IMG/VR virus record: IMGVR_UViG_3300046005_000373
Span: 1-30,177 of that record
Length of the DNA: 30,177 bases
Direction: 5' to 3' (one strand)
Source: a virus
Shown here: positions 1 to 30,177 of the stretch, piece by piece
How positions within the stretch are numbered: position 1 is the first letter of the stretch
Layout: every line of letters begins with the position of its first letter
The notes under the pieces: generated by a model
Database searches by the model: none
What the model saw: only the letters and a program-made list of their open reading frames with translations
Told to the model about the DNA's origin: nothing
Made by a program: the position numbers and the translations under genes

Positions 1-2
1 TT

Positions 3-1211
3 TTGTCAGTCAAAGAAACAAATGGTTTACAAGAAGAAGAAGTGAAACGTGTTGTTGATTATCTGCAAGTTGTTAATGCCAACAAAGAAGACATATCCAA
101 AATGGACTGGCTTGTTGACGTTACCGAGAAATTCTGCCAAGAAAAAGCGGTATACAACGCAGTTTTAGATTCAATTCATATCTTAGATGGTAAAGATAAA
201 AATCAAAATGATAAAGGTGCAATCCCTAAAATATTGTCTGACGCTCTTGCTGTTACCTTTGACACGAATGTTGGGCATGATTATCTACAAGATTCCGACT
301 CACGTTATGATTTTTATCACCGTAAGGAGGAACGAATTCCCTTTGATTTGGACTATTTTAACAAAATCACTAAGGGTGGATTACCAGCGAAGACCCTCAA
401 TATTGCGTTGGCTGGAACGGGTGTTGGTAAGAGTCTTTTTATGTGCCATGTTGCCGCTGGTGCTATGGTACAAGGTAAAAATGTCCTGTACATCACTATG
501 GAGATGGCTGAAGAAAAGATTGCTGAACGTATAGATGCTAATCTACTTAATACCAATTTGGATGACTTGATATCTTTACCTAAAGACTTGTATGATAAGA
601 AGGTTGCTCGGGTTAAAGAAATGACCACGGGTAAATTGATTATTAAAGAATATCCAACAGCTGCGGCCTCAGTAACACACTTTAGAGCTTTATTGAATGA
701 ACTTAACCTCAAACGTAATTTCATTCCCGATATTATCTTTATTGATTATCTAAACATCTGTGCTTCATCTAGGCTTAAAGTTGGTTCAAATGTCAATTCA
801 TACACCTATGTTAAATCTATAGCTGAAGAAATTCGTGGATTGGCCGTGGAATTTAATGTGCCGGTTGTATCTGCTACACAGACTACTCGAAGTGGTTTTA
901 CAAGTTCGGATCCCGGTCTTGAGGATACATCTGAATCTTTTGGTCTTCCCGCTACGGCTGACTTGATGTTTGCTTTGGTTTCTTCAGAAGAATTAGAAGA
1001 ACTTGGCCAAATCATGGTTAAACAATTAAAAAACCGATATTCCGACCCAACACATTACAAACGATTTGTCTTGGGAGTTGACCGTGCTAAAATGAAATTG
1101 TTTGATGTTGAACAATCAGCGCAAAGTTTAACGGATTCGGGCCAAGATAAACCTGTAAATACTTTTGGTAACAACGAAAGAAAAAGTAAGTTTACGGGTT
1201 TCAAAGTATGA
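3..1211 (+). CDS. 41: Replicative DNA helicase, T4 gp41-like (5' partial)
   Basis: Hexameric 5'-3' replicative helicase of the DnaB/RecA-fold class, unwinding the fork and partnering the gp61 primase encoded at 19000. The frame is open at the left window edge and 402 residues are visible. T4 gp41 has 475, and aligning the GAIP segment (visible residue 72) suggests about 60 N-terminal residues lie outside, so the TTG at position 3 is probably not the start. Walker A GTGVGKS is at residues 138-144, followed by the TMEMAEE segment typical of DnaB-class helicases. The Walker B strand IIFIDYLNI is near residues 244-252, and ESFGLPATAD matches the T4 motif ESAGLPATAD. The C-terminal 40 residues are low in complexity, as in T4. 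The last codons overlap the next start (ATGA). Confidence 0.96.
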   Translation: MSVKETNGLQEEEVKRVVDYLQVVNANKEDISKMDWLVDVTEKFCQEKAVYNAVLDSIHILDGKDKNQNDKGAIPKILSDALAVTFDTNVGHDYLQDSDSRYDFYHRKEERIPFDLDYFNKITKGGLPAKTLNIALAGTGVGKSLFMCHVAAGAMVQGKNVLYITMEMAEEKIAERIDANLLNTNLDDLISLPKDLYDKKVARVKEMTTGKLIIKEYPTAAASVTHFRALLNELNLKRNFIPDIIFIDYLNICASSRLKVGSNVNSYTYVKSIAEEIRGLAVEFNVPVVSATQTTRSGFTSSDPGLEDTSESFGLPATADLMFALVSSEELEELGQIMVKQLKNRYSDPTHYKRFVLGVDRAKMKLFDVEQSAQSLTDSGQDKPVNTFGNNERKSKFTGFKV

Positions 1212-1603
1212 TTTACGTAGAAGTAGCCGGCACAAAGAAGATAGAACTTCTTAAAGAGGCTTGCTACTTCTATTTAAAACGGCTAAATATCTATAAGAAG
1301 ACAATACCCTTAGATATCTATATCCACGTTTGTCGAATGGTTGTTTCTGGCCATTGTGCGTTTAACCATGATTTTAAAGAACCAGAAATAACGGTATCAC
1401 TTAACAAGAAACTAAGTGAAGAAGAGTTGTTAATAACGCTGGCACATGAATTGGTTCATGCCAGGCAGTTCCTTAGGAAGCAACTGACTAATGAGGGTAG
1501 AATACATTATTGGAAAGGTGTGGCTACTGATAATGAAGAATGGGAAGATGAAGCCTATGAACTTGAACAAAATTTATATAGTGATTATTTAACATGGAAA
1601 TAA
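1208..1603 (+). CDS. Small SprT/zincin-like metalloprotease
   Basis: A 131-residue single-domain protein with a zincin zinc-binding motif, HELVH, at residues 80-84 in a helix (ITLAHELVHARQ). A downstream acidic helix (WEDEAYELE, about residues 112-120) could supply the third metal ligand. The arrangement resembles SprT-like or minimal gluzincin domains found in many phages. Its substrate cannot be read from the sequence. It overlaps the helicase stop by four bases and the next gene by ten, so it is probably translationally coupled to the replication genes. Catalytic class is fairly secure; the biological role is unknown. Confidence 0.7.
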   Translation: MIYVEVAGTKKIELLKEACYFYLKRLNIYKKTIPLDIYIHVCRMVVSGHCAFNHDFKEPEITVSLNKKLSEEELLITLAHELVHARQFLRKQLTNEGRIHYWKGVATDNEEWEDEAYELEQNLYSDYLTWK

Positions 1604-2703
1604 CCAGAGAAGATGGCCTGTATTGTTTAAAAGCATTTAAAGATTATTTTGATAACTTTGATAATATTGAACAATACATGCGTGATGAGAAATTAAAGTC
1701 GCTTGAGAATATGCCTGCGACTTTATTTCCAATTGAGGATGATTTGTTCTCAGATTTTGATATGCACCCGAATGATATGGATATTGAAGTGTGTGAAATT
1801 CCAGGTGAACAATGGGAGACGCTAATGAAGATTACGTCCTCACATATCAATAAAGCTCCAGTTGGTCGAAATATTCAATTGGCTGTCCGTGAAAAGAAAA
1901 CTAGTAAAGTTTTAGGGTTTATTCGTTTAGGTTCTCCAGTCATATACATGCGCCCACGTAATGAATACATTGGACATGTGTTCTCACAAACATCGGAAGG
2001 GTCCAAACGATTTAACGAAGCAACTATGATGGGTTTTGTTATTGTACCTGCACAACCGTTTGGATTCAACTATCTTGGTGGTAAATTATTATCAGCGATT
2101 TGTACCTCACATGAAGTTAGACAAATCTGTAATAAAAAATATAATATGAATATGTGTTTGTTTGAAACTACCAGTTTATATGGAAGTAGTAAAACAGTAT
2201 CACAATATGACGGCATGAAACCATATATACGATTTAAGGGTTTGACGGATTCTGATTTTGTTCCAATGATGCACGGTGAAAGATATTGGAGTCTAAAAAA
2301 ATATCTAGAGGATAGATATGGTGACTTATTGGAAGGCGAGGAATCAACCACAAGTCGCAAATTGAGAACGTTCACCAAGATGATAGCATTAACCAAAGCT
2401 GTTCTAAAAGGAACACCCGATGGTGATGATTTCAATAAAACTATTGAAAATGCCAAGGCTTTGACTGAAAAGAAAAGATATTATATTTCTGATTATGGTT
2501 TTAAAAATACAACTGAATATGTTGGTAACAAAACCGATACATTAGTACCTGGTGAAAACTACGAGAAACACAATTTAGAAAATATTATTGAGTGGTGGAA
2601 AAGTAAAGCGGCCAATCGTTATGAAACTTTAAAATCAGAAGGTCGATTAAGAAAAGAATTAGAAATCTGGACATCTGGAAAAGATATTCAGATAATTAGA
2701 TAA
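1594..2703 (+). CDS. DUF4338/DruA-like protein of unknown function
   Basis: A 369-residue protein without signal peptide or membrane segment. The central part (about residues 88-225) follows a pattern I associate with the DUF4338/DruA family. It starts with a beta segment (IQLAVREKKTSKVLGFIRLG), then a conserved FVIVPAQPFGFNYLGGKLLS stretch. A helix with a KYNMN turn follows, then an LFETTSLYGSS segment ending in a Y..MKPYIRFKGLT motif. Bacterial DruA has the comparable order 'LP...NLASRLL...Y...LLLVETFVD...Y.A..W..LG.T'. The C-terminal third is charged and helical. It starts inside the zincin gene and probably belongs to the same early/replication operon. The family assignment is by eye and moderate. 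A nucleic-acid-related function is plausible but unproven. Confidence 0.55.
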   Translation: MEITREDGLYCLKAFKDYFDNFDNIEQYMRDEKLKSLENMPATLFPIEDDLFSDFDMHPNDMDIEVCEIPGEQWETLMKITSSHINKAPVGRNIQLAVREKKTSKVLGFIRLGSPVIYMRPRNEYIGHVFSQTSEGSKRFNEATMMGFVIVPAQPFGFNYLGGKLLSAICTSHEVRQICNKKYNMNMCLFETTSLYGSSKTVSQYDGMKPYIRFKGLTDSDFVPMMHGERYWSLKKYLEDRYGDLLEGEESTTSRKLRTFTKMIALTKAVLKGTPDGDDFNKTIENAKALTEKKRYYISDYGFKNTTEYVGNKTDTLVPGENYEKHNLENIIEWWKSKAANRYETLKSEGRLRKELEIWTSGKDIQIIR

Positions 2704-2719
2704 CATAAGGAATATAAAC

Positions 2720-3004
2720 ATGGCACTCTCATTAGACGCACAAAACATATTAAAACAATATGAAACATTAGATGATGATTTTGGTTTTTCAGCAGTATCA
2801 GAAGAAGATTACAATTCGGTTATCAATAAAACGGCCGAAACAGCTGATGATTATAAAACCAGGTTACATGAAGTTGAAAAGTTAATAATTCCATTCTTGC
2901 AAAAACTATACGCTACATCAGATAAAGAATATATCTATTGGCCTAATCGTAAACCAATCATTGAAGGTCAACTAAATAAAATATTAAAATTGACTCGTGG
3001 ATAA
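2720..3004 (+). CDS. Conserved small phage protein, function unknown
   Basis: A 94-residue acidic, mostly helical protein preceded by a good ribosome binding site (AAGGAA, 11 bases upstream). The first half is rich in D/E. The C-terminal end carries YWPNRKPII followed by a basic helix (QLNKILKLTR). Similar small proteins with a YWPNR segment occur, as far as I recall, in other aquatic T4-like phages, but I know of no function. It sits between the replication genes and the sugar module and ends two bases before the next ATG. Confidence 0.6.
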   Translation: MALSLDAQNILKQYETLDDDFGFSAVSEEDYNSVINKTAETADDYKTRLHEVEKLIIPFLQKLYATSDKEYIYWPNRKPIIEGQLNKILKLTRG

Positions 3005-3006
3005 TT

Positions 3007-3675
3007 ATGAATATTTTTGTTATTACATCAATCTTGCGACCTAAGATTGGTATTATTGATTTTGAAATCAGATATCAACAAACACTCAAAACAATCCAAT
3101 CTATTAAACATAAAGCTCCAGGTTCAATCATTCTTTTATTGGATTCATCACCTGAACTAGAAGACTACAAGATTGAACGTTTAAGAAAAGAAGTAGATTA
3201 TTTTATATCTTTATCCAATCATACTCTTGCAATCGATTTAGCAACAAAAGGCTTAAAAAGTCCAGGTGAGTGTTACATTATGATTGTTGCTTTAGATGTT
3301 ATTAGAAATCTGTCATTGACAAACATCAATAGGGTGTTTAAAATTACAGGACGTGCTGAGTTAACCGATAACTTTCATATCGAAGATTATGATAATCCAG
3401 AAATGCAAGGAAAATATGTTTTCAAAACACCTGTCGTTTCTTGGATGACATCACAATTAAAATTGGTAGATACTCGTTTATGGTCGTTTGATTATTCTAT
3501 GTTGGAAGATGCTGATAAATTAATACGTCAAACATACGAAGATTGCATCTCAAAACCACAGTTTGATTTAGAGCATACATATTATAGACTGTTAGATAAA
3601 ACTAAATTATTTGAAAAAGATGTAATTGGATTAACATGCCAATTAGCATCTTGTGGGACAATTATAAATGAATAA
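3007..3675 (+). CDS. Putative glycosyltransferase-like protein
   Basis: A 222-residue soluble protein beginning with a hydrophobic strand (MNIFVITSILRP), an alpha/beta layout and the segment RVFKITGRAELTDNF near residues 110-124. 'K(I)xGR' segments of this kind occur in viral and capsule-associated glycosyltransferase-like proteins. No clear DxD motif is present, so the donor sugar and fold are uncertain. It overlaps the next gene, a family 2 glycosyltransferase, by eight bases, and lies in a run of five sugar-related genes. The context supports a role in building a glycan on the virion, the DNA or the host surface. Confidence 0.5.
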   Translation: MNIFVITSILRPKIGIIDFEIRYQQTLKTIQSIKHKAPGSIILLLDSSPELEDYKIERLRKEVDYFISLSNHTLAIDLATKGLKSPGECYIMIVALDVIRNLSLTNINRVFKITGRAELTDNFHIEDYDNPEMQGKYVFKTPVVSWMTSQLKLVDTRLWSFDYSMLEDADKLIRQTYEDCISKPQFDLEHTYYRLLDKTKLFEKDVIGLTCQLASCGTIINE

Positions 3676-4390
3676 TCCATTAGTGACAATTATCACACCA
3701 ACAATCGGCACAAAGCATTTAGAACAATGTGTCGATTCTGTAGCAAACCAAACATATAAAAATATTCAGCACTTAATAGTTGTTGATGGTAAAGAGCATA
3801 GAAAGAAAGCAGAACAACAAATTCATTCAGATGCTGATGTTTTAGTATTACCATACAACACAGGTCATGACCAATATAATGGTCATCGAATATACGGCGC
3901 CTCTACTTTCTTAGCTAAAGGTGCTTACTATATTTTCTTAGATGAGGATAATTGGTTAGAACCTAATCATGTTGAAAGTTTAGTCAATTCAATAGATAAT
4001 AATGGTTGGGCTTACACCTTACGTAAAATAGTTGACACCGAAGGTAATTACATATGTAATGATGATTGTGAATCACTAGGTAATTGGCAGTCAATTTTAA
4101 ATGATTATTTTGTTGATGTTAATTGTTATATCGTTCGTAGAGATATAGCTTTGAATTTTGCTCCTGGTTGGTATCGTAGAGCTAGACACCCACAAGAACA
4201 ACCGGAAGTGGACCGCTTATTGAGTGGATGGTTAAGACAAAATAATTTCAAAGCAAATTGTACCGGAGATTATACGGTAAATTATCGAGTTGCTAGTCGA
4301 GCGGACTCCGTAACAGGTGAGTTTTTCTTAAAAGGTAATGAATATATGAAACAAAGATTGAACGGAGAATTTCCATGGCGAAAGATTTAA
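3668..4390 (+). CDS. Family 2 (GT-A) glycosyltransferase
   Basis: A 240-residue GT2-type transferase. The N-terminus reads VTIITPTIGTKHLEQCVDSV and continues to NQTYKNIQHLIVVDG, the standard nucleotide-binding start of GT2 enzymes. The metal/nucleotide-sugar motif is FLDEDNWLEP (DED at residues 92-94), and the C-terminal part (DRLLSGWLRQN) is compatible with acceptor binding. It has no membrane anchor, so it probably acts in the cytoplasm. It overlaps both neighbours. Family assignment is strong; donor and acceptor are unknown. Confidence 0.85.
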   Translation: MNNPLVTIITPTIGTKHLEQCVDSVANQTYKNIQHLIVVDGKEHRKKAEQQIHSDADVLVLPYNTGHDQYNGHRIYGASTFLAKGAYYIFLDEDNWLEPNHVESLVNSIDNNGWAYTLRKIVDTEGNYICNDDCESLGNWQSILNDYFVDVNCYIVRRDIALNFAPGWYRRARHPQEQPEVDRLLSGWLRQNNFKANCTGDYTVNYRVASRADSVTGEFFLKGNEYMKQRLNGEFPWRKI

Positions 4391-5247
4391 TTATTGGTGT
4401 ATGTTCTAATTACAAGTTTAACGATGTGTTGCCTTGGGTTAGGTCATCTAAAGAATGTGGTTTCAAAGGTGATGTTGTTTTAGTCACCATTGAAATGGAC
4501 GAAGAAACAAATAAACAGATTGAAGCGGAAGGTGTAATTGTTGTTCGTGCTAAACGAAACAGTGACATGATGATACACATGGAAAGGTTCTATCATGTCC
4601 ATAAGTATTTGTCTGAAAATCCAGATTATGTATATGTCGTTTCTACAGATGTGCGAGATGTAATCTTCCAAAACGACCCGTCTGAATGGTTTGAATTCTT
4701 TACCAAAGGAATCGTTTCTTCGGGTGAAGCAATCTTGATTAAAGATGAGGAATGGAATAGAAATAACATAATCAAAAACTTCGGCGAATATTTCTATAAT
4801 GAATTCAAAGAGAAGATTGTCCAATGTGTTGGTGTCTTAGGCGGGCAATCACATTACATGAAAGATTTGTGTTTTTACATTTATCAAATGTCGCTGAATC
4901 GTCCAGATTGGGTTGCAGACCAAGCAGCTTACAATGTTATTGTTCATAGTAGTCCTTGGAAACAATTAACACACTTTGCTAATTTAGCAGATGGATGGGC
5001 TATAAATGCTCATGTAACCAACTATGACCGTTTGATGGATCACTTCAGCCCCTATCTGTTGGAAGAAAGGCCCGTATTTGAAAATGGACGAGTTAAGGTT
5101 AGAAAAACAGGGCTCGAATTCTATATTGTCCATCAATATGACCGTGTCAAAGAATGGAAGAAATACTATGAAGAAAAATATGGTATAAAAATCAATTCAC
5201 AATATACACCAGATGAAGATGTAATTGTTATTAATACAGGAGTTTAA
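4375..5247 (+). CDS. Putative glycosyltransferase with DVRD motif
   Basis: A 290-residue soluble protein with a GT-A-like beginning (LIIGVCSNYKF, then GFKGDVVLVTIEMD). A candidate nucleotide-sugar/metal motif, VVSTDVRDVIFQND, lies at residues 88-101 with acids at D92 and D95. The later segments GVLGGQSHYMKDLC and DQAAYNVIVHSS resemble acceptor or donor pockets of transferases that add single sugars. The start ATG overlaps the previous gene by 16 bases and follows a GGAG ribosome binding site. The stop is one base from the epimerase start. Glycosyltransferase is the likeliest class; specificity is unknown. Confidence 0.65.
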   Translation: MAKDLIIGVCSNYKFNDVLPWVRSSKECGFKGDVVLVTIEMDEETNKQIEAEGVIVVRAKRNSDMMIHMERFYHVHKYLSENPDYVYVVSTDVRDVIFQNDPSEWFEFFTKGIVSSGEAILIKDEEWNRNNIIKNFGEYFYNEFKEKIVQCVGVLGGQSHYMKDLCFYIYQMSLNRPDWVADQAAYNVIVHSSPWKQLTHFANLADGWAINAHVTNYDRLMDHFSPYLLEERPVFENGRVKVRKTGLEFYIVHQYDRVKEWKKYYEEKYGIKINSQYTPDEDVIVINTGV

Positions 5248-5248
5248 T

Positions 5249-6139
5249 ATGAAAGTTATTGTTACCGGCGGATGTGGATTTATTGGTTCAAATCTGGTTG
5301 ACAAATTGATAGATATGGGTTATGATGTATCAGTAATTGATGATGAATCAGCAACAGCACATGAACGTTTCTATTATAATAAAAAAGCAAGATATTACAA
5401 ATATGATATATGTGATTATGTGGATGTTCGTCCTTTATTTGAAAATGTCCAATATGTTTTCCATTTGGCAGCCGAATCACGTATTCAACCAACATTAGAA
5501 AATCCAATTGGTGCAGTTAAGACCAATACTCTAGGCACTGCTACTATTTTACAATGTGCTAAGGAAGCTGGCGTTAAACGAGTAATGTATTCTTCCACAT
5601 CTTCAGCTTATGGTTTGAAAAATACACCACCATTATCTGAGAATATGATTGAAGACTGTCTAAATCCTTACTCAGTATCTAAAGTTGCTGGTGAGAAATT
5701 ATGTCACATGTATACGGAATTGTTTGGACTGGAAACTATTTCATTCAGATATTTCAATGTGTATGGACCGAGAGAACCTAGACGTGGTCAATATGCGCCA
5801 GTGATTGGTCTATTTTTACGTCAACGGGCAGCTAATGAACCATTGACTGTTGTTGGAGATGGCACACAAAAACGAGATTTTACTCATGTCAATGATGTTG
5901 TACAAGCGAACATCACATGTATGACAGAAGGTAAACCTGGAGAATTATACAATGTTGGCACCGGTACAAATCATTCTGTGTTAGAATTAGCAAACATGAT
6001 TTCTAAAGACATTTCTTTTATTCCTGCTAGACCAGGTGAAGCAAAAGAATCTCTAGCCAATAATGACCGATTAATGGGCCTAGGTTGGAGACCAACTATT
6101 AAACTTGAAGATTATATTAAGGAACAATTGAATGGGTAA
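5249..6139 (+). CDS. NAD-dependent sugar-nucleotide epimerase/dehydratase (extended SDR)
   Basis: A GalE/WbpP-like extended short-chain dehydrogenase of 296 residues, full length for the family. The start is the ATG at 5249, preceded by CAGGAG; an in-frame TTG 24 bases upstream is less likely. The Rossmann motif TGGCGFIGS is at residues 6-14, the HLAAES segment near 72-77, the serine strand MYSSTSSAYG at 113-122, and the catalytic pair is Y141/K145 (NPYSVSK). The RYFNVYGPREPRRGQYAPVI region is typical of UDP-sugar epimerases. It probably supplies an epimerised nucleotide sugar to the flanking transferases. The exact substrate (UDP-glucose, UDP-GlcNAc or another) is not determinable. Confidence 0.93.
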   Translation: MKVIVTGGCGFIGSNLVDKLIDMGYDVSVIDDESATAHERFYYNKKARYYKYDICDYVDVRPLFENVQYVFHLAAESRIQPTLENPIGAVKTNTLGTATILQCAKEAGVKRVMYSSTSSAYGLKNTPPLSENMIEDCLNPYSVSKVAGEKLCHMYTELFGLETISFRYFNVYGPREPRRGQYAPVIGLFLRQRAANEPLTVVGDGTQKRDFTHVNDVVQANITCMTEGKPGELYNVGTGTNHSVLELANMISKDISFIPARPGEAKESLANNDRLMGLGWRPTIKLEDYIKEQLNG

Positions 6140-6944
6140 TATTTCTATTGTAACGGCCTTCTTTGATATCGGCCGAGAAACTTGGACACAAGATAAAGGA
6201 CTTCCACATTATCTGTATCGTCCATTACAAACGTACTTCGACAGGTTTGCTAACATGGCACAACTTGATAATGAAATGACCATTTTTACAACACCAGATT
6301 TGGTTGATAAAGTATGGGAATATCGTAAAGGTAAAGAAGATAAGACAACCGTTACTGCGGTTGATTATGCTTCTGAATTTAAAGATTTACGGTTAGCGAT
6401 TGCTTCGATTCAGACTAATCCGGAATATCAAAAGAAGATTAGTCCAAATCAAATTCGTAATCCGGAATATTGGTCTGCCGATTATGTATTGGTCAACACA
6501 TTGAAAGCTCACTTTGTCAATCGAGCAATCACCAATGGTTTTGCTACTAAAGAATTGGTTGCGTGGGTTGATTTTGGATATTGTCGTAATGTGGAAGAAT
6601 TTATCAAAGGTACAGAATGGAATTATGATTTTGACCCAACTAAGATGACATTGTTTAGATTAAAAGAATTTGACCAAAGTAAATCCATTTTAGATTTAAT
6701 TGTTAATAATGATGTTCATATGACGGGTGGTGCTATTGTTGGTGGCAAAACAGTTTGGCCAACATTTGATTCGTTAGTTCAACACGCATTTAATGAATTG
6801 TATAAACACGATTTGGTCGATGATGACCAAACATTATTGTTAATGGCATCGTTGTTGAAACCGGAAATATTCAAAATATATGATGTTACACACGGAGAAG
6901 ATTGGTTACGTCATAATTCAGTTTTTAATAAATATAATACATAA
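6132..6944 (+). CDS. HtrL/YibB-like (WlaTC-type) putative glycosyltransferase
   Basis: A 270-residue protein whose start, ISIVTAFFDIGRETW, followed by a YF..F..MAQLDNEMTIFT segment, fits the HtrL/YibB family. That family is found in surface-polysaccharide loci and thought to be glycosyltransferase-like. Other matching features are the central VLVNTLKAHFVNRAI helix, the WVDFGYCRN segment that could bind metal or sugar, and MTGGAIVGGK. It overlaps the epimerase by eight bases and closes the sugar module. Its stop codon is embedded in a late-promoter-like box for the next operon. Family assignment is moderate; the reaction is not established from sequence. Confidence 0.65.
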   Translation: MGNISIVTAFFDIGRETWTQDKGLPHYLYRPLQTYFDRFANMAQLDNEMTIFTTPDLVDKVWEYRKGKEDKTTVTAVDYASEFKDLRLAIASIQTNPEYQKKISPNQIRNPEYWSADYVLVNTLKAHFVNRAITNGFATKELVAWVDFGYCRNVEEFIKGTEWNYDFDPTKMTLFRLKEFDQSKSILDLIVNNDVHMTGGAIVGGKTVWPTFDSLVQHAFNELYKHDLVDDDQTLLLMASLLKPEIFKIYDVTHGEDWLRHNSVFNKYNT

Positions 6945-6947
6945 ATA
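6940..6947 (+). promoter_or_regulatory. Late-promoter-like box CATAAATA
   Basis: CATAAATA differs from the T4 late promoter TATAAATA only at the first base. It lies 33 bases before the ATG at 6981, leaving room for a short leader. It overlaps the stop codon of the preceding gene. Two further copies of the same kind stand before 11753 and 14157, which supports a real late-transcription signal in this block. In AT-rich DNA one copy alone would be weak evidence. Confidence 0.5.
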
Positions 6948-6980
6948 AGTATTATTACGACCACAGAGCGTTGTTATTCC

Positions 6981-8177
6981 ATGAAAAATATAAAACACTT
7001 CCTAAAAGAACAGGCCGAAGGTGAAGGCACAAAACTCAAGCATATTGAGCACCTAGAAGATTTACCGTTAAATTCAGGTAAACAAGGATTGGAACAATCC
7101 GTTGGAGCTTTGAGGCAAGTCCAACAACATATTAAAGCTGGTAGAAAGAATTCGGATTTAACAATGAAACATGATGGTTCGCCAAGTTTAGTTTATGGCC
7201 ATCATCCAGATACGGGTAAGTTTTTTGTTGCTTCCAAATCAGCATTTAATGTAACACCAAAAATCAATTATACTGAAGATGATATACAGAAAAACCACGG
7301 CCATGCTCCTGGTTTAGTTGAAAAGTTAAAATCAGCTTTACAACATTTACCTAAAGTTGTTCCATCTAAAGGTGTATATCAAGGCGATGTCATGTTTACA
7401 CATAATGACATTGACAAGCATGCTGGTAAATTGCATTTTAGACCAAATACAATTAAATATTCTGTTCCAGAAAAGTCAACTGAAGGCCAACAAATTGGCA
7501 AAGCTAAGTTAGGATTATATACTCATACCGAATATAGGGGTAAAGATTCAGGTTCAATGAACGCCCACTATGACCCCAATATGAGTGATTTTAAAAATCA
7601 TCCAGATGTGTATCATAGGGAACCTGGCCATGACACATCAAAAGTTAAATTATCTGATGAACATGAACACAGATTGAATCATCATATAAATTCAGCATTA
7701 GCCACTTATAGCAAACATGGCGATGATATGTTTAATTCTTTAGATAAGAAAATTGGCAAATCTAACATAAAAGACCACACTAAAACATATATCAATAGTA
7801 CAGTTAGAACCGGTGAAACGCCAAATCCTGAAGGTTTATCTAATCATTTAATTAAACATTACGGTAAACAAATTGATAGTTTGAAAACAGATAAATCTAA
7901 AAATGTTAAATCTGATGAATTGAAATCTCATTTAAATCATGTTGAAGACAACAAACATCATTTTGAAGGTTTCTTTAAAATGCACCATCATTTACAACAG
8001 GCTAAAAACGTATTAGTTGGCGCATTATCTCAACACACCGGAGGCCTAGAACATAGTTACAATAATAAAAAAGTCAAACCTGAAGGTTTTGTTGTAAACC
8101 ACAAAGGAACTCCTATCAAACTAAATGATAGGGCTGAGTTTAATAAATTAAATTTCGAAAGAAGTGCAGAAAGATGA
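6981..8177 (+). CDS. Capsid-targeted ligase-like nucleotidyltransferase (predicted)
   Basis: A 398-residue protein starting MKNIKHFLKE|Q, which resembles the T4 capsid-targeting leader with an (L/I)xE cleavage site at residues 8-10. The body carries an order of motifs like covalent nucleotidyltransferases (DNA/RNA ligases). KHDG at 63-66 (motif I, candidate AMP-accepting lysine K63) sits in LTMKHDGSPSLVYG. A motif III-like GVYQGDVMF is at 131-139 and a IIIa-like LGLYTHTEY at 177-185. EGFVVNHKG (motif IV) is at 368-376 and IKLNDRAEFNKLN (motif V) at 379-391. The long insert between IIIa and IV is rich in His and Lys. Similar proteins recur in T4-like aquatic phages under DUF names. Adenylation activity and ligase function are inferred from motifs only. 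The gene overlaps the next start (ATGA). Confidence 0.6.
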   Translation: MKNIKHFLKEQAEGEGTKLKHIEHLEDLPLNSGKQGLEQSVGALRQVQQHIKAGRKNSDLTMKHDGSPSLVYGHHPDTGKFFVASKSAFNVTPKINYTEDDIQKNHGHAPGLVEKLKSALQHLPKVVPSKGVYQGDVMFTHNDIDKHAGKLHFRPNTIKYSVPEKSTEGQQIGKAKLGLYTHTEYRGKDSGSMNAHYDPNMSDFKNHPDVYHREPGHDTSKVKLSDEHEHRLNHHINSALATYSKHGDDMFNSLDKKIGKSNIKDHTKTYINSTVRTGETPNPEGLSNHLIKHYGKQIDSLKTDKSKNVKSDELKSHLNHVEDNKHHFEGFFKMHHHLQQAKNVLVGALSQHTGGLEHSYNNKKVKPEGFVVNHKGTPIKLNDRAEFNKLNFERSAER

Positions 8178-9253
8178 TAATAAAATTTAGTACATATATT
8201 GATGAATCTAAAAGATTTGAGAATTACTATCTCAATCTTTTGTCTGAAGAAAAAGCAATCGATGAATCTGGATCAAATAATGATACAAAAGGAAAGTTGC
8301 ATGAACTCTTAGTTGGATATCATTTAAATGGTGGCAAACACATGGACAAACATGTGGATGAATATAAAAATACTCCACAACAAGCACATGATTTATTAAT
8401 GAAAAATGTTAGTGAAGACCAGTATAAAAAAATATACGATAGAGCTAAGGAAACAGCTGACCATATTAAATCTGAATTAAAAAAATCAGGCAAAACAATT
8501 TCTCATGTACATTGGACATCCAAACCTGGTGATATTGAAGCTTCAACGAGTGTGCCTTCTACACAGAAACAGGATGCTTCTGATATTATGTTACATACGG
8601 TTGATAAAAAAGGTAAAAAAGGTTATACTGGCGTTAGTTTAAAAGTATCCGATGAATACAGTAAACATGTTCCGGTTTCAAATGCGGGCCAATCGGCTAT
8701 GTATCCTGGTGTCGACAATGATATTAAAGCTCATAAAGAGAAACTGTATAAATCTTTTCCTGAATTAAAGAATTTGACTAATGAAAAATTAAGAAAAGAA
8801 TGGTTAAAATCTGATCCAGAACGAAAAGATAAAATTAATAATATAAATTTAGCTCATAGACGAGTTTTAACTGCAAAAGCTCATGAACATTTATTGAGTA
8901 TGGGGAATCATGAATTGATAGACCATGTTAAAACACATGTGTTGCAGAGTAATCCAACACCATTACAACAAGCTGGCCATGAACATATTCGCCATACTGT
9001 TTATGCTGGAAAGAAAAAAGAAGGCGGCGGAAATAAATTTCATTCATATGACCCTGCGGAACATTTTAAAAATATATTAGATGGTAGTAAAAAAATTCAT
9101 GTAACTAATCCTTCTGGTACCACACAATTGCATTATCATTATGAAGATGAAAACGGCAATTTGCATCATTTTGCTTCACAACGATTCAAATCTAATTCAA
9201 ATAGCGATCCATTCAGTTCAATGAAATCATCAGGAATTGCTGCCGGAGACTAA
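8174..9253 (+). CDS. Capsid-targeted PD-(D/E)XK nuclease-like protein (predicted)
   Basis: A 359-residue protein with the leader MIIKFSTYIDE|S, ending in an IxE prohead-protease-like site, plus further LSE and IDE sites at residues 23-31. The body has a possible PD-(D/E)XK core. A conserved-looking acidic helix, GKLHELLVGYHL (E44), comes first. A D-containing strand, DASDIML (D137), is followed after a hairpin by GVSLKVSD, where S155-L156-K157 could be the (D/E/S)xK element. The rest is rich in His, Lys and Asn and probably flexible. The nuclease assignment is by motif spacing and is tentative. It overlaps the ligase-like gene by four bases and abuts the HAD gene. Confidence 0.5.
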   Translation: MIIKFSTYIDESKRFENYYLNLLSEEKAIDESGSNNDTKGKLHELLVGYHLNGGKHMDKHVDEYKNTPQQAHDLLMKNVSEDQYKKIYDRAKETADHIKSELKKSGKTISHVHWTSKPGDIEASTSVPSTQKQDASDIMLHTVDKKGKKGYTGVSLKVSDEYSKHVPVSNAGQSAMYPGVDNDIKAHKEKLYKSFPELKNLTNEKLRKEWLKSDPERKDKINNINLAHRRVLTAKAHEHLLSMGNHELIDHVKTHVLQSNPTPLQQAGHEHIRHTVYAGKKKEGGGNKFHSYDPAEHFKNILDGSKKIHVTNPSGTTQLHYHYEDENGNLHHFASQRFKSNSNSDPFSSMKSSGIAAGD

Positions 9254-9871
9254 ATGAAAAACTTCAAAAATTTTATCACTGAATCATCTGGTGGTCTACA
9301 TATGTTTGATGTAGATGATACTCTTTTCCATACTACTGCTCAAATTCATGTTAAAGACAAATCAGGTAAATCGGTTCAAACATTAAGTAATAGTGAATTC
9401 AATACACATTCATTACCTAAAGACCATCATTACGATTTTAGTGAATTCAGAGATGCTGATAAATTTAATAAAGAATCTAAACCAATCTCTAAAATGATTG
9501 ATAAAATTAAAAAAGTTCATAAGAAGGTTCGTGGAAAAGAAGGAAGTAAGGTCATACTAAATACAGCAAGGGCTGACTTTGATAATAAAGAAAAGTTCTT
9601 AGATAAGTTCAGACAACACGGTATTGACATTGATAAGATTCATGTTGAACGTGCTGGTAATATTCCTGGAGATGAACACCCAGCTGAGAAGAAAGCACAA
9701 GTTGTGAGAAATCATCTTGCTAGAAATGATTATAAACACGTTAGTTTATATGATGATAGTACAAGTAATTTAAATAGGTTGTTGAAAATGAAACAAGAAT
9801 ATCCTCTTGTTAAATTTCACGCATATCATGTTCAACCAAATGGAAGTGTAAAGAAACATAACAATGAGTAA
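9254..9871 (+). CDS. Capsid-targeted HAD-superfamily phosphatase
   Basis: A 205-residue protein with the leader MKNFKNFITE|S, an IxE-type site at residues 8-10. It then has all four HAD motifs. Motif I is FDVDDTLF (nucleophile D19, acid/base D21) and motif II is LNTARAD (T104). The motif III lysine is K146 or K147 in AEKKAQVV, and motif IV is LYDDST (D167/D168). A small cap-like insert lies between motifs I and II. The layout resembles polynucleotide 3'-phosphatase or 5'-nucleotidase domains, such as that of T4 Pnkp, but the substrate is not readable. It begins directly after the nuclease-like gene's stop and overlaps the kinase-fusion gene by eight bases, so the set is probably coordinately made. 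Confidence 0.8.
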   Translation: MKNFKNFITESSGGLHMFDVDDTLFHTTAQIHVKDKSGKSVQTLSNSEFNTHSLPKDHHYDFSEFRDADKFNKESKPISKMIDKIKKVHKKVRGKEGSKVILNTARADFDNKEKFLDKFRQHGIDIDKIHVERAGNIPGDEHPAEKKAQVVRNHLARNDYKHVSLYDDSTSNLNRLLKMKQEYPLVKFHAYHVQPNGSVKKHNNE

Positions 9872-11714
9872 AATTAAATCCTTTATTGAACTTATGGAAG
9901 AAGAAACCAAATCAGTAGCAGTCTTGTTTGGTCGGATGAATCCGCCTACAAAGGGCCATGAAGAAAATGTCAATGGCCTAAAAGACTTAGCTAAGAAACA
10001 CAACGCTGACCATTTGGTTGTGGCTTCTCGTTCTCACGACCCCAAAAAGAATCCATTATCTCCAGAAGATAAAGAGAAACACTTAAAACGGGCATTTCCA
10101 GGTACCAATATTAAAGTTGCTACCAAAGAACAACCAACAATTTTACATCATGCATCTGCATTGAGTGGTCAAGGATATTCTCATTTACATGTAGTTGCTG
10201 GTTCCGACCGAGTCGATGAATACAAACGATTACTGAATCAATACAATGGAGTTCCAGGTAAACACGGAACTTACAATTTTAAAAAGATTACAGTTCAATC
10301 TACAGGCGAAAGAAAACAAGGTGTATCTGGTACAGATATGCGTAATCATGTTAAGAATAATGATTATAATTCTTTCAAATCGAATTTACCATCATCTACA
10401 CAAAATAACGAGAAGCATTCTAAAGAATTATTCCATGACGTTAAAAAAGGTATGGGCATCCATGAAAATGTAAATCGTGGGATGTTTAAAGCTTTATTCT
10501 TAGTTGGTGGTCCGGGTTCAGGTAAAGATGTTATCATACATGAAGCCGTAGCTGAACGAAATGCTGTAGAAATCAATTCCAACAAAGCATATGATTTCTT
10601 ATCTGATAAAAAGAAACTATCAGAAGAAACTAAAGACCACCAATACAATGCTATTCGTAATCGGTCAGCATTGGTCATCAATGGCGCATCTGATGATAAA
10701 GATAAAATTACTTCCATTAGAGAAGAATTAGAAGAATTGGGTTATACTTCAATGATGGTGTTCGTCACTACTACAAATGAAGTATCTCAAAATAGAAATA
10801 ACCAACATTCGAGAGTTATTTCTGAACAAATTAGAAACGAAAAGTGGGTAAAATCTCAAGAGAATTTAAATCACTTCTACGATGAGTTTGAATACTTTTT
10901 AGAATTCGATAATTCAGTAAATTTACAAAACTCAAACATTCTAATTAAAGAGGCTAAACAGTCTGAAATCAGTGAAATCTGTAATGAGATATCCTATTTC
11001 TTTAAAACTAAAGCTTATAACGAGAGTGCTACCAATTGGTTACGCTCACATGGAAAAATAAACATCAACGAAGATGTTAATACATTATTTGAAAAGGAAC
11101 TACACCATGACAACTATACTGACATTCGTAAAAAATATAATCACAAAAATTACTCAAGTCTTAAAGCCAAACATAGCCCATCCGCCAAAGGCGTGCGAGC
11201 AGAAAACAATGCCCCAGTCGACCAAATGCTCAGAAAAGCCGGCAAAATCGATGACGTCCGAGACGGCGACATCCGCGGCAATAACGGCTACGCCTTTAGA
11301 ACCTACGAAGAAACGAGGCAGGAACAGACGGAGCCGACGCTCAAAATCAACCCAGAGCCAAAAGAACCAAAGTTCAACACCGACAAAGAAAGTCCAAAAC
11401 TCAAACGAAAAGCGGGGGTAAATCTATTACCTGGCAAATCAATTAACGGCACTGGTGTTGGTCCAACATACGATACTCGCCAACAAGGCGGAGTATATCC
11501 AATGGGTGGATTGGGAAATACAACATATCGTGAAAGTTTCAATTCATTTAGAACGAAACTAAAACAAGAATCTATTGATGACCCAGGTGCTTCAGATATG
11601 GGGACATTTGGTGGTATGGGTAACGGTGCCAATAAAGAACCATTACAAACACAATTAGATAAATTAGCAACAACGTCAGAAAATAAACCAACAAAAAAGA
11701 AAAGAAATAAATAG
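9864..11714 (+). CDS. Capsid-targeted nucleotidylyltransferase-P-loop kinase fusion
   Basis: A 616-residue fusion. The leader is MSKIKSFIELME|E, with an LxE site at residues 10-12. Residues 17-170 form a cytidylyltransferase-fold domain with FGRMNPPTKGH (22-32, a variant HxGH box with T in place of the first H), VVAGSDR (110-116) and VSGTDMR (154-160, the ISxTxxR-type box). Residues 207-360 form a P-loop kinase domain with Walker A GGPGSGKD (215-222; Asp instead of Ser/Thr), then LVINGASDD and RNNQHSR segments as in Pnkp or zeta-toxin-like kinases. The domain order recalls NadR (NMN adenylyltransferase plus ribosylnicotinamide kinase), but the substrate is open. Residues 380-616 look disordered; residues about 433-518 use strikingly GC-rich codons. 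The C-terminus ends in Lys-rich sequence. Confidence 0.72.
   Translation: MSKIKSFIELMEEETKSVAVLFGRMNPPTKGHEENVNGLKDLAKKHNADHLVVASRSHDPKKNPLSPEDKEKHLKRAFPGTNIKVATKEQPTILHHASALSGQGYSHLHVVAGSDRVDEYKRLLNQYNGVPGKHGTYNFKKITVQSTGERKQGVSGTDMRNHVKNNDYNSFKSNLPSSTQNNEKHSKELFHDVKKGMGIHENVNRGMFKALFLVGGPGSGKDVIIHEAVAERNAVEINSNKAYDFLSDKKKLSEETKDHQYNAIRNRSALVINGASDDKDKITSIREELEELGYTSMMVFVTTTNEVSQNRNNQHSRVISEQIRNEKWVKSQENLNHFYDEFEYFLEFDNSVNLQNSNILIKEAKQSEISEICNEISYFFKTKAYNESATNWLRSHGKININEDVNTLFEKELHHDNYTDIRKKYNHKNYSSLKAKHSPSAKGVRAENNAPVDQMLRKAGKIDDVRDGDIRGNNGYAFRTYEETRQEQTEPTLKINPEPKEPKFNTDKESPKLKRKAGVNLLPGKSINGTGVGPTYDTRQQGGVYPMGGLGNTTYRESFNSFRTKLKQESIDDPGASDMGTFGGMGNGANKEPLQTQLDKLATTSENKPTKKKRNK
11161..11417 (+). 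other. Local GC-rich, C-ending-codon patch inside a coding region
   Basis: About 257 bases in the 3' third of the fusion gene differ sharply from the surrounding AT-rich DNA. Codons such as GCC, GGC, GAC, AAC, ATC, GTC and CTC dominate, while the flanking codons end in A or T. The reading frame stays open through the patch and the protein continues into a typical phage C-terminus. This suggests a recently acquired or recombined in-frame segment, or a segment under different nucleotide selection. Boundaries are judged by eye, within about 20 bases. Confidence 0.7.
11706..11713 (+). promoter_or_regulatory. Late-promoter-like box AATAAATA
   Basis: AATAAATA, a one-base variant of the T4 late box TATAAATA, overlaps the TAG stop of the preceding gene and lies 40 bases before the ATG at 11753. 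That start has a strong AGGAG ribosome binding site. The placement over a stop codon matches the copies at 6940 and 14115. Confidence 0.5.
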
Positions 11715-11752
11715 GTAATTAAATGTTCACAGCGAACTAACAGGAGAATAAA

Positions 11753-13666
11753 ATGTTTCAAAAATTTGGTAAAAGTATCCCACAGTCATTAGTAGACGCC
11801 GTTTCTGGCATCATGTCAGAAGCAAAAGCTGATGATTTACCTCCAATCGATAAAGATGCGGCGGCCGCTCGTAAAGCTCGTCAAGCTCGATTAGACGCTA
11901 TCGAAGATGCTAAGGCGGAAAAAGATTCTGGTGAAAAGAAATCTTCTGTTGTTCGTAAAGTTGCTGGTTCTGCTTATGGTGGCGCTAAACAAAAAGATCC
12001 AGAAGATATGGAAGAATCTGCTGGCAATCCAGGTCCAGTGAGAAAACACATTCCAACACCAATGCAAAATCCAAGCAAAGAAGATATGGCAGCGTGGCAT
12101 GCAAAACAAAAAGAAAAACATGCTTACGAACCTAAAAAAGAAGAATTGATTGGCGGCCAAAAGAAACTAGACAAGAACCATAACGGCAAACTAGATGCCG
12201 ATGATTTTAAAAAACTTCGTAAAGAAGAGGAAGACCTTGAAGAAGCCAAAGATATAGTGACTAAAGATGCTTCAGGTAAAGTAACTTCTTGGTCACATGA
12301 AGGTGATTGGAAGAAATCAACAGCTAAAAAGAATCCAAAAGGTATTGCACCACACCTAAGTGACCTTGCTCGCCGCAAAACAATTAAAATGGCTAAAGAA
12401 ACAATGATGGGTAAAGCCGGTTGTACTTCAGAAGAAGCAGAAATTGAAGAATCACGTGGCCATAAAATCATTGCAAATAAATTAGCACAAATTGACCGTA
12501 TGAGTTCTGGTGTTGCACCTGACCATAATACTAATGTTCAAAGCACTAAAGATAAAATCAAAGACGCAAGTAACATTGGTAAAGTTGAAATTGTCACTCA
12601 AAAAGATACCACAATATCAGGTAAGGACAATGAAGCTGACCAAATGGAAACAAAACACAAATTGAATAAAATTTCACATGGTTACGGTAATGTTGTTCAT
12701 AAAGAAGAAGTTGTAAATGAATTAACCAAAAAGACTTTGAGTTCATATATTAAAAAAGCATCCAGTTCAAGTGATGAGCGCTCTGCTTCAAACTTAGCAT
12801 CGAAAGCCGCGGCAAAATTAGCAGCTGATGATGGTAAAGATGATGGTGAGAAGGATGATATGAAATCATTCCAACGTTCTAAAGGAATTGGTCGTGCTGT
12901 TGACCGTTTAGCTAAAGAAGAAGTTGAATTGACCGAAAGTCACAATTTCACTCCTAATGTGGATTCACATGTGAAATCATTAGGTCACGGTAAAATTGGT
13001 TTCGTTATGGACCAACAAAAAGATGGTTTAATTGCTATACATCACCAAGACGGCGGTAAACACCATGTAGCTATTTTCCATAAAGACAAATTGGTTCACA
13101 CTTCTACACATCCTGATTTTGAAACTGCTAGTGGTCAAGCTCACACATCATTGACAACTAAAAAAGGTATTAAAGCTTTGTCATTGAATGAAGAAGTTGA
13201 AGAGGTGGATGAGGCTCTATTTGATAGACTACCTTCTAGTAAAGCAGGCCAAAACTATATTGATAAAAAACGGGCTGAACGTGATGTAGAACATAAAAAA
13301 CAAGACCCAAAAATGTCAAAAATGTATGCTAAGAATATGGTAGATACACATAAAGCTTCTAAGAAAGCTGCAGAACGTGGCATCAAAAAGGATCCAGAAG
13401 ATTTTGGTTGGAAAGTTCGTAACGGTGTTCAACGTGGTAAACTACCAGAAGAAGTTCAAATTGATGAAACAGCTACACTAAATCAATACATCAAATCTTT
13501 AGGTTATGACCCAGAGCATTTAGATACCAACAAGAAAGTAATGTATTCAAAAACTAATGCTTTTAAATCATATGCCGCAAGACAAGAAGCGTTATATGAC
13601 GCCGGCCAAAAAGGTACACAAGATATTGAAGCCGGTATGTCTCCAAGTGCCACAGCTAGAGGTTAA
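11753..13666 (+). CDS. Modular virion-associated protein with EF-hand and protease-site-like linkers
   Basis: A 637-residue, highly charged, mostly flexible protein preceded by AGGAG. The N-terminus (MFQKFGKSIPQSLVDAV) leads to a possible cleavage site, IMSE|A, at residue 23. A textbook EF-hand calcium loop, DKNHNGKLDADD, occupies residues 140-151. Further modules begin at about 165 (DIVTKDASGKVTSW), 234 (RGHKIIANKL), 323 (LTKKTLSSYIKKA), 396 (HNFTPNVDSHV), 488 (LFDRLPSSKAG) and 573 (TLNQYIKSLGYDP). Nearly every module is preceded by an acidic linker ending in xxE: LEE|A, IEE|S, VNE|L, LTE|S, VDE|A, IDE|T. Similar modular proteins occur in T4-like aquatic phages. A head-interior or scaffold-like role and processing by the prohead protease are inferred. 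The last module is related to the start of the next gene. Confidence 0.7.
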   Translation: MFQKFGKSIPQSLVDAVSGIMSEAKADDLPPIDKDAAAARKARQARLDAIEDAKAEKDSGEKKSSVVRKVAGSAYGGAKQKDPEDMEESAGNPGPVRKHIPTPMQNPSKEDMAAWHAKQKEKHAYEPKKEELIGGQKKLDKNHNGKLDADDFKKLRKEEEDLEEAKDIVTKDASGKVTSWSHEGDWKKSTAKKNPKGIAPHLSDLARRKTIKMAKETMMGKAGCTSEEAEIEESRGHKIIANKLAQIDRMSSGVAPDHNTNVQSTKDKIKDASNIGKVEIVTQKDTTISGKDNEADQMETKHKLNKISHGYGNVVHKEEVVNELTKKTLSSYIKKASSSSDERSASNLASKAAAKLAADDGKDDGEKDDMKSFQRSKGIGRAVDRLAKEEVELTESHNFTPNVDSHVKSLGHGKIGFVMDQQKDGLIAIHHQDGGKHHVAIFHKDKLVHTSTHPDFETASGQAHTSLTTKKGIKALSLNEEVEEVDEALFDRLPSSKAGQNYIDKKRAERDVEHKKQDPKMSKMYAKNMVDTHKASKKAAERGIKKDPEDFGWKVRNGVQRGKLPEEVQIDETATLNQYIKSLGYDPEHLDTNKKVMYSKTNAFKSYAARQEALYDAGQKGTQDIEAGMSPSATARG

Positions 13667-13667
13667 T

Positions 13668-14123
13668 ATGGAACAAATTAATGAATACAGTAAAGAGGTC
13701 GTAGATAGATATTTAAAATCTATGGGTTACGACCCTCAACATATTGACCGAGATAAACGTATGGCTTTCACTAAAACTATTCGGTTTCAACAGTTCGCTC
13801 AACGTATGGGTGAATCGGTTGTTTTATCCAAGCCAGCACAGGTCATTAAAGAAATCTTTAAAAAGAAAAGAATGGTTGAGGATTTATATGACCATGAAAA
13901 AGATGATAAAGATGGTACGACATACGGTAAGAAACCAAAATTAAATAGCGCCAAGGAAGAAGATAACATTGGCGATGACAAGACTCAGGCAGCTGCTGTA
14001 TTGAGTGGTGGAACTACTTTAACGGGTCAGAAAAGAGATACCGTTTCGATAGACCCGGTTATTAAAAAACCAAAACAAGGTACGCCTAGCTCAGATACAG
14101 GCGATATTAAATATAATAAATAG
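13668..14123 (+). CDS. Small protein sharing a module with the upstream modular protein
   Basis: A 151-residue protein. The chosen ATG lies one base after the previous stop; a longer in-frame opening to 13557 would run through the upstream gene and is unlikely. Residues 15-47 (RYLKSMGYDPQHIDRDKR onward) match residues 579-611 of the preceding protein (QYIKSLGYDPEHLDTNKK onward), so one module has been duplicated or split off. The rest is charged and low in complexity (DDKDGTTYGKKPKL, SIDPVIKKPKQGTP) and likely disordered. Function is unknown; probably a virion-associated partner of its neighbour. Confidence 0.7.
   Translation: MEQINEYSKEVVDRYLKSMGYDPQHIDRDKRMAFTKTIRFQQFAQRMGESVVLSKPAQVIKEIFKKKRMVEDLYDHEKDDKDGTTYGKKPKLNSAKEEDNIGDDKTQAAAVLSGGTTLTGQKRDTVSIDPVIKKPKQGTPSSDTGDIKYNK
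14115..14122 (+). promoter_or_regulatory. Late-promoter-like box AATAAATA
   Basis: AATAAATA overlaps the TAG stop of the preceding gene and lies 34 bases before the ATG at 14157, which has a strong TAAGGAG ribosome binding site. With the terminator at 14866 it would make the Ig-like protein gene a self-contained late transcription unit. Confidence 0.55.
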
Positions 14124-14156
14124 TAATACAAATCGCAAGATTAAGGAGAAATTTAA

Positions 14157-14849
14157 ATGGCTTTAAACCAAGGTAATTATGATTCAGCTGCAAACACCCC
14201 ATTGTGGGCAGCGGCAACCGTTGAAAGAGCACCAACAACAGCAGAAGTTGCAACACTATATGGTAATACATCATCAGGTGCTTTCTTTGCTGGAGAAACA
14301 GTCGGCGTTTTCGCTGTAGATAGTAACGAAGCACTAGTAAACGGCCATGTAGGTTCTGGTTGGGTTAGACGAGTGACAGGTTCAGGTGGTCGTGCTGGAC
14401 GAGTAACAGAAGAACTTCTTTCAGCTGTTGCTGTATTCCGTACAGACAGTGCTGCAGATGATGCTGTTTATCCGGATGCTAAAATTTCAATTGGAACACA
14501 ACCTTCAGCTGCTACAGTTCGTGCTAATACCGCTAATGCTAATACTGCTACATTCACAGTAGTTGTATCAGATGTACAACCAGTTGGTTCTTCTGTATCA
14601 TACGTATGGCAAATGAATACTGCTGACGGTGCATTAGGTTGGACAAACATCTTAAATGGTGCTGGTACACAACGTGGTAACACAACATTTGCTGGTAACA
14701 CATCTGCTACACTATCTGTATCACCTGCAAATACAAGTGCAAACTTACTAGTGTTCCGTGTAACATCTACTGCTACTCCACCAGCAGGTATCACAAATGC
14801 TACAGCAACATCAGTAACATCTTCAAACGCTCAAATTACAATCTTGTAA
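14157..14849 (+). CDS. Ig-like domain virion structural/decoration protein
   Basis: A 230-residue protein rich in Ala, Thr, Ser, Val and Asn with almost no Lys, unlike its charged neighbours. The first 110 residues form an unknown N-terminal domain (start MALNQGNYDSAANTPLW). Residues about 111-230 read as an immunoglobulin-like beta sandwich: ISIGTQPSAATV, then TATFTVVVSDV, VSYVWQMN, a WTNI turn, SATLSVSP, LVFRVTSTA and SNAQITIL. The tryptophan strand and alternating Thr/Val strands fit Ig/Big-type domains on phage capsids and tails. A strong ribosome binding site, a late-type promoter box and an efficient terminator suggest high late expression. Capsid decoration is a guess; a tail-associated role is also possible. 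Confidence 0.72.
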   Translation: MALNQGNYDSAANTPLWAAATVERAPTTAEVATLYGNTSSGAFFAGETVGVFAVDSNEALVNGHVGSGWVRRVTGSGGRAGRVTEELLSAVAVFRTDSAADDAVYPDAKISIGTQPSAATVRANTANANTATFTVVVSDVQPVGSSVSYVWQMNTADGALGWTNILNGAGTQRGNTTFAGNTSATLSVSPANTSANLLVFRVTSTATPPAGITNATATSVTSSNAQITIL

Positions 14850-14865
14850 TAAGTGTGTACTAAAT

Positions 14866-14891
14866 AAAGGGGACCTCGGTCCCCTTTTTTT
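14866..14891 (+). terminator. Rho-independent terminator
   Basis: A 9-bp stem (AAAGGGGAC paired with GTCCCCTTT) closes a CTCG loop and runs into seven T residues. It is 17 bases after the stop of the Ig-like protein gene and is the clearest intrinsic terminator in the window. Confidence 0.93.
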
Positions 14892-14909
14892 AACTTAAGA
14901 ATAATAATA

Positions 14910-15296
14910 ATGTTTGATGACCTAAATGATGATAACTTTTTAATATATGCCATGAAATCTTATGTTTCACCGCATTGTATTATGTCTGAGTTCGAAGGTG
15001 ATATGAAACGGACTAAATACTTGAAGAAGTTGTTTCGTAGGTTTAAAGCATCTGGTGACTTAAAAGAACGTTTAATATTAAATCATATAATTTTAATATA
15101 CAATGTCTTTGATGCTGAATCGGCAACCAGAATATTGTTTTATAGAACAGATGAGCGAGATTACGATATATTGAAAACATTTCTAATATATCTAAATCTT
15201 ATGCCAACCCGTATTAATGGTATCAGAGGCAAGAATATTGAATCCTCTGATATTATGTTAGACCTATCAATTGCAGAAATATTGAGGAAACTATGA
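14910..15296 (+). CDS. Conserved T4-like phage protein, function unknown
   Basis: A 128-residue, helical protein beginning MFDDLNDDNFLIYAMKSY. Notable segments are MKRTKYLKKLFRRFK, LKERLILNHIILIYNVFDAE and LFYRTDERDYDILKTFLIYL. I recognise this pattern as a conserved small protein of aquatic T4-like phages, usually near head genes, without a known function. It has no capsid-targeting leader. It follows the terminator, and its last four bases overlap the next gene (ATGA), so it heads the next short operon. Confidence 0.7.
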   Translation: MFDDLNDDNFLIYAMKSYVSPHCIMSEFEGDMKRTKYLKKLFRRFKASGDLKERLILNHIILIYNVFDAESATRILFYRTDERDYDILKTFLIYLNLMPTRINGIRGKNIESSDIMLDLSIAEILRKL

Positions 15297-15679
15297 AATC
15301 ATTTAAAGCACATTTAGAAGAATCCTGTTGGAAAGGATATAAAGCCATTGGTGTAAAAGACAAAGGTGGCCGTAAAGTTCCTAATTGTGTTCCCGTTTCA
15401 GAACAACCAACTGAACCAGAATCTAAACTCACACACAAACGTGGTCATCAAATTTCAAGACATGTTCATAGTTTCAAACCTATTCCTTCTATTAAAACAG
15501 AAGATGTTGATAAAAAAGATACAATCACTTTTGATATACCGTTGTTAATTCGTGTATTGGAATTAACTAGAGAAGAAATCAAAACCGATGCAGATTTACA
15601 TCGTGTCGTTGAACGATTGATTGATATCCGCAACAAAGGTGTATTGACAATGGATGATTACGAGGATATTGCAAAATGA
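15293..15679 (+). CDS. Predicted capsid-targeted protein, function unknown
   Basis: A 128-residue protein with the leader MKSFKAHLEE|S, matching the T4 internal-protein targeting form with an LxE site at residues 8-10. It continues with CWKGYKAIGVKDKGGRKVPN and a CVPVSE segment, a recurrent phage motif in which a Gly/Lys-rich turn is flanked by cysteines. The C-terminal half (about residues 80-128) is a helical domain ending VVERLIDIRNKGVLTMDDYE. Function is unknown. It overlaps both neighbours by four bases in a run of three leader-bearing genes. Confidence 0.65.
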   Translation: MKSFKAHLEESCWKGYKAIGVKDKGGRKVPNCVPVSEQPTEPESKLTHKRGHQISRHVHSFKPIPSIKTEDVDKKDTITFDIPLLIRVLELTREEIKTDADLHRVVERLIDIRNKGVLTMDDYEDIAK

Positions 15680-15978
15680 AATCGTTTAATGAATTTTTAA
15701 ATGAATCTGCGGCCTGGACTCGTTCAGCTGGGAAGAATCCCGAAGGTGGATTAAATCAAAAAGGTGTCGACTCTTATCGTAGAGAGAATCCAGGTTCAAA
15801 ATTAAAAACAGCCGTTACTACTAAACCATCTAAATTGGATCCTGATAGTAAATCTGCTAAGCGTAGAAAATCATTCTGTGCTAGAATGGGTGGAATGAAG
15901 AAACGCCTGACTTCTGCAAAAACTGCAAAGGATCCAGATTCTCGTATTAATAAAGCTCTAAGAAAGTGGAACTGCTAA
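15676..15978 (+). CDS. Predicted capsid-targeted basic protein (conserved phage family)
   Basis: A 100-residue, very basic protein with the leader MKSFNEFLNE|S, an LxE site at residues 8-10. The rest (AWTRSAGKNPEGGLNQKG, then VDSYRRENPGSKLKTAV, KSAKRRKSFCARMGGMKK and DPDSRINKALRKWNC) matches a very conserved small family seen in many phages. I recall this family as a DUF, but am not certain of the number. The high Arg/Lys content and invariant-looking C and W residues suggest nucleic-acid binding. If packaged, it could coat or accompany the DNA. It overlaps its neighbours by four bases and one base. Confidence 0.75.
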   Translation: MKSFNEFLNESAAWTRSAGKNPEGGLNQKGVDSYRRENPGSKLKTAVTTKPSKLDPDSKSAKRRKSFCARMGGMKKRLTSAKTAKDPDSRINKALRKWNC

Positions 15979-16322
15979 TGAAAACATTTAAAAATTACAT
16001 CATAGAAATGGATAAATCACAAGACCCACCTGGTCGAGATGACCCATATGATTACGGTAAAGGTAAATGGCACAAAGGCAAAGCGTTAACTAAAGATAAA
16101 GCAATTAATACTGCTCATGATGTATTAAGCAAAGTTTTCAATGAACCAAAAAAGAAAGAAATCAAAGAAGATGGTGTTGTATCTAGTGGTTCGGCCGGTC
16201 CAACTAACGTAACTGGCCCCCAATCAGGTACAGACCCAATTAGTGCTACAGCTAGACGTATGGATAATATACGTAAAGTAAGAAAAACAAAATTATTTAC
16301 TAGAAAATTACCCCAAGCATAA
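15978..16322 (+). CDS. Predicted capsid-targeted small protein, function unknown
   Basis: A 114-residue protein. The ATG at 15978, sharing TAATG with the previous stop, gives the leader MKTFKNYIIE|M with an IxE site at residues 8-10. An upstream GTG at 15966 would bury this leader and is not preferred. The body is low in complexity and basic (DDPYDYGKGKWHKGKALTK, then GPTNVTGPQSGTDPISATAR), ending in a Lys/Arg-rich tail. Function is unknown. It is the last of the leader-bearing genes before the lysis cassette. Confidence 0.6.
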   Translation: MKTFKNYIIEMDKSQDPPGRDDPYDYGKGKWHKGKALTKDKAINTAHDVLSKVFNEPKKKEIKEDGVVSSGSAGPTNVTGPQSGTDPISATARRMDNIRKVRKTKLFTRKLPQA

Positions 16323-16336
16323 GGAAAACTGAAAAC

Positions 16337-16945
16337 ATGTTAACTGAACAAAATTTATCTCAAGTTCTAACTAAAAATAAAAATGTAAATGACTTATTGG
16401 TTGTTTTATTGAATGTATTAGAACAATATGAAATCAATACACCAAATCGTATTGCTGGGTTCTTAGCACAATGTGGCCATGAGTCTGCTGACTTTACCAT
16501 ATTAAAAGAAAACTTAAATTATGGTGCTGCAGGTTTACGTAGTATTTTTGGTAAATATTTTCCAGACGATACAATTGCGAAAGCTTATGAACGTCAACCA
16601 GAAAAGATTGCTAACAAAATATATGCTAATCGTATGGGTAATGGTCCAGAATCTAGTGGTGAAGGCTACAAATTCCGTGGTCGTGGAGCAATCCAATTAA
16701 CAGGTAAAGAAAACTATACTAAATTCGCTACTTCTATTGGTAAAACAGTTGACGAAACTATCACTTACTTAGAAACACTTGAAGGTGCTGTCGAATCAGC
16801 TTGTTGGTTTTGGAAAACAAATGGTTTAAATGCTATTTGCGATAAAGATGACATTGTAGCCATGACTAAGAAAATCAATGGTGGTACTATTGGTTTGGAA
16901 GACAGAAAAGCACACTACAACAAAGCTAAAACTTTCTTGGTATAA
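16337..16945 (+). CDS. Endolysin, GH19 chitinase-like lysozyme
   Basis: A 202-residue peptidoglycan hydrolase with the GH19 fold that phages use as endolysin. The catalytic glutamate is in CGHESADF (E49), a second acidic residue lies in LKENLNYGAAGL, and the conserved substrate-cleft segment FRGRGAIQLTGKENY is at residues 113-127. There is no signal peptide, so release would depend on the holin at 18259. A single-domain enzyme without a cell-wall binding module suits a Gram-negative host. The ribosome binding site is AAGGAAAA 5' of the ATG. Confidence 0.93.
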   Translation: MLTEQNLSQVLTKNKNVNDLLVVLLNVLEQYEINTPNRIAGFLAQCGHESADFTILKENLNYGAAGLRSIFGKYFPDDTIAKAYERQPEKIANKIYANRMGNGPESSGEGYKFRGRGAIQLTGKENYTKFATSIGKTVDETITYLETLEGAVESACWFWKTNGLNAICDKDDIVAMTKKINGGTIGLEDRKAHYNKAKTFLV

Positions 16946-16948
16946 TAT

Positions 16949-17392
16949 ATGTGGATGTTGTCATTGATACCTGATAGTTTCTTAATATATTTTGTGAATT
17001 TGATATTCTATACGGGTGTCATAGCCACAATATTAGGATTTGTTTTAAGATTTGAATTTCTAGCACCATATAGAATGATATGCCAAGTAGTTGGTGTATT
17101 AGCCTTGGGTGCTGGTTTATATTTCAAAGGCGGTTATGAAGTTGAACAACAATGGCGTAAACGTGTATCTGATATGCAAGTTAAAGTTCAGATTGCTGAA
17201 GAGAAAGCTAAAACCGCCAACGCAGAAATACAAACTAAGATAGTTACAAAAATTAAAACAATACATGATACAAAAGTAATCACAAAAGAAGTGATTAAAG
17301 AGAAACAGGTTATGATTGATGCTAATTGTGATGTTCCTCAAGCAGCTATTGATATAATGAATTCAGCAGCTAAAGGTGAGGTTGCAAAATGA
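16949..17392 (+). CDS. Spanin-like inner-membrane protein (i-spanin candidate)
   Basis: A 147-residue protein with two N-terminal hydrophobic segments (about 8-32 and 43-59). A basic junction and a long coiled coil (about 63-125) follow, ending in CDVPQAAIDIMNSAAKG, which is like the C-terminus of many Rz proteins. Classical Rz has one membrane segment, so the two-segment start is unusual. It starts four bases after the endolysin stop and overlaps the lipoprotein gene, as expected for a two-component spanin that fuses inner and outer membrane at lysis. ATG at 16955 is an alternative start. Confidence 0.65.
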   Translation: MWMLSLIPDSFLIYFVNLIFYTGVIATILGFVLRFEFLAPYRMICQVVGVLALGAGLYFKGGYEVEQQWRKRVSDMQVKVQIAEEKAKTANAEIQTKIVTKIKTIHDTKVITKEVIKEKQVMIDANCDVPQAAIDIMNSAAKGEVAK

Positions 17393-17652
17393 AAAATCTA
17401 TTACTAATATTACCTTTGTTATTAACTGGTTGCCTTGAAGATGTACCAGTCAAACCAACCTGGCCAGGCATTCCTGACGAATTGAAAACTGTTTGTCCCG
17501 ACTTAGCAATGATTAAACAAGGTGCTAAACTTAGCGAGATAGTTGAAATTGTTGCAGATAATTATTACACTTACCATGAATGTCAAGTGAAAGTGGATGC
17601 TTGGAAAGAATGGTATGACACACAAAAAGAAATCTATGAGGAAGTGAAATGA
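17389..17652 (+). CDS. Lipoprotein, o-spanin candidate
   Basis: An 87-residue protein with a short signal peptide and lipobox: MKNLLLILPLLLTGC, giving lipidated Cys15. The mature part is small and Pro-rich at first (VPVKPTWPGIPDEL), then helical with two further cysteines and a YYTYHECQVKVDAWKEWY segment. Its position right after the spanin-like gene, with a four-base overlap, matches Rz/Rz1 order. It also overlaps a second lipoprotein gene, so which of the two is the true outer spanin subunit is unclear. Confidence 0.7.
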   Translation: MKNLLLILPLLLTGCLEDVPVKPTWPGIPDELKTVCPDLAMIKQGAKLSEIVEIVADNYYTYHECQVKVDAWKEWYDTQKEIYEEVK

Positions 17653-18041
17653 ATAAAATCATATTAGCTTGTATTCTAAGTATGTTATTGAGTGGTTGTG
17701 TGGTTTATGACGCTTTCTTTATGGCCAAATATGACACTAATGAATATGGCCTAATAACTAAGATTAAAACATTATCAGAAACAACAGAATGTGGAAATAA
17801 GGATAATGTCAGTGAATCAGCTAAATATATGTGGATATACTCAGTAGAGTTGAAAAACTTCACTCAATATATTCCTCGTAATGAGAAGGCTTATGAAATG
17901 TCTTCCAAATTGGCCGACATCACTAAAGGTTTACACAATAAACATGGTGAAATGAGTATGGTATATTGTGAAGAAAAACTTAAAGTTATATCAAGAACAT
18001 CAGAAGATATACAAAGAGCATTAGGGAGTAAACCACGATGA
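17649..18041 (+). CDS. Second lipoprotein in the lysis cassette
   Basis: A 130-residue protein with a signal peptide and lipobox (MNKIILACILSMLLSGC, lipidated Cys17). The mature domain has two cysteines (TECGNKD and VYCEEK) that could form a disulfide in the periplasm, and is largely helical. It overlaps the first lipoprotein and the following small gene by four bases each. It may be a spanin component, an outer-membrane lysis accessory or a superinfection-exclusion lipoprotein. Lipidation is secure; function is not. Confidence 0.65.
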   Translation: MNKIILACILSMLLSGCVVYDAFFMAKYDTNEYGLITKIKTLSETTECGNKDNVSESAKYMWIYSVELKNFTQYIPRNEKAYEMSSKLADITKGLHNKHGEMSMVYCEEKLKVISRTSEDIQRALGSKPR

Positions 18042-18247
18042 GTGAAATATTAAAAGCATCTGATTTAATAAAAGCTATTACATATGAATATGAAAATGGT
18101 GATTTGTCAAAAGAAGATTATTTGGAACTGGTGAAAGATATCAATACCGCTAAAATGATAGCCGAAACAGCTGAAGAGCAAGAACAACTTACAAAATTAA
18201 ACGGAATCATAAATAGCATAATCACTGGCGTATCGCTAGTAGTATAG
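18038..18247 (+). CDS. Small helical protein, function unknown
   Basis: A 69-residue acidic protein (MSEILKASDLIKAITYEYE...) predicted helical, with a mildly hydrophobic C-terminus (GIINSIITGVSLVV). It lies between the lipoproteins and the holin and overlaps the previous stop (ATGA). Its context suggests a lysis accessory or regulator, but nothing in the sequence identifies it. Confidence 0.55.
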   Translation: MSEILKASDLIKAITYEYENGDLSKEDYLELVKDINTAKMIAETAEEQEQLTKLNGIINSIITGVSLVV

Positions 18248-18258
18248 GAGATAATAAC

Positions 18259-18549
18259 ATGGCTACAAAACCAGAAAAGAAAGTTGAAGATTGGATGACC
18301 ACCAAATGGCGCCCAATGATGGCAATTACATATATGGCTATTAACTTATTTGACTTTATCTTAGGTCCAATCTTATACAACTTGTTACAATATTGGAATC
18401 CAGGTCAAGCCGTTGGAATGTGGCAACCATTAACACTTCAAGGTGGTGGTTTAGTTCATATTGCTTTTGGTGCTATTCTAGGTATCAGTGCTTACACACG
18501 TGGCCAAGAAAAGATTGCTCAAGTTAAATCAGAAGACAATCCAGCATAA
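18259..18549 (+). CDS. Holin
   Basis: A 96-residue membrane protein with a charged N-terminus and two or three hydrophobic segments: about 20-42 (MMAITYMAINLFDFILGP onward) and 62-79 (GGLVHIAFGAILGISAYT), plus a weaker one around 43-58. A charged C-terminal tail follows. The WRPMMAITY start resembles holins of the gene-transfer-agent/3TM type. With the endolysin four genes upstream, the role of forming inner-membrane holes for lysis is well supported. The ribosome binding site is AGGAG at 18246. Confidence 0.8.
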   Translation: MATKPEKKVEDWMTTKWRPMMAITYMAINLFDFILGPILYNLLQYWNPGQAVGMWQPLTLQGGGLVHIAFGAILGISAYTRGQEKIAQVKSEDNPA

Positions 18550-18983
18550 TGGCTGTTATTGATTCAACAGAATTGAAAGTGGATGTCGAGGTGCTTAAAC
18601 GTGATGTTGACACCTTGACAAAGCTTTGCGAAAAGATGGATACGGTTATCGAGAAACTAGTAGACCATCAAGGTGTACTCATTGGCCAAATATACAAAGA
18701 TATGGATAAAAGAGAAGATGACACCAATGAGGATATCAAGGATTTGCATTCTCGAATATCCACTACATCCAGAGAACTTTCAGATAAAGTGGAATCTACT
18801 GAGCATAAAATTATGGAACAAATTGAAAAGCTTAGTTTACAAATTCAAGCACATAATGCTAAAGAGGACAATGAGTTGGAGAAGATTCTTCAATGGAAGT
18901 GGACTATTGTTGGCGGCATTGTCGTATTATCATGGTTGACATCTCACGTAGGACTTGATACAATAATCAAACTGTTACATTAA
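18549..18983 (+). CDS. Tail-anchored coiled-coil protein
   Basis: A 144-residue protein: a long amphipathic coiled coil (residues about 8-112, heptad-like Leu/Ile/Val) followed by one C-terminal membrane segment (about 116-134, WTIVGGIVVLSWLTSHV). The layout resembles haemolysin XhlA-type proteins that accompany holins. Its ATG overlaps the holin stop by one base. It probably assists membrane permeabilisation or holin timing. Confidence 0.65.
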   Translation: MAVIDSTELKVDVEVLKRDVDTLTKLCEKMDTVIEKLVDHQGVLIGQIYKDMDKREDDTNEDIKDLHSRISTTSRELSDKVESTEHKIMEQIEKLSLQIQAHNAKEDNELEKILQWKWTIVGGIVVLSWLTSHVGLDTIIKLLH

Positions 18984-18999
18984 AAGTTTGGTTTATATT

Positions 19000-20001
19000 A
19001 TGAGTGTTTATATTGATAGAAAGTTCCTGCTACAAGTATCTTCAAAACTTCAAAGGTTTTCACAGAAGAAAACGGACCTCTATAATTTTAGATGTCCGTT
19101 CTGTGGCGACTCTCAAAAGAATAAATCTAAATGTCGTGGATTTATTTACCGTAAGAAAAATGATTACTTCTTTACTTGCCACAATTGCAGTGAAGGACAC
19201 ACATTCTACAATTTCTTAAATCATGTTGAACCTTCAATTGTCAAAGAATACCAATTAGAACGGTATAAAGACGGCCAGACAGGTAATCACAACTATCCAA
19301 AACCAGAAACAATGGTGAACATACCCAAACCTGTATTCAAAGAAAGAATCAAGTTAGATAGTATATCATCATTACCTGACGGACATATTGCTAAAGACTA
19401 TGTTATAAATCGAATGATACCTAAAGATAGGTGGTCTGATTTATATTTTACACCGGATTTTGCTGAATTCGTTGCGAGTTATGGTATTGAAAAACAACTC
19501 AACAAAGATGACCCTCGGTTAATTATTCCATTCTACGATAAAGATAAGAACTTGTTTGCCTTTCAAGGCCGAGCTTTGGCTGAGTCTAAATTAAAATACA
19601 TAACGGTAAAAATCAATGAAGATGCTAAAAAACTGTATGGTTTAGATAAAGTTGACATAAGTAAAAGGATATACGTGGTTGAAGGCCCTATCGATTCCAT
19701 GTTTTTAGATAATTGTATTGCTACGGCTGACGCAACGTTAGCTTTCGCTTCTGAGGTGTCCGATAATATTGTTTTAGTTAACGATAATGAACCTAGAAAT
19801 AAAGAAATCATAAAACAAATATCTAATAACATTAAGAATGGTTATAGTGTGGTTATTTGGCCAAATACATTGACACATAAAGATATTAATGATATGATTA
19901 TGTCTGGTATGGATAAGAAAGAAATAACAGTACTAATTGATGAACATACATATACAGGTCTTAGGGCTGAATTTGAATTAAATAATTGGAGAAAAGTATG
20001 A
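19000..20001 (+). CDS. 61: DNA primase, T4 gp61-like
   Basis: Primase making RNA primers for lagging-strand synthesis with the gp41 helicase. It has 333 residues, compared with about 342 in T4. The N-terminal zinc finger is CPFCGDSQKNKSKCRGFIY with C32, C35 and CHNC (C60, C63). The Toprim part includes EGPIDSMFLD and VLVNDNEPRNKEI, and the end, KDINDMI, parallels KDVNDMI of T4. IPKDRW and LIIPFYDKDKNLFAFQGRAL also match T4. The ATG at 19000 gives the T4-like N-terminus; the in-frame TTG at 18988 is unlikely. The ribosome binding site is weak. It overlaps thyX by ATGA. Confidence 0.95.
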   Translation: MSVYIDRKFLLQVSSKLQRFSQKKTDLYNFRCPFCGDSQKNKSKCRGFIYRKKNDYFFTCHNCSEGHTFYNFLNHVEPSIVKEYQLERYKDGQTGNHNYPKPETMVNIPKPVFKERIKLDSISSLPDGHIAKDYVINRMIPKDRWSDLYFTPDFAEFVASYGIEKQLNKDDPRLIIPFYDKDKNLFAFQGRALAESKLKYITVKINEDAKKLYGLDKVDISKRIYVVEGPIDSMFLDNCIATADATLAFASEVSDNIVLVNDNEPRNKEIIKQISNNIKNGYSVVIWPNTLTHKDINDMIMSGMDKKEITVLIDEHTYTGLRAEFELNNWRKV

Positions 20002-20663
20002 AGGTGAGTTTAATATCTAGTTCACAGGGTCTTGATGGCAAGAACCTATTGGACCAAGTGGCATACACAGCACGTGTATCTAATCCTGCAAATCAAAACA
20101 ACACAGAAACCTCAGAGAAGTTAGTTCGTTATCTGATTAAACACCATCATTGGAGTCCATTAGAAATGGTCTCATTATGTTTAGAAATCGAAACAACCCG
20201 TGACATCGCTCGCCAAATCTTGCGACATCGCTCATTCTCATTTCAAGAGTTCTCACAACGATATGCGGATCCAACTAATGATTTGGGATTTGAAATACGA
20301 GATGCTAGATTACAAGATTTGAAGAATAGACAAAATTCGGTTGAATTGGATGTTGAATCTGATGGCCATGCTATTATTGCTGGTACATGGAGAAATAAAC
20401 AAGAACAATTAATCAATCTCACGAAAGAGACTTATAATTGGGCTATTCAGAATGGTATTGCTAAAGAACAAGCTCGATCCGTTCTACCTGAAGGCAACAC
20501 ATCTAGTCGTATGTATATGAATGGAACATTACGTTCATGGGTCCACTATATACAACTGAGGTCTGGTGTTGAAACACAAAAAGAACACCGTGAAATTGCA
20601 TTAGCTTGTGCTGAAGCAATTAAACCTATTTTCCCTATGATTGAGGAGTTTATAAGTGAGTAA
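19998..20663 (+). CDS. thyX: Flavin-dependent thymidylate synthase ThyX
   Basis: Makes dTMP from dUMP using FAD, NADPH and methylenetetrahydrofolate. It has 221 residues, the usual ThyX length. The signature RHR-x7-S is read as RHRSFSFQEFSQR at residues 76-88. HHWSPLEMV (51-59) matches the conserved substrate-binding H.S..E segment, and EQARSVLPEGNTSSRMYMNGT covers the C-terminal dUMP/FAD region. The ATG overlaps the primase stop, giving translational coupling; an upstream TTG is not preferred. It stands with MazG-like and ribonucleotide reductase genes in a deoxynucleotide supply operon. Confidence 0.96.
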   Translation: MKVSLISSSQGLDGKNLLDQVAYTARVSNPANQNNTETSEKLVRYLIKHHHWSPLEMVSLCLEIETTRDIARQILRHRSFSFQEFSQRYADPTNDLGFEIRDARLQDLKNRQNSVELDVESDGHAIIAGTWRNKQEQLINLTKETYNWAIQNGIAKEQARSVLPEGNTSSRMYMNGTLRSWVHYIQLRSGVETQKEHREIALACAEAIKPIFPMIEEFISE

Positions 20664-21003
20664 TATGTATAATGATGTAAAAACTTTCATTGAAGCCTGT
20701 GACCAAGAAAGAACGGTTGAGAATTCTAATTTATATTGGAACTTGATTGAAGAGGAGTACTTGGAATTTTTAGATGCACCAGATGATACTGAGGAATTAG
20801 ATGCTTGCATGGATATGATTTGGGTCATTCTAGGTTTATGTTACATGAAAGGATATAATGTAGAAGGTGCTTGGAATGAAGTCGCTCGTTCTAATCTATC
20901 TAAGATTAATCCAGAAACGGGTAAAGTAATTAAAAGAGAAGATGGGAAAGTTTTGAAACCAGAAGGTTGGACTCCACCATCATTAGAACAATTCACAAAA
21001 TAA
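20656..21003 (+). CDS. MazG/PRA-PH-like nucleotide pyrophosphohydrolase
   Basis: A 115-residue all-helical protein with the MazG-type metal-binding layout: NLIEEEYLEFL (E32-E34 region) followed by EELDACMDMIWVILG (D49, D53). A C-terminal segment, VARSNLSKINPETGKVIKRE, is typical of phage MazG-like proteins. It probably hydrolyses nucleoside triphosphates to monophosphates, cleaning the pool or altering alarmone levels. The start is taken as GTG at 20656 because GAGGAG lies seven bases upstream; the ATG at 20665 is 16 bases away. It overlaps thyX by eight bases. Confidence 0.85.
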   Translation: MSNMYNDVKTFIEACDQERTVENSNLYWNLIEEEYLEFLDAPDDTEELDACMDMIWVILGLCYMKGYNVEGAWNEVARSNLSKINPETGKVIKREDGKVLKPEGWTPPSLEQFTK

Positions 21004-21022
21004 TAACAATAAGGCTTTAACT

Positions 21023-22813
21023 ATGGAATATCTTGGTATTAATATTGATTTAGAACGTGATAAATTATTTGATGATTTAGGTTTAAAACGTTTGCGTGAA
21101 TCCTATATGAAAGAGGATGAAACATCTCCACAACAAAGGTTCGCATATGTCTCCAAAACGTTTGGAAGTAATCCTGAACACGCTCAACGTCTTTATGACT
21201 ATTCGAGTAGACACTGGTTATCCTACGCAACTCCAATTTTAGCATTTGGTAAATCAAGCAAAGGAATGCCAATATCATGTTTCTTAAATTTTATCAATGA
21301 TACGGCCGAAGGCCTAGTTGACAACCTATCAGAAACTAATTGGTTGTCAATGATGGGAGGTGGTGTGGGTATTGGTTTTGGTATCCGAGCAGCTGATGAG
21401 AAATCAACTGGTGTTATGCCACATTTGAAGATATATGATGCTTCATCATTAGCTTATCGTCAAGGTAAAACACGCCGTGGTTCATATGCAGCCTATTTGG
21501 ATATATCACATCCTGATATTATTGCATTCTTGGAGATACGCAAACCAACGGGTGACCCAAATGTTCGTTGTATGAATTTACATCACGGCATTAACATTAC
21601 CGATGACTTCATGGAAATCATTGAGAAGTGTATGTTGGATCCTAATGCAGATGATTCTTGGGAATTAAAAGACCCACACTCTAATGAGGTTCGTGAGGTT
21701 GTTTCAGCTAAAGCTTTATGGCAAGAAATACTTGAGTTGCGTATGCACACAGGTGAACCATATATACATTTCATTGACACCAGTAATAGGATGTTGCCAA
21801 AATGGTTGAAAGACAAAGGTTTGAAAGTACATCAGTCCAATCTTTGTTCTGAAATCATTTTACCGACTAACAAAGATAGAACAGCTGTGTGTTGTTTATC
21901 CTCACTCAATTTGGAATACTATGATGATTGGAAAGATAACGAATTATTTTTACGTGATATTGCTGAAATGTTGGACAATGTTCTTCAATATTTTATCGAT
22001 AATGCTCCTGATACTATTTCTAGGGCTCGTTACAGTGCAAGTCGTGAGCGCAGCATTGGTATTGGTGCTCTTGGCTGGCACGCTTTACTTCAAAGAAAGA
22101 ATATTCCATGGGAAGGACCGTTAGCTAAAGGATTGAACAATCAGATATTCAGTAAGGTGAGAGGTAAATTAGATGAAGCGAATAAACAATTGGGAACAGA
22201 ACGCGGAGAAGCGCCGGACGCAACTGGTACAGGCAACCGTTTTAGTCATCTCATGGCTATTGCTCCTAATGCTTCCAGTTCTATTATTATGGGAAATACT
22301 TCGCCATCGATTGAGCCCTACCGTGCTAACGCTTATCGGCAAGATACGTTGTCTGGTTCGTTCCTTAATAAGAACAAATACTTAGATATGTTGATTCAAG
22401 AAGAATCTAAAAAACACACAGAAGGTTGGGCTGATGAAGTTTGGTCATCTATTATTGCTAATGATGGGTCTGCTCAACATTTATCTTGGATGGACGAATA
22501 TACCAAAGATGTATTTAAAACATCAATGGAAATTGACCAACGTTGGATTATTGAACATGCAGCTGATAGACAAGTGTTTATTGACCAAGCACAATCATTA
22601 AATCTATTTTTTAGACCTGATAGCCATATTAAATATATACATGCGGTACATTTCACCGCTTGGAAGAAAGGCGTGAAGACTTTATACTACTGTCGTTCAG
22701 AGAAGATTGGTAAAGCAGATAAAGTATCTAAGAAAATTGAACGTGAAGTAATTAAAGAATTGGATATGGAACAAGTAGCACAAGGTAATGATTGTATCGC
22801 TTGTGAAGGTTAA
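21023..22813 (+). CDS. nrdA: Ribonucleoside-diphosphate reductase large subunit (class I)
   Basis: Reduces NDPs to dNDPs with NrdB. At 596 residues it is shorter than E. coli or T4 NrdA (about 750), and the N-terminus lacks an ATP-cone, so dATP overall-activity regulation is probably missing. Active-site residues are present: C86 (ISCFLN), N273, C275 and E277 (SNLCSEI), C290/C291 (CCLSSLN), and the C-terminal shuttle pair C591/C594 (CIAC). MGGGVGIGFG and PNASSSIIMGNTSPSIEP are standard barrel segments. It is separated from nrdB by one small membrane-protein gene. Confidence 0.96.
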   Translation: MEYLGINIDLERDKLFDDLGLKRLRESYMKEDETSPQQRFAYVSKTFGSNPEHAQRLYDYSSRHWLSYATPILAFGKSSKGMPISCFLNFINDTAEGLVDNLSETNWLSMMGGGVGIGFGIRAADEKSTGVMPHLKIYDASSLAYRQGKTRRGSYAAYLDISHPDIIAFLEIRKPTGDPNVRCMNLHHGINITDDFMEIIEKCMLDPNADDSWELKDPHSNEVREVVSAKALWQEILELRMHTGEPYIHFIDTSNRMLPKWLKDKGLKVHQSNLCSEIILPTNKDRTAVCCLSSLNLEYYDDWKDNELFLRDIAEMLDNVLQYFIDNAPDTISRARYSASRERSIGIGALGWHALLQRKNIPWEGPLAKGLNNQIFSKVRGKLDEANKQLGTERGEAPDATGTGNRFSHLMAIAPNASSSIIMGNTSPSIEPYRANAYRQDTLSGSFLNKNKYLDMLIQEESKKHTEGWADEVWSSIIANDGSAQHLSWMDEYTKDVFKTSMEIDQRWIIEHAADRQVFIDQAQSLNLFFRPDSHIKYIHAVHFTAWKKGVKTLYYCRSEKIGKADKVSKKIEREVIKELDMEQVAQGNDCIACEG

Positions 22814-22815
22814 AT

Positions 22816-23046
22816 ATGAAAGAATTTGATATTAAGTGGATAGCCACCGGTCTATTTGTATTTGGTGGTACCACTGTGGCAACTAGAATGCCATGGATTG
22901 AATGGGCATTTCCCTGTTTTGTTATTGCTCATATGATATTATTATATGACTTTCACAGAACACACAAAAACACGGCGTTGATGTTCCAAAATTTATACTT
23001 TTTGGTCGTCAACATAATAGCAACATATATTTGGTTTGTAGGATAA
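22816..23046 (+). CDS. Small three-segment membrane protein between nrdA and nrdB
   Basis: A 76-residue protein with three hydrophobic segments (about 7-23, 28-45, 56-74) and short polar links (FHRTHKN). It starts two bases after the nrdA stop and ends three bases before the nrdB start, so it is certainly in the same transcript. I know no function. Its placement between the two reductase subunits suggests co-expression with dNTP synthesis, possibly to place it at the membrane. Confidence 0.7.
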   Translation: MKEFDIKWIATGLFVFGGTTVATRMPWIEWAFPCFVIAHMILLYDFHRTHKNTALMFQNLYFLVVNIIATYIWFVG

Positions 23047-23049
23047 ACA

Positions 23050-24033
23050 ATGATTAAGAAAACAGAATTTAAATTGACAGAAGAACGTTCCTACTTTAAA
23101 CCTTTCAATTATCCGTGGGCATATGATGCTTGGTTGAAACATGAACAATCTCATTGGTTGCACACCGAAGTACCTATGTTGGATGATGTAAAAGATTGGA
23201 AGAAAAAGTTATCAGTAGAAGAAAAACAATTCTTAACACACATCTTTCGCTTCTTTACGCAGGGTGATATCGATGTGGCGGGTGGGTATGTTAAGAACTA
23301 TCTGCCATACTTCCCACAACCTGAAGTTCGTATGATGTTATTGGGATTCGCAGCACGTGAAGCATTACACATCGCTGCTTATTCACATTTGATTGAAACA
23401 TTAGGTTTACCTGACTCAACATATAACCAATTCTTGGAATATGCTGAAATGAAAGAGAAACACGAATATGTCATGGACATATCGGCTCAAAACACAACTA
23501 AAGAAAATACAGCCACACACATTGCAGTGTTTAGTGCTTTCACAGAGGGTATGCAATTATTTTCATCCTTTATTATGTTATTGAACTTCCCTCGCCATGG
23601 TAAAATGAAAGGTATGGGCCAAATCGTTACTTGGTCTATAGTTGACGAAACTCAACACGCCGAAAATATGATTAAACTGTTTAGAACGTTTATTGAAGAA
23701 AATCGTGAAATTTGGAATGATGAATTAAAAGAACGTATATATTCCATCGCTGAAAAGATGGTTGAATTGGAAGATAAGTTTATTGATTTGGCCTTCTCTA
23801 TGGGCGCAATGGAAGACTTATCCTCAGATGATGTTAAGAAATATATCAGATACATTGCTGACCGCCGTTTAATCAGTCTAGGCATGAAAGGTATATTTAA
23901 AGTGAAACGTAATCCTTTACCATGGGTAGAGGAAATGATTAACGCACCAACACACACCAACTTTTTCGAGAACCGAGCTACAGATTATGCTAAAGGTGCA
24001 TTGTCCGGTAACTGGGGTGATGTTTGGGCATAG
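23050..24033 (+). CDS. nrdB: Ribonucleoside-diphosphate reductase small subunit (class Ia-like)
   Basis: Supplies the tyrosyl radical to NrdA from a di-iron centre. It has 327 residues. Comparison with E. coli R2 spacing gives ligands D73 (QGDID), E104 and H107 (REALHIAAY), E166 (TEGMQ), and E200 and H203 (DETQH). Y111 is the radical tyrosine, seven residues after the first glutamate as in E. coli. The C-terminus ending in WGDVWA is probably the tail that docks on NrdA. All ligands and the tyrosine are intact, so it should be active. Confidence 0.96.
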   Translation: MIKKTEFKLTEERSYFKPFNYPWAYDAWLKHEQSHWLHTEVPMLDDVKDWKKKLSVEEKQFLTHIFRFFTQGDIDVAGGYVKNYLPYFPQPEVRMMLLGFAAREALHIAAYSHLIETLGLPDSTYNQFLEYAEMKEKHEYVMDISAQNTTKENTATHIAVFSAFTEGMQLFSSFIMLLNFPRHGKMKGMGQIVTWSIVDETQHAENMIKLFRTFIEENREIWNDELKERIYSIAEKMVELEDKFIDLAFSMGAMEDLSSDDVKKYIRYIADRRLISLGMKGIFKVKRNPLPWVEEMINAPTHTNFFENRATDYAKGALSGNWGDVWA

Positions 24034-24046
24034 CATAGGAAAACAT

Positions 24047-24238
24047 ATGAATCAGAAAGCTCTTACTGGCGATTGCATCAACTGCGAATCCACATTTGAA
24101 TTAAATTTTTACAAAGAATACGTATCAACCGACCAACCTAAATTTTGTCCATTCTGTGGCGAAATTGTTGAAGAATTCACCGATGACTATATAGAAGAAG
24201 AATATAGTGAAGAGGATGATTCGGAGTGGGACAATTAG
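24047..24238 (+). CDS. Small zinc-ribbon protein with acidic tail
   Basis: A 63-residue protein. The ATG at 24047 follows an AGGA ribosome binding site; an in-frame opening from 23987 lies within nrdB and is not preferred. Two CxxC knuckles (C10/C13 in DCINC, and C34/C37 in FCPFC) form a likely zinc ribbon. The tail (residues 42-62) is almost all Asp/Glu. It might bind nucleic acid or RNA polymerase, with the tail mimicking DNA charge; that is speculation. It overlaps the next gene by 13 bases. Confidence 0.72.
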   Translation: MNQKALTGDCINCESTFELNFYKEYVSTDQPKFCPFCGEIVEEFTDDYIEEEYSEEDDSEWDN

Positions 24239-24675
24239 AATGGAAACACAATAATGAAATATTCACCGAAACTCATATTGACAACAATATCGGTTTCGTG
24301 TATATTATTGAAAATGTATTATCTAATAGAAAGTACGTTGGTAAGAAACTATTCTGGTCATCAAAGACCAAACAAGTCAATAAAAAGAAAAAGAAATTTA
24401 AAGTTCCTTCTGATTGGCAAGAATACTATGGCTCAAGTGAAGAACTTAAAAAGGATGTGGAAACATTCGGCAAAGAGAATTTCACTCGAACCATCATTCA
24501 CCTATGTAAATCAAAAGGTGAGTGTTCATACTTAGAAGCAAAAGAGCAGTTTATTCGTAATGTTATTGAAAGTGATGATTACTACAATACCTGGATTATG
24601 GTACGTGTAAGGAATTCCCACATCAAAGATTATATTGAGAGAAATAAGTATGAAGCAACCATTCCTACAGATTAA
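24226..24675 (+). CDS. GIY-YIG family endonuclease-like protein
   Basis: A 149-residue protein with a GIY-YIG-type core: FVYIIENVLSNRKYVGKKLF at residues 24-43, covering the VYI and YVG strands. A Lys-rich loop follows, then WQEYYGSSEELKKDV, and YLEAKEQF (E104/E107), which could supply the catalytic glutamate. Proteins with this exact layout are common in T4-like phages. They are annotated as GIY-YIG or Seg-like nucleases, though many may not be mobile. The start appears to be GTG at 24226, preceded by GAGG; no in-frame ATG precedes the domain. The substrate is unknown. Confidence 0.75.
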   Translation: MGQLEWKHNNEIFTETHIDNNIGFVYIIENVLSNRKYVGKKLFWSSKTKQVNKKKKKFKVPSDWQEYYGSSEELKKDVETFGKENFTRTIIHLCKSKGECSYLEAKEQFIRNVIESDDYYNTWIMVRVRNSHIKDYIERNKYEATIPTD

Positions 24676-25018
24676 AGAAAATAAATGTGATGCGATTTGT
24701 ATTATGCCGTCTCCTGATAGTAAGGAACAAACCGTAATACATGGCTTGACATATGTTGAGATTGGTGATAATATTGGGTCTTCTACAATGGGCAATTCTT
24801 ATGATATTGTCACCTTTAGGGAATCTGACGAGGGATTTTATGATAAGGAACATTATCAGGCTATTTTAGTATGTCCTTATACATATAGTGAAAAAGTAAT
24901 GAAAGATGGGTTCTTTGGCATTATAGCTAAACGAACCACAACTTCAGAAGATGTATTAAATTTGTATTTGAATAAAATTGATTATTTAATTGGAGATGAA
25001 GATGTTGAACAAAAGTGA
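24650..25018 (+). CDS. Conserved small phage protein, function unknown
   Basis: A 122-residue soluble alpha/beta protein. The ATG at 24650 gives MKQPFLQIKENKCDAICIMP; an upstream TTG is possible. A series of beta strands (YVEIGDNIG, YDIVTFRES, AILVCPYTYS) and a C-terminal helix are visible. There are no recognisable catalytic motifs. It overlaps the GIY-YIG gene by 26 bases and the WYL_2-like gene by 17, so expression is tightly linked. Confidence 0.6.
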   Translation: MKQPFLQIKENKCDAICIMPSPDSKEQTVIHGLTYVEIGDNIGSSTMGNSYDIVTFRESDEGFYDKEHYQAILVCPYTYSEKVMKDGFFGIIAKRTTTSEDVLNLYLNKIDYLIGDEDVEQK

Positions 25019-25262
25019 ATTGAAAGAAATATTGAGCAAGAGTATTGCAACAGTTGTTTTTGAAAAGAAAGATGGCACTATTCGTGAAATGAAATGTACT
25101 CTAAAAGAAGACATTTGTTCTTTAAAAGAAAACATTACAGAAACACATCCAACCACCATACATCGTAAAGAGAATGACAATGCTCTTTCTGTGTGGGATA
25201 TGGAGAAATCAGCATGGCGGTCATTTCGTATAGATTCAATCAAGGAAGTTAGTTTATCATAA
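25002..25262 (+). CDS. WYL_2/DUF2693-like small beta-barrel protein
   Basis: An 86-residue protein with the pattern of the WYL_2 family (DUF2693, Sm/SH3-like barrel). NKSELKEILSKSIATVVFEK is followed by DGTIREMKCTL and the signature end ALSVWDMEKSAWRSFRIDSI. Such proteins are widespread in phages and probably bind nucleic acid or a small ligand. The start is chosen at 25002 because GGAG lies six bases upstream; 24996 is also possible. It is followed by the next gene with a one-base overlap. Confidence 0.78.
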   Translation: MLNKSELKEILSKSIATVVFEKKDGTIREMKCTLKEDICSLKENITETHPTTIHRKENDNALSVWDMEKSAWRSFRIDSIKEVSLS

Positions 25263-26344
25263 TGCGTATTACAAGTGTAAAAGAAGCGGAACAGAAGGTA
25301 TCGTCTGGTGGTGAACCTGATATGAAATCGGGTGTTAAATTATCCACTGCGCTTAATTGGTATAGTTATTATAAAGACCCAAAAGATAGTAAGAAATATC
25401 TTATTCATTATATGACCGTACATAATCATCCAAAAGAAGATATCGTCACACTTACCGGACTAAAAGAAACTAATTTCTCAAACGTTGGGTTTGTGTGTAG
25501 GTTGACTGAGCGTGGATTAGTATTGGAGAAACACCAACTAACGTGGTTATCAGACCGCATCAAATTCTTACTAAATGTAGCTAAGACTATCAAAGAGCAA
25601 GATGAAGAGGATGATAATAAACCTAAGGTTAACATCCAGGAACGCATCCATGAACAATCCTCAGAGTTTATAGGCGAACTTGAAGGATTCCTTGATAATT
25701 ACAAAGAAACCATTAATACGTATGAATGGATGGCAACCAATGGCGTCAAGGCACCACATGCTCGACTGATTGTTTCTCACTTTATTCCAAAATTAGTTGA
25801 ACCTGTACTGGTATTGTCCGGTAAAGCTTCCGAAGACTTAACCGAAGCGTATAGTTGTTTCACTAAAGCTAATATTAAGAAATTTGTTGCTTTCATTCAA
25901 CAAATCATTGATGATGCTAATCGGATTGTTAATAATTCTAAGGTTACTCGTAAACCTAGGAAATCCAAGAAGCCATCAGCTGATAAGTTGATAGCTAAAA
26001 TGCAATATAAGAAAGAAGATATTGAATATAAAGTGGTGAGTGTCAATCCTATTGAAATTATTGGTGCCCAGCAGTTGTGGGTGTTTAATACCAAGACAAG
26101 GAAATTAGGAGTATATAATGCGGAATCTCCAAATAGTCTAACTGTCAAAGGAACTTCAATTTATGCCTATGAACCCAATACGTCAAGCTCTAAGACACTC
26201 CGCAAACCAAATGATGTATTACAGGACCTTGTCAAAGCAACAGAACGCAAATACAAATCCACATTTGAAGGAATCAACTCAACAAAACAAGAGTTGACAG
26301 GACGAATTAATGCTGATACCATCCTCTTAAAGGTATTTAAATAG
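25262..26344 (+). CDS. Conserved T4-like phage protein, function unknown
   Basis: A 360-residue soluble protein. The N-terminal third has mixed alpha/beta character (LNWYSYYKDPKDSKKYLIHY). The middle is helical (residues 110-220) and followed by a very basic hinge (KVTRKPRKSKKPSADKLI, about 225-242). A C-terminal beta domain (VVSVNPIEIIGAQQLWVFN to TLRKPNDVLQDL) closes it. The basic hinge suggests nucleic-acid contact. I recall related proteins in other aquatic T4-like phages next to RNase H, without known function. It lies nine bases before rnh. Confidence 0.65.
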   Translation: MRITSVKEAEQKVSSGGEPDMKSGVKLSTALNWYSYYKDPKDSKKYLIHYMTVHNHPKEDIVTLTGLKETNFSNVGFVCRLTERGLVLEKHQLTWLSDRIKFLLNVAKTIKEQDEEDDNKPKVNIQERIHEQSSEFIGELEGFLDNYKETINTYEWMATNGVKAPHARLIVSHFIPKLVEPVLVLSGKASEDLTEAYSCFTKANIKKFVAFIQQIIDDANRIVNNSKVTRKPRKSKKPSADKLIAKMQYKKEDIEYKVVSVNPIEIIGAQQLWVFNTKTRKLGVYNAESPNSLTVKGTSIYAYEPNTSSSKTLRKPNDVLQDLVKATERKYKSTFEGINSTKQELTGRINADTILLKVFK

Positions 26345-26352
26345 GATATAAA

Positions 26353-27219
26353 ATGATTTTAGTTGACTTGAACCAGGTATTGTTATCTGGTCTGATGGCA
26401 CAGATTGCTGGTCAGAAAAACACAAAATATGATGAGGATTTGATTCGGCACTTAATTCTAAACATATTACGCAACCATATTAAGAATTTTAAATCAGAAT
26501 ATGGTGAAGTTGTACTATGTTGTGATAACCGCAACTATTGGCGCAAAGAAATCTTCCCATATTACAAGGCCGGCCGTAAAAAGACAAGAGAGAAGTCAGA
26601 TTTAGACTGGCATTTGATTTTTGACATCTTAGGCAACATCAAAAACGAGTTAAAAGAACACTTTCCCTACAAAGTGATAGATGTTGATGGTGCTGAAGCT
26701 GATGATATCATCGGAACACTAGCTCCGAGACATGTGATGCACGAAAATGTGTTGATTTTGTCTTCGGATGGTGATTTCCTACAATTGCAACAGTATAATA
26801 CTAAAGAAAATAAGTTTAGTATCAAGCAATATAACCCAGCACAGAAGAAATTGATTAAATCTGCTAATCCTTTAGCTGAATTGAAAGAAAAAATCATCAA
26901 AGGTGACAAAGGTGACGGTATTCCTAATATATACTCACCTGCAGACTGTTTTGTTCGTGACCTTAGACAGAAACCCATCACCAAAGGTACGTTATCTAAG
27001 TTGATGGCTGAAGATTTTTCAAATTATTCAGATGAAAATATCAAAATTGGGTTTTCTCGTAACCAATTACTGATTGATTTACGTCATATTCCAACGGACG
27101 TAAAAGGTCGTATATTGGAATCGTATGAAAATGTTAAACCTGCACCAAAAAATAAGTTACTTAACTATTTTATCAGCAAAAAGCTGAAAAACCTAATGGA
27201 TGTTATAGAGGATTTCTAA
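26353..27219 (+). CDS. rnh: RNase H / 5'-3' flap exonuclease (T4 Rnh-like)
   Basis: FEN-1 family nuclease that removes RNA primers and 5' flaps during Okazaki maturation. It has 288 residues (T4 has 305). Acidic metal-ligand clusters are visible: D5 (LVDLNQ), D58 (CCDNRNYWR), E115/D117/D118 (GAEADDIIG), D139/D141 (SSDGDFLQLQ), and D185/D188 in GDKGDGIPN. The last of these is the T4-type helix-hairpin-helix entry. The downstream gene overlaps by one base and looks like a ligase DNA-binding domain, which fits a shared role in joining fragments. Confidence 0.94.
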   Translation: MILVDLNQVLLSGLMAQIAGQKNTKYDEDLIRHLILNILRNHIKNFKSEYGEVVLCCDNRNYWRKEIFPYYKAGRKKTREKSDLDWHLIFDILGNIKNELKEHFPYKVIDVDGAEADDIIGTLAPRHVMHENVLILSSDGDFLQLQQYNTKENKFSIKQYNPAQKKLIKSANPLAELKEKIIKGDKGDGIPNIYSPADCFVRDLRQKPITKGTLSKLMAEDFSNYSDENIKIGFSRNQLLIDLRHIPTDVKGRILESYENVKPAPKNKLLNYFISKKLKNLMDVIEDF

Positions 27220-27641
27220 TGAAACAGATTTATGAGATATTGAATGAATGTAAACTAGCTAAGAGTAGTGATGAGCTCATCAATATTTTACGCCAAAACG
27301 ATAGTATGACACTCCGGAAGGTATTTTACTTTGCTTACCATCCAAATGCAGCATGGTATATCAGTGAATTTCCAAATAATTACAAAAAACAAGATACCTT
27401 ACCTGGTATTTCTATGACAAACCTGTTTACAGAACTACGTAGAATATATCTTTTTCAAAAAGGTCATCCAGAAGCAGACAAATTATCAGATAGCAAACGT
27501 CATGATTTGCTATTACACATACTTGAGGGTATGGAACTCGATGAAGCTAAAGTTTTCATCGACATCATGAAGGGGGATTTGGGTATTAAAGATATTACCG
27601 TTGATATCATTAGTACGGCTTATCCGGATTTGTTTAAATAA
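27219..27641 (+). CDS. Free-standing T4 DNA ligase N-terminal-domain-like protein
   Basis: A 140-residue all-helical protein. Compared from memory with the first ~130 residues of T4 DNA ligase (gp30), it matches in order, spacing and length. IYEILNE corresponds to ILKILNE, and LRKVFYFAYHPNAAWYI to LKRVYRLTYSRGLQYYI. LPGISMTNLFTEL corresponds to FGMLTLTDMLDFI, LLHILEGMELDEAKVFIDIM to the LTGYITDGKKDDVEVLRRVM region, and the final AYPDLF to VWPGLI. It stops where the ligase catalytic domain would begin. In T4 ligase this domain wraps nicked DNA and, I recall, contacts the clamp. Similar phage proteins are known as DUF6433. A DNA-nick or clamp-binding role beside RNase H is inferred. Confidence 0.7.
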   Translation: MKQIYEILNECKLAKSSDELINILRQNDSMTLRKVFYFAYHPNAAWYISEFPNNYKKQDTLPGISMTNLFTELRRIYLFQKGHPEADKLSDSKRHDLLLHILEGMELDEAKVFIDIMKGDLGIKDITVDIISTAYPDLFK

Positions 27642-27653
27642 CAGGAGCATAAC

Positions 27654-27845
27654 GTGTCAAAGCGTGAAAGTAAGTTTCATAAAAACGAAGATTATTCTGA
27701 AGATTACAAAACAACGAAATCTAGGGGTGATAAAGATAAAAAAAGAAGCAAGTATCAAGAATTTGAAAGGGTGTTGACGGACGAACAACATGAATTCCAA
27801 GAAAAATTTAAGATAAAAACTGGCCGATACGACCTAGACTATTAA
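27654..27845 (+). CDS. Small charged protein, function unknown
   Basis: A 63-residue, Lys/Glu/Asp-rich protein with a GTG start supported by AGGAG seven bases upstream. It is probably disordered at first (SKFHKNEDYSEDYKTTKSRG), then helical (FERVLTDEQHEFQEKFKI). It is the last gene before the sigma70-type promoter. No function can be assigned. Confidence 0.55.
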   Translation: MSKRESKFHKNEDYSEDYKTTKSRGDKDKKRSKYQEFERVLTDEQHEFQEKFKIKTGRYDLDY

Positions 27846-27851
27846 TTGTGC

Positions 27852-27880
27852 TTGACAAATTCAGAAAGTTATGAGATAAT
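27852..27880 (+). promoter_or_regulatory. Near-consensus sigma70 promoter
   Basis: TTGACA (27852-27857), a 17-bp spacer and GATAAT (27875-27880), with TG at 27872-27873 forming an extended -10. It is intergenic, 35 bases before the ATG at 27915, and predicts a start near 27887. It is the best host-type promoter in the window and suggests early expression of the zincin-vWA gene. Confidence 0.85.
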
Positions 27881-27895
27881 TACCATACTTTCTGA
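27861..27895 (+). repeat. Perfect 9-bp inverted repeat around the -10 box (operator-like)
   Basis: TCAGAAAGT (27861-27869) and ACTTTCTGA (27887-27895) are perfect inverted copies, 26 bases centre to centre. The left arm is in the -35/-10 spacer and the right arm starts at the predicted transcription start. This is the layout of a repressor operator. Alternatively it is a hairpin in read-through RNA from upstream, with a 17-base loop. Confidence 0.65.
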
Positions 27896-27914
27896 TTTGT
27901 GATGGACTTTTATT

Positions 27915-29930
27915 ATGTTACTTGATTCAAAATCCAACCTTGCCAAATTAATGGCTACTGAGAATATTATTGTTGAACAGAAGAAGGCTTCTACTGCTCA
28001 CTTTAATTTAAAAACTCGCACATTGGTTATTCCTATTCTCAAGGAAGACCTGTCTACCAATCTCTATGACCTATTCATTGGTCATGAAGTTGGCCATGCT
28101 CTGAATACACCTGAAGACGGATGGCACGATTCCATTTCAGATTGTGGTGTTAATCGTTCCATTCTAAATGTATGTGAAGATGTCCGTATTGAGAAACTCA
28201 TTCGCCGCAAATTCCCAGGTTTAAAAATAAGTTTCATCAAAGCCTATCGTGAACTACTAGACCAAGACTTCTTCGGTATCAAAGGATACGACCTCAACGC
28301 ATTACGATTGATTGACCGTATCAATTTACACACCAAGGCCGGCGCATCTCTAGGCATCAAATTCACATCAGAAGAAACTGCTCTGTTGGTTGAAACAGAA
28401 GAGGCTGAAACATTCCCTCAAACTGTGGAAGTAGCCAAGAAAATCCAACAGTTTATGAAAGACCAACGAGAAAAACAAAAAGAAGAACCTATTGAAGAGG
28501 ACGAGGAAGAACAAGAGGAAGCTGATTTTGAAACAGAAGAGGCTGATGACGAGATTGATGCACCAGGTTACGATGAAATTGAGGATGCACAATCAGATGG
28601 CCCTAGTGAATTAGGTGATGGCTGGCAATCATCTATAATCAAAGATTACGAAAAAGATGAGTCCATCACTGATATCAACTTCCGTGATAATGAGAAACAG
28701 TTATATCAAGAAACCAAATCTGATTTATCTTATGTTAATATTCCAGAATTGAAATCTGAAAATTACATTGTTGGTTATAAACACATTTACAAAACAATCC
28801 GTGAATTAACCAAGAAACCTATTGAAAATAATTTTATCAAGTTTCGTAAAGACACCAATAAAGTAGTTTCGTATCTGACCAAAGAATTTGAGTTGCGCAA
28901 GAATGCTGACCAATTAAAACGTGCTTCGATTGCCAAGACTGGTGACTTGAATATGCAACGTATATTCTCCTATCAGTTTGCCGATGACATCTTTAAGAAG
29001 ATATCTATTGTACCTAATGGCAAGTCGCATGGACTGGTCCTATTCTTAGATTGGTCTGGTTCAATGAGTAGGTATATGGATGATACTATTCGTCAATTAC
29101 TGACCTTAGTGTTGTTCTGTAAGAATGTCCAGATACCGTTTGAGGTGTATGCTTTCTCAACCCAATGGCCTTTGTCAGAAGAGTTTAACCAAACGTATAA
29201 AGAGGGTGACGTAATCTTAGGCAAAGTATCCTTGTTGAACATACTATCTAATCGTATGACATCAACCGAGTTGTCTTATGCTGCAGACTGCTTACTAGAT
29301 AAAGTGTATAACGCATATGGTGATTTTGATAACCTTCGGGAATTGATGCTTGGTGCCACTCCATTAAACGAGACCATCATGTTGGCTATGGATATTATTC
29401 CTAAGTTCCAATCTAAAAACAAACTACAAGTAGTCAATACTGTATTCTTGACCGATGGTGAAGGACATGCTCTAACTGAAAAATTCACAACACAGGGATT
29501 TGAATATATGAACACATCATCTATTGTGGTCCGTGACCCAGTTACTCATGTATCGATGAAAGCTAATTACTCATGGCATAATACTTCTAAGGCTTTCTTG
29601 CACATATTGAAACAACGAACCGGATGCAATATGATTGGATTCCGTATACTAGGTAATGCTGAATTCCGCAATTACATGTATAACGAAATGAAGGGTGTGA
29701 ATACGGATATGGTTGCTAGAGAATTCAGAGGTAATAAGTATTATGTTGTAGGTGCTTCTGGATTTGATGAATATTACTTATTGAAATCGGATGGGTTATC
29801 CACCGAAGAGGAAGAATTAACCTTTAGTTCAACCACTACCAGAGGTTTGGTTTCTTCCTTTAAGAAGTATTCTAAATCCCATATACAGAACAGAGTAATC
29901 CTCAACAGATTCATCGGTTTAATTTCATAG
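27915..29930 (+). CDS. Zincin plus von Willebrand A domain protein (CobT/VWA-like)
   Basis: A 671-residue soluble protein. The N-terminal domain has HEVGH at residues 57-61 and a downstream NVCEDVRIEKL helix (E88) as likely third zinc ligand. A very acidic linker spans residues about 188-240. The C-terminal von Willebrand A domain has a complete MIDAS: D379-x-S381-x-S383 (DWSGSM), T482 (GATPLNET) and D514 (FLTDGEG). Such VWA proteins work with MoxR/CobS-type AAA+ ATPases, and T4-like aquatic phages often carry a cobS-like gene. None lies in this window, so it may be just outside. Likely role: a metal-dependent remodelling or protease partner; the target is unknown. Confidence 0.8.
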   Translation: MLLDSKSNLAKLMATENIIVEQKKASTAHFNLKTRTLVIPILKEDLSTNLYDLFIGHEVGHALNTPEDGWHDSISDCGVNRSILNVCEDVRIEKLIRRKFPGLKISFIKAYRELLDQDFFGIKGYDLNALRLIDRINLHTKAGASLGIKFTSEETALLVETEEAETFPQTVEVAKKIQQFMKDQREKQKEEPIEEDEEEQEEADFETEEADDEIDAPGYDEIEDAQSDGPSELGDGWQSSIIKDYEKDESITDINFRDNEKQLYQETKSDLSYVNIPELKSENYIVGYKHIYKTIRELTKKPIENNFIKFRKDTNKVVSYLTKEFELRKNADQLKRASIAKTGDLNMQRIFSYQFADDIFKKISIVPNGKSHGLVLFLDWSGSMSRYMDDTIRQLLTLVLFCKNVQIPFEVYAFSTQWPLSEEFNQTYKEGDVILGKVSLLNILSNRMTSTELSYAADCLLDKVYNAYGDFDNLRELMLGATPLNETIMLAMDIIPKFQSKNKLQVVNTVFLTDGEGHALTEKFTTQGFEYMNTSSIVVRDPVTHVSMKANYSWHNTSKAFLHILKQRTGCNMIGFRILGNAEFRNYMYNEMKGVNTDMVAREFRGNKYYVVGASGFDEYYLLKSDGLSTEEEELTFSSTTTRGLVSSFKKYSKSHIQNRVILNRFIGLIS

Positions 29931-29958
29931 GGTTTTTTCTAGCAAGGATTTTTCCACC

Positions 29959-30087
29959 ATGGACCAAAACGAAGCACAATTCTTTATTGCCCTCCTCACC
30001 AAAGTAAAGGTTAGGTTGCAACAAGAACCCAATAAGAACCTCATTGAGGAACTTAACCGAGTAATTAACCAATTGAGAGGAAACTAA
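29959..30087 (+). CDS. Small helical protein, function unknown
   Basis: A 42-residue open frame (MDQNEAQFFIALLTKVKVRL...) with heptad-like Leu/Ile/Val spacing, consistent with a short coiled coil. An AAGG element sits 11 bases upstream of the ATG. Its stop TAA is directly followed by the next ATG (TAAATG), and the compact gene spacing supports it as real. Confidence 0.5.
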   Translation: MDQNEAQFFIALLTKVKVRLQQEPNKNLIEELNRVINQLRGN

Positions 30088-30162
30088 ATGACAGCACCGA
30101 AGAAATCTATACCTGCACGTAAACCTATTAAACCACGCAAGACACGAATCGAAACGAGATAA
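30088..30162 (+). CDS. Tiny very basic peptide gene (24 residues)
   Basis: The frame starts immediately after the previous stop, with GAGAGGAAAC upstream as a good ribosome binding site. The peptide is almost half Lys/Arg with several prolines (KKSIPARKPIKPRKTRIETR). It could bind nucleic acid. Short length keeps confidence modest, but the ribosome binding site and junction spacing favour a real gene. Confidence 0.45.
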   Translation: MTAPKKSIPARKPIKPRKTRIETR

Positions 30163-30165
30163 GAA

Positions 30166-30177
30166 ATGCCAACCAAA
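30166..30177 (+). CDS. Start of a gene running off the right edge
   Basis: ATGCCAACCAAA opens three bases after the previous stop, with a GAGATAAG element upstream. Only four codons (MPTK) are visible, so nothing can be said of the product. Confidence 0.35.

Follow-up and report, generated by a model that had tools for sequence, protein, structure and literature searches.

The internal proteins (IPs) of phage T4 start with a 10-residue N-terminal leader that ends in an (L/I)xE site; in the T4 record ipIII begins with MKTYQEFIAE and gp24 with MAKINELLRE. Within the leader, residues 4 and 7 are mainly responsible for targeting, residues 8 and 10 for processing (PMC9026906). The T4 ADP-ribosyltransferase Alt is likewise a head-packaged enzyme that gp21 processes and that is then ejected into the host, and the phiKZ-like phages and SPN3US package many head ejection proteins which are cut after a glutamate by the prohead protease and then ejected (PMC9026906). 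In the cyanophages S-CREM2, S-SCSM1, S-SM1, and S-SZBM1 cytidylyltransferase/NMNAT-like and kinase proteins are found in the virion. The published reports on these virion enzymes that we consulted name neither a leader nor a packaging mechanism; in the S-CREM2 paper leader and targeting are not mentioned, and its authors point out that presence in the virion MS data may include carry-over (PMC10665884).

We analyzed a 30,177-nt fragment of a T4-like marine virus (IMGVR_UViG_3300046005_000373); this whole stretch, which contains 42 genes, is called the window. According to the original prediction seven proteins encoded between positions 6981 and 16322 carry a T4-type capsid-targeting leader. 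All seven leaders were located at the predicted coordinates (Table 1; genes are designated by their first position). The leader is exact in five proteins (6981, 9254, 15293, 15676, and 15978) and looser and shifted in the other two: in 8174 it is one residue longer than the 10-mer, and in 9864, the weakest of the seven, the E is found at position 12 or 13, whereas the orthologues of 9864 start with MKSFLQLVEE or MKSFLELVEE. As in the T4 IPs, the leader comprises 10 residues with an (L/I)xE site, the conserved positions 4, 7, 8, and 10 are those used for targeting and processing in T4, and the mature parts are unrelated and have the leader alone in common. In contrast to the T4 IPs, several of the window proteins are enzymes by prediction, and small modules are found in multi-site fusions as well; the hosts and the virus family are not the same, and within the searches made the mature proteins show no sequence kinship to IPs. 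Unlike T4 with Alt, the window encodes several predicted enzymes and not one, and no Alt-like enzyme was identified in it; the phiKZ-like phages and SPN3US differ from the window by a diverged protease and another cleavage motif.

Table 1. Leader-bearing genes of the window and the multi-module gene located between them
Coordinates	Strand	Product	Leader coordinates	Leader sequence	Match or motif
6981..8177	+	DUF6267 protein	6981-7010	MKNIKHFLKE	Pfam E 2e-96
8174..9253	+	predicted PD-(D/E)XK nuclease	8174-8206	MIIKFSTYIDE	
9254..9871	+	HAD-type phosphatase (predicted)	9254-9283	MKNFKNFITE	FDVDDT motif
9864..11714	+	cytidylyltransferase-like nucleotidyltransferase fused to P-loop kinase-like domain	9864-9902 (loose)	MSKIKSFIELMEE	
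11753..13666	+	low-complexity multi-module protein			
15293..15679	+	protein with CW-x-G-Y Cys module	15293-15322	MKSFKAHLEE	
15676..15978	+	DUF6321 small basic protein	15676-15705	MKSFNEFLNE	Pfam E 1e-20
15978..16322	+	unknown 114-aa protein	15978-16007	MKTFKNYIIE	

The strict pattern M-x-x-[F/I]-x-x-[F/Y/H]-[L/I]-x-E (10 residues) was matched by 5 of the 42 window genes, whereas shuffling residues 2-30 in 2000 rounds gave an expectation of 0.022 matches and a maximum of 2. A second pattern anchored at the E was found in six window genes (0.06 expected by shuffling), and chance leaders are thus ruled out by the shuffles. Since the patterns were composed with these leaders already known, independent tests weigh more, namely those in other contigs and in cyanophage S-CREM2 (see below). 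In a set of 80 related viral contigs, which were picked through DUF6321, itself often leader-bearing, the strict leader is present in 45 of the 1244 genes of the other contigs (0.46 expected by shuffling). When later contigs are included, approximately 20 families, unrelated beyond the leader, are headed by it (22 clusters were found, a few of which look like false matches). The original prediction had proposed to compare the conservation of the leader with that of the residues behind it, and the leader is indeed the better conserved part: in 86 distinct 10-residue leaders positions 2, 3, 5, and 6, which are free in the strict pattern, each contain 1.4-1.9 bits, whereas each of the 12 residues past the E contains at most 0.78 bits, so that the information content drops sharply right after the E. 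The Pelagibacter phage HTVC008M has loose leader variants only, for example gp126 (MLSFTGYSNLSE) and gp129 (MIPFILKE); the strict leader is absent among its 198 proteins, although the island and gp21 are present there.

The prohead protease gp21 was not found in the 30-kb window, which is only a fragment of the genome. In six related contigs gp21 and a T4-type gp23 co-occur, and gp21 is annotated in the four isolates HTVC008M, S-CREM2, S-SZBM1, and S-SCSM1. An (L/I)xE site is located near the expected end of the gp23 propeptide in HTVC008M, S-CREM2, S-SCSM1, G002, G008, and G010, and gp23 of S-SZBM1 has the site ILTE/AA near this end. Because (L/I)xE is kept at the gp23 propeptide end, the protease of this group is, judging from the sequences, probably T4-like in specificity. 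As a marker of podoviral contigs the T7-type RNA polymerase was uninformative, with no matches on any contig; annotated podoviruses were used instead, and the leader is absent from the DUF6321 homologues in four of them.

For this virus there are no virion data, and the published MS data of its relatives place proteins in purified particles but do not show mature N-termini or injection. Five annotated proteins of S-CREM2 carry the strict leader, and four of them are present in the virion (MS data of PMC10665884), namely a SAM hydrolase (MKDFDSFLEE), a kinase (MKRFDAFLTE), a cytidylyltransferase (MKNFSSFLTE), and the small protein gp13 (MKDLHSFLTE); the fifth match, a 55-aa ORF, was not detected. 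Of the other S-CREM2 proteins 48 out of 214 are in the virion (Fisher P 0.012), and the enrichment reaches P 0.0012 when restricted to proteins of at least 70 aa without structural annotation. Cytidylyltransferases were also detected in the virions of S-SCSM1 (MKSFLQFLKE), S-SM1 (MKKFSAFLNE; detection from PMC3037559), and S-SZBM1 (MRFRQFIIE). In S-SCSM1 the island flanked by the gp41/mazG region and by gp61, syntenic with the island of the window, has 7 virion-labelled genes out of 10, compared with 41 out of 272 elsewhere (P 2e-4; the record labels 48 virion proteins, 45 being counted by the paper). In S-SZBM1 none of the four strict-leader matches is on the virion list, which holds only 30 proteins; two of them, endonuclease V and CP12, look like chance matches, whereas gp191 and gp192 do not. 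DUF6267 proteins lacking the leader (S-CREM2 gp87 and S-SZBM1_141) were not detected in the respective virion proteomes. Several island proteins were detected in virions without a clear N-terminal leader, and no leader-bearing orthologue of 6981, 8174, 9254, or 15978 has been seen in a virion. As a side observation, a Cas9-like virion protein of S-CREM2 carries LRFASFMAE, and gp136 of the same phage carries MQTFSMFFSE.

We favor the explanation, at a probability of roughly 0.84, that the window encodes a T4-type capsid-targeting system with a different, enzyme-rich cargo; what is inferred here is cleavage, the packaging of these seven proteins, injection, and function. The first approximately 10 residues, with the aromatics at positions 4 and 7, would bind the prohead core while the head is being assembled, and a gp21-type prohead protease would cut after the leader E. 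The mature proteins would remain in the head together with the DNA and would most probably reach the host cell upon infection. There is good support for the leader and for its T4-type role in targeting: the reading originally put forward is backed by gp21 in related contigs, by the (L/I)xE junctions of gp23, by leader-bearing enzymes in virion MS data, and by the leaderless podovirus homologues. Packaging of leader-bearing homologues is supported by the published MS data, with gp191 and gp192 of S-SZBM1 remaining undetected. The undetected leaderless DUF6267 proteins speak for the explanation as well; the lack of strict leaders in HTVC008M, the virion-detected island proteins without a clear leader, and possible carry-over in the MS data speak against it.

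Function might be confined to the five exact leaders, those of 8174 and 9864 being chance or loose resemblances; we consider this rather unlikely. The leader of 8174 is poorly kept among its orthologues, and in that of 9864 the E is shifted, its orthologues being different. Against this stands that the cytidylyltransferase relatives of 9864 count among the enzymes detected most frequently in virions of cyanophages (S-CREM2, S-SCSM1, S-SM1, and S-SZBM1) and that S-SCSM1_90, which occupies the matching island position and by our reading has nuclease-like motifs, was detected in the virion. The cyanophage proteins and 9864 have homologous nucleotidyltransferase domains and the same kind of leader, 9864 having the kinase-like domain in addition. 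Protein 9864 matches phrog_3041 (E 1e-53) and Zeta_toxin (E 8e-5). In 8174 the motif DASDI..GVSLK is kept in most relatives, and by fold it is matched best by HinP1I and MspI, both restriction enzymes (probability 0.96 and 0.92), with E values of 3e-3 and 8e-3 that are above 0.001.

The DUF6267 protein 6981 gave a structure model with a pLDDT of 90.9 in which residues 1-17, including the leader, are disordered; 38 of 45 DUF6267 homologues in related contigs carry the leader. K63, D65, E368, G369, V371, and K380 are invariant and might be read as nucleotidyltransferase/ligase motifs (KxDG, EGxV, and a downstream K). This is a lead only, as the model had no significant fold match in the PDB and ligases appeared only among the non-significant hits. 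A match of DUF6267 to an anti-apoptotic protein comprises only about 60 residues of helical stretch and was taken as chance. The predicted phosphatase 9254 has a weak match (E 5e-4) to phrog_415, a family of phage polynucleotide kinases, and 11 of its 24 homologues have the leader. Searching PDB sequences with profiles of DUF6267, 9864, and HAD yielded nothing of use, and neither did PADLOC. The cargo encoded by 6981, 8174, 9254, and 9864 suggests nucleic-acid end processing, the activity being inferred.

The set had been predicted to be large and enzyme-rich. The second part holds as far as sequence-based predictions go: a predicted PD-(D/E)XK nuclease, a ligase-like nucleotidyltransferase, a HAD phosphatase, and a nucleotidyltransferase/kinase next to small basic modules are an unusual cargo for internal proteins. 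By number the set is not exceptional: 10 or more internal proteins have been reported for T-even relatives (PMC12373910). Whether such proteins have to be injected at all can be questioned, as the leader could direct them to the prohead core, where they would help to assemble the head or pack the DNA without being injected as effectors. A small basic protein like DUF6321 would fit a core or DNA-packing role, in P-SCSP1k the DUF6321 gene directly follows the major capsid gene, and T4 IPIII influences head assembly (PMC9026906). For nuclease-, phosphatase-, kinase-, and SAM-hydrolase-like cargo there is, however, no obvious role in assembly, and we judge this alternative to be unlikely.

In the window DUF6321 stands alone behind the leader, and S-CREM2 gp137, which has DUF6321 at its end, was detected in the virion. 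Where DUF6321 is internal, (L/I/M)xE is found within the nine preceding residues in 25 of 33 fusion proteins compared with a background of 10%, the E of the site being most often three residues upstream of the module. Internal modules without a site include L018 and L032, on contigs of 111 and 63 kb which show neither gp21 nor gp23; this is supportive only, as these contigs are possibly fragments. An (L/I/M)xE site also comes before the short CW-x-G-Y module in 28 of 46 cases, and the module carriers S-SZBM1_139 and S-CREM2 gp160 were detected in virions. L166, from a 57-kb relative, combines the 15293-type and the DUF6321 modules in one protein with the junction EHLDE/KSPAW. Because the small modules of relatives also sit inside longer proteins after (L/I/M)xE, leader plus module and polyprotein plus site look interchangeable at the level of sequence; no earlier description of this modular arrangement was found. 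That the shared N-terminus is merely a translation-initiation or recombination feature can hardly be maintained: the genes are tightly packed with starts overlapping stops, and adjacent genes in L060 share a nearly identical leader, but the seven leaders differ in nucleotides and are conserved at the amino-acid level, at the T4 targeting and processing positions, site copies at internal module boundaries cannot be start signals, and S-CREM2 virions show an enrichment of proteins with the leader.

A T4-type targeting leader would provide a simple sequence rule for predicting head-carried proteins in T4-like viruses of aquatic bacteria, and it makes DUF6267, DUF6321, and further unknown phage families testable as injected cargo. 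It would also account for the cytidylyltransferases, kinase, and SAM hydrolase that the virion proteomes of cyanophages contain and for which carry-over was deemed possible; we found no paper linking the leader to these enzymes in the open literature, subscription papers and preprints being outside the scope of our search. It is conceivable, though for now doubtful, that T4-like viruses of aquatic habitats deliver a ready-made kit for nucleic-acid processing by injection (nuclease, phosphatase, kinase/nucleotidyltransferase, and ligase-like enzyme), all on a common capsid-targeting leader, and that they make additional cargo as polyproteins of small modules cut by the prohead protease inside the head. 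If this were true, the kit would repair or remodel DNA or RNA ends or attack host nucleic acid ahead of viral gene expression.

The multi-module protein 11753 probably belongs to the same island as the leader genes, and the island neighbours S-SZBM1_139 and S-SCSM1_92 were detected in virions. Possible internal sites are found after residues 23 (IMSE), 164 (LEE), 233 (IEE), 395 (LTE), 480 (LNE), and 572 (IDE). Its LxE density is not above that of other proteins, and a polyprotein nature of 11753 is suggestive at most. For 15978 only four relatives were found. A DNA-level search of phages returned a single match of 113 bp.

Several otherwise unrelated virion enzymes (kinase, Cas9-like and cytidylyltransferase) have in common a module of about 35 residues, L-x-DGHG-x-WYD..VAKT..GKLKFYD, which immediately follows the T4-type leader on its C-terminal side and is possibly a second module for packaging or binding. 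Leader-like motifs are also found away from the N-terminus, namely RTFKEFLEYIE at the C-terminus of the virion-detected cyanophage protein S-SCSM1_93 (L172:31627-31836) and FITYREFIAE close to the C-terminus of S-SZBM1_194 (in L107).

Location of the module and of the sugar gene cassette
Feature	Location
L-x-DGHG-x-WYD..VAKT..GKLKFYD module after leader	S-CREM2 gp14, S-CREM2 gp12, S-SCSM1_91, S-SM1_190
L-x-DGHG-x-WYD..VAKT..GKLKFYD module after leader	L074:4616-5887, L075:2551-3711
Glycosyltransferase and sugar-epimerase gene cassette	window 3007-6944

In the compared sequence L070 a multi-module protein of 1105 aa (7334-10651) includes DUF6321, and the stretches QGVAE, QGVTE and QDVTE recurring between its modules suggest a prohead protease with different specificity. 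A run of four small adjacent genes with almost identical leaders is present in L060 (142-1752); in the third gene the leader is followed by YHGTTQSRADSI, a part which may be ADP-ribosyltransferase-like.

In the window, the sugar gene cassette separates the leader-bearing island from the gp41 helicase region. Virion-detected S-SCSM1_90 (L172:27459-28793; 444 aa), whose island position corresponds to that of window protein 8174, carries the nuclease-like motifs ADIYVT...GVSLKK.

Follow-up and report, generated by a model that had tools for sequence, protein, structure and literature searches.

A modular protein of a marine T4-like phage predicted to be an internal-head polyprotein with serial prohead-protease joints

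A 637-residue protein, P0001, encoded by a stop-free open reading frame (ORF) in a virus record of 30,177 bases (the whole stretch of DNA analyzed, hereafter the window), is predicted from its sequence and its relatives to be an internal-head polyprotein of a marine T4-like phage that is cut by the prohead protease. We put the probability of this reading at roughly 70%. The window is a fragment and was assigned to a marine T4-like phage because its DnaB-type helicase has its best matches in cyanophages (67.5% identity to S-CREM1). In the proposed mechanism, the gene would be translated into a single chain of some eight small modules, most of them basic, and the N-terminal piece would probably direct P0001 into the prohead core. 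At head maturation, a prohead protease of the T4 gp21 type would cut each acidic joint after its E, with a joint consensus that would lie near EE-x-E-x-(L/I)-(D/N)-E|A/S/G (the bar marks the proposed cut). The freed modules would stay with the packaged DNA, presumably by binding it, and ejection into the host may follow. As each joint would be a short portable cutting site, modules could be gained, lost, swapped or moved to leader-bearing genes.

A preliminary description of the gene had placed seven xxE joints in P0001, and E was confirmed at P1 of each (residues 23, 164, 233, 323, 395, 487 and 572; joint letters in Table 1), as was the strict (L/I)xE form of those at 164, 233, 395 and 572. 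An eighth joint, at residue 88, was absent from that list. The strict form is satisfied by four of the eight joints, which counts against a cut polyprotein, and further xxE triplets lie within two of the linkers (LNE at 480, VEE at 484 and LPE at 566). The acidic linkers described before the modules were also found: eight of the nine pieces end acidic, with a net charge of −2 to −6 over the last nine residues, and eight of the nine have a basic core (pI 9.1–10.0), the exception being the last piece. As for the EF-hand product that had been proposed, an EF-hand-like loop is present at residues 137–155, in the piece ending at 164, but the match is weak (Pfam EF-hand_1, E = 0.0058, below the cut-off).

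Table 1 P0001, its predicted pieces and neighboring genes with leader-like starts or related modules, in window coordinates.
Feature	Position	Strand	Basis or remark
P0001, modular, predicted internal-head polyprotein, 637 aa	11753..13666	+	Translation, joints, homologues
Piece 1, residues 1-23, ends MSE|A	11753..11821	+	Conserved in L153, L154; possible targeting leader
Piece 2, residues 24-88, ends MEE|S	11822..12016	+	Joint scan
Piece 3, residues 89-164, weak EF-hand-like loop, ends LEE|A	12017..12244	+	Pfam, joint scan
Module A, residues 165-233, ends IEE|S	12245..12451	+	Relatives
Module B, residues 234-323, ends VNE|L	12452..12721	+	Also in L153 after LEE|S
Module C, residues 324-395, LSKxTLxSY family, ends LTE|S	12722..12937	+	Also P-SSM4 GC119
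Module D, residues 396-487, ends VDE|A	12938..13213	+	Homologue comparison
Module E, residues 488-572, ends IDE|T	13214..13468	+	Common to L002-L004, L012
Module F, residues 573-637, C-terminal	13469..13663	+	C-terminal in L153, L154 too
Separate gene starting with module F paralogue (38-42% identity)	13668..14123	+	Alignment
Gene MKSFKAHLEE|SCWKGYK..., targeting-type leader directly before CWxGY module	15293..15679	+	Sequence
Gene MKSFNEFLNE|SAAWTR..., targeting-type leader before DUF6321 module	15676..15978	+	Pfam, sequence
Gene with leader MKTFKNYIIE|M	15978..16322	+	Sequence
DUF6267 protein, leader-like N-terminus MKNIKHFLKE	6981..8177	+	Pfam, sequence
Protein of unassigned family, leader-like N-terminus MIIKFSTYIDES	8174..9253	+	Sequence
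Weak polynucleotide-kinase family match, leader MKNFKNFITES	9254..9871	+	Profile search, sequence
Cytidylyltransferase-like protein, leader-like N-terminus	9864..11714	+	Profile search, sequence

In tblastn searches of 50,697 phage records, neither whole P0001 (at 1e-5) nor its residues 323–489 and 488–637 found a match. Against Pfam, PHROGs and NCBIfam, P0001 gave nothing beyond EF-hand and ANTAR matches below threshold and a PHROG match of 28 residues, with no enzyme or peptidase match among them; by Pfam, the DUF6321 domain, which recurs in the relatives described below, is absent from P0001. A sequence search of the PDB with P0001 and DUF6321 gave no match. AlphaFold, run on the single sequence, modeled P0001 with a mean pLDDT of 50, and in this low-confidence model module D contains four strands and helices. 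The DUF6321 model (51 rows) reached a mean pLDDT of 84 and a pTM of 0.47 and has five helices, one of them at leader residues 4–10. It matched no PDB fold (best E 9.9), and its viral matches were DUF6321 proteins, one of which is named Virion protein of S-SCSM1 (517 aa). No prohead protease was seen in the 30,177 bases of the window, from which the head-gene cluster is absent; this counts against the reading.

The preliminary description had suggested looking among homologues for linkers that are kept while modules shuffle, and this is what the relatives display. One locus (L001) carries a 99% copy of P0001 from another sample. L153 (693 aa) and L154 (893 aa), both more distantly homologous, have the first piece of P0001 at their start and module F after IDE|T at their end, and the modules in between are of other kinds and in another order than in P0001. 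LEE|S, LDE|K, IDE|G, IDE|L and IDE|T are among the joints of L153, and L154 has LDE|A, LNE|G, LSE|G, VDE|T, INE|T, VDE|S and IDE|T; for each protein alone, the site count exceeds the shuffled mean but not the shuffled maximum. L012, with a cytidylyltransferase 70% identical to that of the window, has the module order C, E, A and then C again, with xxE joints. In L002 and L003, the DNA flanking the modular gene is 94–98% identical on both sides, and the modular proteins themselves, of 851 and 762 aa, are near-identical outside a few segments: one module is present in one virus only, with its end at (V)DE|AVGTS, one is swapped directly after SVQVDE|, and the C-terminal tails also differ. At 24 of the 25 distinct places where module C occurs internally, E stands immediately before the module, and P-SSM4 GC119 carries a relative of module C after KEEIVTE|L. 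The pairing of P0001 with the adjacent module-F-paralogue gene is also kept in L153 and L154, and F-type modules (LxxYLxxxGxNP) occur in tandem within a single chain at L017:7231-8733 and L079:7554-9551.

Across relatives, module boundaries were found to coincide with putative protease-type joints. Alignment starts with at least five HSPs lay within 8 residues of [LIVMF]xE[ASTGVL] in 41% of 249 cases, versus 14.2 ± 2.1% at random. High-identity breakpoints, counted after near-duplicates had been collapsed (452 to 146), fell at most 10 residues from a joint motif in 73% of 89 cases on the N side (versus 28.7 ± 4.6%) and near a joint motif in 51% of 57 cases on the C side (versus 30.2 ± 5.8%). 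Antisense or overlapping ORFs were excluded from both tests, and the HSP-based boundary tests also omitted near-duplicates at 90% identity. The boundary test was narrowed to HSPs spanning at most half of both proteins; an earlier, wider version over all proteins gave a diluted 23% versus 14%. Many boundary rows come from DUF6321, and boundary and P3 rows are related by descent, which makes p-values too small, so the effect size is the more meaningful quantity.

Five module families were then anchored by residues inside the module, and E was sought just before it. E was found at 112 of the 135 places inside chains and at 17 of the 32 at N-termini; the 23 internal places without E in the searched interval count against the reading. 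P3 was L or I at 58 of the 112 internal joints (52%), versus 14% of 3292 background E residues of the same proteins, and P1′ was A, G or S at 51% versus 22%. P2 was mostly D, N or E, and P5, P7 and P8 were acidic more often than background (joints fewer than four residues from the protein start were dropped from this profile). T4 gp21 cleaves after L/I-X-E, according to the available part of PMC9026906, and the profile supports the prediction that internal joints follow this preference for L/I at P3, module A excepted. In 17 of 17 listed ORFs displaying the junction, several of them near-copies, E|A or E|S stands before module A, whose relatives retain E|A or E|S with mostly K or T at P3, outside the T4 rule, which counts against the reading. 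The loci L125–L144 form a module A group of this kind (such as DEKDE|A and GETDE|A, with K or T often at P3), and their joints would possibly suit a protease with a different P3 preference.

The alternative that survives best, although we regard it as unlikely, is that P0001 is a modular protein of the virion, internal or structural, that is never cut, its joints serving as flexible spacers or as docking peptides, repeated along the chain, for the prohead core. Recombination at joints would then merely reflect linkers that tolerate breaks. Domains can be exchanged harmlessly at the linkers of any multidomain protein, and the broken P3 rule at module A joints also fits an uncut chain. Neutral spacers would, however, need neither the excess of L/I at P3 nor that of A/G/S at P1′, and nothing would require them to hold E at the same residue as the leaders of separate genes.

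That correspondence became apparent when the same modules were compared in different genes: N-terminal leaders and internal joints are equivalent before the same module, with E at the same place. The DUF6321 module follows the leader MKSFNEFLNE|SAAWTR in the window versus the joint KEETQNE|SAAWTR in S-P4 and VNE|GAAWT in P-SSM2. The CWxGY module has its own gene in the window and lies inside a chain after KSVDE|ACWKGYK in AG-345-E15, and the GSLHKWF module occurs N-terminally as MKTFEQFTE|GSLHKWF versus MNE|GSLHKWF in chain. The first piece of P0001 itself ends in IMSE|A, where P3 is M, not L or I. Leader-like starts, a pattern defined post hoc, are found in 7 of the 11 genes at 6981–16322 versus 1 of the 28 other listed genes. 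This cluster is predicted to encode virion-carried enzymes and small proteins; it includes the DUF6267 gene, a cytidylyltransferase with a P-loop part and the kinase-like, DUF6321 and CWxGY genes. Elsewhere in the window, a run of glycosyltransferase-like and sugar-epimerase-like genes, recognized by eye, lies at 3007–6944 between the helicase and the predicted head-protein cluster, and an FAD-dependent thymidylate synthase (TIGR02170) lies at 19998–20663 between primase and nrdA.

The distribution of DUF6321 likewise argues against neutral spacers, in that E is mostly missing from loci without T4-like genes. DUF6321 is the C-terminal module of modular structural proteins in cyanophages and was found in 516 phage records, chiefly from cyanophages and Pelagibacter phages, often inside long modular proteins. 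The best 80 of 597 confirmed loci were used, a sample therefore biased to close relatives, and 51 of the 80 gave a distinct scorable row. Among these best 80 of 597, the joint E was present in all 33 of those having at least two T4-like gene matches and in 3 of the 15 without any (Fisher 6.5e-9 between these two groups), and in 2 of 3 with one such match. The three E-bearing loci without T4-like matches are L052, where a contractile tail sheath gene was found, L063 and L070. Three E-less loci (L041, L065 and L067) have head-gene matches of other PHROG families, including the phrog_371 major head protein in L065, and no head-gene match was found in other E-less DUF6321 loci. A leaderless DUF6321 module occurs in the T7-like phage P-SCSP1k and three Pelagibacter phages, and leaderless copies in non-T4 viruses were noted at L110–L113, L041, L051, L056, L065, L067, L069 and L072. 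The module thus moves between quite different virus groups, and since it exists without a joint in other viruses, cutting is not required for every module.

Published mass spectrometry shows that modular relatives of P0001 (S-CREM2 gp160 and gp137) are virion proteins. Table 3 of PMC10665884 lists gp136, gp137, gp154, gp155, gp156 and gp160 as detected in S-CREM2 virions, with seven peptides for gp160, four for gp137, eight for gp136, three for gp154 and five for gp155. These lists establish presence in the virion and are silent on cutting at joints; identification from peptides with no cleavage reported in the available part of that source would also suit an uncut protein. By sequence, gp160 has WF, CWxGY and DACYxKV modules and an ISE|G joint, gp137 has DUF6321 at its end, and leaders are present in gp154, the cytidylyltransferase (MKNFSSFLTE|A), and gp136 (MQTFSMFFSE|D). 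The gene order cytidylyltransferase, modular protein, primase, nrdA is common to the window, S-CREM2 and P-SSM4, and gp160, like P0001, sits between the virion cytidylyltransferase and primase-nrdA-nrdB. Cytidylyltransferase is among the newly detected virion proteins of Sullivan et al. 2010 (PMC3037559, in the part available). In the records of P-SSM2, S-SM2, P-SSM4 and S-ShM2, the note 'similar to Synechococcus phage S-SM1 protein' stands on GC119, gp13–15, gp18 (missing from gp18 in S-ShM2) and cytidylyltransferase and not on terminase, primase or nrdA; the note may mark S-SM1 virion proteins. Near the N-terminal ends of the major capsid proteins of S-CREM2, S-SM1 and P-TIM68 lie LTE|A, LTE|T and LME|A, which we infer by analogy with T4 to be cut sites. 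The preliminary reading of P0001 as a virion polyprotein is therefore supported by module shuffling, joint preference and relatives in virions, and the polyprotein part of it is what we still infer.

A much less probable alternative is a scaffold-like core protein that, like T4 gp22, is shredded at many sites and leaves the head without lasting products. There is precedent in the degradation of T4 gp22, gp67 and gp68 to small peptides by gp21 (available part of PMC9958956) and in the long SPN3US propeptides that are cut several times (available part of PMC10052503). The modules considered here are instead conserved and recur as separate leader-bearing genes, modular relatives were detected in S-CREM2 virions, and cyanophages have a separate gp22.

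Strict (L/I)xE sites in P0001 are at chance level and not enriched, with six [LI]xE against a shuffle mean of 4.98 and 37.7% of 20,000 shuffles reaching six. The looser [LIVM]xE[ASTGLV] occurs nine times versus 3.50 in shuffles (reached by 0.7%) and, with at least two acidic residues at P4–P9, eight times versus 0.90 (0 of 20,000); this last pattern is post hoc, defined after the sites were seen, so weight was put on the independent tests. An ordinary lysine/glutamate-rich protein with meaningless chance xxE sites would give a strict count equal to that of shuffles, as observed, but is scarcely credible against the breakpoint, junction and leader tests and the module boundaries found at joints in relatives (L002/L003, L153 and L154).

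The internal-head polyprotein proposed for P0001 has its nearest known mechanism in the T4 internal proteins and its nearest known idea in polyvalent proteins (PMC5512222). According to the available parts of PMC9026906 and PMC9958956, T4 IPI-III and Alt have short leaders ending in L/I-x-E, enter the prohead core and are cut after E by gp21, and the neighbors of P0001 in the window carry such leaders. Each T4 internal protein has its own gene and one N-terminal cut (Alt also a C-terminal one), as described there, whereas P0001 has many modules in one chain with serial joints; tblastn of the 50,697 phage records at 1e-5 gave no sequence similarity of P0001 to T4-type internal proteins. The T4-GC119 or DUF6321 'structural protein' of S-SM1, P-SSM2, P-SSM4 and S-P4 resembles P0001 in being modular, with xxE joints and a place in virion gene clusters; unlike GC119, P0001 is without DUF6321, which is a separate gene in the window. 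Polyvalent proteins combine several domains per virion-borne chain and are compared by their authors with polyproteins; they carry enzyme domains and some an embedded peptidase (PMC5512222, available part). In Pfam, PHROGs and NCBIfam, P0001 showed neither a set of recognized effector or enzyme domains nor a peptidase, and it would be cut in trans. In SPN3US and phiKZ, a gp21-type protease cuts after E at A-x-E or S/A-x-E, and multiple cuts, several in some propeptides, remove propeptides; a gene yielding several lasting modules was not found in the available parts of these sources (PMC10052503, PMC5694885 and PMC9026906).

In the literature searched, mostly outside subscription papers, we found neither a paper on DUF6321 nor one describing shuffled modules separated by serial prohead-protease joints. 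A cassette system of this kind, with head polyproteins, portable protease sites and recombination at joints, is probably widespread in marine T4-like phages. In such a system, small proteins that are DNA associated or injected would be added, lost, swapped or moved to stand-alone genes with a targeting leader, and the capsid-maturation protease would do the cutting in trans, which would make it a prokaryotic-virus counterpart of polyproteins. Long modular proteins of the DUF6321 type rank among those virion proteins of abundant marine viruses that lack an explanation. If the joints are cut, a single gene would deliver a changeable set of small proteins along with the DNA, and the very variable length of the modular proteins would be explained. 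The released modules would then be predictable from sequence alone, which would indicate candidate effectors of early infection.
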